This document shows, one piece after another, positions 1 through 64,000 of a DNA stretch of 64,000 bases. The DNA is from an uncultured Hoeflea sp. (lineage in GTDB: Bacteria > Pseudomonadota > Alphaproteobacteria > Rhizobiales > Rhizobiaceae), in contig NZ_CANMVK010000004.1 of NCBI RefSeq assembly GCF_947501405.1, positions 176,843-240,842 on the forward strand, read 5' to 3'. The notes beneath the pieces are model-generated. The model worked only from the letters and a program-made list of their open reading frames with translations, made no database searches and was not told the DNA's origin. The position numbers and the translations under genes are program-made. The first letter of the stretch is position 1. Each line of letters opens with the position of its first letter.

Positions 1-237
1 ATGCCCGCTCTTGCCGACACCGGCCACCACCACCCGGCCGGAAATCGAACCGAGGGTTTCCACCGCGCGCGAAAAGGGACCCGAAAGTCCGTTCTCCAGC
101 GCCGCAGCCAGCGCATCAAGCCCGCTTCGCTCGGTCTGGATGGTGCGCCCGGCCGAACGCAGGATTTCGGCGGCGGGAAAGTCTGGCAATATCTTCTTCA
201 TCAGGTCGCAATATCGCGTCGCTGCGCCGCTGTCCAT
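1..237 (-). CDS. kdsD: KpsF/GutQ-family arabinose-5-phosphate isomerase, N-terminal part (partial)
   Basis: The 79 visible codons read into the window edge without a stop, so the C-terminal part lies outside. The reading ends with the phosphosugar-binding start GRVVVAGVGKSGH, which is the opening of the SIS domain in KpsF/GutQ/KdsD proteins; the preceding segment (RSAGRTIQTERSGLDALAAAL) has the helical N-terminus usual for them. Members interconvert ribulose-5-phosphate and arabinose-5-phosphate for Kdo synthesis, feeding lipopolysaccharide or capsule in the cytoplasm. The start used is the ATG at 235-237. An in-frame ATG at 199-201 is an alternative, and neither has a strong ribosome binding site. 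Only the N-terminus is seen, so the exact subfamily and the CBS domains cannot be confirmed. Confidence 0.7.
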   Translation of the reverse strand, partial: MDSGAATRYCDLMKKILPDFPAAEILRSAGRTIQTERSGLDALAAALENGLSGPFSRAVETLGSISGRVVVAGVGKSGH

Positions 238-370
238 CGTCCGTCCGACCCGTGCACATCTTGTCGCGCGCCCATGATATCGGCGTCGCACCGCGACCAA
301 TTGAAACCTTGCGTTAACCACAAGTGTTTACGGTTTGAAAAGAATTGGATGAATCCGGACCTAGACGCGC

Positions 371-1948
371 ATGCGCAATCGCATCATCACCAGGCAAAAC
401 CGAAGGGCCGCCCGGCATGGCGGCCTCTGTTTTGGTGTGTCCGCGCTTTGCCTGCTCGGCGCGGTGGCCGCCGCACAAGCCCAATCGGCGGCTGAATCCG
501 GTTCCGCCACTGCGACCTATCCGTTGCGCGGCACCACAACATCCGGCACCGGCAGCGGGCCCTATACCGCCGCGACACTTTATGGCGCCTTGCCCTCGGC
601 AACGAGCGGCGCTTCTGATGCTTCATCCGAAACTTCCGACACGGAGCCTGACGGTGTCGAGGAGCCGGCTGATGAAGCGAGTGGAGCTCTAACCACCGAA
701 CCGGTTTCCGCCGCAGAAGCCGCAATCCTTGCCGATGAAGCCTATGCCGAAAGCCTCGCGCGCCAGAACGGCCGCGTCGAAAGCCTGGACGGGGTGTCTC
801 TGGAACCGGAGCCGGATCGTGACGGCGTGCCCGGTTTCATGATCGGTACACTCAATCTGCGCCCGACATTGGCTCAACGCATCGTTCGCGAAACCGTGCG
901 CAACGGCGACACAAAAACCAACCGGACTTACAGCGAAACCACGGTGTCTGGCACGCTGACATCGGATTGGTCGCGCCATCAGTTCAGCGCCTCGGGATCG
1001 GGAACCTGGCAGGAAAACCTGTCCGGCACCGGCACCGAATCGCCTTTCGCCAATCTCGACGCTGCACTGCGGCTCGATCTGATCAACGACATTACCTCCA
1101 CACTTTCCGGCGGCTACACCTACTCCCAGGAAAGCCGGACCGACCCGAATGCGATTGAAGGCGCCAGCACGCAATCAGGCATCCACGAAGTTCGCGGCAG
1201 CCTCGGCGTGCAAAAGACCTTCGGCGCGCTGCGCGGTACCAGCACCGTTGAGGTGACCCGCACCATGTATGGCGACGCCACGCTGGAAGGCGGCGGCAGC
1301 GTCGCGGTCAATGATCGTGATACGTTGGGCGTGGAACTCACAACACGAATTGGCTATGTCGTTTCACCGGCCCTGGTGCCGTTCATTGAGGGGTCCATAG
1401 GCCGAGAGAACTACGACCAGGAGATCGATTCCACCGGCGCCGAGCGTTCATCCGACACCTATGCGCTGCGCGCCGGTGCGGAAGTCGACCTTGGCGAAAA
1501 GCTTGCCGGCGAATTTGCCGTCGGCTTCTTGCGGCGGTCGCTCGACGATCCCAATCTCGACGACATCACCGGATTGACGCTCGATGGCGATCTCGAATGG
1601 TCGCCCCTGCGCGGCACCACGGTAGGTCTCGGCGTCGCCACCACAGTCGAAGCTGCCACATCGGCAGGCGAAGCCGGCGCGGTGGTCTATGAGTTCGATG
1701 CAAGTCTGAACCACCAATTGCACAGCGCCGTGGTGGCGCGGCTCGGCGCAACTCTCGACTACCGGGACTATGACAGCGGCTCGGGCCGCAGCAATCAGCG
1801 CGAATATGGCGCGTCCGCAGGGCTGACCTGGAGCATCAACCGGTATCTCGACCTGGAAGCCGACGCCAGCTACGAGAAAACCGTCGAACCCGGCCGAACC
1901 GATGAGGAAACCACCCGTATCGGCCTGGGTTTGCGGCTGCGCCGCTGA
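371..1948 (+). CDS. Outer membrane beta-barrel protein
   Basis: This 525-residue protein starts with a basic n-region and a hydrophobic core ending in the sequence AAAQAQS, a typical Sec signal peptide with cleavage near residue 38. After an acidic, Ser/Thr-rich segment (about 40-130), the rest is rich in alternating hydrophobic and polar strands with many Gly, Ser, Thr and aromatic residues, and it ends in LGLRLRR. That is a beta-barrel profile resembling the rhizobial putative beta-barrel porin 2 family. It probably sits in the outer membrane; its cargo or role is not apparent. It is divergent from the KpsF gene and convergent with galU, so it lies among envelope polysaccharide genes. The ATG at 371 has no clear Shine-Dalgarno sequence. 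Confidence 0.7.
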   Translation: MRNRIITRQNRRAARHGGLCFGVSALCLLGAVAAAQAQSAAESGSATATYPLRGTTTSGTGSGPYTAATLYGALPSATSGASDASSETSDTEPDGVEEPADEASGALTTEPVSAAEAAILADEAYAESLARQNGRVESLDGVSLEPEPDRDGVPGFMIGTLNLRPTLAQRIVRETVRNGDTKTNRTYSETTVSGTLTSDWSRHQFSASGSGTWQENLSGTGTESPFANLDAALRLDLINDITSTLSGGYTYSQESRTDPNAIEGASTQSGIHEVRGSLGVQKTFGALRGTSTVEVTRTMYGDATLEGGGSVAVNDRDTLGVELTTRIGYVVSPALVPFIEGSIGRENYDQEIDSTGAERSSDTYALRAGAEVDLGEKLAGEFAVGFLRRSLDDPNLDDITGLTLDGDLEWSPLRGTTVGLGVATTVEAATSAGEAGAVVYEFDASLNHQLHSAVVARLGATLDYRDYDSGSGRSNQREYGASAGLTWSINRYLDLEADASYEKTVEPGRTDEETTRIGLGLRLRR

Positions 1949-1997
1949 CGATCAGATCCGGCTCGGCGATCATGCATTGGCCGTCAGGCCCATTGGA

Positions 1998-2882
1998 TCA
2001 GGCTCTTGAGAGCAGGCCTTTCAATCCATTGGCCACCAGAGGCTTGATGTCGGCGCGATCCAGCGCATAAGCGACATTGGCAAGAATGAAGCCTTCCTTG
2101 GAGCCGCAATCATACGTTTCACCATCGAAGCGGTAGGCCGAAAACGCCTGGGTTTCGGCAAGTTTGAGCATGGCGTCGGTGACCTGAATTTCATTGCCCG
2201 CGCCGCGTTCCTGGTGCGTCAGGATATCGAAAATCCCGGGCTGAAGAATGTAGCGGCCATTGATGAAATGATTGGACGGAGCTGTGCCCATGGGCGGCTT
2301 TTCCACCATTTCGGTGATCCGGAAGCCGCCGTCGAGATCCTCGCCTTTACCGACGATTCCATATTTGTGAGCCTGGTCCGGTTCGCATTCGCCGACTGCG
2401 ACGACATTGCCGCCGACCTTGCCGTAAAGTTCCACCATGCCTGAAAGGCACCCGATGCTGTCGCGCATGATCATGTCTGGAAGCAGCAGTGCGAAGGGCT
2501 CGTCACCGACGATGTCGCGTGCACACCAAACGGCGTGTCCAAGCCCCAACGGTTCCTGCTGGCGGGTGAAGCTGGTGGCGCCTGCGGCTGGCAGCATCTC
2601 CTCAAGCGATTTCAGCTCTGCGGTCTTGCCGCGTTCGCGCAAGGTTGCTTCCAGTTCGACCTGGATGTCGAAGTGATCCTCGATGACGCCCTTGTTGCGG
2701 CCGGTGACAAAAACGAAATGCTCGATTCCGGCTTCCATGGCCTCTTCGACCACATATTGCACCACCGGCTTGTCGACCACGGTCAACATTTCCTTGGGCA
2801 CAGCCTTGGTGGCCGGCAGAAACCGGGTACCCAAACCCGCCACCGGCAACACGGCTTTCCTGATTTTGCGCGTCATCGTCAT
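1998..2882 (-). CDS. galU: UTP--glucose-1-phosphate uridylyltransferase
   Basis: The enzyme forms UDP-glucose and pyrophosphate from UTP and glucose-1-phosphate, supplying sugar nucleotides for exopolysaccharide, lipopolysaccharide and cyclic glucans. The 294-residue length is normal for GalU. The N-terminus has the nucleotidyltransferase signature [17 protein letters not shown] (about residues 17-33), followed by [12 protein letters not shown] and [29 protein letters not shown] segment and the C-terminal [13 protein letters not shown] are also characteristic. The ATG at 2880-2882 follows a GAGGAAAAG ribosome binding site; a second in-frame ATG two codons later is possible. It converges with the beta-barrel gene, leaving only 49 bp between the stops. 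Confidence 0.95.
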
Positions 2883-3086
2883 GTCTTTTCCTCATTCCTC
2901 ATGAATGCTCGATACCGGTGAATCCGGCGCTCGAACCGGTCCTAGCTCAAAAACCTTAGGAACTGGCAAAGCCCCGTCCGGTTCCCGGTATCACGCCGGA
3001 AATATGGTAAACGATTTGTTGACGGCTATCGGCTAGCGTGCGGCGTAAGTCACCCGTCAATGCTCAACCAGCAGGATTTTTGGACC

Positions 3087-4307
3087 ATGCTCCGATTGCC
3101 CCGAAATCTCGTTTGCGCCGCAGCACTCAGCCTTGTTTCAACGGTCCTGGCGCCCCAGGCGGCACTGGCCGATGCCGGATTCCAGAAATGGGTCCAGGGC
3201 TTTTACGGCACTGCGGCCAAATCCGGCATCTCCAAATCGACCTATAACAAGGCGTTCAAAGGCGTCACCGCGCCGGATCCGCGAGTGCTTGAGAAGGCTC
3301 GTTTTCAACCCGAATTTACCACCAAGGTCTGGGATTATCTCGATTCCCGGGTCAACCCCTACACCATCGCCAAGGGCCGCGAGATGGAGGCGCGGCACGC
3401 GCGCACGCTGGCCGCGATCGAACGCAAGTTCGGCGTCAGCGCCTCGGTGCTGCTGGCGATCTGGTCGATGGAATCGAATTACGGGGAGATCCTGAGCAAG
3501 ACCGACCGGCTGCATTACGTCCCCCAGGCGCTGGCGACACTGGCCTATGGTGATCGTCGCCGCGCGAAATTCGCCCGCAATCAACTGGTCGCAGCGCTCA
3601 AGATCCTCCAATCCGGCGACATCACCACACGGCAGATGACAGGCTCCTGGGCCGGCGCCATGGGTCATACCCAGTTCATTCCCACCAGCTATCTGGCCTT
3701 TGCCGTCGATGCCGATGGCAATGGCAGCCGCGACATCTGGAACTCGATCCCCGACGCCCTGGCCACCGCCGCAAATCTTCTCAAGAAAAACGGCTGGCGC
3801 ACCGGCCAGACCTGGGGTTACGAGGCAGTGGCGCCGCGTGGCGGCGCCAAATACAAGGGGCAGACCAAGACCCTTGGCCAATGGGCCCGGCTCGGCTTCA
3901 CCCGTCCAGGCGGCAAGGGCTTTGCCTATGGCGACCGGCGCGCGGAGCTCAAGATGCCTGGCGGTGCCAATGGCCCTGCGTTTTTGATGACCAAGAACTT
4001 CTTTGTTATCAAGCGCTACAACAACTCCGACAGCTACGCACTTGCCGTCGGCGTGCTCGCCGACGAAATCGCCGGATTCGGCGGTGTCGACCAGCGTTGG
4101 CCGCGGCCTCCCGGCACGCTCAACGTCAAGGAAAAGTTCGAATTGCAGACCCGGCTCAAGCAACTGGGTTATTATGATGGCGAGATCGACGGCAATTTCG
4201 GCTCCGGCTCACGCGCGGCGATCGCCGCCTTTCAATCCCGCGCGGGCTTGACCGGCGATGCGCTTCCATCGCAAAAGATACTGCAAGCGATCCGCCGCTA
4301 CCGTTGA
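3087..4307 (+). CDS. Lytic murein transglycosylase (MltB-like) with C-terminal peptidoglycan-binding domain
   Basis: The protein cleaves the glycan strand of peptidoglycan to form 1,6-anhydromuramyl ends, acting in the periplasm. A signal peptide (LRLPRNLVCAAALSLVS through ALA-DA) is followed by an SLT_2/MltB-type catalytic domain. The likely catalytic Glu is in the SMESNYG motif, and the GAMGHTQFIPTSY motif follows. Near the C-terminus, LKQLGYYDGEIDGNFGSGSR marks a PG_binding_1 repeat. The ATG at 3087 puts the signal peptide at the very start; an in-frame ATG at 3060 would add nine uncharged or acidic residues and looks less likely. It lies 63 bp before a DUF459 gene on the same strand, and both proteins probably act in cell-wall remodelling. 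Confidence 0.85.
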   Translation: MLRLPRNLVCAAALSLVSTVLAPQAALADAGFQKWVQGFYGTAAKSGISKSTYNKAFKGVTAPDPRVLEKARFQPEFTTKVWDYLDSRVNPYTIAKGREMEARHARTLAAIERKFGVSASVLLAIWSMESNYGEILSKTDRLHYVPQALATLAYGDRRRAKFARNQLVAALKILQSGDITTRQMTGSWAGAMGHTQFIPTSYLAFAVDADGNGSRDIWNSIPDALATAANLLKKNGWRTGQTWGYEAVAPRGGAKYKGQTKTLGQWARLGFTRPGGKGFAYGDRRAELKMPGGANGPAFLMTKNFFVIKRYNNSDSYALAVGVLADEIAGFGGVDQRWPRPPGTLNVKEKFELQTRLKQLGYYDGEIDGNFGSGSRAAIAAFQSRAGLTGDALPSQKILQAIRRYR

Positions 4308-4370
4308 TCAGGCGCGGCGGCGCATTCCAACCGCCGGAACGTTCCGGCGACGGATCGGAGACCGCCGCCC

Positions 4371-5540
4371 GTGTGTGCCCGCCGCGCAATCCTGAGTGTG
4401 TTCGCCGCCGCCATCATCGGCGCGGCGCCGGTGCTTATTGCCACCCAGAGCGCGGCCCCGGCCGCTGCGCAGGAACGCACCGAGCGCAAATCCATCTTGC
4501 AGTTCCTGTTTGGCGGCAACAAGGAAAAGGCGGCCAAGCCCAAAACCCGCGCAAAAACCGCCAAGCGGACCAGCCGCGTTAAGAAGAAAACCCGCAGCGC
4601 GGCCGCAAACCCGCCACCCGCACCCAGCATCGAAAAACTGGAAAACGCCCGCAAGATTCTGGTGCTCGGTGACTTTCTCGGCAATGGCGCGGCCGATGGA
4701 TTGCGCGAAGCCTTTGTCAACGCCCCCGGTGTGGTGGTAATCGATCGAACCAACGGCTCTTCCGGCCTGGTGCGCAACGACTACTACGACTGGCCGGCCA
4801 ATGCCCCCGGCATTATCGAAGAGGCGCAGCCCTCAATCGTGGTTGTGATGATCGGTTCCAATGACCGGCAGCAATTGCTGGTCGATGGCGTGCGCGAAGC
4901 CGTGCGCTCGCCTGCCTGGCTGGCGGAATATGAACGCCGCACCCGTGAGTTCGTCTCGTTGCTCAGGGCCCAGCGTACACCGTTGCTGTGGGTCGGTCTG
5001 CCGGCCTTCAAATCGCCCGCCATGACCAGCGATGTTGTCGCGCTCAATGGCATATACCGCAAACAGGCGGCCTTGGCCGGAGGCGAGTTCATCGACATCT
5101 GGGACGGATTCGTCGACGAAGACGGCAAGTTTGTCTTCACCGGCTCCGACATCAATGGCCGCCAGTTGCGGCTGCGCGGCTCTGACGGCATCAACCTGAC
5201 CCGCGCCGGCAAGCGCAAGGTGGCCTTCTACATCGAAAAGCCGGCCCGCCGCTTGCTTGGCGACGCGGCTGAAGCCGGCGTTGTCTCACTGGATACCGAA
5301 AGCCTGCCCGAGATTTTCATGCCGCCGCCACCTGGAGAAACGCCGGCGGCAATCATGCGGACCCGGCCCATGGCGATGACCGATCCCGAGCTTGACGGCG
5401 GCGGCGCGCTGCTGGGCGAAATGCCCACCAGCGCCAGCCTTGTCCGCTCGCCGCGCGATCGCCTGATCATCGATGGCATGATGCCGGAACCGCCATCCGG
5501 CCGCGCCGATGATTTCTCCTGGCCGCGCAAGATCCCCTGA
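4371..5540 (+). CDS. DUF459 family SGNH/GDSL hydrolase-like protein
   Basis: This 389-residue exported protein has a signal peptide (about residues 1-34), then a Lys/Arg-rich linker (residues 40-80), then an SGNH-hydrolase-like domain. Block I reads VLGDFLGNGAADGL, block III-like VVMIGSNDRQ lies near residue 160, and the final block is GINLTRAGKRKVAFY. In classical GDSL enzymes block I carries the nucleophilic Ser; here the position is Phe102. The C-terminal about 90 residues are Pro/Gly-rich and probably disordered. DUF459 proteins often neighbour lytic transglycosylases in rhizobia, which suggests a cell-wall or polysaccharide role, but the substrate is unknown. The start is GTG at 4371, preceded by GGAG at about 10 bp. 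Confidence 0.75.
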   Translation: MCARRAILSVFAAAIIGAAPVLIATQSAAPAAAQERTERKSILQFLFGGNKEKAAKPKTRAKTAKRTSRVKKKTRSAAANPPPAPSIEKLENARKILVLGDFLGNGAADGLREAFVNAPGVVVIDRTNGSSGLVRNDYYDWPANAPGIIEEAQPSIVVVMIGSNDRQQLLVDGVREAVRSPAWLAEYERRTREFVSLLRAQRTPLLWVGLPAFKSPAMTSDVVALNGIYRKQAALAGGEFIDIWDGFVDEDGKFVFTGSDINGRQLRLRGSDGINLTRAGKRKVAFYIEKPARRLLGDAAEAGVVSLDTESLPEIFMPPPPGETPAAIMRTRPMAMTDPELDGGGALLGEMPTSASLVRSPRDRLIIDGMMPEPPSGRADDFSWPRKIP

Positions 5541-5741
5541 TCACCGACGGGCTGCACCACCAGCATCCGCCTCCGCTCGCCCTGGATTTCGCGTTCGATT
5601 TCAGACGGAAGGCCTCGCTCAGATGCAGGCAAGGCACGGTTTTGCCATCAGCCATAGCCTAAGACGGTCCGGGAAAATCGACAACCTGCAGAGCACATCC
5701 TGCCTCCGGCGTGAGGGTCGTCACGCCGAAGCAAACACGCC

Positions 5742-7196
5742 TCAGCGCGGCAGGTCGGTGGCGCCCATCAGACTGAGATCGATCTCGCGCGCCGCCTGAC
5801 GGCCCTCGCGGATCGCCCACACCACCAGGCTCTGGCCGCGGCGCACGTCGCCGGCGGCCCACAGCTTGCCGACCGACGTCTGGTAGTCGTCCTCATTGGC
5901 GGCAACATTGGTGGAACCGCGACGGTCAACATCGATGACAAGCTTGTCGCCGAGCTCACTGATCACCCCGGTGTCATAGGCGCCCCGGAAGCCGATGGCG
6001 ACAAACACCAGGTCGGCTTTGATCAGGAACTCGGTTCCGGCGATGGGTTTGCGCTTTTCATCGACCTGGCAGCATTTGACGCCGATCAGAATGCCGTTTT
6101 CGCCAACCATCTCGATCGTGCCGACCTGAAATTCGCGCACCGCGCCTTCAGCCTGCGAAGAGGATGTGCGCATCTTGGTCGCCCAATAGGGCCACACCGC
6201 CAGCTTGTCTTCCTTCTCCGGCGGCTGCGGCCGGATGTCGAGCTGGGTCACCCGCACAGCACCCTGACGGAACGCGGTGCCCACGCAGTCCGATGCGGTG
6301 TCGCCACCGCCGATCACCACCACATGCTTGCCGCCGGCTAGCACCGGTTCGGATGGCCAGCCGACATTGTCGATGCTCTCGCGCGCAACCCGCTTGTTCT
6401 GCTGCACCAGATAGGGCATCGCGTCGTGCACGCCGATCAGATCGCCGCCGGGAATGCCGGCATCGCGCGGCTTTTCCGAGCCGCCGCAATAAAGCACCGC
6501 ATCGTATTCGCCGAGCAGCTCGTCAGCGCTTTTGTCAACGCCGACATTGACGTCGCAGAAGAAGGTGACACCCTCGCCTTCCATCTGTTCGACGCGCCGG
6601 TCGATGAAATGCTTCTCCATCTTGAAATCGGGAATGCCATAGCGAAGCAGCCCGCCAGGCCGGCTTTCGCGTTCATAGACATGAACATCATGGCCCGCGC
6701 GACCAAGCTGCTGGGCTGCCGCCATGCCTGCCGGACCCGACCCGATAATCGCCACCTTCTTGCCGGTCTTGCGGGTGACCGGTTGCGGGACGATGAAGCC
6801 CATCTCATAGGCCTTGTCGGCGATTGCCTGTTCCACTGTCTTGATGGCAACAGGCGCATCCTCGAGATTGAGCGTACAGGCTTCCTCACAGGGCGCGGGG
6901 CAGATGCGGCCGGTGAATTCGGGGAAGTTGTTGGTCGAGTGCAGATCGCGGATCGCCTCTTCCCATTTGCCATTGTAGACCAGATCATTCCAATCGGGGA
7001 TCTGGTTGTGCACGGGGCATCCGGTCGGACCATGGCAATAGGGAATGCCGCAATCCATGCAGCGCGCCGCCTGTTTGACCACTTCCTGATCGCTCATCCG
7101 GATGGTGAACTCGCGGAAATGCCGGATCCGGTCGGACGCCGGCTGATACTTCGCCGTCTGCCGGTCGATTTCGAGAAAACCCGTTACCTTGCCCAT
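5742..7196 (-). CDS. gltD: Glutamate synthase (NADPH) small subunit
   Basis: GltD passes electrons from NADPH through FAD and iron-sulfur clusters to GltB, where 2-oxoglutarate and glutamine-derived ammonia give glutamate. The 484-residue protein has the N-terminal cysteine-rich region (CMDCGIPYCHGPTGCPVHNQIPDW and CPAPCEEACTL) for [4Fe-4S] clusters. An FAD-binding GSGPAGMAAAQQLGRAGHDV motif follows near residue 150, and an NADPH-binding VVIGGGDTASDCVG near residue 295. The C-terminal AAGDVRRGQSLVVWAIREGRQAA is typical of the family. It is the last gene of gltB-ybjQ-gltD, 13 bp after ybjQ. A perfect 8-bp stem (5707-5728) lies just past the stop but has no T-run. Confidence 0.96.
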   Translation of the reverse strand: MGKVTGFLEIDRQTAKYQPASDRIRHFREFTIRMSDQEVVKQAARCMDCGIPYCHGPTGCPVHNQIPDWNDLVYNGKWEEAIRDLHSTNNFPEFTGRICPAPCEEACTLNLEDAPVAIKTVEQAIADKAYEMGFIVPQPVTRKTGKKVAIIGSGPAGMAAAQQLGRAGHDVHVYERESRPGGLLRYGIPDFKMEKHFIDRRVEQMEGEGVTFFCDVNVGVDKSADELLGEYDAVLYCGGSEKPRDAGIPGGDLIGVHDAMPYLVQQNKRVARESIDNVGWPSEPVLAGGKHVVVIGGGDTASDCVGTAFRQGAVRVTQLDIRPQPPEKEDKLAVWPYWATKMRTSSSQAEGAVREFQVGTIEMVGENGILIGVKCCQVDEKRKPIAGTEFLIKADLVFVAIGFRGAYDTGVISELGDKLVIDVDRRGSTNVAANEDDYQTSVGKLWAAGDVRRGQSLVVWAIREGRQAAREIDLSLMGATDLPR

Positions 7197-7209
7197 ATCT
7201 TTGTCCTGT

Positions 7210-7536
7210 TCACCTTAAAACGACTGCGGTGCCCGACGCTGAAACCATCAGCATCGAGGAATTGCCGCCTGCCGAGATGTTCTCATAATCGAGATCGATG
7301 CCGATGACAGCGTTGGCGCCGAGCCGGGCCGCTTCTTCCTGCATCTCCGTCAGGGCAATTTCGCGGGCCTCCCGCAGCGCCTTTTCATAGGAGCCCGAAC
7401 GGCCGCCGACGATATCGCGGATGCCTGCGAAAATGTCCCGGAAAATGTTGGTTCCCAAAATCGCCTCACCGGTGACGATGCCCCTGTATTCAGCGATCTC
7501 GCGGCCTTCGATGGTGTTTGTCGTCGATGTGATCAT
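7210..7536 (-). CDS. YbjQ/UPF0145 family heavy-metal-binding-domain-like protein
   Basis: This 108-residue protein matches the YbjQ (UPF0145, DUF74) family: [25 protein letters not shown] at the N-terminus, [24 protein letters not shown] in the middle, and [13 protein letters not shown] near the C-terminus. Members form pentameric beta-rich rings; some are annotated as metal-binding, but the cellular role is not established. The gene lies between gltB (6-bp gap) and gltD (13-bp gap), so it is almost certainly co-transcribed with both glutamate synthase subunits. There is no Cys or His cluster in this copy that would support metal binding. Confidence 0.85.
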
Positions 7537-7542
7537 TGCCGT

Positions 7543-12264
<4,722 letters not shown>

Positions 12265-12918
12265 CCTCTTTCCTCCTTCATGGCCGCCGCGGCGGTCGTT
12301 TCCGGCGCATCGCGATGCGCCCGCCTTTGGCGGCGACGCGTGCGTTCCCGATAGATCTGTCGTCTGGCCTGGCGCACCGGTTTGCTCGATCGCGCAAATC
12401 GCCGGGCGCGCGGCGCGCATGTGTATCATGAAGGGGCCAGGCGGTCACCTTCATAGCGAAGGATCGCCGGTCGATGAGCTGCGGCATTTGCCCCTTGCGC
12501 CAGCCCCGGCCTCAGCCAGGTGACCGGGACAGACGCAAATAGGACAGCAAGACTGTCCTATTTCGCTTGTCCTATGACAGATCGTTTCGCGCTGTGCAAG
12601 ATGCCGGGTCCAAAAAACACCGCCAACACGAACGAATATGACAAGCATCAATTCACAAACGTAATTTTATGTCGCTTGGGATCGTTTTTCCAGTGTTTTC
12701 CTGTTGCTCCGCGCCGAAAGGGCCCGCCTTGGCCGCCGCTCACATCCCGACCGGCTCGAACTATCCGATCCACCCACGCCGTCTCCGGCCTCCAGGCGCC
12801 CTCAGCTTCGCCGTCCGGCGGGAAAGGCGTCGACGGCAATCATGGTCACAAGGGTCTTTGAACCCGGACGCAAATCATGCCATAGCCAGAGCCTTTGGAG
12901 TTGCGGAGGCTTATGTAG
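12265..12918. other. Intergenic region between divergent gltB and threonine aldolase gene
   Basis: This 654-bp region has no convincing gene; open frames on both strands have no recognisable family features. It must hold the promoters of gltB (leftward) and the aldolase gene (rightward). The only strong structure is the palindrome plus extra half-site listed at 12537-12575. The stretch 12660-12918 shows nothing I can name. Confidence 0.6.
12537..12575. promoter_or_regulatory. Perfect 11-bp palindrome with a third half-site; candidate operator
   Basis: AAATAGGACAG (12537-12547) and CTGTCCTATTT (12553-12563) form a perfect inverted repeat with a 5-bp CAAGA spacer. A further TGTCCTAT copy lies at 12568-12575, 14 bp after the TGTCCTAT at 12554-12561. 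No T-run follows, so a transcription terminator is unlikely. The size and symmetry suit a dimeric repressor or activator. The regulator is not identified, and the target may be gltB, the aldolase gene or both. Confidence 0.55.
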
Positions 12919-13968
12919 ATGATCTTTACCTCGGACAACTGGGCTGGCGCCCATCCCGCCATCGCCGCTTCGCTCGCGGCCCACTCGACCGGCATGGTTC
13001 CCGCCTATGGCGCAAGCGACCTCGACCGCAAGGTGAATGACAGGTTCAACACTGTCTTCGGTCGCGAAGTCGCCGTTTTCTTTGTCGGAACCGGAACTGC
13101 CGCCAATGCCCTGGCGCTCTCGGCGGTCAACCTTCCCGGCGGGGTGGCGTTCTGCCACCGCGAGGCCCATGTTGTCGCCGATGAATGCGGTGCGCCGGAG
13201 TTCTTCAGCCAGGGCGCGCGCCTTGCGCCGGTCGACGGCGTCGAAGGACGCATGGATCCGGACAAGCTGAAGACAGAGATCGCCCGGTACCCGAAGGAAT
13301 TCGTGCATGGCGGCCAGCCCATGGCGATCACCATCACCCAGGCGACGGAAGCCGGAACCGTCTACCGGCCAGACGACATCCGTGCGATTTCAAAAATCGC
13401 CAAGGCGCATGGCCTGCCGCTGCACATGGATGGCGCGCGCTTCGCCAACGCGCTGACCGCGCTCAATCTGACGCCCGCGCAAATGACCATCGAGCTTGGT
13501 GTCGACATTGTCTCCTTTGGCGGCACCAAAAACGGCTGCTGGTGTGCCGAGGCGCTGGTGTTTCTCAATCCGGACATGGCAACTCAGGCGCCGTTCCTGA
13601 GAAAACGCGCCGCACACCTGTTTTCCAAAAGCCGCTTTATCGCCGCCCAGTTCGATGCCTATTTCGAAGACGATCTCTGGCTAGACCTCGCCCGGCACTC
13701 CAACCGGATGGCGGCGCGGCTGCAACAGGGTATCCAGGCCGCGCCCCACGCCCGGCTCGGCTGGAACAGCGACGCCAATGAGGTCTTCCCCATCATCTCC
13801 AGGTCGATGGCGGAAAAACTCACGGCCAAGGGTGCAATGTTTTATGAGTGGACCCCGCCCCGCGCCCACGCCGGTCTGCTGGATGACGGCGAAACCATGC
13901 TGCGGCTGGTCACCAGTTTCGCCACCACCGAGGATGACGTTGATCGTTTCATCGATCATCTGGGGTGA
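12919..13968 (+). CDS. ltaE: Low-specificity L-threonine aldolase family protein
   Basis: PLP-dependent threonine aldolases cleave threonine or allo-threonine to glycine and acetaldehyde. The 349-residue protein begins MIFTSDNWAGAHP, which resembles the FxSDN start of the family. It carries VGTGTAANALAL near residue 60, the MDGARFANAL segment, and the PLP-lysine motif SFGGTKNGCWCAEAL near residue 200. The C-terminal MLRLVTSFATTEDDVDRFIDHL is the usual family end. The ATG at 12919 follows a GGAGG about 10 bp upstream. It is a single gene, 246 bp before the bufferin operon, and is probably unrelated to it. Stereospecificity cannot be read from sequence. Confidence 0.88.
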   Translation: MIFTSDNWAGAHPAIAASLAAHSTGMVPAYGASDLDRKVNDRFNTVFGREVAVFFVGTGTAANALALSAVNLPGGVAFCHREAHVVADECGAPEFFSQGARLAPVDGVEGRMDPDKLKTEIARYPKEFVHGGQPMAITITQATEAGTVYRPDDIRAISKIAKAHGLPLHMDGARFANALTALNLTPAQMTIELGVDIVSFGGTKNGCWCAEALVFLNPDMATQAPFLRKRAAHLFSKSRFIAAQFDAYFEDDLWLDLARHSNRMAARLQQGIQAAPHARLGWNSDANEVFPIISRSMAEKLTAKGAMFYEWTPPRAHAGLLDDGETMLRLVTSFATTEDDVDRFIDHLG

Positions 13969-14105
13969 TCCGGACATTCAATCCCCTGAGCTCAAGCGTT
14001 CGGCTGGCGATCGCCTGCCGGCCCGCAAGCCTTTTCGCCACGGCCGTAATCAGGGCACCATCACTACAGACAGCGTTCACACCACTCTCACGGGCAAGTG
14101 ATGCT

Positions 14106-14134
14106 GGATAACGCGCGCTTGATTTCCAGTTGAT
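14106..14134 (+). promoter_or_regulatory. Possible ECF-sigma-type promoter for the bufferin operon
   Basis: GGATAAC (14106-14112) and GTTGAT (14129-14134) are separated by 16 bp, a spacing and composition compatible with extracytoplasmic-function sigma factor promoters. It would start transcription about 75 bp before the first bufferin gene. The Caulobacter bufferin operon is known to be under an ECF sigma factor, but its consensus is not identical, so this is a weak inference. Confidence 0.25.
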
Positions 14135-14214
14135 GCGACAATTGGTCATGGTTTTCCTGCCGGGACAAAAACCACCCGGGCAATGGTTTCAAAGATACCT
14201 TCAAGGAGAACATC

Positions 14215-14520
14215 ATGTCGCAGAAATCCCTCATCGGTGCATCGGCTCTGGCCGGCGCTGTCGCAATGGCCCTTTCCGGCGCAACCCTCGTCGCCACCAC
14301 CGGAGATGCTGCCGCCGCCACCGAAAAGTGCTACGGTGTCGCCATGGCCGGCAAGAATGACTGCGCTGCGGGTCCGGGCACCACTTGCGCCGGTACGTCG
14401 ACTGTCGATTTCCAGGGCAACGCCTGGAAGACCGTTGATGCCGGCACTTGCGCCACCATGGAAATCGATGGCGGCCGCATGGGTTCGCTCGAGCCGCTCG
14501 ACCGCGATCTCCCGGCCTGA
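14215..14520 (+). CDS. bufA: Bufferin precursor peptide BufA1 (DUF2282)
   Basis: This 101-residue protein has a Sec-type signal peptide (residues 1-34, ending DAAAAT) followed by a small mature domain with four cysteines at 39, 50, 58 and 79. The motifs [17 protein letters not shown] and [12 protein letters not shown] are hallmarks of DUF2282. In Caulobacter this family was shown to be precursor of bufferins, periplasmic copper-sequestering ribosomal peptides whose cysteines are converted to thiooxazoles by an MNIO enzyme. The next genes here encode that enzyme and its partner. AAGGAG lies at the right distance before the ATG. Copper binding here is inferred from family membership; gold-responsive homologues (GigP) are also known. 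Confidence 0.88.
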
Positions 14521-14552
14521 TTACACAACCTCAGTTAAACGGGAGCTTCGGT

Positions 14553-15473
14553 ATGAACAGGTCCGCCCCATCCATCCCGTCTGCCGGGGACTCCCGTTTT
14601 CCGAACGCCCCGCTCCCGCCTCGTGCGGGGGCGGGTTTGAAGGCTGACCACATCGACGCCATTCTTGCCGACGACTACCGCATCGGCTTTCTCGAGGTCC
14701 ACGCGGAAAACTACATGGGTGACGGCGGCCCGGCGCACCGCGCGCTCGCGGCAATCCGCGCCGAATTCCCGTTGTCGGTTCACGGCGTCGGCCTGTCGAT
14801 CGGCTCACAAAGCGGCATCGATCCGGATCACCTTGACCGCCTCGCCCGGGTCGTGGAGCGCTACCAGCCCGGCATGGTCTCCGAACATCTTGCATGGTCG
14901 AGCCATGATGCGGGTTATTACAACGATCTGCTGCCGCTGCCTTACAATCGCCAGACACTGGACCGGGTGGTTTCCCACATCGTCCAGGTTCAGGACCGGC
15001 TCAAACGACCGATCCTGCTCGAAAATCCCTCCACCTATGTGGCGTTTGAGCAATCCACCATGAGCGAGACTGATTTCATCCGCGAAATCGCCCGCCGCGC
15101 CGGATGCGGCCTGCTGCTCGACGTCAACAACATATTCGTCTCCGCAACCAATCACGGCTGGAAACCGATGCAGTATCTGCGCGATTTCCCGCTTGAGCTG
15201 GTCGAGGAAATCCACCTCGCGGGACACGCCGAAGACACCGACGACGAGGGCGATATGCTGCTCATCGACGCTCATGATCGCCCGGTCGCCGATGCGGTTT
15301 GGAAGCTCTACGAGATCGTCATCAGCCAGGCAGGTCCTTTGCCGACCCTTGTCGAATGGGACAATGATGTGCCCGATTGGCCGGTGCTCAGGCGCGAGGC
15401 CATGCTCGCGGATACGATTCTCAAGCGCCTGGGGCCGGCATCGATGCTGGGATCACGCCATGCCGCGGAATGA
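14553..15473 (+). CDS. bufB: MNIO (DUF692) multinuclear iron oxygenase, bufferin-modifying enzyme BufB
   Basis: MNIO enzymes use two or three iron ions to modify cysteines in precursor peptides (as in MbnB and TglH). The 306-residue protein carries the DUF692 metal-site pattern: EVHAENY (47-53), SVHGVG (His77), SEHLAWS (Glu111-His112), LLENPSTYV (Glu157), LLLDVNNIFVSATNHG (Asp190, Asn192, His201), EIHLAGH (His221) and LVEWDND (Glu268). It is predicted to act on the BufA1 cysteines in the cytoplasm before export. The ATG at 14553 follows GGGAGC; the open frame runs 35 codons further upstream into bufA but without a family match. It overlaps bufC by 14 bp, which indicates translational coupling. 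Confidence 0.9.
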   Translation: MNRSAPSIPSAGDSRFPNAPLPPRAGAGLKADHIDAILADDYRIGFLEVHAENYMGDGGPAHRALAAIRAEFPLSVHGVGLSIGSQSGIDPDHLDRLARVVERYQPGMVSEHLAWSSHDAGYYNDLLPLPYNRQTLDRVVSHIVQVQDRLKRPILLENPSTYVAFEQSTMSETDFIREIARRAGCGLLLDVNNIFVSATNHGWKPMQYLRDFPLELVEEIHLAGHAEDTDDEGDMLLIDAHDRPVADAVWKLYEIVISQAGPLPTLVEWDNDVPDWPVLRREAMLADTILKRLGPASMLGSRHAAE

Positions 15474-16263
15474 GGCGCACGCCCTTGGCGAACAACCGGC
15501 ATTCAGCGCGGCGCTGCTCGATCCGGATCTTCCGCCGCCCGATGGCGTGATCGGCCCGCATGGCAAGGCCGCGACCAAGCGCTTTGCGGTCTACCGCAAC
15601 AATGTCACAGTCAGCCTGATCAACGCACTCGCGGATATTTTTCCTGTCGTAGCAAAGCTTGTGGGGCAGGACTTCTTTCGCGACATGGCGCGCTACTTCA
15701 TCACGCGCCATCCCCCGCGCTCGGCGTTGCTGTTTGAATACGGCCATGAATTCCCCGAATTTCTCAAGGATTTCGAGCCGGTGGCGAAACTGCCCTACCT
15801 GCCCGATGTCGCACGGCTGGAACGAGCCTGGCTCGACGCGTTTCACGCAGCCGATGCCGAGCCGCTCATGCCAGAGACGCTTGGCGCCATGCCACAGGAG
15901 CGGCTTGGCGATCTGGTCTTCACCCCGCATCCAGGGGCGCGGATCGTTCAAAGCGATTTCGCCGCCGTGTCGATCTTTTCAGCCAGTCGCGAAGACCGCC
16001 CGCTCAAGGGCATCCAGCCGCTGGCGGCGGAAGATGGCCTGATCACCCGCCCCTTCGACACAGTGCAGGTACGGCAACTCCCCGCGGGCGCAGCGTCATT
16101 CTTTGAGGCTCTGACAAACGGCCACACCCTCGGCGCCGCGGCCGCCCTGACACTCGACTCACATCCCGGCTTTGATCTTCCTTCGGCCATCTCGGCGCTG
16201 CTGGAGGCCGGCATCTTCACCGCCTGTCACCTCGAAAACGCTTCATCGGAGCTTCCGGAATGA
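15460..16263 (+). CDS. bufC: DUF2063 family bufferin maturation partner BufC
   Basis: This 267-residue protein has the N-terminal DUF2063 features: RFAVYRNNVTVSLINALADIFPVV (about 41-64) and PYLPDVARLERAWLDAFHAAD (about 112-132). DUF2063 proteins are partners of DUF692 enzymes and are thought to present the precursor peptide by binding its leader or a RiPP-recognition-like surface; catalysis is not expected. Its start codon lies inside the end of bufB, and its stop overlaps the start of the DoxX gene (ATGA), so the three genes are translationally linked. The C-terminal half is less conserved and unassigned. A larger open frame starts 89 codons earlier but is out of phase with bufB and is spurious. 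Confidence 0.85.
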   Translation: MPRNEAHALGEQPAFSAALLDPDLPPPDGVIGPHGKAATKRFAVYRNNVTVSLINALADIFPVVAKLVGQDFFRDMARYFITRHPPRSALLFEYGHEFPEFLKDFEPVAKLPYLPDVARLERAWLDAFHAADAEPLMPETLGAMPQERLGDLVFTPHPGARIVQSDFAAVSIFSASREDRPLKGIQPLAAEDGLITRPFDTVQVRQLPAGAASFFEALTNGHTLGAAAALTLDSHPGFDLPSAISALLEAGIFTACHLENASSELPE

Positions 16264-16841
16264 TTTCCATTGTCCATTTTCTGACTGATCTTCATCACCG
16301 CGTGTTCGGCTTCTTTGAGCGGCAGGCGGACAGTTGGCTGATCGGCCTGATCGCCCGCTTCGCCTTCGCGGCGGTGCTTTATGTCTACTTTCTCAATTCC
16401 GCCCAGACCAAGGTCGGGGAAGGACTCCTGGGCTTCTTTTCGATTCAACCCGGCGCCTATTACCAGATCGCCTATCCGGCGGTCGAAGCAGCGGGGGGCG
16501 ATGTCGGCGCCGTGGCCTTCCTGCCCTGGGGTTTGATCGTGCTGATGGGAACCTATGCGGAATTCATCCTGCCGCTGTTGATCGTCATCGGGCTGTTTTC
16601 GCGCATTGCGGCGGTGGGGATGATCGCCTTCATCGCGGTCCAGACCTTTGTCGACATCACCGTGCACCAGATTGGCGCCGAAGCCATTGGTGCGCTGTTC
16701 GACCGGTTCCCCAATGCGGTAATCATGGATCAGCGGCTGTTGTGGCTGATACCGCTGCTGGTGATCGCGCTCAAGGGCCCGGGTTTGCTGTCGATTGATG
16801 CGCTGCTGGCGCGGCGCTATCAGAGTGCCGGCTACGCCTGA
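16260..16841 (+). CDS. DoxX family membrane protein of the bufferin operon
   Basis: This 193-residue integral membrane protein has about four hydrophobic segments (near residues 28-48, 85-110, 115-135 and 160-178), fitting the DoxX/DoxD-like fold. DoxX-family genes accompany DUF2282-DUF692-DUF2063 operons (for example gigT in the gold-induced operon of Cupriavidus), where their function is unresolved; redox chemistry with quinones or thiols has been proposed. The start overlaps the bufC stop by 4 bp, so it belongs to the same transcript. There is no conserved Cys pair in this copy. It ends 96 bp before a convergent Hsp20 gene, with a terminator hairpin between. Confidence 0.85.
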   Translation: MISIVHFLTDLHHRVFGFFERQADSWLIGLIARFAFAAVLYVYFLNSAQTKVGEGLLGFFSIQPGAYYQIAYPAVEAAGGDVGAVAFLPWGLIVLMGTYAEFILPLLIVIGLFSRIAAVGMIAFIAVQTFVDITVHQIGAEAIGALFDRFPNAVIMDQRLLWLIPLLVIALKGPGLLSIDALLARRYQSAGYA

Positions 16842-16871
16842 ACGCCTTTGCGCCATAGGTCATGGACAACG

Positions 16872-16903
16872 AAAAATGGCGCCCAGTCTCCTGAGCGCCA
16901 TTT
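16872..16903 (-). terminator. Hairpin terminator between the DoxX and Hsp20 genes
   Basis: AAATGGCGC (16874-16882) pairs with GCGCCATTT (16895-16903) across an 11-bp loop. On the minus strand the stem is followed by a five-T run, so it ends the Hsp20 transcript. It may also stop rightward transcription from the bufferin operon, less efficiently, since only three T residues follow there. Confidence 0.7.
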
Positions 16904-16936
16904 GTACCGACCTGTCCAAAACAGAACAGATCAGAG

Positions 16937-17398
16937 TTAGTTTGCTTCGATCTGCTTGGGCTGCTCGCCGCCATCCTTGCTGATGGCGATGCGGCGGGGC
17001 TTCATGGCCTCCGGGACCTCGCGCACCAGATCGATGTGCAATAGGCCGTTGCGCAGCGAGGCGCCGCTCACTTCCACATGTTCGGCAAGCTGGAAGCGGC
17101 GCTCGAAGGCGCGCTTGGCAATGCCGCGATACAGGAATTCGGCGCCGTCGGCCGCTTTTTCATCGGCCTTCTCGCCCTTGACGGTGAGGGCATGTTCGCG
17201 GGCTTCGATCGAGATTTCAGCCTCATCGAAACCGGCCACGGCCATGGTGATCCGGTAGGTGGTCTCGCCGGTCCGTTCGATATTGTAGGGCGGATAGGAC
17301 TGGGCCTGATCGGGCTGCGCCAGGCTGTCGAGCATGGTCAAAAGCCGGTCAAATCCGACGGTCGAACGGTACAGTGGCGAAAAATCAACGTGACGCAT
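16937..17398 (-). CDS. Small heat shock protein, Hsp20/alpha-crystallin family
   Basis: Hsp20 proteins are ATP-independent chaperones that hold unfolded proteins for refolding. This 153-residue protein starts MRHVDFSPLYRSTVGFDRLL, the usual N-terminus of rhizobial Hsp20/IbpA proteins. The alpha-crystallin domain (about 38-135) contains YNIERTGETTYRITMAVAGF, HALTVKGEKAD and the LRNGLLHIDL motif, and the tail follows from about residue 138. It is a single gene with its own heat-shock promoter and a ROSE-type thermometer upstream (17399-17502). A GAAGGAGGACCTTAA ribosome binding region precedes the ATG at 17396-17398 and would be masked in the folded RNA. Confidence 0.95.
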   Translation of the reverse strand: MRHVDFSPLYRSTVGFDRLLTMLDSLAQPDQAQSYPPYNIERTGETTYRITMAVAGFDEAEISIEAREHALTVKGEKADEKAADGAEFLYRGIAKRAFERRFQLAEHVEVSGASLRNGLLHIDLVREVPEAMKPRRIAISKDGGEQPKQIEAN

Positions 17399-17502
17399 TT
17401 AAGGTCCTCCTTCAGAGCGACGATTGGTCTTTGCGTTTTGGCGCGCAGTCTACCCCGCAAGCGGCGGCGGACCTGCCAGCAGACCCGTCATTCGGCGTCT
17501 GC
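17399..17502 (-). promoter_or_regulatory. ROSE-type RNA thermometer in the Hsp20 leader
   Basis: The leader begins with a hairpin (arms 17479-17484 and 17497-17502, GCAGAC/GTCTGC with inner CCG/CGG). Next to the start codon, GTCGCTCT can pair with GGAGGAC of the Shine-Dalgarno sequence, leaving one G bulged opposite the duplex and a 3-nt loop. That matches the conserved U(U/C)GCU anti-Shine-Dalgarno element of ROSE thermometers, which melt at heat shock to free the ribosome binding site. Pairing was traced by eye and not by a folding program. Confidence 0.7.
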
Positions 17503-17508
17503 AAGACC

Positions 17509-17538
17509 AATGTGGGAACTGGCTTTGACCGGTTCAAG
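17509..17538 (-). promoter_or_regulatory. Candidate sigma-32 (RpoH) promoter of the Hsp20 gene
   Basis: On the minus strand CTTGAA (17533-17538) is followed after 16 bp by CCCACATT (17509-17516), close to the heat-shock consensus CTTGAA and CCCCATNT. The predicted start of transcription falls at about 17502, which is exactly where the thermometer hairpin begins. Confidence 0.6.
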
Positions 17539-17822
17539 ACCCTGCTTGATTGACCAATAAAGGCCACGCGAAGCGCAAAGGCCGAATCTTTGGCCTACCT
17601 CGTCATCGCATCCGAACCAATCCATGAACCCAGTATGAATGCATCGTTCCGACGCGGTTCAGGCGCAGGCCGCGACACTGGCATGCATCGGGCGAGCATC
17701 GCCCGGACCGGCTGGAACGTCACGTCCCTTCTGTTCCGGTCAACTCGCCGGGGCAGCTTCAGCGCCGCTCCGGCCTTTTTCCTTTTGACCTCGGCCCGGC
17801 GAAGCCCTAATCCCAAGAGACC

Positions 17823-18824
17823 ATGAACGACGACGCCCCCCTGCTTATTGAAACCGAGGACAATCCGGTCCCGCCCAATCACGTCGTCGGCTGGTTCGAG
17901 AGCGTGAATCGCAAACGGCTGCGCTACGCGATTTTCAAATCCGACGCGCCAATGGCGCGCGGCACCGTGGTGCTTTTGCAGGGACGCAACGAGTGCATTG
18001 AGAAATACTACGAGACCATTCGCCATTTTACCGCCCGCGGCCTCTGGGTCGCAACCTTCGACTGGCGCGGCCAGGGCTTGTCACAACGCCTGACGAAGAA
18101 CCCGTTGCGGGGGCATCTGCGTCAGTTCGAGGATTTTGAAGCCGATCTCTCGATCTTTCTCGAAACCATCGTGCTGCCGGAAACCCGGCTGCCTTTCTGC
18201 ATGGTCGCCCATTCCATGGGCGCGCTTGTGGCGCTGTCGATGGCGCCGAAACTCGCCAACCGGATCGAGCGCATGGCTCTGATGGCGCCCTTTGTGGAAT
18301 TGTCCAACCAGAAATTGCCCACCTGGTTGATCCGCGGCCTGACCGGCCTCTTCCGCATTGCCGGGCTGGGACGCCTGGGATCAGGCCAGGACCGGTTTCC
18401 ACGCCCCTTCAAAGACAATGCGCTGACCACCGACCGCACCCGGTTTAACCGCAATATTGCGCTTTACACCCAGCACCCGGAATTGCGTCTGAGCGCACCA
18501 AGTGTCTGCTGGGTCAGCGAAATGCTGTCGGCGATGAAGCGGGTGACGCAGTTCGACCATCTCGACGCCATCAAGGTGCCGACGCTGCTGATCGGCGCCG
18601 GCAATGATCCAATCGTCTCTTCCCGCGCCGTCGAGAATCTTGCCAACCGCTTCCGCGCGGGCCGGGCCGTAATCATCGATGGTGCTCGCCACGAATTGCT
18701 GCAGGAGGCCGACCGCTATCGCATCGCCACCCTGGCGGCGATCGACGCCTTCATTCCGCCCGATCAGGAAGATGCGCAGCCCGAAATTGCGCTTGGTCAG
18801 GCTGCCGGCGTTCAGTCAGTCTGA
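17823..18824 (+). CDS. Alpha/beta hydrolase, lysophospholipase (PldB)-like
   Basis: This 333-residue cytoplasmic alpha/beta hydrolase resembles lysophospholipase L2/monoacylglycerol lipase-like proteins. The nucleophile elbow is AHSMGA (Ser131). The oxyanion-hole region is LLQGRNECIEKYYE (51-64), with FDWRGQGLSQR following at about 79-89, and the acid and histidine lie in GAGNDPIV and DGARHELLQE near the C-terminus. Family members release fatty acids from lysophospholipids or monoacylglycerols; the substrate here is unknown. Its 3' end overlaps the 3' end of the convergent hisN gene by 13 bp. No signal peptide is seen. The ATG at 17823 has an upstream AAGAG sequence. Confidence 0.82.
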   Translation: MNDDAPLLIETEDNPVPPNHVVGWFESVNRKRLRYAIFKSDAPMARGTVVLLQGRNECIEKYYETIRHFTARGLWVATFDWRGQGLSQRLTKNPLRGHLRQFEDFEADLSIFLETIVLPETRLPFCMVAHSMGALVALSMAPKLANRIERMALMAPFVELSNQKLPTWLIRGLTGLFRIAGLGRLGSGQDRFPRPFKDNALTTDRTRFNRNIALYTQHPELRLSAPSVCWVSEMLSAMKRVTQFDHLDAIKVPTLLIGAGNDPIVSSRAVENLANRFRAGRAVIIDGARHELLQEADRYRIATLAAIDAFIPPDQEDAQPEIALGQAAGVQSV

Positions 18825-19591
18825 TTGAGAACCGCCATCGCCGCTTCATGCAGTTCCGGCGAACCGGCCGCAATAATGTTGCCGCCGTCTTCCGGCCGGC
18901 CGCCACTCCAGGTGGTCATGCGCCCGCCCGCCTGTTCAACAAGCGGAATGAGCCCGCCGACATCGTAGGCCTTGAGCCCGGTTTCCACCACCAGATCAAT
19001 GTGACCCGAAGCCACCATGGCATAGGCGTAGCAATCGCAGCCATAGCGCGCCAGTTGCACCTGCTTCTCAAGCCGTTGATAGGCTGGGGCCAGATCATCG
19101 GGAAAGATGAAGGGCGACGTGGTCATCATGATTGCCTGTTCAAGCCCCACGCCCTTGCGGGTGCGCAGCAGATCGACCTTGCCGTTGCGTTGCACAATCG
19201 CGCTGCCCTGTTCGGCGATGAAGCGCTCACCGGTGAAAGGCTGATCCATCATCCCCATCACCGCTTCACCCTTGTGGTAAAGCCCCACCAGCGTTCCCCA
19301 GACCGGCAGGCCGGAAATGAATGCGCGGGTGCCGTCGATCGGGTCGATCACCCAGACATAGTCACGGTCAAGCCCCACATCGCCATACTCTTCCCCCAGG
19401 ATCCCGTGACCGGGAAAACGCTCTTCAATGAGCGTTCTGATCGCCCGCTCTGCCTCACGATCAGCTTCTGTGACCGGGTCGAAACCCGCAGCATGCTTGT
19501 TGTCGATGGTAAAGGGCATGCGAAACCGCGGCAGGGTTTCACGGGCCGCCGCCTCCGCGATGGCGTCAAAGAAGGCAAAATCGGGAAGCAT
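18812..19591 (-). CDS. hisN: Histidinol-phosphatase, inositol-monophosphatase-family type
   Basis: HisN removes phosphate from histidinol-phosphate in histidine synthesis; the fold is that of inositol monophosphatase. The 259-residue protein has the metal-binding motifs GEEYG (about 74-78), DPIDGTRAFISG (about 90-101) and the C-terminal YDVGGLIPLVEQAGG. The LPVWGTLVGL stretch supports HisN over SuhB. The ATG at 19589-19591 follows GGAG. The frame stays open 53 codons further upstream but without family similarity. Convergent overlap with the hydrolase gene is 13 bp. The MmgR-like sRNA is encoded divergently upstream, which recalls the naming of the Rfam suhB RNA by its neighbour gene. Confidence 0.85.
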   Translation of the reverse strand: MLPDFAFFDAIAEAAARETLPRFRMPFTIDNKHAAGFDPVTEADREAERAIRTLIEERFPGHGILGEEYGDVGLDRDYVWVIDPIDGTRAFISGLPVWGTLVGLYHKGEAVMGMMDQPFTGERFIAEQGSAIVQRNGKVDLLRTRKGVGLEQAIMMTTSPFIFPDDLAPAYQRLEKQVQLARYGCDCYAYAMVASGHIDLVVETGLKAYDVGGLIPLVEQAGGRMTTWSGGRPEDGGNIIAAGSPELHEAAMAVLNQTD

Positions 19592-19735
19592 CGGAAACTC
19601 CGTAGTCTGGTCAATCAAATTCTCGGGGCGGCAATCCGCGCGCGATCTTCTCCTCGCGCTTTGACGGCAAAAAAGCAAGACAGGCATCATCGACCATGGC
19701 TCTTCGCATACGCACAAAGAATAAGCCGTTTCAGC

Positions 19736-19764
19736 TTGACAATTGTGCATTGCAGCATTAGCTT
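19736..19764 (+). promoter_or_regulatory. Promoter of the MmgR-like sRNA
   Basis: TTGACA (19736-19741), a perfect -35 box, and TAGCTT (19759-19764) are 17 bp apart. Transcription would begin near 19771, exactly at the first base of the predicted RNA hairpin. Confidence 0.6.
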
Positions 19765-19770
19765 CGACCT

Positions 19771-19846
19771 ACAGTCTTTGACTGTGAATGCCCTCTTTGG
19801 GCGTTTCCTCCCTAGACTTGACCGCGCCCTGAGCGCGGTTTTTTTT
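19771..19846 (+). ncRNA. mmgR: MmgR-type (alpha-r8/suhB family) small RNA
   Basis: The 76-nt element has three hairpins in a row: ACAGTC-TTT-GACTGT (19771-19785), GCCC-TCTTT-GGGC (19790-19802), and the terminator ACCGCGC-CCTGA-GCGCGGT (19821-19839) followed by eight T residues (19839-19846). Between hairpins 2 and 3 is the single-stranded TTTCCTCCCTAGACTT (19804-19819). Its anti-ribosome-binding-site character matches the conserved core of the alphaproteobacterial alpha-r8 family. MmgR of Sinorhizobium is about 77 nt and limits polyhydroxybutyrate accumulation. There is no upstream gene on this strand that the terminator could serve. Assignment rests on remembered consensus and structure. Confidence 0.8.
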
Positions 19847-19967
19847 GCCCGGTCCATGGACAAGGCGTTTTGAGACTGGATCTATTGATTCCGGGATCGC
19901 TCATCTCTTTGAGGTGGAGCCGGCAACACAAACGCATCCCGGCTATCGATGACGTGCGAAACCACCG

Positions 19968-20888
19968 CTATTCGGCTGCCAGCCGGTCTCCCACCGGGTC
20001 TTCGCGCACATGCGCCATCATCATGGCGGCGAAGTCTTTCAAATCCGCCTTCAGCAGATCGAAACCGGCGGTTCGCTCCAGGGTGTCTTCATTGACATAC
20101 AGGCCGCGATTGATCTCGAGCTGCAGCGCATGCAGGCCGCGTCCGGGCCGGCCGTAATGCTCGGTGATAAAGCCGCCCGCATAGGGCTTGTTGCGCACCA
20201 CGTGATAGCCCAGCCGTGACAGGTGCGAAACCGCCGCGCGCGACAGATCATGGGCGGCGCTTGCGCCGTAGCGATCGCCGATGATGATGTCAGGCCGGCG
20301 TCCGCCGCCGGCCACGCGGACATTGGCGGGCATGGAATGGCAATCGATCAGGATCGCCTTGCCGAACTGCACATGGGTTTGGGCGATGACCTTGCGCAGG
20401 CTCGCGTGATAGGGCCGGTAGACTTGCTCGATACGCGACAAGCCTTCGTCAACGCTCAGCCGCCCCCGATAGATGTCCATGTTTTCGGCAACCAGACGCG
20501 GGATCGTACCAAGCCCGCCTGCGACCCGCATCGAGCCGATATTGGCAAACGGCGGCAACGGCCCGTCAAACATTCGCGGATCGAGCTCATAGGGTTCGCG
20601 GTTGACGTCAAGCCAGGCGCGCGGAAAATTCGCGGCAAGCAGCGGTGCCCCAAGGTCCACGACGCCTGAAAACAGCTCATCGACAAAGTGATCTTCCGAG
20701 CGCCGGATCGCCTTCCGGTCAAGCCGCGACATCGCCAGAAAAGACTCTGGATAAATCCGGCCTGAATGCGGGGAATTGAAGATGAACGGTTCGGATTGCC
20801 GCGCGGGGCGGCGAAGATCGAACGCGGCGGCAGTCCGTAAAGCGGCGTCTGTCCGGCCTTCCTCGTCCAAGCCGTCGGCGTCTCGCAT
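19968..20888 (-). CDS. N-formylglutamate amidohydrolase family protein
   Basis: These zinc-dependent enzymes hydrolyse N-formylglutamate to glutamate and formate in histidine degradation; many rhizobial copies are uncharacterised. The 306-residue protein has the family features FNSPHSGRIYPESF (about 37-50), EDHFVDELF (about 64-72), LIDCHSMPA (about 180-188) and the C-terminal FITEHYGRPGRGLHALQLEINRGLY. The ATG at 20886-20888 follows AAGGGA at a good distance; a TTG start seven codons upstream is less likely. It has no other hut genes nearby and lies next to divergent cpdR, a pairing often seen in rhizobia. Confidence 0.88.
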   Translation of the reverse strand: MRDADGLDEEGRTDAALRTAAAFDLRRPARQSEPFIFNSPHSGRIYPESFLAMSRLDRKAIRRSEDHFVDELFSGVVDLGAPLLAANFPRAWLDVNREPYELDPRMFDGPLPPFANIGSMRVAGGLGTIPRLVAENMDIYRGRLSVDEGLSRIEQVYRPYHASLRKVIAQTHVQFGKAILIDCHSMPANVRVAGGGRRPDIIIGDRYGASAAHDLSRAAVSHLSRLGYHVVRNKPYAGGFITEHYGRPGRGLHALQLEINRGLYVNEDTLERTAGFDLLKADLKDFAAMMMAHVREDPVGDRLAAE

Positions 20889-21062
20889 GTCAGTCCCTTG
20901 TCGCTGCAAATGCTTGAATCACCTTGCCAGTTGCCCTCGCCGCTGTCCAGTCCGGGACAGATGGCGGCGCAAAAGCGCCATCATTCACCGGATGTTTACT
21001 GGAATGCCCCATAGATGGGTCAGGCAAAGCTCACCGAGCATGATGACAGGTTTGGAAAAAAG

Positions 21063-21428
21063 ATGACGCCGAAGATTCTCCTTGCGGAAGACGACAATGA
21101 TATGCGCCGGTTCCTGGTCAAGGCGTTGGAGAAAGCCGGATACGACGTCCGCTCTTTCGACAATGGCGCGAGCGCCTATGACCGTTTGCGCGAAGAACCC
21201 TTCACCCTGCTTCTGACTGATATCGTCATGCCCGAAATGGACGGCATCGAGCTGGCGCGCCGCGCCACCGAACTCGATCCGGATCTCAAGGTGATGTTCA
21301 TCACCGGCTTCGCGGCCGTGGCGCTCAACCCCGATTCCAAGGCCCCGCGCGACGCCAAGGTGCTTTCCAAGCCATTCCATCTCCGCGACCTCGTTGACGA
21401 GGTCAACAAGATGATCATCGCCGCCTGA
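21063..21428 (+). CDS. cpdR: Single-domain response regulator CpdR
   Basis: CpdR links the CckA-ChpT phosphorelay to ClpXP: unphosphorylated CpdR localises the protease to the pole and promotes degradation of cell-cycle proteins. The 121-residue protein is a lone receiver domain with acidic residues at 10-11 (LLAEDDNDM), the phosphoacceptor Asp53 in TDIVMPEMDG, and the conserved Lys in KVLSKPFHLRDL. The stretch FITGFAAVALNPDS is nearly identical to known CpdR proteins. The ATG at 21063 gives the standard CpdR length, whereas the in-frame ATG at 21015 would add 16 atypical residues. The gene is divergent from the amidohydrolase gene. Confidence 0.95.
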   Translation: MTPKILLAEDDNDMRRFLVKALEKAGYDVRSFDNGASAYDRLREEPFTLLLTDIVMPEMDGIELARRATELDPDLKVMFITGFAAVALNPDSKAPRDAKVLSKPFHLRDLVDEVNKMIIAA

Positions 21429-21573
21429 CCAGCCTCGCATCCGAGATCATTCCATCAAGCATGAGAGGACCCGCCCGGGCCTTGGGGCCGAACGTTGCGC
21501 GGGCGCGAATGCCGCTCGCCGGGGCTCGCCGCACGTGATGTGGACCGGGACAAAGAACCACTTCTTTTTGATG

Positions 21574-21603
21574 TTGACGCCACAGGGCTTTCTGTGGTGT
21601 ATG
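21574..21603 (+). promoter_or_regulatory. Candidate promoter of tRNA-Val
   Basis: TTGACG (21574-21579) and TGTATG (21598-21603) are 18 bp apart, 13 bp before the tRNA. The spacer contains the inverted repeat CCACAG/CTGTGG, which may be incidental. Confidence 0.45.
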
Positions 21604-21616
21604 CGCCGCATCAGAT

Positions 21617-21691
21617 GGGCGTGTAGCTCAGCGGGAGAGCACTACATTGACATTGTAGGGGTCACAGGTTCAATCCCTGTCACGCCCACCA
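21617..21691 (+). tRNA. tRNA-Val (anticodon GAC)
   Basis: The acceptor stem GGGCGTG pairs with CACGCCC. The D arm is TAGCTCAGCGGGAGAGC, the anticodon stem-loop is CTACATTGACATTGTAG with GAC in the loop centre, and the T arm is GGTTCAATCC between TCACA and TGTCA. The 3' CCA is encoded. A classic mis-annotated open frame runs antisense across this tRNA. Confidence 0.96.
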
Positions 21692-22168
21692 TCTGATCCC
21701 TTCCTTTTTTTCCGGACTCGCATGGCGCGACCCAAGCTGGATTTGCCATAGCCAAGCCAAGCCAAACCAAGAGTTGTCGCGCTTCCCTTAGGGACGGTGT
21801 CGGCCTGTCTCCATGGTGGAGCTTGGCTGACGGGTAGTAATCGGGCTTCGCCTGCTTCAATCGCGGCCGGTTTAGATCTTGGCATGCGGGTCATCCGGAG
21901 CCGACGCACTCTGGCGGAACACGGTTCTTTCTTGGTCCGCGTTTTGATTCCAGACATATGAATTGCAAGCGCCCGGTTCACACAGTCTCCCGGCTCCGCC
22001 CGTTTGAATCCCGGTCTGCAACTTCCCGAAGATCCTTGATCAACCCGGGTTTCCCGTCCCGGAGAGCGAGATCGATAAAATTGAATCTATTAGGATTAAC
22101 AAAGGATTAAGTTCGAAATCCGGTCATCAGAATGCTAGAAACGGCGCTCTAGCGGGGGATCGCAAGAT
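21692..22168. other. Intergenic region between tRNA-Val and the dlt-like cassette
   Basis: No gene is supported in this 477-bp stretch. It contains a short iterated CCAAGC run near 21751-21770. An AT-rich end has the direct repeat AGGATTAA at 22092-22099 and 22103-22110, 11 bp apart, about one helical turn, which could be a regulator site or promoter element for the ligase gene at 22169. Confidence 0.4.
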
Positions 22169-23740
22169 ATGATTTCAAATTACAACATCGCATACGGGTT
22201 TCATGAAAGCGCCAGTCGGTATCCGACCCATGAAGCCCTTGTTGCTGGCGCGGAGCGCTTCACCTATCGCGACCTTGAAACGGCAGTGCAGCGGTTGTCG
22301 GCGGCACTTGCGCCAAATCTGACCAGCGGCCGTGTCGGTATCCTCGCAACCCGCAGCTCGCAAGCCTGCATCGGCATTCTTGCAACAGCCTGGGCGGGCG
22401 GCACCTATGTTCCCATAAGCCTGAAATTGCCGGCTGGCCGAATGCTGGAACTGTTCGACATCCTTGATCTCGATGCCCTGATCGTCGATCCGGCAGGCCA
22501 GAAACTGCTCACCCCGGACCTTGAAGCCCGTGCCCCTGCTGCCATATTCGCACCAGGCGATGCGCCCGGAGAGTTCAAACGGCTCAGGGAAACCGGCACG
22601 GCCTCAAACCCGGCGGTTGCATCCGCACCGGCTCAAATTGACAGCGATCACACCGCTTACATCGAGTTCACCTCAGGCACCACCGGCCGGCCCAAAGGCG
22701 TGATGGTCTCCACCTCCGCGGTGTCAGCCTATCTCGACGCCATGCACGGCTGGTATGATTTCGGGGCAACCGACCGCGCCGCAGAAACCTGTGACATCAC
22801 ATTCGATCTGTCCGTGCACAACATGCTGACGACCTGGAAGGCGGGTGCGGCGCTGTTCATCATGCGACCTCTCGACATGCTGGCGCCCGCGCGGTTCATC
22901 AACAACCACAACATCACCACCTGGCTCTCGGTTCCTTCGGTCGTCGCCATGGCGAGAAAAGCTGGCGGGCTGTCGCGTGGCAGCATGCCCTCATTGCGGA
23001 TCTCGCTGTTTTGCGGCGAACCGTTGCCGGTTGATGCCGCCAACGCCTGGCAACAGGCGGCGCCCAACAGCATTGTCGACAACATCTACGGTCCGACCGA
23101 GGTAACCATCGCCTGTCTTCGCCAGACCTGGACGAGCAATGGCCGGGAAACCGAGTCCCGCGGCATCGTCGCCATCGGCCATCCCTACCCAAGCGTGAAG
23201 GCGCGCATAGTTGACGCGGATTTGCAGCCCGTCCAGGACGGCGTTTCCGGCGAGATCGCGTTGGCCGGCGCGCAGCTCGCCGATGGCTATTTCCGCCAGC
23301 CGGAGCTGACCGCCGAGCGGTTTCCCTCAATTGATGGCGAACGCTGGTATCTCACCGGGGATCGCGGCTTCATGGATGCCGACGGGGTGTTTCATCATCT
23401 CGGCCGGCTCGACAATCAAATCAAGCTGCATGGCCATCGCATCGAGCTGGAAGAAATCGATGCCGGGCTGCGTGAAGCCGCCAACACCGATCTGGCGGTG
23501 GCGGTCGCCTGGCCGCTCAACAATGGAATTGCCGAGGGGTTGGTGGGCTTCTGTTCGGGGTCGAACCGCGATGCGCTGGAGATTTCCAACCGGCTCAGGG
23601 CCATATTGCCACCGCACATGGTGCCGGCACGGATCGACCAGATCGACGACATGCCGCTCAACGCCAATGGCAAGATTGACCGCAATGCGCTGACCAGACG
23701 CCTTGAGGCGGAACAACTCAATCTTGAGGTGGCATCATGA
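22169..23740 (+). CDS. AMP-forming acyl/aminoacyl-adenylate ligase, DltA-like
   Basis: The protein is an ANL-superfamily adenylation enzyme of 523 residues, the size of stand-alone DltA-type domains. Motifs in order are YIEFTSGTTGRPKGVM (phosphate loop, about 164-179), NIYGPTEVT, YLTGDRG, GRLDNQIKLHGHRIELEEI, and the C-terminal NANGKIDRNAL with the catalytic Lys. It would activate a carboxylic acid, perhaps an amino acid such as D-alanine, and load it onto the carrier protein encoded two genes downstream. It is the first gene of a four-gene cassette and its end overlaps the next start (ATGA). The substrate cannot be read from the sequence. GGGGGA lies 9 bp before the ATG. Confidence 0.85.
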   Translation: MISNYNIAYGFHESASRYPTHEALVAGAERFTYRDLETAVQRLSAALAPNLTSGRVGILATRSSQACIGILATAWAGGTYVPISLKLPAGRMLELFDILDLDALIVDPAGQKLLTPDLEARAPAAIFAPGDAPGEFKRLRETGTASNPAVASAPAQIDSDHTAYIEFTSGTTGRPKGVMVSTSAVSAYLDAMHGWYDFGATDRAAETCDITFDLSVHNMLTTWKAGAALFIMRPLDMLAPARFINNHNITTWLSVPSVVAMARKAGGLSRGSMPSLRISLFCGEPLPVDAANAWQQAAPNSIVDNIYGPTEVTIACLRQTWTSNGRETESRGIVAIGHPYPSVKARIVDADLQPVQDGVSGEIALAGAQLADGYFRQPELTAERFPSIDGERWYLTGDRGFMDADGVFHHLGRLDNQIKLHGHRIELEEIDAGLREAANTDLAVAVAWPLNNGIAEGLVGFCSGSNRDALEISNRLRAILPPHMVPARIDQIDDMPLNANGKIDRNALTRRLEAEQLNLEVAS

Positions 23741-25227
23741 CGTCCGTTGACATCCCCTCAGCGCCCACTGGCATTTCACTCAATCCACTCAACTGGCGCC
23801 GGGCCTGGCTCGGCATGGATCGCAGCGAAGCCGTTCAACTCTGGGCGCAAACTGCCCAGGGGCAGATCATACTCCACCTAGCCTTTGCCGCCATTCTCTT
23901 CACCAATCCGCTGATACGGACAAACCAGGCGGCATTGCTCGGCATTGCCTTGGTGTTGTGCGCGCTGTTTCCGGCCCGCCGAATGATGCTTCTTTCGGTG
24001 TTGGGAACGGCGTATTTCCTGCTCAAGCCGTTCAAGCAGGAACCGTTTTACCACCACTTCAGCGAGATCTGGGCCGGCATTGGCGCAAACCTTCCCGGCA
24101 CCGTCGGGTTCGTCGGCTTCGGCCTGGTCTTCCTGGTTTTCGCATTTGTGATGGTGATCAATCAGACCAGCCGCAAGGTCGAAATGATCGCCCGCTACCC
24201 GATCCGCTTTCTTCTCGCACTCAGCGCACTGCTCGCTGTGGCAACGGTGCTGCTTCCGCAGTCCCATGCCGCCTTCTCGGCTAGCTGGATCTTTCTAAGC
24301 TACCTGACCGGCAGTTTCTTCTTCCTGGGCTACGTTCTTCTCGACAGCCGCTCCAAATCGGCTCTGCCGCGACATCAGCAACTGGGGTTCGTGCGTCCGG
24401 TCTGGGGTTATGGCCATGTGCCGCTCAAGGGCCCGGCCTTCCTGCGCAAATTCGAGGCCAAGACCGCGACCGACCTTGCCGTCACCCGGCTCAAGGCCAT
24501 CAAATTGGCAGTCTGGGCGGTTATCCTGTTCTGGGTCTGGGAAATCGCCTTCAATCGGGTCCTGTTTGGTGCGCTGCATCTGCCGCAACTCGACACCGCG
24601 ATTGCGGCCGGTGCTGCCGGCGCCGCTGAAGCGCCGGCGATGCGCTGGTTGATACTGGCTGCCGATTTCCTGGCGCAGATCATCATTTTCGGCGCCACCA
24701 TACACATTTTCGTCGCGGTGATCCGTATGCTTGGATTCAACATCCCGCGCGGTATGGCCCGGCCGCTTTCATCACGGACCATGTCTGAATTCTGGGCACG
24801 GTATCTCTTCTACTTCAAGGAGATCCTGGCGGATTTCTTCTTCTATCCGACGTTTCAGCGCTACTTCAAAAACCATCCGAAACTGCGGCTCGCCTTCGCG
24901 ACATTCATGGCGGCCTTCGTTGGCAATGTCCTGTTTGACCTGATCGCCGGTTCCCCGTCCTTCGCGATCACCGGCTTCTGGCCAACGATCGAGGCTTTCT
25001 ATTCCTATGTGATCTATGCAGGGGCTTTGACCGCCGGTCTGATCTGGTCGCAAATCGCGCAGAAGAAACCGACTGCTCAGGATGGCTGGCTTCGCTATGA
25101 AGTCATACCGCGCGTCCAGGTTCTGGTCTTCTACGCCCTTCTTCAGGTGTTCGACGATACAACCGGCTCTGTTCCGGTCGGCGAACGCATCGACTTCTTC
25201 TTCAGCCTATTTGGAGCAGCTCCATGA
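23737..25227 (+). CDS. MBOAT-like multi-spanning membrane protein, DltB position
   Basis: This 496-residue integral membrane protein has about ten hydrophobic segments. Residues 342-371 contain the MBOAT-type signature (SRTMSEFWARYLFYFKEILA), comparable to the S..EFW.RW helix of DltB and alginate acetylases. The following segment, where DltB-type proteins have the catalytic WHG-type His, reads FATFMAAFVGNVLFD and has no His. It may therefore be a divergent or non-catalytic MBOAT, or transfer with another residue. Position between ligase and carrier-protein genes, with ATGA overlaps on both sides, supports a role in passing the activated group across the membrane. Assignment to MBOAT is by motif only. 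Confidence 0.65.
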   Translation: MTSVDIPSAPTGISLNPLNWRRAWLGMDRSEAVQLWAQTAQGQIILHLAFAAILFTNPLIRTNQAALLGIALVLCALFPARRMMLLSVLGTAYFLLKPFKQEPFYHHFSEIWAGIGANLPGTVGFVGFGLVFLVFAFVMVINQTSRKVEMIARYPIRFLLALSALLAVATVLLPQSHAAFSASWIFLSYLTGSFFFLGYVLLDSRSKSALPRHQQLGFVRPVWGYGHVPLKGPAFLRKFEAKTATDLAVTRLKAIKLAVWAVILFWVWEIAFNRVLFGALHLPQLDTAIAAGAAGAAEAPAMRWLILAADFLAQIIIFGATIHIFVAVIRMLGFNIPRGMARPLSSRTMSEFWARYLFYFKEILADFFFYPTFQRYFKNHPKLRLAFATFMAAFVGNVLFDLIAGSPSFAITGFWPTIEAFYSYVIYAGALTAGLIWSQIAQKKPTAQDGWLRYEVIPRVQVLVFYALLQVFDDTTGSVPVGERIDFFFSLFGAAP

Positions 25228-25475
25228 TCTCACCTCATATCGACACCGTTCGCGAAACAATCGCCGGAATGCTGGTAGCGCGCGGCCAGGAAGCACATTT
25301 TGGCGAAGACGAATCCCTGTTTGACAGCGGCCGGCTCGATTCCATTGCCGCGGTCGATGTGTTGATGACGCTGGAATCACAGTTTGGCATCGATCTGAGC
25401 GACCCCGATTTCGACATCTCGCGAATCGACACGCTTCAGGAAATTGACCGGCTGCTTATGGCCCACGCGTCCTGA
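25224..25475 (+). CDS. Acyl/peptidyl carrier protein, DltC-like
   Basis: An 83-residue carrier protein of the size of DltC or ACP. The phosphopantetheine attachment Ser lies in FDSGRLDSIAAVDVLM (about residue 40), and the flanking helices (VRETIAGMLVA, LESQFGIDLSD) have the carrier-protein pattern. Phosphopantetheinylated by a general transferase, it would carry the group activated by the ligase encoded at 22169-23740. The start overlaps the preceding gene by 4 bp, and 14 bp separate it from the next gene, so all four are co-transcribed. Confidence 0.88.
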   Translation: MISPHIDTVRETIAGMLVARGQEAHFGEDESLFDSGRLDSIAAVDVLMTLESQFGIDLSDPDFDISRIDTLQEIDRLLMAHAS

Positions 25476-25489
25476 GAGGACACTGATAA

Positions 25490-26572
25490 ATGACCGTTCT
25501 GGAACACCCACGCATTGAACCAGACCGACTTTGGATCCGGGCGGCGTTGATCGTAATGGCGGTAATTTGCATCCTTGCCTCCCTGGTCGTCGACATTGTC
25601 CTGTTTGACCGGACCTTCCTGAAGGAAGGGCCGCCGGACTGGCAAACCAGTGGCATGATCCGCATGGGATTCAGCCTGATGGCCGGCGTGGCGGTCGCCC
25701 TTGCATTTGCTCCCGAGACCCTGCCGGCGCGCACGATGCAGTTGCACCCGAATCGGCTCCGGTTGGTTTTTGCCGCGATTTGCGTGGCCACGTACGGCAT
25801 TCATTTGTGGGCCGCCTATGCGCTGTTGTTCAATCGGCAGTCGCTTATGGACGAAGTCGAGGAAGTTGGGCTGGTTGCTCTGGCGCAAGAGGCCGCCATC
25901 GCTGTGGCCCTTGTGTTTCTGCTGCTCACCGCAATGCGCGGCAAAGGCCTCGATGCTGTCCGTTTGCTCTCGATCCCTGGCCGCTGGATCGCCAGCGCGA
26001 TGGTGCTGGCTGTGCTGTTGCTGCTGCTTGAGGAGACCTCCTACGGCCAGCACTATTTCGGCTGGTCGACACCCGCGGTGTTCGAAGGCAATTTGCAGAT
26101 GGAAACCAATCTTCACAACTTTTACACCATCCGCTTCGAGATGGTCTATTACGGCGTCGCGTTTCTCGCTTTTGTCGCCTTGCCGGTGTTGCGCGATGGC
26201 GCCCCGGACTGGTTGCGCAAGCCCTTGCTCCGCTTCGTTCCTCCGGCCGATTTCGCACTGCTGGCCATGCCGCTGGTCGCTGGCATGTACGCTTCCTGGA
26301 ACATCATGCCGCAGCAGGTGATGTTCTTCTCCGGTACGCTGATCTACCTGATCATGCTCTGGCGCTGGGGCATGTTCTCGTCGATGGCGTCACTGGGTTT
26401 GGTCACCATCATCAGCACCCAGATCCTCTATCTGGTCTTTGGCGCCAATCAGATCAGGCTCTACGAGGTGGCTGAAATACGGGAGGCCAGCATCTGTTTT
26501 GCACTTCTGGCCTATTCGGTGTGGTTCTGGCACACCAATCGCGAAACGCCCTCGCAAGACAAACCTGCCTGA
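25490..26572 (+). CDS. Integral membrane protein of unknown function with EExSxGQ and NxQxExNxHN motifs
   Basis: This 360-residue protein has about nine hydrophobic segments. Two polar motifs stand out: EETSYGQHYFGW (Glu181, Glu182, Gly186, Gln187) and NLQMETNLHN (Asn201, Gln203, Glu205, Asn207, His209, Asn210). Such clustered Glu/Asn/His residues between hydrophobic segments suggest a membrane enzyme active site facing one side. I recall similar EE-S-GQ membrane proteins annotated as hypothetical in other bacteria but know no assigned function. As the last gene of the ligase/MBOAT-like/carrier cassette it could be the acceptor-modifying or final transfer component. An AGAGGACACTGATAA segment provides the ribosome binding site. 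Confidence 0.6.
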   Translation: MTVLEHPRIEPDRLWIRAALIVMAVICILASLVVDIVLFDRTFLKEGPPDWQTSGMIRMGFSLMAGVAVALAFAPETLPARTMQLHPNRLRLVFAAICVATYGIHLWAAYALLFNRQSLMDEVEEVGLVALAQEAAIAVALVFLLLTAMRGKGLDAVRLLSIPGRWIASAMVLAVLLLLLEETSYGQHYFGWSTPAVFEGNLQMETNLHNFYTIRFEMVYYGVAFLAFVALPVLRDGAPDWLRKPLLRFVPPADFALLAMPLVAGMYASWNIMPQQVMFFSGTLIYLIMLWRWGMFSSMASLGLVTIISTQILYLVFGANQIRLYEVAEIREASICFALLAYSVWFWHTNRETPSQDKPA

Positions 26573-26710
26573 ATTGCCGGCTGCGGGCAGGTAAGTTCCG
26601 GACAATTCCTGTTTGCGGTTTTCGACAGATGCAAATCAGCCGGCGCTTCATTGTCACCCTGGTCAATGCTCGACAGTCGCGGTGGCCCTTCAGACGCAAA
26701 ATCCCCACAA

Positions 26711-26745
26711 AACATCCATTCTAATGGATTTAATTACTGGATGTT
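26711..26745. promoter_or_regulatory. Nested inverted repeats upstream of glgP; candidate operator
   Basis: AACATCCA (26711-26718) and TGGATGTT (26738-26745) are perfect inverted arms. Inside, ATCCATT (26714-26720) and AATGGAT (26723-26729) form a second palindrome sharing the left arm. The three ATCCA/TGGAT copies lie about 100-137 bp before glgP. There is no T-run. A regulator site is plausible but unidentified. Confidence 0.4.
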
Positions 26746-26847
26746 GGCGCCGAAATCGGTCATTGCTGAATTGCATGCGCCTGACCGGCGTCTTCCCGGG
26801 CCTATCTTGATAGCCCTGTTCCAATCCACGTTGACCGGGACATCTCG

Positions 26848-29319
26848 ATGATCAGCAAATCCGCCCTCGCCGACCTGCCCTCCCCTGCGCCGCGCAGCGC
26901 CAATCCCGATGCGCTGGCCGCGGAGATCATCGAGCGCCTGACCTACTCGATCGGCAAGGACGCCAAAGTCGCCCAGCCGCATGACTGGTTGACGGCTACC
27001 ATTCTGGTGATCCGCGACCGGGTGATAGACCGCTGGATGGACTCCACACGCCAAGTCTATGAGAGCCAGGGCAAACGCGTCTACTACCTCTCGCTCGAGT
27101 TCCTGATCGGCCGCCTGACCCGCGATGCGGTGTCCAATCTGGAGATGCTCGATGAAGTCCGCGCAGCGCTAAGTTCGCTTGGTGTCGATTTCGATGCGGT
27201 CACGGCACTTGAACCCGATGCGGCGCTGGGCAATGGCGGCCTGGGCCGGCTCGCCGCCTGCTTCATGGAATCCATGGCGACGGTCGATGTGCCGGCCTAT
27301 GGCTACGGCATCCGCTATGTCCATGGCCTGTTCCGGCAGCAGATGAGCGACGGCTGGCAGGTGGAACTGCCCGAAACCTGGCTCGCCCACGGCAATGCCT
27401 GGGAATTTCAGCGCCGCGAAAGCGCCTATGAAATCGGTTTCGGCGGCACCGTCGAAACCCTCGGGGATGCCATCGGTGTGGCGCCGCGCTGCGTGTGGAA
27501 GCCGCAAGAGCGGATGATCGCGGTGGCCTACGACACGCCCGTGGTCGGCTGGCGCGCCAAACGCGTCAACACGCTCAGGCTCTGGACCGCGCAGCCGATC
27601 GACCCGATCCTGCTTGACGCATTCAACGCCGGCGATCACATCGGCGCGCTCAGTGAAAGCAACAAGGCCGAGGCTTTGGCGCGGGTGCTTTACCCCGCCG
27701 ACCAGACACCCGCCGGTCAGGAGTTGCGGCTGCGGCAGGAATACTTCTTCTCCTCAGCCTCGCTGCAGGACATCCTGCGCCGGCACATTCAGCAATATGG
27801 CGAGCTTGGCTCGCTACCCGACAAGGTCGCCATCCAGCTCAACGACACCCACCCGGCAGTCTCCGTTGCGGAACTGATGCGGCTCTTGATCGATGTCCAC
27901 GGCCTGGAATTCGATCCAGCCTGGGACATCACCCGCAAGACTTTCAGCTACACCAATCACACATTGCTGCCAGAAGCGCTGGAAAGCTGGCCGGTGCCGT
28001 TGTTTGAGCGGCTGTTGCCGCGCCATATGCAGCTCGTCTACGCCATCAACGCCAAGGTGTTGCGCCACGCGCGCAAGGAGCGCGGCTATGACGATGGTCA
28101 GATCCGTTCGGTGTCACTGATCGACGAGGGTGGCGAACGCCGCGTGCGCATGGGCAATCTGGCCTTTGTCGGCTCGCATTCAATCAACGGCGTGTCCGCC
28201 CTGCACACCGATCTGATGAAACAGACGGTGTTTTCCGATCTGCACGGGCTCTATCCCGAACGAATTAACAACAAGACCAACGGCATCACCCCGCGGCGCT
28301 GGTTGATGCAATGCAACCCCGGCCTGTTCTCGCTCATTCGCGAAGCCATCGGCGACGCCTTCATGGATGATGCCGAAGCGCTTACAGCACTCGACGCCTT
28401 CGCCGGCGACAGTGAGTTTCGCGCACGCTTCGCCGCCGTCAAGCGCGACAACAAGACCAGGCTTGCCGATCTGGTCGCCCGCCGCATGGGTATCAAGCTC
28501 GACCCCTCGGCGATGTTTGACATCCAGATCAAGCGAATTCACGAATACAAACGGCAATTGCTCAACATCGTCGAGGCGGTGGCGCTTTACGACCAGATCC
28601 GTTCGAACCCGGAAAAGGACTGGGCCCCGCGGGTCAAGTTCCTCGCGGGAAAGGCTGCGCCGAGCTACCACAACGCCAAGCTGATCATCAAACTCGCCAA
28701 TGATGTGGCGCGGGTGATCAACAATGACCCGGCAGTGCGCGGCCTGCTCAAGATCGTCTTCGTGCCCAATTACAACGTCTCGCTGGCCGAAATCATGGTG
28801 CCGGCAGCCGATCTGTCGGAACAGATCTCGACCGCCGGCATGGAAGCTTCGGGCACCGGCAACATGAAATTCGCGCTCAACGGCGCGCTGACCATCGGAA
28901 CGCTCGACGGGGCCAATGTCGAGATCAGCGAATGTGTCGGCGCCGACAACATCGTCATTTTCGGCCTGACCGCCGATGAGGTGACGCAGAAACGCGCCGA
29001 TGGTCATGAGCCGCGGGCCATTATCGAGGCGTCCCATGAATTGTCGCAGGCGTTGACCGCGATAGCCTCCGGTGTTTTCAGCCCCGATGACCGCGATCGT
29101 TACGCCGGACTTGTGGCCGGGCTTTACGAGCATGACTGGTTCATGGTCGCCGCCGATTTCGAGGCCTATGCGCACGCCCAGCGCCAGGTCGACGCTTTGT
29201 GGGTTGACGAGAAGGCCTGGTATGGCCGTACTGTTCTCAACACTGCGCGGGTGGGGTGGTTTTCTTCTGATCGCACCATCCGTCAGTATGCGAAGGAAAT
29301 CTGGAAAGCCGGCCCATGA
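26848..29319 (+). CDS. glgP: Glycogen phosphorylase
   Basis: GlgP phosphorolyses alpha-1,4 glucan to glucose-1-phosphate in the cytoplasm. The 823-residue length is standard. Diagnostic features are [11 protein letters not shown] (about 71-81), [17 protein letters not shown] (about 125-141), [31 protein letters not shown], and the PLP site [28 protein letters not shown] near residue 670. It opens a six-gene operon; the stop overlaps the glgB start (ATGA). The ATG at 26848 has only a weak ribosome binding site. Nested inverted repeats lie upstream. Confidence 0.97.
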
Positions 29320-31523
29320 CCCAAAAGGGAACCGCGCGCGACGCCGACACCAAGGGCTTTGCCCTTGCGGCGGATCAAGCCAAAGCGATCGCTTCCGCAG
29401 CGCATGGTGACCCTTTTTCCATTCTTGGCCCCCACGCAGCCGGCAAAAGTTTCATAGCCCGAGCCTTTATCCCCGGCGCTGACCAGGTCACGGCGCTGAG
29501 CCTTGAAGGCGAAAAACTGGGGCAACTCCGCCCGGGCGCTGCCGATGGCCTGTTCGAAGGCGCAATCGATATCGCCGAGCGCCAGCCGCTGCGCTACGCT
29601 GCCAGCAACGACACCGCCACCTGGCAAGTCGAGGACCCCTACAGTTACGGACCGGTGCTCGGCCCGATGGACGATTACTTTATCGCCGAGGGCTCTCATC
29701 TCAGGCTGTTCGACCGGATGGGCGCGCACCAAATCCATCATGAAGGCGTGGACGGCGTTCATTTCGCGGTCTGGGCGCCCAACGCCAACCGTGTCTCGGT
29801 GGTCGGCGATTTCAACGACTGGGACGGACGCCGCCACGTCATGCGACGCCGCGCCGAAATCGGCGTCTGGGAGATTTTCGCACCCGGCGTTGCGCCCGGA
29901 TCAGCGTACAAATACGAGATTATTGGCCCCGACGGTGCGCGTTTGCCGCTCAAGGCCGATCCCTTTGCGCGGCGCGCCGAGATGAGGCCCGCCACCGCAT
30001 CCATCGTCGCAGCGGATCACGAACATGAATGGGCCGATGAGGCCCATCGCGCGCATTGGAGCAAGGCCGATCCGCGCCGCCAGCCGATGTCAATCTACGA
30101 GGTTCATCCAGGCTCCTGGCGCCGCCGCCAAGACGGCACGTTCCTGTCCTGGGATCAGATGGGCGACGAATTGATCCCCTATTGCGTCGAAATGGGCTTC
30201 ACGCACATCGAATTCCTTCCGGTTTCCGAACACCCCTATGATCCCTCCTGGGGCTATCAGACCACCGGCCTTTACGCACCTTCGGCGCGCTTTGGCGAAC
30301 CCGAGGGCTTTGCCCGGTTTGTCGATGGCGCCCACCAGGCAGGCATTGGAGTCATTCTCGATTGGGTGCCTGCGCATTTTCCCACCGACGAGCACGGCCT
30401 GGCCCGGTTTGACGGCACCGCGCTTTATGAACATGAGGATCCGCGCCAGGGCTTCCATCCGGACTGGAACACCGCGATCTATAATTTCGGCCGCCGCGAA
30501 GTGGCATCGTTCCTGGTCAACAACGCGCTGTTCTGGGCCGAGGCCTATCATGTCGACGGGCTTCGCGTGGATGCGGTCGCCTCCATGCTTTACCTCGACT
30601 ATTCGCGCAAGGACGGCGAGTGGATTCCCAACAAGGATGGCGGCCGCGAGAACCTCGAGGCGGTCGAATTCCTGCGCGCCATGAACAAGGCGGTTTACGC
30701 AAGCCATCCCGGGATTATCACCATCGCCGAGGAATCCACCTCATGGCCGAAAGTGTCCGCGCCGGTGCATGAGGGCGGCCTGGGCTTCGGGTTCAAATGG
30801 AACATGGGCTTCATGCACGACACGCTGTCTTACATGAGCCGCGATCCGATACATCGCAAACACCACCACAACGACCTCACCTTCGGCCTGCTTTACGCGT
30901 TTTCGGAAAACTTTGTGCTGCCGCTCTCCCATGATGAGGTGGTGCATGGAAAAGGCTCGCTGCTTGGCAAGATGCCGGGCGACGAATGGCAGAAATTTGC
31001 AAATCTCAGAGCCTATTACGGCTTTATGTGGGGCTATCCCGGCAAAAAGCTATTGTTCATGGGGCAGGAATTCGCCCAGCGCGGCGAATGGAGCGAGGCG
31101 CGCCAGCTCGATTGGGATCATCTCGACGATCCGCGTCATCACGGCATGCAGGACCTTGTGCGCGACCTCAACCATCTTTACGCCGCGACGCCAGCGCTGC
31201 ACGCGCGCGATTGTGAGCCCGAGGGCTTTGAATGGCTGATCGCCGATGACAGCGAAAACTCGGTTTTCGCCTGGATCCGGCGCGCGCCGGACGAAAAACC
31301 TGTGGTGGTGGTGACCAATTTTACGCCTAATGTAAGAAGCAGCTACAAGATCCCGCTGCCGCAAGGCGGAAACTGGCGCGAGATCTTCAACTCCGACGCC
31401 ACCATCTATGGCGGCGTCGGACAAGGCAACATGGGCGCGGTCGTCACGCGCCCGGAGGAGGGGCGGACGGTCGCGGAGCTGACCTTGCCGCCATTGGCGA
31501 CGCTGATGCTGACACCGGAATAA
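29316..31523 (+). CDS. glgB: 1,4-alpha-glucan branching enzyme
   Basis: GlgB moves alpha-1,4 glucan segments to form alpha-1,6 branches in glycogen. The 735-residue GH13 protein has an N-terminal CBM48-like region ([24 protein letters not shown], about 149-171), then the catalytic barrel. This includes [15 protein letters not shown], the nucleophile segment [20 protein letters not shown], the acid EESTSWP and the stabiliser [15 protein letters not shown]-terminal beta domain closes it. The start overlaps the glgP stop by 4 bp and glgC follows after 33 bp. Confidence 0.97.
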
Positions 31524-31556
31524 ACCGGGCGCGGCGCATAACACTGGGAGGTGGAT

Positions 31557-32824
31557 ATGGAGCACAAACGGGTACAGCCACTGGCGCGTGACGCCATGGC
31601 CTATGTCCTGGCCGGCGGACGTGGCAGCCGGCTCAAGGAACTCACCGACCGACGCGCCAAACCTGCGGTTTATTTTGGCGGAAAGTCCCGCATCATCGAT
31701 TTCGCGCTGTCCAACGCGCTTAATTCCGGAATCCGCCGCATCGGGGTGGCGACCCAGTACAAGGCGCATTCGCTGATCCGGCACCTGCAGCGCGGATGGA
31801 ACTTCCTGCGTCCCGAGCGCAACGAGAGTTTCGACATTCTGCCCGCAAGCCAGCGCGTGTCCGAGACCCAATGGTACGACGGCACTGCCGACGCGGTGTT
31901 TCAAAACATCGACATTATCGAAAGCTACGATCCCAAATACATGGTCATTCTGGCCGGCGACCACATCTACAAGATGGACTATGAATTCATGCTGCAGCAG
32001 CATGTCAATTCCGGCGCCGATGTCACCGTCGGCTGCCTCGAGGTGCCGCGCATGGAAGCCACCGGTTTCGGCGTCATGCATGTCGACCACGATGACCGGA
32101 TCATCGCCTTTGTCGAAAAACCCGCCGATCCGCCTGCCATGCCCGACAAGCCGGACATGGCGCTGGCCTCCATGGGCATTTACGTCTTCAACACCGGTTT
32201 CCTGATGGATGAGCTCAGGCGCGACGCCGAAACGCCGGATTCCAGCCGCGACTTCGGCAAGGACATCATTCCCTACATCGTCAAAAACGGCAAAGCCGTG
32301 GCGCACCGCTTTGCCGACTCCTGCGTGCGCGAAACCCCGGAGCATGACGCCTATTGGCGCGATGTCGGCACGGTCGAGGCCTATTGGCAGGCCAATATCG
32401 ACCTGACAGACATCCTGCCCGATCTCGACCTTTACGACCGGTCCTGGCCGATCTGGACCTATGCCGAGATTCGCCCGCCGGCCAAATTCGTCCACAATGA
32501 GGATGGTCGCCGCGGTACGGCGATTTCATCCCTGGTGTCTGGCGACTGTATAATTTCGGGCGCCGAGCTGCACCGTTCGCTGATCTTCACCGGTGTCCTC
32601 TGCAGATCCTATTCCAAGCTCAATGAGGCCGTGGTGCTGCCCGAATGCGTGATTGGCCGCCACGCCAATCTTTCACGAGTAGTGCTTGATCGCGGTGTTA
32701 AAATCCCCGCCGGTCTGGTGGTTGGCCAGGATGCCGAACTCGACGCCAGCCGTTTTCACCGCACCGAAAACGGAATTTGCCTGATCACCCAGGAGATGCT
32801 TGATCGCGCGGGATTGATTTACGA

Positions 32825-32828
<4 letters not shown>
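31557..32828 (+). CDS. glgC: Glucose-1-phosphate adenylyltransferase (ADP-glucose pyrophosphorylase)
   Basis: GlgC makes ADP-glucose, the committed glycogen precursor, and is normally an allosteric tetramer. The 423-residue protein has [21 protein letters not shown] (N-terminal nucleotide site with the allosteric Arg region), [18 protein letters not shown], the FVEKP and SMGIYVFN glucose-1-phosphate segments, and a C-terminal left-handed beta-helix from about residue 300. The ATG at 31557 sits 6 bp after GGGAGGTGG, better than the in-frame GTG at 31551. Its end overlaps glgA by 4 bp (ATGA). Confidence 0.97.
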
Positions 32829-35900
<3,072 letters not shown>

Positions 35901-35901
<1 letters not shown>

Positions 35902-37880
35902 TGATGACACTGGACGATGCCGGCCTGCCGCCCAAGCTGGGCGCGAGCCTCACAACCACCGGCGCCCGCTTCGCTGTACGGGCACCGGGTGCGACAGATA
36001 TTAAAATCTGTCTGTTCGACGCCACCGATGCGGAGATCGCATTCCACTCCCTGAAGGCGCATCCGGACGGCCTGTTTTCCGGACTGGTTCCGGAGCTCAA
36101 ATCCGGCGCGCGCTACGGGCTGCGCGCCGATGGCCCCTGGGCGCCGGATCAGGGGCATCGTTTCGACCCGTCAAAACTGTTGGTCGATCCTTACGCCACC
36201 CGTCTCGACCGGCCGTTTGCCCATGATCCAAGGCACGCCATACTTGGCGAAGACACTGCCACACTGGTGCCCAAGGCCCTGCTCGAAGCACCGCTCCCCG
36301 CCCTTAATCCCGGCAGGCCGGTGTTTGATCCAGGCGGCCTGATCTACGAGATCCCGGTGCGCGCGTTCACCCTGTTGCATCCTGACATTCCCGAGGCGGA
36401 TCGCGGCACGCTGAAGGCGCTGGCTCATCCGGCCATCATCCAGCATCTGTGTGCGTTGCATGTCAGCGCAGTGGAACTGATGCCGATTGCCGCCTGGATC
36501 GACGAGCGCCATTTGCCGCCGCTGGGGCTCAGCAATGCCTGGGGCTACAATCCGGTGACAATGATGGCACTCGACCCCCGGCTGGCGCCCGGCGGCATTG
36601 CCGATCTGCGACAAGCGGTCGAGGCGCTGCACGCAGCCGGAATCGGCGTTATCCTCGATGTGGTGTTCAATCACACCGGCGAAAGCGACGCGCAAGGACC
36701 GACCCTGTCGCTGCGCGGGCTCGGCAACGCGGTTTACTACCGGCATGATGAGGACAATCCAGGCCAGCTTGTCAACGACACCGGCTGCGGCAATACCCTT
36801 GCCTGCGACCGCCGGGAAGTTCAGGAACTGGTGCTGGCCTCCATGCGCCATTTCGTAACCCAGGCCGGCATTGACGGATTCCGCTTCGATCTGGCGCCCG
36901 TTCTCGGTCGCGAACCAGACGGGTTTTCCGCCAACGCCAAACTACTGCAGGCGATCGTCGACGACCCGGTGCTTCATGACCGGATCCTGATCGCCGAACC
37001 ATGGGATATCGGCCCCGGCGGCTATCAACTGGGCAATTTTGGCCCGCCCTGGCTCGAATGGAATGACAAGGCGCGCGACGACATCCGCCGTTTCTGGCGA
37101 GGCGACCCATGCACAACCGGTGCCTTGGCGACCCGGCTGTCAGGCTCTTCCGATTTGTTCCGCCGTGATGGCGTGGCGCAAAGCCGCAGCGTCAATTTCG
37201 TCGCAGCGCACGACGGATTCCCGCTGGGCGATCTTGTGGCCTACGCCCATAAACACAATCAGGCCAATGGCGAGGACAATCGTGACGGCCATGATGCCAA
37301 TCATTCGTGGAATCACGGCATCGAGGGCCAAAGCGGCAATCCGGACATCCAGGTCCGGCGCGAAGCCGATGCGCGGGCGCTGCTCGCCACCTTGTTTGCA
37401 AGCCGCGGCGCCATCCTGCTGACCGCCGGCGACGAATTCGGCCACAGCCAGGGCGGCAACAACAATGCCTATGCCCAGGACAATGAAACCACCTGGCGGG
37501 ACTGGAGCAATCTCAATCAGGACCGGTTGGCCTATGCCCGCACCTGGGCGAAGCTCAGGGCGCAATCCGATCTGCTGCGCCGGCTCGCATTTCTCGAAGA
37601 TGCGGACGGATCAGAGCGCCCCGATCAGGTCGCCTGGCTCACCTCGGAGGGACGGGCCATGACGCCTGGCGATTGGGAGGCCCCCGACCGCTGCACTTTC
37701 ATCATGGTTCTCGGTCCACCAGGCGGCAGGCTGGCAGTTGCCTTCAACCGCGGCACGGACGCAATCCCGGTTGCACTGCCCGAAACCTCCGGCGTCTGGC
37801 GCTCCATGGAGCCCGGCACAAAGACCGATGACGTTGCGCTGGAGCGGTCCGTTACGGCCTGGCAGGAATGCACGGACTGA
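35901..37880 (+). CDS. glgX: Glycogen debranching enzyme
   Basis: GlgX hydrolyses alpha-1,6 branches left after GlgP trimming. The 659-residue GH13_11 protein has an N-terminal CBM48 domain (about 10-110), YEIPVRAFTLLHPDIPE, LDVVFNHTGE, the nucleophile segment GIDGFRFDLAPVLGR, the acid RILIAEPWDIGPGGYQLGNF and the stabiliser FVAAHDGFPLGDLV. QGGNNNAYAQDNETTW is typical of debranching enzymes. It closes the glgP-glgB-glgC-glgA-pgm-glgX operon and converges with the gene at 37902, leaving 21 bp between. Confidence 0.95.
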
Positions 37881-37901
37881 TCGCCAGAGGAGCGCAGGAA
37901 A

Positions 37902-38381
37902 CTACGCGGAGGCCTTGCCCGCCGCCCGCAGGCGTTTCTCGAATGTAGTCCTGGCCTTGGCGTAGGCGGAATCGACCAGCGGAATGCAGCGACGCCAAGT
38001 CTCGAGGCTGGGCGAGACAATCGCGATCCAGCTCATCCAGCCATAGACCGGATGCGGCATGATCTGGTCCAGCGCGGTGAAATCCCATGGGCCTTCAATG
38101 GTTCCGCCCTTGCCCGGCCGCTTTGGCGGCGGTCCGAACAACGCCTCGAAATCGGGTCTTGCGGTCCCGATATTCAGACGCCAGACGTCCTCGCGATCGA
38201 GCCCGGAGGCACGGTCATTGTCACCGTCCTTCTCCTTGATGGTCAGAAAATAGGTACCGCGCGCAAATACGCCACCGGGATTGTAGAAACACGAGGTTTC
38301 GCCCCAGGCGCGGTGTACCTCCACACCATCGAGCGCGGCGGCATGGGCGACAACCCGCGCGGGATCAATACTGTGTGACAT
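37902..38381 (-). CDS. DUF6194-like conserved protein
   Basis: This 159-residue soluble protein resembles DUF6194 (GVEVHRAWGETSCFYNPGGVFARGTYFLTIKEKDG, then DREDVWRLNIGTARPDFEALFG). The C-terminal MPHPVYGWMSWIAIVSPSLETW segment is also consistent with that family. No catalytic motif, signal peptide or membrane segment is visible and the function is unknown. It is a single leftward gene between the glycogen operon and a MaoC gene. The family name is from memory and should be treated as provisional. Confidence 0.65.
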   Translation of the reverse strand: MSHSIDPARVVAHAAALDGVEVHRAWGETSCFYNPGGVFARGTYFLTIKEKDGDNDRASGLDREDVWRLNIGTARPDFEALFGPPPKRPGKGGTIEGPWDFTALDQIMPHPVYGWMSWIAIVSPSLETWRRCIPLVDSAYAKARTTFEKRLRAAGKASA

Positions 38382-38537
38382 TCATTTCAGTCCTTCCGGT
38401 TTGACTGGCCGTTACGCTGGCACGATCAGGAATCGCTGTCAGCACCCGCTAAAAACACAACTGACAGATTTAGGCGGTGATTTCCGCGGCTGACCGGACT
38501 AGATAGGGGGGCCGAAACACTTTCATCGGAGGACGCA

Positions 38538-39026
38538 GTGCCCAGGGAAATTTCGATCGCGGATGTTATGGGTCTGGTCGGTCAGGAGCTGGGCGTCTCG
38601 CAATGGATCGATGTGCCGCAATCGCGCATCGACGCATTTGCCGACGCCACCGATGATCATCAGTTTATCCATATCGACCCGGTCCGGGCAGCGGAGACCC
38701 CGTTCGGCGGCACCATCGCCCACGGATTTTTGTCGCTGTCGCTGCTCTCGGCGATGCATGCGGAGGCCGTACCGATCATGCGCGAGCCCAATATCGGCAT
38801 CAATTACGGCTTCAACAAATTGCGCTTCATGGCGCCGGTGCCTTCCGGCAGCCGGGTGCGCGGCCGCTTCGTTCTCCAGGAAGCAAGGCTCCGTGCGCCG
38901 GGCATCATAATGACCACCTTCAATGTCACCGTGGAAATCGACGGCGTCAAAAAGCCCGCTCTGATGGCCACCTGGCTGACGGTAACCCAGTTCGACCCCA
39001 AGGACGTACCGGCCTTGGTCTCCTAG
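38538..39026 (+). CDS. MaoC-family (R)-specific enoyl-CoA hydratase-like dehydratase
   Basis: This 162-residue hot-dog-fold protein contains the hydratase-2 motif region DATDDHQFIHIDPVRAAETPFGGTIAHGF (about 37-65), with the catalytic Asp42 and His47 in the typical D-x4-H pattern. Family members hydrate enoyl-CoA esters, for example in fatty-acid or polyhydroxyalkanoate metabolism, and include NodN-like proteins. The start is GTG at 38538, well placed after GGAGGA at 38526-38531. It is single-gene and convergent with soxG. The exact substrate is not determined by the sequence. Confidence 0.85.
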   Translation: MPREISIADVMGLVGQELGVSQWIDVPQSRIDAFADATDDHQFIHIDPVRAAETPFGGTIAHGFLSLSLLSAMHAEAVPIMREPNIGINYGFNKLRFMAPVPSGSRVRGRFVLQEARLRAPGIIMTTFNVTVEIDGVKKPALMATWLTVTQFDPKDVPALVS

Positions 39027-39046
39027 CTCGGGCGCCCTAGCCCTGC

Positions 39047-39622
39047 TCAGGCCAGGCAGTCCCGGGCGGCGTCCGACAAAAACGTGAAGGCATAATCCGA
39101 GAACGAGCGCCAGCACTCCACCCGGTACTCGCTTTCGCCGCTTCGATAGATCACCACTTCAATCTTGCCCATCACTGTCCGGCTTGCCGCACCGACCGGA
39201 AACGCGGATTCGCGAAGATCCTGCGGGCATCCGGCCTCCAGCGTCGCCCGCGCGCCGGTGCCCGCCACCAGGATGGCAGTGTTGCGGTGAGAGACATCGA
39301 CGGCGGAATGAAGCGCCCTGACCTTCTTGAGATCGGCCATCGGATCGCCGCTCTCGTCAATGAGCAGCCATTCGTCCGGCCCGAGCCAAAGCGCCAGACG
39401 ACCCTTGGCGTTGGCGGAAGAGGTTTTTGGCTTTAGCGGTAGATCGAGACCGAGCGCCTTTGACAGTGTTTTCGCATCAACCGGATTGGCACGGAGAGAA
39501 ACACGGGCCGCCGGCTTGGCCGGCGTCAACGAAACGCCCGCCGCGCCGCTGATGCGGCCCAAAAGCGGCTCGACACGGATGGCTTCGGCGGCGGCCTGGG
39601 CGCGCTGTGCGGATTTAGCCAT
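39047..39622 (-). CDS. soxG: Sarcosine oxidase gamma subunit
   Basis: SoxG is the small, GcvT-N-like subunit of heterotetrameric sarcosine oxidase, which demethylates sarcosine to glycine, transferring the methyl carbon to tetrahydrofolate and producing hydrogen peroxide. The 191-residue protein has the family features RLALWLGPDEWLLI, LHSAVDVSHRNTAILVAGTGARATLEAGCPQDL and a C-terminal VECWRSFSDYAFTFLSDAA. It overlaps soxA by 8 bp at the end of the soxB-cupin-soxD-soxA-soxG operon. Confidence 0.92.
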   Translation of the reverse strand: MAKSAQRAQAAAEAIRVEPLLGRISGAAGVSLTPAKPAARVSLRANPVDAKTLSKALGLDLPLKPKTSSANAKGRLALWLGPDEWLLIDESGDPMADLKKVRALHSAVDVSHRNTAILVAGTGARATLEAGCPQDLRESAFPVGAASRTVMGKIEVVIYRSGESEYRVECWRSFSDYAFTFLSDAARDCLA

Positions 39623-42611
39623 TCAGACGCACTCCCTCTTTGTCGATAAACACGGTGTCGGAGATTTCCACCTCGATGGTGCGATCAGGCATTGGCACGT
39701 AAAGCGTCTTGCCCTTGAGCGCGCGGCCATCGGCAACCAACCCCATGGCGATGGAACGGCCGCAATTCTCCGACCAGTAAGACGACGTCACATGCCCGAT
39801 CATGGTCATCGGCACGCTCTGGTTCGGATCGGCGACGATTTGCGCTCCTTCCTCAAGCACCATCTTCGCATCCCTGGTCAGAAGCCCGACCAGTTGCTTG
39901 CGGCCCGGCGCCACCAGATCGGGTCGCTTCATGCCGCGAATGCCGACGAAATCCGGCTTCTTCTTGGCCACCGCCCAGTTGAGGCCTGCATCATCGGGTG
40001 TCACCGTACCGTCGGTGTCCTGACCGACGATGATGTAGCCCTTCTCGGCGCGCAGCACATGCATGGTTTCGGTGCCGTAGGCGCAGGCGCCCAGCGGTTC
40101 GGCGCGGGACCACAGTGCTTCCCAAATCGACGCACCGTAATCGGCCGGCACGTTGATCTCGTAGCCGGCTTCGCCGGTAAACGACATCCGGAACAGCCGG
40201 GTCGGCACGCCGCAAATCCGGCCCTCGCGCACACTCATATGCGGCATGGCCTCGTTGGATAGGTCGATATCTTCCACAAGCGGCGCGATGATCTCGCGCG
40301 CCTTCGGGCCCTGCACGGCAATCACCGCCCATTGTTCGGTGGTCGAGGTCAGCCACACCTTGAGGTCGGGGAATTCGGTTTGCAGATAATCTTCCATGTG
40401 GTGCATCACCCGCGGCGCCCCGCCGGTTGTCGTGGTCACGTGGAACCGATCCTCGGCCAGTCGCCCGACCACACCATCATCATAGATAAAGCCGTCTTCG
40501 CGCAGCATGATGCCGTATTTGCAGCGTCCGGGCTGAAGCTTGTCCCAGCCATTGGTGTACATCAGATTGAGGAACTGCGCCGCATCGGGTCCCACCACCT
40601 CGATCTTACCCAGCGTCGAGGCATCGAACATGCCCGCCGCAGCACGCACTGTCCGGCATTCGCGGTTGACCGCATCGTGCATGTCCTCGCCGGCGCGCGG
40701 ATAGTACCACGCGCGCTTCCACTGGCCGACATCCTCGAACACCGCGCCATGCGCAACTTCCCAATCATGGACCGGTGTCTTGCGCGCCGGGTCGAACAGC
40801 GGCCCGCGCGAATGGTTCACGATCGCGCCGAAGGTCACCGGCGTGTAGGGCGAACGAAAGGTCGTGAGCCCCACCTGCGGTATCGGCTTGTCCAGCATCT
40901 CGGCGGCAATCGCCAGGCCGTGAATGTTCGAGGTTTTGCCCTGATCGGTGGCCATGCCGTTGGTGGTGAAGCGTTTGACATGCTCAATCGAATGCATGCC
41001 CTCGCGCACCGCCAGCCGGATGTCCTTGGCCGTCACGTCGTTCTGGAAATCGACAAAGGCCTTGACCGTGGTGTCCGGTCCCGCACCGGCTGCCGATCCC
41101 TTCATGCCACCCGTCCAGGATGTCCTGGTCTCCGCCTCGGGCGCGGTCCAGGCGGATTTCGCCTTGCGGCCTGTGGCGAGAGCGGCCTCGTGGCCTGCCC
41201 GGGCAGCGTCGGCGATGGCCTCGCCCAGCTCATCGTCGCCGTTGCAAGCCCCGACACTGACGCAATCCTGAACATTGCGGCCCGGCAAGAACCGCTCGCT
41301 GGCCTCGTCCCAGACCACCTTGCCGCGCGATTGCGAATACATGTGAACCGACGGCGTCCAGCCCGCCGACATGATCAGCGCGTCAATCGCTATATCGCGG
41401 GTAGATCCACCAGAGGCCTTGCCGACCTTCATCGATCTGACCCGCAACGAGCCGGAAGTGTCGAGCACCGCGTGACCGGCAAGCACCTCGATGCCGAGCT
41501 CCTTGGCCCACGCCACCAACGCCGGATCCGGGTCCGGCCGCACATCGACAATCGCCGGAACCGAGACACCGGCCCGCTTGAGATCAAAGGCGGCGTTCCA
41601 GGCCGAATCGCAGGCCGTGTAGACGCCGACCTTGGCGCCGACCGCGACGCCGAAATGATTGAGGAAGGTTCGCGCCGCGGACGCCAGCATGATGCCCGGC
41701 CGGTCGTTGTTGGCGAAAACCATATGCCGCTCGATTGCGCCGGTGGCGATCACCACCCGCCCGGCCCGCACCTGCCAGAGCCGTTCACGCGGCAGCGCCG
41801 GATCCGGTCTGTCCAGATGCTCGGTCACCCGCTCGACAAGCCCGACATGGTTTTGCGCCTGATAGCCAAACGCTGTGGTCCGGGTCAGCACCCGCACATT
41901 GTCCATGCCGCGCAGTTCGGCAGTCGCAGCCTGCGCCCAGTCCCAGCCCGGCATGCCATCGACTTCGGCGTCGGTTTCATGGTGAAACGCGCCACCAAGC
42001 TCCGGCTGCTCGTCACACAGAACCACATCCGCGCCCGCATGGGCTGCGGCCAGCGCCCCTGCGAGGCCGGTCGCTCCGCCGCCAATCACCAGCACGTCGC
42101 AATGGACGTTATGGTTGGAGTAATGATCGGGATCAGGCTCCTTGGGTGCAACGCCAAGGCCGGCGGCAGCACGGATCACCGGCTCATAGACCCGCTTCCA
42201 CGCAGCCTTCGGCCACATGAAGGTCTTGTAGTAAAACCCGGCGGCAAAAAACGGCGATGCCAGATTGTTCAGACCGCCGACATCGAAGCTCAGCGACGGC
42301 CAGCGATTTTGCGAATTGGCCTGCAGCCCGTCAAACACCTCCTGCACCGTGGCCCGCACATTCGGCGTGCGCCGCGCTGCGTCCCGACCCACATCCATCA
42401 GCGCATTGGGCTCTTCCGGACCCGCCGAGAGTATGCCGCGCGGCCGGTGATACTTGAACGACCGCCCGGTCAGGTGGATGCCATTGGCAATCAGCGCCGA
42501 GGCCAGCGTATCGCCCTCAATTGCCGACAGCGCCTTGCCGTCAAAGGTGAAGCGCACGGTCTTGGCAGGCGTCAGCCGGCCCTTGCCCTTGATCCGGTTG
42601 GCCCCGCTCAT
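39615..42611 (-). CDS. soxA: Sarcosine oxidase alpha subunit
   Basis: The 998-residue alpha subunit binds NAD and the flavin at the alpha-beta interface and carries the folate-linked half of the reaction. An N-terminal ferredoxin-like region (FDGKALSAIEGDTLASALIANG) is followed by the dinucleotide-binding DVLVIGGGATGLAGALAAAHAGADVV near residue 173. The C-terminal half is a GcvT-like aminomethyltransferase domain (MFDASTLGKIEVVGPDAAQFLNLMYTN onward) ending with the GcvT_C barrel. It overlaps both neighbours (4 bp with soxD, 8 bp with soxG). The long open frame antisense to it is a codon-bias shadow. Confidence 0.96.
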   Translation of the reverse strand: MSGANRIKGKGRLTPAKTVRFTFDGKALSAIEGDTLASALIANGIHLTGRSFKYHRPRGILSAGPEEPNALMDVGRDAARRTPNVRATVQEVFDGLQANSQNRWPSLSFDVGGLNNLASPFFAAGFYYKTFMWPKAAWKRVYEPVIRAAAGLGVAPKEPDPDHYSNHNVHCDVLVIGGGATGLAGALAAAHAGADVVLCDEQPELGGAFHHETDAEVDGMPGWDWAQAATAELRGMDNVRVLTRTTAFGYQAQNHVGLVERVTEHLDRPDPALPRERLWQVRAGRVVIATGAIERHMVFANNDRPGIMLASAARTFLNHFGVAVGAKVGVYTACDSAWNAAFDLKRAGVSVPAIVDVRPDPDPALVAWAKELGIEVLAGHAVLDTSGSLRVRSMKVGKASGGSTRDIAIDALIMSAGWTPSVHMYSQSRGKVVWDEASERFLPGRNVQDCVSVGACNGDDELGEAIADAARAGHEAALATGRKAKSAWTAPEAETRTSWTGGMKGSAAGAGPDTTVKAFVDFQNDVTAKDIRLAVREGMHSIEHVKRFTTNGMATDQGKTSNIHGLAIAAEMLDKPIPQVGLTTFRSPYTPVTFGAIVNHSRGPLFDPARKTPVHDWEVAHGAVFEDVGQWKRAWYYPRAGEDMHDAVNRECRTVRAAAGMFDASTLGKIEVVGPDAAQFLNLMYTNGWDKLQPGRCKYGIMLREDGFIYDDGVVGRLAEDRFHVTTTTGGAPRVMHHMEDYLQTEFPDLKVWLTSTTEQWAVIAVQGPKAREIIAPLVEDIDLSNEAMPHMSVREGRICGVPTRLFRMSFTGEAGYEINVPADYGASIWEALWSRAEPLGACAYGTETMHVLRAEKGYIIVGQDTDGTVTPDDAGLNWAVAKKKPDFVGIRGMKRPDLVAPGRKQLVGLLTRDAKMVLEEGAQIVADPNQSVPMTMIGHVTSSYWSENCGRSIAMGLVADGRALKGKTLYVPMPDRTIEVEISDTVFIDKEGVRLNG

Positions 42612-42931
42612 GGCCTTGCTCCCGTCAGCCGAACCAGGCCGTCTTCACCGCGCTCGACCTCGACCCGCGGCTCTCCGGCCTTGTAGGTAGTCACGAAACG
42701 GTCACTCACCGTATCGCGCACCGCATTGAAAAACCGTGCGCAGCCATGGATGTGCCGCCAGCGCTCATAGGTGACGCCCTTCGGATTGTCGCGGATGAAA
42801 AAGAACTTCTCGAAATCCTCGTCGCTGATTTCGGCAATGTTCTTCGGGCGCTCAATATGCGCCTCGCCGGCATTGCGGAATTCGAGCTCGGGCCGCTCTT
42901 CTTCGCAGTAGGGACAATGGATCAGAAGCAT
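42608..42931 (-). CDS. soxD: Sarcosine oxidase delta subunit
   Basis: SoxD is the small zinc-binding subunit of heterotetrameric sarcosine oxidase. The 107-residue protein starts MLLIHCPYCEEERPELEF with two of the zinc Cys ligands, followed by the family hallmarks FFIRDNPKGVTYERWRHIHGCARFFNAVRDTVSD. It overlaps soxA by 4 bp and lies 14 bp after the cupin gene. Its size matches the family norm of about 90-115 residues. Confidence 0.95.
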   Translation of the reverse strand: MLLIHCPYCEEERPELEFRNAGEAHIERPKNIAEISDEDFEKFFFIRDNPKGVTYERWRHIHGCARFFNAVRDTVSDRFVTTYKAGEPRVEVERGEDGLVRLTGARP

Positions 42932-42945
42932 CGCTTGGTCCTTGG

Positions 42946-43311
42946 TCAGATCTTGGTCTTGATCACGGCGGTTTCGGGATCGCCGGTGTTGGGCGTACCG
43001 GCCGGCTCGATGATAATGAGATGGGTCTCTTCCTCAGCGCGCGGGCAATGCTCCACGCCTTTGGGCACCACATACATTTCGCCCGGTCCGAGCACGACAT
43101 CGCCCTCGCGCATCTGGATCGTCAGACGGCCCGATAGCACGAAGAACAGATCATCCGTGTCGGGATGGGAATGCCAGTTGAACTCGCCCTTGACCTTGAC
43201 CGCCATGACATCGTGGCCGTTGAAACCGGCGACGATCTTCGGCGACCAGTAGTCGTCGAAAGTGGCCAGTTTATCGGCAAGATTGACCGGTTTCAGATCC
43301 ATCGCCGTCAT
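42946..43311 (-). CDS. Cupin-domain protein within the sarcosine oxidase operon
   Basis: This 121-residue single-cupin protein has the first cupin motif in GEFNWHSHPDTDDLFFVLSGRL (two His and a Glu/Asp-type ligand set) and the second motif in VLGPGEMYVVPKGVEHCPRAEE. A metal site is therefore likely. It is 1 bp after soxB and 14 bp before soxD, so it is translated from the sox mRNA. Its role is unknown; possibilities are regulation, metabolite sensing or an accessory dioxygenase-like activity. Cupins of this kind are commonly near amine-metabolism genes, but this place between soxB and soxD is not the standard soxBDAG order. Confidence 0.85.
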   Translation of the reverse strand: MTAMDLKPVNLADKLATFDDYWSPKIVAGFNGHDVMAVKVKGEFNWHSHPDTDDLFFVLSGRLTIQMREGDVVLGPGEMYVVPKGVEHCPRAEEETHLIIIEPAGTPNTGDPETAVIKTKI

Positions 43312-43312
43312 C

Positions 43313-44566
43313 TCAGTGCGCCACGGCGGCGGCCGCCGCTTCGTCGATCAACCGCCCGGTCTGGAACCGGTCAAGCGTGAACGGGGCGTTGATCCTGTGC
43401 GGCTCGTCACGGGCAATCGTGTGCGCGAACACATGCGCCGAACCCGGCGTGGCCTTGAAGCCGCCGGTGCCCCAGCCGCAATTGACGTAAAGCCCCTTGA
43501 TCGGCGTCTTCGAAAGAATCGGCGACCGATCCGGCGTCACATCGACAATGCCGCCCCAGGAGCGCAGCATTTTCATGCGGGTAAACATCGGAAACATTTC
43601 GCAGATGGCGTCGAGCGTATGGCTCAAAATGTGCAATCCGCCGGTTTGGGAATAGGAAGTGTACTGGTCGGTGCCCGCGCCAATCACCAGTTCACCCTTG
43701 TCCGACTGGGAAATATAGGCGTGCACGGTGTTTGACATCACCACGCAAGGGAACACCGGCTTGACCGGTTCGGAGACCAGCGCCTGCAAGGGATAGCTTT
43801 CGAGCGGCATCCGCACACCCGCCATCTCCATGATTACCGAGGTGTGGCCGGCGGCGACCACACCCACTTTCCTTGCGCCTATAAAGCCGCGGCTGGTGTC
43901 TACGCCCGACACTGACCCGTCATCGCCGCGCTGCACGCCGGTGACTTCACAGTTCTGGATGATGTGCACACCCATGGCCGCCGCCGCCCGGGCATATCCC
44001 CAGGCCACCGCATCGTGGCGGGCGGTGCCGCCGCGGCGCTGCAGAGCAGCACCCATCACCGGATAGCGCGCCGATTGCAGGATGTTGAGCGGCGGGCAAT
44101 AGGCCTTGGCCTGCTCCGGTGTCAGCCACTCATTGTCAACGCCGTTAAGCCGGTTGGCATGCACATGCCGCTTGGCCACCTGCACGTCATGCACATTGTG
44201 CGACAGCATCATCACACCGCGCGCCGAATACATCACATTGTAGTTGAGATCCTGCGACAGCCCGTCCCACAGCTTGAGCGCATGGTCATAAAGGCCCGCG
44301 CTCTCGTCATAGAGATAGTTGGAACGGATGATGGTGGTGTTGCGGCCGGTATTGCCGCCGCCCAGCCAGCCCTTTTCGATCACCGCGATATTGGTGATGC
44401 CATGTTCCTTGGCGAGATAATAGGCCGTGCCCAGACCATGGCCGCCGGCGCCAACGATGATAACATCATAGTCCTTGCGCGGCTCGGGCGAGGTCCATTG
44501 CTCCGGCCAGCCCTTGTGGCCGCGCATCGCCTCGCGGGCAACGGCAAAAGCGGAGTATTTGCGCAT
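43313..44566 (-). CDS. soxB: Sarcosine oxidase beta subunit
   Basis: SoxB contains FAD and covalent FMN and oxidises sarcosine. The 417-residue protein begins [24 protein letters not shown], the usual N-terminus, then [25 protein letters not shown] (FAD fold) and the [24 protein letters not shown] stretch typical of the family. The C-terminal half has [14 protein letters not shown] and [15 protein letters not shown]. The ATG at 44564-44566 matches the known start. The frame remains open for 32 codons upstream but without similarity. It heads the sox operon. Confidence 0.95.
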
Positions 44567-44899
44567 GGCGGTCTGGCTCCAGATGGTTCCGGTGTACGTG
44601 CCGGCAAGCAAGAGCAAATTCGCGTGCCCCGCATCGGCTGTTTTGCGACGCTTTGTCGGCAATCAACGTCGCGACCGGTTTGTGCCGCGCATCGCGATCC
44701 TCCGGGCGCGCCTGATTGCCGCCATGCACATGAAAAATACGCCGCGTCGAGGCTTGTCAAGCGGCGTGAGGACTGGACTTGCGTACGGGAAACTGGTATT
44801 TGCGCTCTCAATCGTAACGCCCTTGGCCGAACGAACGAGAATTGTTTGTTCATGAAGGGTTGCTTCAGCCAACCGATAACTCGAAGGAACGGGATCAAA
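44567..44899. other. Divergent intergenic region between soxB and rpsU
   Basis: This 333-bp region must hold the promoters of the sox operon (leftward) and rpsU (rightward). No hairpin terminator, riboswitch fold or clear operator was recognised. Codons 44852-44899 are in frame with rpsU (start ATG at 44852), but they do not resemble S21. Confidence 0.5.
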
Positions 44900-45127
44900 G
44901 TGCAGGTACTTGTCCGCGATAACAATGTCGATCAGGCGCTCCGCGCGCTCAAGAAGAAAATGCAGCGTGAAGGCATTTTCCGTGAAATGAAGATGCGCGA
45001 TTTTTACGAGAAGCCGTCGCAGAAGCGTGCGCGGGAAAAGGCGGAAGCCGTCCGTCGCGTCCGCAAGCTGGCGCGTAAGCGCGCTCAGCGCGAAGGTCTC
45101 ATCGGCGGCGGTCGGCCGTCGCGCTGA
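44900..45127 (+). CDS. rpsU: 30S ribosomal protein S21
   Basis: S21 is a small, very basic protein of the 30S subunit that helps initiation. The 75-residue sequence [20 protein letters not shown], then [23 protein letters not shown] and the Arg/Lys-rich C-terminus match alphaproteobacterial S21. The start is GTG at 44900, preceded by GAAGGAACG; the in-frame ATG at 44852 would add 16 unrelated residues. A rho-independent terminator follows at 45170. Confidence 0.95.
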
Positions 45128-45169
45128 TTGATCAGCTTTTTGGCCCTGCCGGGCCTGCAGGAATTTGAG

Positions 45170-45199
45170 GCGGGGACGAGAATTCGTCTCCGCTTTTTT
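45170..45199 (+). terminator. Rho-independent terminator after rpsU
   Basis: GCGGGGACGA (45170-45179) pairs with TCGTCTCCGC (45184-45193), with one G-U pair, around a 4-nt loop, then six T residues (45194-45199). Confidence 0.85.
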
Positions 45200-45347
45200 G
45201 CGCACCGCCCTTTAAATCCGGTTGGATTTGAACGAAAGTTCGGGCGCGGCGTTCAACGCAAGATGCGGCTGGCGGCGCAGTCAAAGCGGCTGCCTTCCCC
45301 GCAGCCGGCGGTTCGGGCGTTTTCCCGGTTGGAATGATGGGGCACAG

Positions 45348-46199
45348 ATGATGCGTTTGACAGGGTCGTTTCGGACAGAACCGGGAATGTCCGGCTTGGC
45401 GCGCCCGCTGGCGGTTGCCGCCGTCGTCGCGTTGGCGTTGACCGGCTGTTCAACCACCTCCCCCGTCGACGCCATCCAGATCGACCGCGCCCAGGGCACC
45501 GAGGAGAACATCTCCTCGTTGACCGATGTGATCCGCCGCAATCCCAATGACCCAGAGGGCTACAATGTGCGCGGCGCCGCCTATGGCCGATCCGGGCAGT
45601 TCCGCCGGGCGCTCGATGATTTCAATCGCGCCATCCAGCTCCGTCCGTCCTTCTACCAGGCATATGCAAACCGGGCGCTGATCCACCGCTCAATGGGCAG
45701 TGCCGCTGAAGCCGCCAATGATTACAATCGGGCGCTGCAGATCAATCCGCGCTACGATGTTGCCTATATCGGCCGCGGCAACATTTACCGGCAGGCCGGC
45801 CGGATGGATGAGGCGATGAACGATTTCAATCGCGCCATCAATCTGGAAACCACCGATCCGCGCGCCTATCACAATCGCGGCCTGATCAAGCAGCTCCGCG
45901 GCCAGCACGCCCAGGCAATCGAGGATTTCTCGACCTCGATATCGCTGGCTCCGAATTCGCCCGAACCCTATAACGGGCGCGGCATTTCCTATGTTGCCTT
46001 GAATGATGACGACAACGCCTTCACTGACTTCAATCGCGCCATCGAACTCAACCAGCGGATCGCCGAATCCTGGGCCAACCAGGCGCTGATCTACGAGCGC
46101 CGCGGCGACAAGGCCCGCGCCAAGCGCTCCTATGCCCGCGCCGCTCAGCTCGACCCGAAATATCGCCCGGCGATCGACGGTCTGGCCCGCGTGCGCTGA
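45348..46199 (+). CDS. TPR-repeat lipoprotein
   Basis: This 283-residue protein has a lipoprotein signal peptide (MSGLARPLAVAAVVALALTGC lipobox), so it is likely attached to the outer or inner membrane facing the periplasm. From about residue 55 to the end there are at least six tetratricopeptide repeats with the recurring pattern ...A...R...A..DFNRAI.L.P. TPR proteins scaffold protein-protein interactions; similar ones are related to NlpI-like peptidoglycan or secretion proteins. The ATG at 45348 is one of two adjacent ATG codons (45348 and 45351); the internal ATG at 45387 would also give a good signal peptide. It is a single-gene unit ending at a bidirectional terminator. Confidence 0.85.
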   Translation: MMRLTGSFRTEPGMSGLARPLAVAAVVALALTGCSTTSPVDAIQIDRAQGTEENISSLTDVIRRNPNDPEGYNVRGAAYGRSGQFRRALDDFNRAIQLRPSFYQAYANRALIHRSMGSAAEAANDYNRALQINPRYDVAYIGRGNIYRQAGRMDEAMNDFNRAINLETTDPRAYHNRGLIKQLRGQHAQAIEDFSTSISLAPNSPEPYNGRGISYVALNDDDNAFTDFNRAIELNQRIAESWANQALIYERRGDKARAKRSYARAAQLDPKYRPAIDGLARVR

Positions 46200-46337
46200 T
46201 CGCGCCCCGTTCAATCGCTCTGAGCAAGCTAATCAACACGTGATTTCCCGGGCGACAGGCGAGGGTGTCAACACCGCCATCGGCATCACCCAACAAGCAA
46301 CTGCGCCCGACCGCCAATTGATCGGAGCAGCCGTTCC

Positions 46338-46377
46338 AAAAAAAGGCCCGGCGTCAAATCCGACGCCGGGCTTTTTT
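46338..46377. terminator. Bidirectional rho-independent terminator
   Basis: A 10-bp perfect stem, GCCCGGCGTC (46346-46355) and GACGCCGGGC (46362-46371), has a 6-nt loop. An A-run lies on the left (46338-46344) and a T-run on the right (46372-46377), so it ends both the TPR gene and the convergent pntB operon. Confidence 0.9.
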
Positions 46378-46398
46378 CATTTCAGATAGTTGCTGCGC

Positions 46399-47796
46399 CT
46401 AGTGATCGATCGCTTTGACGATGTCGTCGGTCATCTTCTTGGCATCGCCGAGCAGCATCATTGTGCCATCCTTGTAAAACAGCGTGTTGTCGATGCCCGC
46501 ATAGCCCGAGCCCAGCGAGCGCTTGACGAACAGGCAGGTCTGCGCCTTGTCCACATCCAGGATCGGCATGCCGTAGATCGGCGAGGTCTTGTCGTCGCGC
46601 GCCGCCGGGTTGGTCACATCATTGGCGCCGATCACATAGGCCACATCGGCCTGTGCGAACTCGGAGTTTATATCCTCGAGTTCGAACACTTCGTCATAGG
46701 GCACATTGGCCTCGGCCAGCAGCACGTTCATGTGGCCGGGCATACGGCCAGCCACCGGGTGGATGGCGTATTTGACTTCGACGCCCTGCTCCTTGAGCTT
46801 GTCGGCCAGTTCACGCGTTGCATGCTGGGCCTGGGCCACCGCCATGCCGTAGCCAGGCACAATGATCACCTTGGACGCATTCGACATCAGGAATGCGGCG
46901 TCATCAGCAGAACCCATCTTGACGGTGCGATCGATATCATCGTCACCCGCAGCGGCGGTTTCACCGCCGAAGCCGCCCAGAATGACCGATATGAATGACC
47001 GGTTCATCCCCTTACACATGATGTAGGACAGGATCGCCCCCGAGGAGCCGACAAGCGCGCCGGTGATAATCAGTGCAAGGTTGCCGAGCGTAAAGCCGAT
47101 GCCGGCCGCAGCCCAGCCCGAATAGGAATTGAGCATCGACACCACAACGGGCATATCCGCACCGCCGATCGGTACGATGATCAAGACACCAAGCGCCAGC
47201 GACAGGATCACGATCAGCCAGAACACCGTGTAGCTTTCAGTCGCCACCAGCACGCCGATCAGCACGACGATGCCGATCGCCAGCCCGGCATTGATAATGT
47301 GCCGCATCGGCAGCAGGATCGGCTTGCCCGACATCCGGCCGTCGAGTTTGAGAAAGGCGATGATCGAGCCTGTGAAGGTAATCGCGCCGATCGCCACGCC
47401 AAGCGACATTTCGATCAGCGCCTGGGCGTGGATTTCACCGACCTCACCGATGTCGAACGCGTGCGGCGAATAAAGCGCCGCTGCCGCCACCAGCACCGCG
47501 GCGAGGCCGACCAGGCTGTGGAATCCGGCCACGAGCTGCGGCATCGAGGTCATGGCGATCTTGCGGGCAATATAGGCACCCGCACCGCCGCCGATGGCCA
47601 GACCGGCGACGATCATCACGAAGCCGCCAAACGACGGTTGAGCCAGCAGCAGCGTGGTGACAATGGCTATAGCCATGCCGATCATGCCGTACAGATTGCC
47701 CTGACGCGAGGTGGTCGGATGCGACAGGCCCCTGAGCGCCATGATGAACAGCACGCCTGAGACGAGGTAGGCGAATGCGGCGAAATTCTGTGACAT
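46399..47796 (-). CDS. pntB: NAD(P) transhydrogenase beta subunit
   Basis: PntB forms part of the proton-translocating transhydrogenase that reduces NADP+ with NADH using the proton motive force. The 465-residue protein has an N-terminal membrane half with about nine transmembrane helices. The C-terminal soluble NADP(H)-binding domain III follows, with GYGMAVAQAQHATRELAD (about 311-328), HPVAGRMPGHMNVLLAEA, YVIGANDVTNPAARDD and RSLGSGYAGIDN. It is the last gene of pntAA-pntAB-pntB, 10 bp after pntAB. Confidence 0.97.
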   Translation of the reverse strand: MSQNFAAFAYLVSGVLFIMALRGLSHPTTSRQGNLYGMIGMAIAIVTTLLLAQPSFGGFVMIVAGLAIGGGAGAYIARKIAMTSMPQLVAGFHSLVGLAAVLVAAAALYSPHAFDIGEVGEIHAQALIEMSLGVAIGAITFTGSIIAFLKLDGRMSGKPILLPMRHIINAGLAIGIVVLIGVLVATESYTVFWLIVILSLALGVLIIVPIGGADMPVVVSMLNSYSGWAAAGIGFTLGNLALIITGALVGSSGAILSYIMCKGMNRSFISVILGGFGGETAAAGDDDIDRTVKMGSADDAAFLMSNASKVIIVPGYGMAVAQAQHATRELADKLKEQGVEVKYAIHPVAGRMPGHMNVLLAEANVPYDEVFELEDINSEFAQADVAYVIGANDVTNPAARDDKTSPIYGMPILDVDKAQTCLFVKRSLGSGYAGIDNTLFYKDGTMMLLGDAKKMTDDIVKAIDH

Positions 47797-47806
47797 CAGC
47801 CGGCCC

Positions 47807-48226
47807 TCACTTCTCTTTTTTCTTGTACATTGCCAGCATGCGCTGGGTCACCAGGAAGCCGCCGAAGATGTTGACCGAAGCCAGCACCAGCGCGATGAAC
47901 CCGAACCCCGTCGCCCAGCCCGAGAGCGATGCGCCGACAGCCAGCAGCGCCCCCACGACGATCACCGAGGAAATCGCGTTGGTCACGGCCATCAGCGGAG
48001 TGTGCAGAGCCGGCGTCACCGACCAGACCACGTAATAGCCGACGAAAATCGCCAGAACGAAAATCGCAAACCGGAAGATGAACGGATCAATCGCGCCGCC
48101 GCTGGCCGCATGCACGGCCGCCGCAATGCCGTCGCCAGCCGGTTCGGCCGACTCCGCCGCGCTGCGGACCGCGCCGACCGCCTGTTCGAGATTCTCAATC
48201 GCGGTATCAAGTGCGGAGCCCGCCAT
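47807..48226 (-). CDS. pntAB: NAD(P) transhydrogenase alpha subunit 2 (membrane part)
   Basis: This 139-residue protein is the separate membrane part of the split alpha subunit found in Rhodospirillum and rhizobia. It has about four hydrophobic segments ([60 protein letters not shown]) and the conserved [17 protein letters not shown] motif. Its start overlaps the pntAA stop by 1 bp, and it lies 10 bp before pntB. Confidence 0.93.
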
Positions 48227-49377
48227 TACGCTTCCCCCTTGCTGGTTTCACCGCCAAAGGCGGGATGGATCACTGCGCCACCATGAGTAAGCGCGGTTGC
48301 CTTGACCAACTCGTCCTCCAGATCGATCGAGACGCTCTTGGTCTCCTTGTCGATCATGGTGTCGAGGAAGGTCAGCAGGTTTTTCGCGTAAAGCAGCGAT
48401 GCGCTGGCGGAAATCCGGCCCGGCATGTTGAGCACGCCGATCACCGAGACGCCATCGATGGTCACAGTCTGGCCCGCCTTGGAGCCTTCGATGTTACCGC
48501 CACGCTCAACCGCCAGATCAACCGCCACCGAACCCTGACGCATGCTCTTGAGCATATCGCGCGAGATCAGCTTCGGTGCCGGGCGGCCGGGGATCAGGGC
48601 CGTCGTGATGACGATGTCTTGTTTGGAGATGTGGTCGGCGACCAGCGCCGCCTGCTTGTCCTGGTACTCCTTGGACATTTCCTTGGCGTAACCACCCGAG
48701 GTCTCCGCGGCCTTGAACTCGTCATCCTCGACCGCAATGAACTTGGCGCCAAGCGAGGCGACCTGTTCCTTGGCGGCCGGGCGAACGTCGGTGGCCGAGA
48801 CCGCGGCGCCGAGCCGGCGCGCGGTGGCGATCGCCTGGAGGCCGGCAACACCGGCGCCCATTACAAACACCTTGGCCGCGGGCACGGTGCCCGCCGCCGT
48901 CATCATCATCGGCATCGCGCGGTCGAAGGTGTGTGAAGCCTCGATTACCGCCTGGTAGCCCGCAAGGTTTGCCTGGGAGGACAGTACATCCATCGACTGC
49001 GCACGCGTGATCCGCGGCATCAGTTCCATGGCGAATGCGGTCACGCCCGCCTTGGCAAGCGCGGCCAGCGCCTTGTCGTTGCCGTAAGGATCCATCTGCG
49101 CGAGCACGATGGCGCCCTTCCTGAGCGATTTCATCTCCGCTTCCGACGGGCGGCGAACGCACAGCACGACATCAGCCTTCTTGGCCTCGGCGGCGGTTCC
49201 GGTTCGCGCGCCAGCGGCAGTGAAATCTGCGTCGGAAATCTGGGACTGCTCGCCCGCGCCTTTTTGCACGACGACGTCGAGACCCAGCGCCGTCATCTTT
49301 TTGACCGTTTCCGGCGATGCGGCGACGCGCGGTTCAAGCGCATCTGATTCCTTGGCTACAAAAATAGTGGCGCCCAC
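48226..49377 (-). CDS. pntAA: NAD(P) transhydrogenase alpha subunit 1 (NAD-binding part)
   Basis: The soluble domain I subunit binds NAD(H). The 383-residue protein has the N-terminal alanine-dehydrogenase-like [14 protein letters not shown], the [23 protein letters not shown] motif, the nucleotide-binding [22 protein letters not shown] and the [14 protein letters not shown] sequence near the C-terminus. It is the first of the three pnt genes, 81 bp after the aa3-oxidase subunit IV gene. Confidence 0.97.
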
Positions 49378-49458
49378 GCGAGCCCCTCCTCTGGCAAACG
49401 GGATGAGACGGGCCCGCGGGGATCACATCGATCGCATCGCAGGCCGTGGTGAAGGCTG

Positions 49459-49683
49459 TCAGCGCGCCAGGATGCTGGCGCCCACGCACAACACGAGGAA
49501 CGTCAGGAGGCTGGTGATGGCGCCAGCCGAGGTAAAGAAGAAGACCGCCATGGCGATCATCAGCGCAACCAGAACGATCACGCCGTATTTGGTGCCGGCC
49601 AGAAAGATTGAATAGGTTTTCTCGTGCTCGGAATAATCCATCTCGGCGCCGGTCTCCACGGGACCGCTCATCTCTTCAGCCAT
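49459..49683 (-). CDS. aa3-type cytochrome c oxidase subunit IV
   Basis: This 74-residue protein has an acidic soluble N-terminus (MAEEMSGPVETGAEMDYSEHEKTYSIF) and one or two hydrophobic helices (GVIVLVALMIAMAVFFFTS, LLTFLVLCVGASILAR). The sequence DYSEHEKTY is a hallmark of the small alphaproteobacterial oxidase subunit IV family. Its role in the oxidase is minor or assembly-related. It precedes pntAA by 81 bp on the same strand, a pairing common in rhizobia. The ATG at 49681-49683 is preferred; the open frame runs 20 codons further upstream with no similarity. Confidence 0.8.
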   Translation of the reverse strand: MAEEMSGPVETGAEMDYSEHEKTYSIFLAGTKYGVIVLVALMIAMAVFFFTSAGAITSLLTFLVLCVGASILAR

Positions 49684-49867
49684 GCTGTAGCTCCCCAATT
49701 GACAATTCCCCGTGGGATTACACAAACCATTTGCAATGTGCAATGGACAAGCGGTCGCAAGCCGTTTTGCAAACAGGCCATATTAAGGCGGAAAGCCGCA
49801 CCGGGACCGTGCGGCGTGAGCCCTGAGCGGCAAGATACGACCTCCGGCCGGTTGAAGATTACGTGTG

Positions 49868-50608
49868 TCAGCCGGTGCGCTGCAGAACGTAGCGCGCTGT
49901 CGGACGGACCGTCAGCGGCGGCATCGCCAGGTCTTCGCGCGGCGCAAACATCATGCGGCGCTCAAACGGCTCGGAATTGAAGAAGGGATAGCGGTCAAAC
50001 AGGGTGCGCTTGAGCTCGTGCGCGTCTGCCGCATGCAGTTCCAGGCTGTGCTGGTACTGCTCAATAAAGCGTGGCGGCGCAAATTCGATCGACTGGAAAA
50101 CGCGTTTGTAAAACGCGCGATGATTGGGTTTGATCACCGATAGGCAATAGTCCACGTCGAAATAGACCGTCGCCATGGTCGCAACCCGCAAGGTCAGGTA
50201 GGGCAGCGCCGGATACTCACGCATGATCTCGGGATCCGCGGCGAAACGCACCGGATCAATGAAGGTCTTGCCGGCATCCAGCAGCGGATGCATGACATCG
50301 GGAAACTGTGCGACGGCGACGCCATCACGATGTTCCGCCGTGACGTGATGCACACGGATGGTCGAGACCAGTTGCTCGTCGAAGAATATGCCCATCACAT
50401 GGGCATTGGGTTTGAAATCCAATTCGTCGATCAACAGTGAGGCGACGTTCTCCCGGGCCAGCCCCACCATGGTGAAGGCCTTGTAGCGGATGCGCGCAAT
50501 GTCTTCGAGGTCGTCGGCATTGTCGATCCGGCGGTACTCAATGTTTTCCAAAAAGCGCAGCACGCTCGCGCTGAACCCGGAAACCTTGCCTTGCGCTGCC
50601 GATGCCAT
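49868..50608 (-). CDS. FeeM-like N-acyl amino acid synthase-domain protein
   Basis: This 246-residue GNAT-like protein resembles the FeeM N-acyl amino acid synthase family: ENIEYRRIDNADDLEDIARIRYKAF near the start, then VSTIRVHHV and RFAADPEIMREYPALPYLTLRVATMATVYFDVDYCLSVIKPNHRAFYKRVF. FeeM-type enzymes transfer acyl groups from acyl-ACP to amino acids such as tyrosine; autoinducer synthases share the fold. The natural substrate here is unknown. The ATG at 50606-50608 is chosen; an ATG 22 codons upstream (50672-50674) gives an unusual N-terminus. It lies downstream of a GGDEF-EAL gene on the same strand. Confidence 0.75.
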   Translation of the reverse strand: MASAAQGKVSGFSASVLRFLENIEYRRIDNADDLEDIARIRYKAFTMVGLARENVASLLIDELDFKPNAHVMGIFFDEQLVSTIRVHHVTAEHRDGVAVAQFPDVMHPLLDAGKTFIDPVRFAADPEIMREYPALPYLTLRVATMATVYFDVDYCLSVIKPNHRAFYKRVFQSIEFAPPRFIEQYQHSLELHAADAHELKRTLFDRYPFFNSEPFERRMMFAPREDLAMPPLTVRPTARYVLQRTG

Positions 50609-50841
50609 AAACCCGTAGCTCCACCATCTGGTACCGGCAAAGCTTATCGTTAAAAATCTATCAATCAATCGCATGACAGTGATTCCGGGTCGTTAACTCC
50701 CTATTAAGGTTAATGAAACGATAATTTTTCCAAGGAAAATCAACGCCACTGCGAGAAAGCACCAGCGACATTTCACGCGCGACGTGTATCCACAAAAATC
50801 AGGTTGCGGACCGATTTTTTGATCTGGAGAGGTTTACAGAC

Positions 50842-53148
50842 TTATTTGGCGGCGGCCGGGAGTGAACGGGACATGGTCGGACGAGCCAGTCTCTGGGCCA
50901 GTTCAACATAAGCACCCGCCGGCATCGGTGCGCCGAAAATGTAGCCCTGGATGAGATCCGCGCAGTCATTTTCCTGAATCAGCTTCAACTGGTCTTCAGT
51001 TTCCACACCCTCGACGACAATGTCGAGCTCGAGTTCACGTGACAGATTGACGACGCCGCGCAGCAACTTGAGCTTGCGCGGGTCTTCCGTCAGGTTGCTG
51101 ACGAAGGACCGGTCGATCTTGACCTTGTTGAGCGGCAGCTTGTCGAGGTAGCTCAGGCTGGAATAGCCGGTTCCGAAATCGTCAATGGCGATAATCATCC
51201 CCATGGCGCGCAGTTCCGCCAGGATTTCGCAAGCGGTTTCCAGATCGTCCATCAGACCGCTTTCGGTGACCTCAAGCTGCAGCCGTTCCGGCGCAAGATT
51301 GTGCCGGTCGAGCGCATCGGCGATAACCGACACGATCTCGCGGTCGGCAAGATCCCGGGCCGACAGATTGATCGAAACGAATTGTGAACCGCTCCAGCCC
51401 GCACAATCACACACCGCCTGTTCGACCACGTTGCGGGTCAGGTCGCCGACGATACCCATCTCCTCGACCAGCGGGATGTAGACTGCCGGAGAAACCGGTC
51501 CGAGTTCCCGGTGACACCAGCGCGACAGCGCTTCGGCACCGGCAATCCGCGTACCGTCAGGGGTAAACATCGGCTGGTAGACCAGGCTCATCTCATTGTT
51601 GCGGATGGCCTCGCGCAGGTCCACCTTCAGGCGCTGACGCTGTTGGTAATCCTGATCCATGGTGTTTTCGAACTGACACCAGCGCTCCTTATCGCGCCGC
51701 TTGGCTTCATAAAGGGCCAGATCCGCCTGAATGTGCAGGTCTTCGATCTTTGCATCCTCCACCGGCGCCATCGCCACGCCGCTGGAGATGCCCACGAACA
51801 GCTTGTGCCCGTCGATGATATATGTGCCGCAAAGGGTATCGCTGACTGTATCCATGATCCGGCCGAGATCATCCGTGTCACTGACCAAGGGCAGGAACAC
51901 CACGAATTCATCGCCGCCAAACCTGGACACCACGAATTTGTGCCGGGACAGCGAGCGCAGCCGCGTGGCGATAGCACTTAGAAGCTTGTCGCCGCTGACA
52001 TGACCCATCGTGTCGTTGACATGCTTGAAATCATCGATGTCGAGAACCGCCAGCGCGATATGGCTGCCAGGCTTGGCCCGCGCCATCTTGGTGGACACGA
52101 TCTCCTTGAACCATGACCGGTTGGGCAGGCCGGTGAGATTGTCGAACCGGGCCATTCGCAGGATGCGCTTTTCGGCCTGAATGCGCGCTGACACATCCTC
52201 AAATGTGAGAACAACGCCCTTTTCGCCGCGATGCCGCGCGCTGAATTCCAGCCAGGAGCTTTTGTCAAAACGAACCAGGGTTCGCGATTCCGACCCATCG
52301 ACCAGCTTTTCGAGTTGATGGCTGATTTCGGAGAAATTCTCCCTGGCGATGATGCCCCTGCGTGCACCCAGCCGCAATGCCGCCTTGAGCACGCGCCCCG
52401 TCAGATTCACCTGCTCATCGATGTGGAAGAACTCGCGCGCTTTCCGGTTGACCACCTGGATCCGGCCCTCTCCATTGAGCATGAACAGGCCGTGCGACAT
52501 GTTGTTAAGAGCGGTGTCGAAGCGATCGGCAATCTCGGCCGTTGTCCGTTCGGCGGTGACCGAATTGAACAAGAATTCGCGAACCGCGTTGGCCATCGAG
52601 CGGGTGGTCAGAAACAGCGGCAGAAGCAGCAGCGCCATCAGGCTCATGTAGAGATCGCTGGCCATGATCAGCCCGGCCATGATCGGAAGACAGGCCGCCA
52701 GAACCAGCATGTCGACATTCAGCTTGGATCCGAAGTTTCTTCCAACCACGGAGATCATGCTCGCCAACGTCACCGAGACCGAAACCAGCTCGGCGAATGA
52801 ATCCTGGGAAACCACCAGTGCGTGGCCGGAGATCGTACCCAACAGCGAGCAGGTCACGAATGATCCGGTGACGTATCGCCTTTCCCAACGCAGCGTATCG
52901 GCCAACTTGAAGTCTGCTTTCTCCACCCGGTCAAAGGCCATCATATCAAGGTTGCGGATCAACCAGACGACGAAAAGGGCAAATGCGGCATAGAGATAAA
53001 ATGGGTCGTCGATCCGGAAATAGATCGCAACGGTCGTGACCACATGCGCAACCATGCCCGCAAACAGCGTGCCCCGCTGTTGGTAGAGCGAGGCCACAAA
53101 GGAGAGCCGGACGTCATCCGCTAATCTTGAATTGCCAGCAGGGAGCAT
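50842..53148 (-). CDS. Membrane GGDEF-EAL protein with PAS domain
   Basis: The 768-residue protein has about five or six N-terminal transmembrane helices (residues 20-190), a PAS-like domain (about 215-330), a GGDEF domain (about 345-500) and an EAL domain (about 515-755). The GGDEF motif is intact (RFGGDEFVVF), while the allosteric RxxD site reads RHKF, so product inhibition is probably absent. The EAL domain keeps AEALSRW, EVTES, IDDFGTGYSS, VKIDRSF and VVEGVET, so cyclic-di-GMP hydrolysis is likely possible. Both activities, or one regulating the other, may occur. It would respond to a membrane or PAS signal and set cyclic-di-GMP. Confidence 0.92.
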   Translation of the reverse strand: MLPAGNSRLADDVRLSFVASLYQQRGTLFAGMVAHVVTTVAIYFRIDDPFYLYAAFALFVVWLIRNLDMMAFDRVEKADFKLADTLRWERRYVTGSFVTCSLLGTISGHALVVSQDSFAELVSVSVTLASMISVVGRNFGSKLNVDMLVLAACLPIMAGLIMASDLYMSLMALLLLPLFLTTRSMANAVREFLFNSVTAERTTAEIADRFDTALNNMSHGLFMLNGEGRIQVVNRKAREFFHIDEQVNLTGRVLKAALRLGARRGIIARENFSEISHQLEKLVDGSESRTLVRFDKSSWLEFSARHRGEKGVVLTFEDVSARIQAEKRILRMARFDNLTGLPNRSWFKEIVSTKMARAKPGSHIALAVLDIDDFKHVNDTMGHVSGDKLLSAIATRLRSLSRHKFVVSRFGGDEFVVFLPLVSDTDDLGRIMDTVSDTLCGTYIIDGHKLFVGISSGVAMAPVEDAKIEDLHIQADLALYEAKRRDKERWCQFENTMDQDYQQRQRLKVDLREAIRNNEMSLVYQPMFTPDGTRIAGAEALSRWCHRELGPVSPAVYIPLVEEMGIVGDLTRNVVEQAVCDCAGWSGSQFVSINLSARDLADREIVSVIADALDRHNLAPERLQLEVTESGLMDDLETACEILAELRAMGMIIAIDDFGTGYSSLSYLDKLPLNKVKIDRSFVSNLTEDPRKLKLLRGVVNLSRELELDIVVEGVETEDQLKLIQENDCADLIQGYIFGAPMPAGAYVELAQRLARPTMSRSLPAAAK

Positions 53149-53302
53149 GCACTCGGTCCATTTCGGTCAAGCCCGCACATTACCCGAGGGAAATTAAGAA
53201 CTTGTTGATCTGCACCGCAACTTAATGCATCCATGAAATCCGGGCCGCCCCGGTTTTCTAGTAAAACCCCTGTTGAACAAACATCGAAAACAATAACTGT
53301 CT

Positions 53303-56300
53303 CTACTCCGCAGCTATTCTTGTGCGCCAAGGCCTATTTTTTAGAATTTCATTCCTAACAATTTGTTTTTCGGCCTCTGCCTTCAGTCTGTTGCTATCTT
53401 TGACATGGCCATATCCTCGAATTGTGAGAGGATAAGACAGGAAATCCGCGACCAAGTCGCCATTTTCAGGCGTCAGAACCGCTGACATCTCCTGCAACTC
53501 GGAAAGATAGGTTACGCGCAGCGCCTGCTCCATCCGGCGCTCCTGAGCATATCCGAACACGTCGAAGACGGTGCCGCGGACCCGCTTCAGACTTGCAAGC
53601 ACCGGAAACAGCATGGCCATACCCTTGCCGAAGGAACTCTTGCGCGGATGCCCCTTCGCGTCCGTCCGGCCCAGAACCGGCGGCGCCATGTGGTATTCCA
53701 GGTGATCGTAGCTTTCGAACTGACCGGCCAGTTGGCGTTTGAAACTGCCGTCACTGTAGAGCCGCGCAACCTCATACTCGTCCTTGACCGCCATCAGCTT
53801 GAACAAGGATCGTACCGCGGCTTCCGAAACCGGGCCCGGCTGGCCATTGGCGATGGTATCAGCCTCCACAAGCGGCCGTAGCGCCTCACGATAGCTCTCG
53901 GCCCAGGCTCTGTTTTGATAGCCGGTGAGGAAGTCGGCGCGGCGGTCGATCAATTCCGCAAGCGGCACGTCTTCGCCGCCCTCCGGCGTCGCGTCCGGCG
54001 CTGCCAGCATGGACACCACGGCCTGTGGATCATGTGCCGCCTTGCGTCCCCAGCGAAATGCCGCGATGTTCATATCCACCGCCGCGCCGTTGAGCCGGAC
54101 GGCCTCTTCGATTGTGCCGGGCGACAGTGGCAGGGCGCCCTTTTGCGATGCCATTCCCAGCATGAACATGTTGGCGGCAATGGCATTGCCAAACAGCGTC
54201 GTCGCCGTGCGCGTGGCGTCGAAGAAGGTGGTCCGGTCCTCTCCGGCTGCCTGCACGATCGCCCGCTTGAGCCGCTCGGTGGGCAGCGAGAAATTCACAT
54301 CGCGTGTGAACTCTCCCGGCATCACCTCGCTGGTGTTGACCAGAAATGCGGTTTCGCCCTCCCGCACCGACGCCAGCACCTTTCGCGATCCTGAAACCAC
54401 CAGATCGCATCCCAGCACCAGGTCGGCCTTGCCGGCCGAAATGCGGATCGCATGGATGTCCGCCGGCGTCCGGGCAATCCGCACATGGGAAAACACCGCG
54501 CCGCCCTTTTGCGCCAGCCCCGCCATGTCGATCATGCCACAGCCCTTGCCTTCCAGATGCGCTGCCATGCCCAGGATCGCCCCGATGGTGACCACACCGG
54601 TGCCGCCGACACCATCGATGATCGAGGCCCATCCGGTTTCAAGCGAGGCGATATCGGGATCAGGCAGGCCTTGAAGCGGATCGGCGGCGGCGCTTAACAG
54701 CGTGCGGTCCGCTTTGCTGATTTTTGCGCCATGAACCGTGACAAAGGACGGGCAGAAGCCCTCGATGCAGGAAAAATCCTTGTTGCACCCCGATTGGTCG
54801 ATCCGCCGCTTACGTCCGAACTCGGTCTCCACCGGCTGGATCGACACGCAATTGGATTTGACGCCGCAATCGCCACAGCCTTCGCACACCAATTCATTGA
54901 TGATGACGCGCTTGTCCGGATCGGGATAAGCGCCGCGCTTTCTGCGCCGCCTCTTTTCCGCCGCGCAGGTCTGATCGTAGATCAGTACGGAAACGCCCGA
55001 AACCTCCCGCAATTCGCGCTGCACCGCATCGAGCTCTGAGCGGTGATGCAGGCTGGTCCTTGGCGGCCATTCAGTGCCCGCCGGGTAGCGGTCGGGATCG
55101 TCGCTCACAAGCGCGATCCGTTCGACCCCTTCGGCCCGGACCTGGCGGGCAATCGCATCGGCGGTCAGCCCGCCCTCATGGCTTTGACCGCCGGTCATGG
55201 CGACGGCGTCGTTATAGAGGATCTTGTAGGTGATGTTGGCGCCGGAGCCGACCGCGAATCTGAGCGCCAGGACGCCTGAGTGATTGTAGGTACCGTCGCC
55301 GAGATTTTGAAAGATGTGCTCGCGCTTGCTGAACGGCGCCTGGCCCACCCACTGCGCGCCCTCACCGCCCATCTGCGTGAAGCCGGTTGTGTCGCGGTCC
55401 ATCCACAGCGCCATGAAATGGCAGCCGATGCCAGCGGCGGCAATCGAGCCCTCCGGCACTTTTGTCGAGGAGTTGTGCGGACAGCCGGAGCAGAAATAGG
55501 GCGTGCGGGTGGCAACGTCGGTGACGCTGGACAGCATGCTTTGAAACTGCCGGATGCGCTTGACCCTGGAATCGATATCCTCGGCGTGACCGATCACCCG
55601 CAGCACCCGCTCGCCCACCGCCACGGCGATGTCGTTGGGATCGAGCGCGCCCTTGACCGGAAACAGCCAGTCGCCGCGCTCATCGCGCTTGCCCACCACC
55701 ACCGGCTGATTGGCGGTTCCAAACAGGGCCTCGCGCAGCTGGCTTTCGAGCAGCGACCGCTTCTCTTCGACCACGATCACCATTTCGAGCCCGTCGATAA
55801 ACTCCGCCATGTCCTCCAGATCGAAGGGCCACGGGCAGGCAACCTTGTAGAGCCGCACGCCGATCTGGTTGGCGCGCGCCTCGTCAATACCGATGTCGTC
55901 CAGCGCCTGACGTACATCAAGATAGTTCTTGCCGACGGTCAATATGCCGATCCTGGCCTTGGAGCCGCCCGAATAGACAATGCGGTTGAGCCCGTTGGCG
56001 CGGATATAGGCGCTGGCCGCATCGCGCTTGAACTCATGCAGCCGCGCTTCCTGACCGAGAAAATCCAACTCATGGGCGCGGATGTTCAGGCCGCCCGGCG
56101 GCATTTCGAATTCTGGCAGGATGATGTTGATGCGGTCGAGCCCGGCCTCCACGGAAGCCGTCGATTCGACATTGTCCTTGACGCATTTGAGCGCCGCCCA
56201 GGTGCCCGCGAACCGGGACATCGCAAAGCCGTGCAGCCCGTAATCGATCATCTCCTGCACGCCTGCGGGATTGAGGATCGGAATCATCGCGTCGACAAAA

Positions 56301-56785
56301 TTGAACTCGGTCTGGTGTGCGTTGGTGGAGCTTTCGGCGGTGTGGTCGTCGCCCATAAGCGCCAGAACTCCGCCTTTGGGGGCGCTGCCGGCCAGGTTGG
56401 CGTGGCGGAAAACATCGCCTGAGCGATCGACGCCCGGACCTTTTCCGTACCAGATGGAAAACACCCCGTCATATTTACCCGTGCCATCAAGCCCTGTCTG
56501 TTGTGTACCCCAGCAGGCGGTGGCGGCCAGCTCTTCGTTCAGGCCCGGCGTGAACACGATGTTGCGCTCTGCGAGATGGCGCTCGGCCCGCAGCATCTGC
56601 TGGTCGAGACCGCCCAGCGGCGAGCCGCGATAACCCGACACGAAACCGGCTGTATTGAGCCCCGCAAGCCGGTCGCGCTCATGCTGCATCATCAACAGCC
56701 GCACCACCGCCTGGGATCCGGTCACGAAGATCCGCTCCTTCGAAAGGTCGAACTTGTCATCGAGCGAAACATCATGCGCGGTCAT
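53303..56785 (-). CDS. Fused indolepyruvate ferredoxin oxidoreductase (alpha-beta type)
   Basis: This 1160-residue enzyme joins the TPP-dependent alpha part and the beta/gamma part in one chain. These proteins oxidise aryl pyruvates (or other 2-oxo acids) to acyl-CoA with ferredoxin. The N-terminus has FVSGYRGSPLGGLDQQM and the TPP-binding GDGTYNHSGVLALR... GGQSHEGG segments. A cysteine-rich stretch near residue 630-690 (CEGCGDCGVKSNC and CNKDFSCIEGFCP) holds iron-sulfur clusters. The C-terminus has the IorB-like GVGGTGVVTIGAILGMAAHLEGKG and QKGGAVFSHVRIA. It probably acts in amino-acid catabolism in the cytoplasm. The ATG at 56783-56785 begins MTAHDVSLDDKFDLSKERIF. Confidence 0.93.
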   Translation of the reverse strand: MTAHDVSLDDKFDLSKERIFVTGSQAVVRLLMMQHERDRLAGLNTAGFVSGYRGSPLGGLDQQMLRAERHLAERNIVFTPGLNEELAATACWGTQQTGLDGTGKYDGVFSIWYGKGPGVDRSGDVFRHANLAGSAPKGGVLALMGDDHTAESSTNAHQTEFNFVDAMIPILNPAGVQEMIDYGLHGFAMSRFAGTWAALKCVKDNVESTASVEAGLDRINIILPEFEMPPGGLNIRAHELDFLGQEARLHEFKRDAASAYIRANGLNRIVYSGGSKARIGILTVGKNYLDVRQALDDIGIDEARANQIGVRLYKVACPWPFDLEDMAEFIDGLEMVIVVEEKRSLLESQLREALFGTANQPVVVGKRDERGDWLFPVKGALDPNDIAVAVGERVLRVIGHAEDIDSRVKRIRQFQSMLSSVTDVATRTPYFCSGCPHNSSTKVPEGSIAAAGIGCHFMALWMDRDTTGFTQMGGEGAQWVGQAPFSKREHIFQNLGDGTYNHSGVLALRFAVGSGANITYKILYNDAVAMTGGQSHEGGLTADAIARQVRAEGVERIALVSDDPDRYPAGTEWPPRTSLHHRSELDAVQRELREVSGVSVLIYDQTCAAEKRRRRKRGAYPDPDKRVIINELVCEGCGDCGVKSNCVSIQPVETEFGRKRRIDQSGCNKDFSCIEGFCPSFVTVHGAKISKADRTLLSAAADPLQGLPDPDIASLETGWASIIDGVGGTGVVTIGAILGMAAHLEGKGCGMIDMAGLAQKGGAVFSHVRIARTPADIHAIRISAGKADLVLGCDLVVSGSRKVLASVREGETAFLVNTSEVMPGEFTRDVNFSLPTERLKRAIVQAAGEDRTTFFDATRTATTLFGNAIAANMFMLGMASQKGALPLSPGTIEEAVRLNGAAVDMNIAAFRWGRKAAHDPQAVVSMLAAPDATPEGGEDVPLAELIDRRADFLTGYQNRAWAESYREALRPLVEADTIANGQPGPVSEAAVRSLFKLMAVKDEYEVARLYSDGSFKRQLAGQFESYDHLEYHMAPPVLGRTDAKGHPRKSSFGKGMAMLFPVLASLKRVRGTVFDVFGYAQERRMEQALRVTYLSELQEMSAVLTPENGDLVADFLSYPLTIRGYGHVKDSNRLKAEAEKQIVRNEILKNRPWRTRIAAE

Positions 56786-56993
56786 CGATTTCTCCTCGCT
56801 GCCGCGGAACCGGCCCTGACCGGCATGGTCACCGGTCGCCAGACCCCAGTCCGCGCAAAAATCCCAAGGAGATATTTGGACCCCGTGGCGCGGGGGTCAA
56901 TCGAATTCGCGCGCAATGGCGATTTGAGCAATCAAGCGCCATGGCAAGGCCTGTCAGCGAAACGATCTTTCGCGGCTGAGCAGCACGCCAAAT

Positions 56994-57764
56994 CTAACGG
57001 CCGAGCGAGTGACCGCCATCAACCGTGATCGCAGTGCCCGTCATGTAGCGGCCGGCCTTGGAGGCCAGCAGCAAAACCGCGCCGTCAAGATCATGCCCGC
57101 CGCCAAGCCGCCCGGTGGGATTCTGACCGGCCATGACCTTGGCCCCAGGACCCTTGAGAAACGGATCGGTAAGCCCGGTCTCGAACCAGCCGGGTCGGAT
57201 TTCGTTGACCCGGATATCGTGTTTTGCCCATTCCAGCGCCAGCGACCGGGTCAACTGGCTGATGGCAGCCTTGGAGGCGCCATAGGCTGCAACCTGACGG
57301 ATCGGGATTTCCGACAGGATGCTCGAGATGTTGATGATCGACCCGGATCGCGCGTCACGGATCATCCGACGCGCCGCTTCCTGGGCCATCATCACCGCGC
57401 CCTCGACATTGACCGCCAATACCTTGCGCAGGGTTTCAGGCGCCAGCCGGGTCGCCTTGTCGCGATGCGCCACGCCGGCATTGTTTATCAGCACGCTTAC
57501 CGGTCCCAGCTCCGCCTCAACACGCGAATAAGCTTCTTCGATGGCGTCCGGTTTACTGACATCCAGACTGATCGCAAGCGCCCGTCCGCCATTGTCGCGG
57601 ATCGAGCGGGCCGACACCTCGGCGCGTTCCATATCCTTGTCCGCAAGCGCCACCTGTGCGCCGTTGTCTGCCAAAGACTGCGCCATCGCCAGGCCGATTC
57701 CGCGCCCGGCCCCGGTCACCAGCGCGGTTTCGCCGGAAACATCGAACAGATCCTGTGCCCGCAT
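56994..57764 (-). CDS. Short-chain dehydrogenase/reductase, 3-oxoacyl-ACP reductase-like
   Basis: This classical SDR of 256 residues has the cofactor-binding TGAGRGIG, the NNAG motif (VLINNAGVAHRDKATR), the catalytic Ser in INISSILSE and the YxxxK motif in AAYGASKAA. The C-terminal GTAITVDGGHSL is the usual ending. It uses NAD or NADP; the substrate is unknown. The ATG at 57762-57764 is preceded by CAGGAGTAGGG. It is divergent from the TRAP transporter dctQM genes, so it may act on the imported compound. Confidence 0.85.
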   Translation of the reverse strand: MRAQDLFDVSGETALVTGAGRGIGLAMAQSLADNGAQVALADKDMERAEVSARSIRDNGGRALAISLDVSKPDAIEEAYSRVEAELGPVSVLINNAGVAHRDKATRLAPETLRKVLAVNVEGAVMMAQEAARRMIRDARSGSIINISSILSEIPIRQVAAYGASKAAISQLTRSLALEWAKHDIRVNEIRPGWFETGLTDPFLKGPGAKVMAGQNPTGRLGGGHDLDGAVLLLASKAGRYMTGTAITVDGGHSLGR

Positions 57765-57857
57765 TTGCGCCCTACTCCTGTTGGCGGGATCAGCATGCAG
57801 CCGCCCAGCGCCGGTATAACGGCAACCGGCGCGGCGCGCTACCATTGGCTAATGCCG

Positions 57858-57884
57858 CAACTGGTAAAATAAATGCACCAGTTG
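57858..57884. promoter_or_regulatory. Inverted repeat in the divergent SDR-dctQ promoter region
   Basis: CAACTGGT (57858-57865) and ACCAGTTG (57877-57884) are perfect 8-bp arms separated by an AT-rich 11-bp spacer. Between divergently transcribed genes this is a plausible operator for a transcriptional regulator such as a GntR- or LysR-type protein. The regulator is not encoded within the adjacent genes. Confidence 0.45.
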
Positions 57885-58011
57885 TTGCCATGCGCGCGAT
57901 TTTGTTGTTATTGACTGGCGCGACGTCGCATTGGTGATAATGATGACGTCAATGGGAACCGTGGTTGACCGCACGCCGACAAATCGGTGGCGGGGAGACC
58001 GGGAGGACAAT

Positions 58012-58596
58012 ATGGCAAGTCTTTTGGTGTTGAGCCGGCTGATTGACCGGATCAACGAGTTTTTCGGGCGAAACGTCGCCTGGCTGGTGCTGGCCGCCGT
58101 GCTGATCAGCGCCGGCAACGCGATCTCGCGCAAGGCTTTCGACCTGTCGTCAAACGCCTGGCTGGAAGTTCAGTGGTATCTGTTCGGCGCGGTCTTCATG
58201 CTTGCCGCAGGCTACACCCTGCGCAGGAACGAGCATGTCCGCATTGATGTGATCGCCGGCAATTTCTCAAAGCGGACGCGCGACTGGATCGATCTTGTCT
58301 GCCATTTCATCTTCCTGCTCCCCTTCTGTTTCATGATGACCTACCTCGCCTGGCCCTTCTTCTGGCGCTCCTTTGAGTCCGGGGAAATGTCGAGCAACGC
58401 CGGCGGCCTGATCATCTGGCCCGCCAAGGCCAGCATCCTTTTGGGCTTTCTGCTGCTGACCGCGCAGGCGGTCTCCGAAATCATCAAGCGCATCGCCATC
58501 ATTCGCGGTGACATGGAAGAGGAGGTTGGCCACGACCATTCGATGCCGCCGCAGGTCGAAGCGGCCGCAGACATGAAGGATGGCGGCAATGCTTGA
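58012..58596 (+). CDS. dctQ: TRAP transporter small permease DctQ
   Basis: The 194-residue small permease subunit of a tripartite ATP-independent periplasmic transporter has four hydrophobic segments and the family pattern EVQWYLFGAVFMLAAGYTLRRNEHVRIDV near residue 45-75. The ATG at 58012 follows GGGAGGACAAT. An in-frame ATG at 57931 would add 27 poorly conserved residues. It overlaps dctM by 8 bp. The solute-binding partner dctP is encoded convergently 2.3 kb away. Confidence 0.92.
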   Translation: MASLLVLSRLIDRINEFFGRNVAWLVLAAVLISAGNAISRKAFDLSSNAWLEVQWYLFGAVFMLAAGYTLRRNEHVRIDVIAGNFSKRTRDWIDLVCHFIFLLPFCFMMTYLAWPFFWRSFESGEMSSNAGGLIIWPAKASILLGFLLLTAQAVSEIIKRIAIIRGDMEEEVGHDHSMPPQVEAAADMKDGGNA

Positions 58597-60424
58597 TCTG
58601 ATCGCTCACAATCTCGCGCCGATTATGTTCATCACGGTGATGGCTATGTTGCTGATCGGCTATCCCGTGGCCTTCACCCTGGCCGCAGGCGGCATGTATT
58701 TCTTCATCGTTGGCGTGGAACTGAGCCATATCTCGCCGGAAATCCGGCTGTTCTGGCCGCTGGCCCAGGCCAATATGAATCGTGTCTTCGACATCATGCG
58801 CAACGACACGCTTCTGGCCATTCCGTTCTTCACCTTCATGGGGCTGATCCTGGAGCGCTCGCGGATGGCCGAGGACCTGCTCGACACTATCGGACAATTG
58901 TTCGGCCGTCTCCGTGGCGGTCTGGCCTTTGCCGTCGTGATTGTCGGCGCGCTGCTCGCCGCCACCACCGGTGTGGTTGCCGCTTCGGTCATTGCCATGG
59001 GCCTGATCTCCCTACCAATCATGATGCGCTACAATTATCACCCGGGCCTGGCCACCGGCACCATTGCCGCTTCGGGAACACTGGCGCAGATCATTCCGCC
59101 CTCGCTGGTGCTGATCGTGATGGCCGACCAGCTCGGCCGCTCCGTCGGCGACATGTATGTGGGCGCATTCCTGCCCGCGATGCTCGTCGTCGGCCTCTAT
59201 TGCGCCTATATTCTGGCCGTTACCCTGATCAAGCCGGAATGGGCGCCGGCATTGCCGGAAGAGGCAAGGCCGCTGGGCAATGGCGGCCCGTCGCTGCTCG
59301 CGATTCTCAGCATTGCCGGAATTCTGTTCATCGCCGGCTACATGTTTGTGTTCGACGGGCTTCGCTATGAAACCCGTGTCGTCTGGGCAGCGCTGGTCGC
59401 CACGGTCATCCCCTATGCCTTCGCGCTTTTGAACCGGGCAATGAACCTGGGGTACCTTTCCAAGATGGCCGAGCAGGTGGTAATCGTCCTGATCCCGCCA
59501 CTGGCGCTGATCTTCCTGGTTCTCGGCACCATTTTCCTGGGTATCGCCACCCCGACGGAAGGCGGCGCCATGGGCGCCACAGGTGCATTGATCCTGTCGC
59601 TCGCCAAGGGGCGGCTTGATCGCAAGACACTGTTCCAGGCGCTCGATTCCACCGCCAAACTCGCAACCTTCGTGATGTTCATCCTGGTCGGCGCCCGGGT
59701 TTTTGCGCTCACTTTTTACGGCATATCTGGTGACCGCTGGGTAGAGGAGCTGATGCTGGCGCTTCCGGGCGGCGAAACCGGCTTCCTGATCACGGTCTCG
59801 ATCATCGTGTTCATTCTCGGCTGCTTTCTCGATTTCTTCGAGATCGCCTTCATTCTGGTGCCGCTGCTTGCGCCGGTCGCCGAAAAGCTGGGGATCGACC
59901 TGATCTGGTTCGGGGTTCTGCTCGGTTTCAACCTGCAGGCCAGCTTCCTGACCCCGCCCTTCGGGTTCGCGCTGTTCTATCTGCGCTCCGTCGCGCCGAT
60001 CAAGGCGTGGTACGACAAGACCACCGACCGGATGATCGAGCCGATCTCCACCCGGGCGATCTACACGGGAACCCTGCCGTTCATCGTCATCCAGATCATT
60101 ATGCTCGGCGTACTGATCGCGTTCCCGGGGCTTGTCACTCACTACAAGGAAGCGCCGGTCATCACCAACCAGGGCGATGTCAACCAGGAAATCAACAACA
60201 TTGGCGGCGGCGGCTTCGGCCTGCCCGGCTCCGGCCTGAGTCTCGATGGCGTTGGACTGAGCCTGCCAGGCTCCCCGGATCTGGGCGAACCCGGCGGCAT
60301 GCCGGCGGCTCCCAATTTCGGTGAACCTTCAAATCCGGCCGGTGGTTCCGAAGGCGGCGCGCTACCTGCACCAGGCGGCTTGCCCGCTCCGGGGCAGGAC
60401 TCAGGCTTGCCCAACTTCGATTGA
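58589..60424 (+). CDS. dctM: TRAP transporter large permease DctM, with a low-complexity C-terminal tail
   Basis: The large permease subunit uses the sodium gradient to import the bound solute. The 611-residue protein has about twelve hydrophobic segments. Typical sequences are AIPFFTFMGLILERSRMAEDLL, ATTGVVAASVIAMGLISLP, GTIAASGTLAQIIPPS and FLGIATPTEGGAMGATGALIL, plus NLQASFLTPPFGFALFYLR. After the last helix (about residue 535) there is an about 75-residue Gly/Pro-rich tail with GLPGSGLSLDGVGLSLPGSP-type repeats, not usual for DctM. The start at 58589 has GGATGGCGGC before it; the ATG at 58580 is in frame as an alternative. A terminator follows 39 bp after the stop. Confidence 0.92.
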   Translation: MLDLIAHNLAPIMFITVMAMLLIGYPVAFTLAAGGMYFFIVGVELSHISPEIRLFWPLAQANMNRVFDIMRNDTLLAIPFFTFMGLILERSRMAEDLLDTIGQLFGRLRGGLAFAVVIVGALLAATTGVVAASVIAMGLISLPIMMRYNYHPGLATGTIAASGTLAQIIPPSLVLIVMADQLGRSVGDMYVGAFLPAMLVVGLYCAYILAVTLIKPEWAPALPEEARPLGNGGPSLLAILSIAGILFIAGYMFVFDGLRYETRVVWAALVATVIPYAFALLNRAMNLGYLSKMAEQVVIVLIPPLALIFLVLGTIFLGIATPTEGGAMGATGALILSLAKGRLDRKTLFQALDSTAKLATFVMFILVGARVFALTFYGISGDRWVEELMLALPGGETGFLITVSIIVFILGCFLDFFEIAFILVPLLAPVAEKLGIDLIWFGVLLGFNLQASFLTPPFGFALFYLRSVAPIKAWYDKTTDRMIEPISTRAIYTGTLPFIVIQIIMLGVLIAFPGLVTHYKEAPVITNQGDVNQEINNIGGGGFGLPGSGLSLDGVGLSLPGSPDLGEPGGMPAAPNFGEPSNPAGGSEGGALPAPGGLPAPGQDSGLPNFD

Positions 60425-60462
60425 CCGAGACGGCTCGACCCGCGTCAACTTGAACGAACATC

Positions 60463-60492
60463 AAACCCGGCGGCCATCCCGCCGGGTTTTTT
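60463..60492 (+). terminator. Rho-independent terminator after dctM
   Basis: AAACCCGGCGG (60463-60473) and CCGCCGGGTTT (60479-60489) form an 11-bp stem with a 5-nt loop, followed by a run of six T (60487-60492). Confidence 0.88.
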
Positions 60493-60850
60493 GCGCCCCT
60501 ATTGCCATGACCGGGCTGCAACGATCTGCCGAGCCCGGGTAAGGCACAGTCTTCCAGAGAACTTGACGTCGGCAGACCGGAAGCCGGTGAACGGAAAGAG
60601 CCGCGCCCCAAATAGGCCAGAATGCTGAAGCAGCGGGGAATGACAGTCCCGGCGGCGGCAAGGCGGCAGCCGTAGCGCAATGCTGTACGCAGGCGTTACT
60701 CCGCAAGGTCGGCCGCGCGAGAACTTCCCAAAGCAAATGCTGCGACACCCGCTCTGGCCCCAAGGCCGCCCGGTTTAAAACACCAGCGAGCGGCCTCATT
60801 GCCCGGTTTGGCCGGGCGGGCTCGGATTCCAAAAGATGTAGCAGACATGA
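60493..60850. other. Intergenic region between the dctM and dctP terminators
   Basis: This 358-bp stretch lies between two convergent transcription units, each with its own terminator. No gene, RNA structure or repeat was recognised. Its length and location suggest it may be a relic of an insertion or rearrangement, but nothing in it proves that. Confidence 0.4.
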
Positions 60851-60886
60851 AAAAGCCCCGGAACCTTTGAAGGCTCCGGGGCTTTC
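60851..60886 (-). terminator. Rho-independent terminator after dctP
   Basis: On the minus strand the 11-bp stem AAAGCCCCGGA/TCCGGGGCTTT (60853-60863 and 60876-60886) is followed by a T-run (from A residues at 60851-60855). Confidence 0.85.
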
Positions 60887-60913
60887 AGATCGTAAAGATC
60901 AGGGACGGTTGGC

Positions 60914-62349
<1,436 letters not shown>

Positions 62350-63114
62350 ATGCATAGTGGTCTTGTGGCGGTGCCCGCCGACATCCGCACCTTCGATGGG
62401 TACACCTGGCACGCAACCCCGGATCAATACATCCGCGCCGCTGTTAACGGCTCCGGCGTGCTGCCGCTTGTGGTGCCCTCGCTGCAGGAACCCGCCGATG
62501 TCGACATGGTGCTCGACCGGGTCGACGGCGTGCTCATCAGCGGCTCGCGCACCAATGTGCACCCCTCCCATTATGGCGAGGATGAAACCGACAATCATGG
62601 CCCGTTCGATCCTGCCCGCGACCGTCTCTCCATGGCGCTGATCCGCCGCGCCATTGACCGCGCCATTCCGCTGCTGGCGATCTGCCGCGGCATTCAGGAA
62701 CTCAATGTGGCGCTGGGCGGATCGCTGGCAACCGAGATCCAGGAGCTTCCAGGGCGCATCGACCACCGCAAACCGGAAACTGACAACTGGGATGAGGCCT
62801 TCGCGATCCGGCACACGATTGAGGTCAAGGAGGGCTCTTGCCTCGCGCAAATTCTCGGCCATGGCAACGTTCAGGTGAACTCGCTGCACCGCCAGGCGAT
62901 TTCGCAACTGGCGCCGCGGCTGGCGGTAGAGGCTGTGGCCGAAGACGGAACAATCGAGGCGGTCAGTGTCATCGACGCGCCGGGATTTGCCATCGGCGTG
63001 CAATGGCACCCGGAATACTGGGTCGGCAGCGATCCGATCTCCGACCGGATCTTTGCGGCCTTTGGCGACGCGGTTCGCGCCCGTCATAACCGCCCGGCGC
63101 AAGCCGCCGAGTAG
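62350..63114 (+). CDS. Gamma-glutamyl-gamma-aminobutyrate hydrolase-like class C26 peptidase
   Basis: This 254-residue class I glutamine amidotransferase-like hydrolase resembles PuuD, which releases GABA from gamma-glutamyl-GABA in putrescine breakdown. The nucleophile Cys lies in AICRGIQELNVALGG (about 113-127). LHRQAISQLAPRL and GVQWHPEYWVG carry the conserved His and Glu of the triad. RTNVHPSHYG and FDPARDRLSMALIRRAI are typical of the family. The ATG at 62350 follows GAAGGA. No other puu genes are nearby, so substrate assignment is uncertain. Confidence 0.85.
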   Translation: MHSGLVAVPADIRTFDGYTWHATPDQYIRAAVNGSGVLPLVVPSLQEPADVDMVLDRVDGVLISGSRTNVHPSHYGEDETDNHGPFDPARDRLSMALIRRAIDRAIPLLAICRGIQELNVALGGSLATEIQELPGRIDHRKPETDNWDEAFAIRHTIEVKEGSCLAQILGHGNVQVNSLHRQAISQLAPRLAVEAVAEDGTIEAVSVIDAPGFAIGVQWHPEYWVGSDPISDRIFAAFGDAVRARHNRPAQAAE

Positions 63115-63168
63115 GCAAGCTCTCGTAAGCCGCAAACCAGCCGCGCTGCTTCCTCGTCTGACGGTCCG

Positions 63169-64000
63169 TTATGCCTTGGCGTTAAGGCCCGCGCATTCGG
63201 GCACCGGGGTAATCGCAGCCCGGCTATCGAACCAGGCGGCAAGATTGTCCACCACCAGATTCGCCATGGCGTTTCGTGTCGACACCGATGCCGAGGCCAC
63301 ATGCGGCAACAGGCAGGCGTTGGGCAGATCAATCAGTGCCTGTGGCACATGCGGTTCATGGGCGTAGACATCAAGTCCGGCCGCTGCGATCCGCCGCTCT
63401 TCAAGTGCTTTGATCAGGGCTTCTTCGTCGATCGTCGAGCCGCGCCCGACGCTGATCAGCACGCCCTCGCGACCGAGCGCATCGAGGATGCCTCCATTGA
63501 CGGCCTTGTCGGTCGCGGCTCCTCCCGGCACAACGACGATCAATGTGTCCACCGCCGCAGCCAGATCCGTCAGCGTCTCATGCCATGGATAGTCGACATC
63601 GCTACGCTTGTTGCGGGTGTGATAGTGGATTGCAACGTCAAAGGCCTGCAGCCGCCGGGCGATCGCCAGCCCTATGCGCCCAAGCCCGAAAATACCCGCC
63701 GTGCGGCCGCGCAAGGTCAGCGGCGTAAGCGGATAAGTGCCCTCCGAGGCCCACCGCCCTGCCCGCAAATAGGCCTCCGCCCTGGGCAATTCCCTCAAGG
63801 TGTTGATCAACAAGCCGATCGTCGTGTCCGCCACCTCGTCGCTGAGCACGTCGGGCGTGTTGGTCACCATCACCGAACGTGAAGCGGCATGCGCAGCGTC
63901 GACGGCATCGTAACCCACGCCGAAATTGGCGATGATCGTAAGATTGGGCAAGGCATCGATAAACTCGGCCGAGATCGTGGTCATCGCCGCTACACCTTGG
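63169..64000 (-). CDS. D-2-hydroxyacid dehydrogenase (partial, 5' end beyond the window)
   Basis: The frame has no stop before the window edge and continues upstream of the first visible Met at 63984, so the N-terminus is outside. The visible 277 residues have IDALPNLTIIANFGVGYDAVD (substrate domain), the NAD-binding GIFGLGRIGLAIARRLQAFD, and the catalytic SVGRGSTIDEEAL (Arg), HEPHVP (Glu) and LLPHVASASV (His). The protein belongs to the GhrB/glyoxylate and hydroxypyruvate reductase group of the D-isomer-specific 2-hydroxyacid dehydrogenases. The physiological substrate is not clear from sequence. Confidence 0.88.
   Translation of the reverse strand, partial: QGVAAMTTISAEFIDALPNLTIIANFGVGYDAVDAAHAASRSVMVTNTPDVLSDEVADTTIGLLINTLRELPRAEAYLRAGRWASEGTYPLTPLTLRGRTAGIFGLGRIGLAIARRLQAFDVAIHYHTRNKRSDVDYPWHETLTDLAAAVDTLIVVVPGGAATDKAVNGGILDALGREGVLISVGRGSTIDEEALIKALEERRIAAAGLDVYAHEPHVPQALIDLPNACLLPHVASASVSTRNAMANLVVDNLAAWFDSRAAITPVPECAGLNAKA

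Follow-up and report, generated by a model that had tools for sequence, protein, structure and literature searches.

A complete type-1 bufferin operon in an uncultured Hoeflea sp. and a predicted CenR-type array at its promoter

Introduction

Bufferins form a very large family of RiPPs, for only a part of which a regulator is known. In Caulobacter, SigF controls the bufferins and a periplasmic methionine sulfoxide reductase. A bufferin operon in a 64,000-nucleotide stretch of DNA from an uncultured Hoeflea sp. (hereafter the window) raises the question of what could switch on such an operon in the Rhizobiales. We consider it probable, from the sequence comparisons below, that this locus is a periplasmic copper-binding RiPP operon whose activator is CenR or an OmpR-family protein closely related to it. 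CenR, which is essential, is the response regulator in the cell-envelope system CenK-CenR.

Results

Operon layout and gene families

Reading directly from the sequence, we found four genes in the order bufA-bufB-bufC-doxX at window positions 14215-16841 on the forward strand (Table 1), with intergenic gaps of 32 bp (bufA/bufB), -14 bp (bufB/bufC) and -4 bp (bufC/doxX), precisely the order and spacing given in a preliminary description of this DNA. That description had also treated all four genes as translationally coupled; the overlaps support this for bufB-bufC-doxX, and the 32-bp gap that follows bufA is ordinary operon spacing. Its family assignments were upheld by profile searches for the DUF2282, DUF692 and DUF2063 proteins, all of which score above the Pfam cut-offs (22.4 bits for DUF2282, 25 for MbnB_TglH_ChrH and 27.2 for DUF2063), whereas DoxX (E = 0.00016) falls slightly below its cut-off of 23.6 bits, in the same position as in Caulobacter.

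Table 1. Genes and predicted promoter features of the bufferin operon (window coordinates).
Feature	Position	Strand	Description	Evidence
Six T-N-A half-sites, ~11-bp phase	14077..14133	+	Predicted CenR or OmpR-family binding array
Near-invariant core TTGATTTCC	14119..14127	+	Adjoins or overlaps predicted -35 region
-10-like hexamer CATGGT	14147..14152	+	Consensus CANNNT; predicted transcription start near 14159
Shine-Dalgarno of bufA	14203..14208	+	AAGGAG	From sequence
bufA	14215..14520	+	101 aa; type-1 bufferin precursor (DUF2282)	PF10048 82.2 bits
bufB	14553..15473	+	ATG start, 306 aa; MNIO bufferin maturase	NF050167 380.5 bits; PF05114 (MbnB_TglH_ChrH) 348.2 bits
bufC	15460..16263	+	ATG start, 267 aa; DUF2063 plus RRE-type partner (PME-type 1)	PF09836 (DUF2063) 96.1 bits
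doxX	16260..16841	+	193 aa; DoxX-like membrane protein, at the operon's end	PF07681 22.7 bits

BufB also passes the cut-off of the NCBIfam model MNIO_BufB (310 bits). Scores for the NCBIfam models HvfC (42.1 bits, cut-off 142) and HvfX (20.5 bits, cut-off 80) were both below threshold, and the sole NCBIfam model matched by BufA was BufA2, weakly, at 19.8 bits (cut-off 60). The genes bufA, bufB and bufC co-occur in 79 of 80 named loci, so the grouping is not due to chance, and doxX was detected by similarity in 60 of the 80. All 18 genomes compared from this genus, probably Hoeflea, contain bufA, and our own genome has a single DUF2282 gene and a single MNIO gene. The bufA Shine-Dalgarno sequence was AAGGAG in 13 of 14 upstream sequences compared and AGAGGAG in the other. 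The anatomy of the locus is that of an ordinary, complete type-1 bufferin operon.

The precursor and its maturation proteins

BufA has cysteines at residues 39, 50, 58 and 79, and all four are kept in 112/112 aligned BufA sequences, a set which includes that of the window and, for one genome, some duplicate loci. The putative signal peptide (approximately residues 1-35) and its cleavage site (AAAA/TEK) were both read by eye and leave a mature peptide of about 66 residues with four cysteines, in agreement with the four-cysteine peptide of about 65 residues described earlier. Alignment of BufB to 3bww, TglH and MbnB identified shared residues, and H112, E157, D190, N193, H221, D239, H241 and E268 are kept across 102 sequences; we take this conserved set to be the metal ligands.

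Searching BufA and BufC against PDB sequences with phmmer gave no match for either protein, so a fold search was needed. The AlphaFold2 model of BufC (mean pLDDT 93.7) matched only TglI (8hci/8hi7) and NGO1945 (3dee) in the PDB at E ≤ 0.001, and the modelled fold resembles these solved MNIO partners. Bufferins are described as copper-buffering RiPPs (PMC12452194) and, together with the DUF2282, MNIO and DUF2063 matches and the BufC fold, this bears out the bufferin reading of the preliminary description.

Homologous, metal-responsive gig operons are found in Cupriavidus metallidurans and Legionella pneumophila, and the gold response which the preliminary description had named for related gig operons appears, along with a copper response, in PMC5413113 and PMC8224329. 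The response to gold or copper has been shown for gig operons, and copper-dependent expression of the bufferin operon described here is a prediction. The HvfABC, fontiphorin and oxazolin clusters (captophorins) likewise combine an MNIO with a DUF2063-RRE partner, which there install thiooxazoles, but captophorin precursors carry EGKCG repeats and ours belongs to DUF2282.

Search for the SigF-NrsF switch

The Caulobacter bufferin-1 operon (CC3254-CC3257; CCNA_03363-03366) matches ours in gene content and order (DUF2282, DUF692 MNIO, DUF2063, DoxX). There, sigF adjoins the operon and the promoter belongs to the SigF type, GTAACC-N16-CGAA, whereas our genome is without NrsF and its bufA has a phased OmpR-type array. 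Both Caulobacter bufferin operons are controlled by SigF according to PMC3511200 and PMC8224329, and the same type of control could operate here through a SigF-type ECF sigma factor and an anti-sigma factor missed by the NrsF profile. We regard this as very improbable: the NrsF profile matched in 0 of the 18 genus genomes (7 of 61 genomes overall), and the best match to GTAACC-N16-CGAA upstream of our bufA has 3 mismatches. A match to this promoter with no more than one mismatch occurs in 2 of the 67 bufA regions bearing the element described below, compared to 9 of the 13 whose locus includes NrsF. NrsF was found near 0 of the 67 element-bearing regions, in a neighbourhood search which rests on four of seven probes, the three from L033, L036 and L038 not being NrsF in frame.

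A phased element upstream of bufA

Upstream of bufA we found an array of half-sites starting at 14077, 14088, 14099, 14109, 14120 and 14131. In a footprint built from 52 distinct elements, conservation follows the phasing of these half-sites and its autocorrelation peaks at lags 10-11. Of 113 regions upstream of bufA, 67 contain the TTGATTTCC core with no more than one mismatch and 58 contain it exactly, against means of 3.9 and 0.25, respectively, for shuffled anchors; the 46 regions lacking the element include one (L117) without true upstream sequence. Within the putative -10 hexamer, the A of CANNNT was found in 50/52 elements and the T in 37/52. A plain sigma-70 scan called no promoter at the element.

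In our own genome, under stricter filters, no second copy of the full 84-bp element was better than E 0.049. The pattern TTGATTTCCNNTTKATS gave 29 rows in this genome (5 for the reversed control), with bufA alone matching without mismatch, one row with one mismatch and 27 with two; the matches beyond bufA were read as noise.

An alternative to a regulator-binding promoter is that the conserved stretch is part of a terminator, a leader or a small RNA belonging to ltaE or bufA. A plain scan does call a weak terminator-like hairpin at 14126-14145, one of 5 in the region against 3.4 expected from shuffles. We regard this alternative as highly unlikely: no Rfam family was found at the bufA upstream region, the half-sites are phased and the pattern also precedes cenR and msrB.

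Match of the promoter to CenR sites

We scored the window with a CenR matrix made solely from 31 published CenR sites of Rhodobacter sphaeroides (PMC9275681 Table 1). A site of the form TGA-N8-TGA or TCAC-N6-GTGA was found near the promoter, as four in-phase matrix matches at bufA (14077, 14088, 14109 and 14120), each within the top 0.31% of window positions. Of 200 column-permuted matrices, none reached the second-best conservation that we observed and 5 reached the best. It should be noted that the single best forward bufA site is not unique, as ten window positions score higher, one of them being the same place on the reverse strand. The matrix maximum averages 10.5 on the forward and 9.6 on the reverse strand, and the site is nearly palindromic, so its orientation is not fixed by the matrix. 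When ranked by the four-site spacing bufA comes first in the window, this spacing itself being derived from the bufA matches; if threshold sites are simply counted, four fall within 60 bp at one other place in the window as well, at 32918. This cluster lies inside a reading frame, presumably that of a glycogen synthase, and we took it to be a chance occurrence.

In S. meliloti, an EMSA-supported CenR site reads AgTCAC-N6-GTgAct (PMC9561847), and the bufA site at 14088 is identical to it in half-sites and spacing. The srlA promoter of Sinorhizobium meliloti has a TCAC-N6-GTGA site at about -42 and is CenK-CenR-dependent; srlA has one such site, whereas bufA has an array of three pairs. The R. 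sphaeroides CenR regulon has the same site format, TGA-N8-TGA, with TCAC or TGAC as first half-sites.

A shared site at cenR and msrB

A 24-bp pattern, drawn up after viewing the bufA and cenR regions of our own genome, gave 42 rows in the 18 genus genomes (18 bufA, of which three were placed by coordinates, 17 cenR, 2 msrB and 5 other), compared to 10 rows for the reversed-pattern control. It therefore precedes cenR in 17 of the 18 genomes, and in two it precedes an exported methionine sulfoxide reductase (msrB). The listed targets of R. sphaeroides CenR likewise include cenR itself, and msrA where we find msrB (PMC9275681); the same table names no DUF2282 or DUF692 gene, whereas our bufA carries a predicted CenR-type array. 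Our literature search found no paper joining CenR and DUF692, and one paper on CenR in which copper occurs once. At tolQ, a CenR target elsewhere, there was no phased array, the best scores being 6.9 on its own strand and 10.5 on the opposite strand at the start codon.

The CenR candidate in our genome (L173) has 227 aa and both response-regulator domains. Its residues D55, L95, K105 and E159 are those named for S. meliloti CenR. Of the twelve regulators six could be aligned at K105, and no other of these six has all four residues; its length and these residues make it a candidate CenR.

A different OmpR-family regulator which also governs cenR and msrB, for example one of the 11 other winged-helix regulators, could drive the operon. 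Our genome has twelve PF00486 matches, and direct repeats phased at 11 bp are a general OmpR-family mark. The cenR promoter also lacks the TTGATTTCC core, and bufA may therefore be subject to a second factor. We nevertheless judge a different regulator to be unlikely, as the half-sites and spacing fit the CenR sites of two species and the R. sphaeroides targets listed for CenR include cenR. ChvI was rejected as the regulator, its printed motifs (GCC-N8-GCC and TTGC-N3-GCAA) not fitting the bufA element, and passages from two BvrR papers gave no usable motif.

The site common to bufA and the exported methionine sulfoxide reductase also bears on the function of the peptide, as it points to oxidative envelope stress, and related operons show responses to gold, silver, chromate and cadmium. 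However, PMC12452194 and PMC13097082 report copper binding for characterised thiooxazole peptides of this class, and we think it rather improbable that the main job of the modified peptide is other than copper buffering, such as in gold, silver, chromate or oxidative stress.

Proposed mechanism

For the chemistry, export, copper binding, CenR binding and inducing signal of the operon we infer a working model, the regulatory part of which draws wholly on sequence. BufA would be made with a Sec signal peptide, and cytoplasmic BufB, a multi-iron MNIO, with its RRE partner BufC would convert the two central cysteines to thiooxazoles. The product would then be exported, the outer cysteine pair forming a disulfide, and in the periplasm mature BufA would bind excess copper, while DoxX would serve as a membrane accessory. 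In the genus and many other Rhizobiales, transcription would start from an activator-dependent promoter, where phosphorylated CenR or a close OmpR-family relative would bind the three tandem half-site pairs down to the -35 region and recruit RNA polymerase, replacing the SigF-NrsF switch.

On the sequence comparisons, we give an even chance to the broader proposal that CenR has taken over the bufferin module in Rhizobiales without SigF-NrsF, and that the very small site class at bufA, cenR and exported msrB links a copper-binding RiPP, together with methionine repair in the periplasm, to envelope stress. This pairing of functions is also the one under SigF in Caulobacter, and here it would have been reached by a different regulator. 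If true, this would account for the switching-on of a second set of bufferin operons, in SigF-less Rhizobiales, and the essential CenK-CenR system would gain a metal or oxidant output. That bufferins and an exported methionine sulfoxide reductase recur as a pair under a second, unrelated regulator would point to one periplasmic problem which both answer.

Gene neighbourhood

We also considered ltaE and Hsp20 as functional partners of the operon. Gene coordinates weakened this reading, as the two genes are still adjacent in 6 of 17 genomes without DUF2282 (G019, G025, G026, G027, G033 and G046); the shared neighbourhood thus looks like inherited gene order.

Bufferin genes and proteins

Direct reading of the sequence bore out the positions and gaps which the preliminary description had given for bufA, bufB, bufC and doxX. 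Its family assignments were matched by the DUF2282, MNIO bufferin maturase and DUF2063 profiles (Pfam and NCBIfam), but DoxX scored just below the cut-off. The four cysteines described in the BufA precursor were kept in all 112 aligned sequences (window and duplicate loci included), 110 of which contain exactly four. BufB could be aligned with the solved MNIO proteins 3bww, TglH and MbnB, and the His/Glu/Asp/Asn pattern attributed to it was found in all of them, as H112, E157, D190, N193, H221, D239, H241 and E268; the same eight residues are conserved across 102 BufB sequences. We take residues of this kind to be iron ligands in MNIO enzymes. The AlphaFold2 model of BufC had a mean pLDDT of 93.7, and a fold search of this model against the PDB gave only three matches at E ≤ 0.001, namely TglI (twice) and NGO1945; PMC12452194 presents NGO1945, with its DUF2063 and RRE domains, as typical of MNIO partner proteins. 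By all testable sequence features, the borderline DoxX score excepted, the cluster classifies as a type-1 bufferin cluster, and its proteins add one more ordinary member to the bufferin family.

A conserved promoter element upstream of bufA

An alignment of 14 loci from the genus (18 genomes including that of the window, probably Hoeflea; two pairs of loci identical in sequence) contained a long conserved block 5' of bufA. Its core, TTGATTTCC, was found within one mismatch in 67 of 113 bufA upstream regions (element-positive, with the other 46 element-negative) and exactly in 58, compared with means of 3.9 (maximum 17) and 0.25 (maximum 11) for shuffled nine-letter controls. The element comprises this core, six T-N-A half-sites and a -10-like CANNNT; the half-site at -20 is the weakest, having the lowest T and A counts. 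The autocorrelation of its information profile peaks at lags 10-11; the accompanying shuffle test, which wipes out all local smoothness, is indicative only. This is the layout of a promoter that depends on an OmpR/PhoB-family activator. Our literature searches found no published description of a conserved bufA promoter variant, and the promoter appears to be a conserved variant of bufferin operon control.

Features of the bufA promoter, related sites and neighbouring elements. Half-site and CANNNT positions are relative to the core, with counts from 52 distinct elements (window included); bare coordinates refer to the window.
Feature	Position	Strand	Detail
bufA-bufB-bufC-doxX	14215-16841	+	
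Core TTGATTTCC	14119-14127		near-invariant
T-N-A half-site	-42		T 34/52, A 36/52
T-N-A half-site	-31		T 40/52, A 39/52
T-N-A half-site	-20		T 29/52, A 34/52
T-N-A half-site	-10		T 46/52, A 41/52
T-N-A half-site	+1		T 52/52, A 52/52
T-N-A half-site	+12		T 49/52, A 47/52
-10-like CANNNT	+28 to +33		A 50/52, T 37/52
CenR matrix sites, bufA array	14077, 14088, 14109, 14120		each in top 0.31% of window positions
msrB site, own genome	G000:C2:97235-97258		CenR matrix score 12.3
msrB site, second locus	L185:1501-1524		
Hairpin, 13 pairs	16874-16903		between doxX and IbpA-type gene
IbpA-type small heat-shock gene	16937-17398	-	convergent with doxX
suhB/mmgR small RNA	19783-19853	+	Rfam RF00519, 64 bits

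The element and NrsF occur at different loci

According to PMC3511200 and PMC8224329, SigF and its negative regulator NrsF control the two bufferin operons of Caulobacter as well as a methionine sulfoxide reductase of the periplasm. In contrast, NrsF was not found in any of the 18 genus genomes (it was present in 7 of 61 searched overall), and the best match to a SigF-type promoter 5' of bufA carries three mismatches.

Across all loci, NrsF-like genes were found at 13 distinct bufA loci (16 rows, three of them duplicates), giving 0/67 element-positive vs 13/46 element-negative regions (Fisher P = 3e-6, with the caveat that loci are related, some are duplicated and flanks differ in length). Per genome, NrsF was present in 0/28 with a promoter-model hit (E ≤ 0.01) vs 7/33 others (P = 0.013), where 27 of the 28 hits sit at bufA and many of those promoters had gone into the model. 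Per genus the difference was not significant (0/11 vs 7/33, P = 0.17). A SigF-type promoter with at most one mismatch was found at 9/13 NrsF loci, 7/29 other element-negative regions (three duplicates and the miscut region L117 left out) and 2/67 element-positive regions.

CenR as a candidate regulator

R. sphaeroides CenR binds TGA-N8-TGA, and the 31 sites published for it (PMC9275681) served to build a matrix. Among the 52 elements, window included, the 99th percentile of this matrix was exceeded at -10 in 85%, at +1 in 79%, at -31 in 58% and at -42 in 48%; the highest fraction was reached by five of 200 column-permuted matrices and the second highest by none. Mean best scores over elements were 10.5 on the forward strand, 9.6 on the reverse strand and 3.7 for shuffled elements, and the CenR-like site is nearly palindromic. 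The summed four-site score at bufA ranked first of 127,886 window positions (34.1 vs 11.5 for the next unrelated place), a rank which is descriptive only because the spacing was derived from the bufA hits themselves; if sites above threshold are simply counted in stretches of 60 bp, a second position in the window (32918) also reaches four. At tolQ, a CenR target elsewhere, no phased array was seen; scores peaked at 6.9 on the tolQ strand and, at the start codon, at 10.5 on the opposite strand. S. meliloti CenR, a proposed class II activator, binds the srlA promoter at AgTCAC-N6-GTgAct (excerpts of PMC9561847), and the second matrix site of the bufA array has half-sites and spacing identical to it at sequence level.

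The window's genome encodes 12 OmpR-family regulators. The CenR candidate, L173 (227 residues), carries D55, L95, K105 and E159, landmarks named for S. meliloti CenR in the same excerpts, and was alone in having all four among the six regulators alignable on K105. The region 5' of this gene is similar to the bufA array, and in the genus consensus the cenR promoter has the same first half-sites and phase. The pattern TNAC-N6-CTCAC-N3-CAAGTG, with at most one mismatch, gave 42 rows in the 18 genus genomes (10 for the reversed-pattern control): 18 at bufA, covering all genomes (15 checked at the locus, three placed by coordinates), 17 in front of cenR at a distance of 160 to 169 bp (every genome except G009), two 89 bp 5' of the gene for a SelR/MsrB protein (own genome and G001; export signal read by eye) and five others, of which the two retrieved, L205 and L216, contained no probe gene. 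With zero mismatches there were 32 rows (16 bufA, 15 cenR, 1 other). As the pattern was designed from the own-genome bufA and cenR regions, those two hits do not count as independent evidence; what is informative is that cenR was hit in 16 further genomes and msrB in two, and that other rows were few. The CenR targets listed for R. sphaeroides in PMC9275681 include msrA and also cenR.

Because the cenR promoter lacks the core TTGATTTCC, control of bufA would need either an additional factor or a particular arrangement of the sites. Our searches found no literature naming both CenR and DUF692, which makes a CenR-bufferin link either new or wrong; CenR and copper are named together in one paper, and a search of the Brucella CenR paper (PMC10746171) gave no hit for DUF692, DUF2282, copper or motif. 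On the site evidence, CenR is, with moderate confidence, the best-supported regulator of the bufA promoter.

Distribution and gene neighbourhood

Hoeflea is the probable genus because BufB shares 85% identity with loci from Hoeflea alexandrii and Hoeflea sp. BRH_c9. DUF2282 and MNIO genes each occur once in the own genome, and DUF2282 was present in 18/18 genus genomes and 44/61 of all searched (own included). bufA, bufB and bufC occurred together in 79 of 80 named loci, and doxX, by similarity, in 60. The order ltaE-bufABC-doxX with a convergent hsp20 is common in Rhizobiaceae, and the IbpA-type gene of the window has the same place in many of them; Roseibium instead has ltaE downstream of doxX. 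A functional link of ltaE and hsp20 to the operon is disfavoured, as six of the 17 genomes lacking DUF2282 keep the two genes adjacent, and the neighbourhood looks like inherited order. In the DUF2282-less genome G034 (locus L212), the position that the buf operon has elsewhere, flanked by ltaE and hsp20, is taken by two genes recognised by eye, one LysR-like and the other encoding a membrane protein.

Tandem bufA pairs precede a single bufB in L064, L084, L114, L115 and L116, and genomes G044, G047, G050 and G059 each have two DUF2282 matches. In the Rhizobium loci L102 and L107, which also have NrsF, about 1 kb separates bufB from bufC, recalling the adjamnio-VI insertions described in the available text of PMC12452194.
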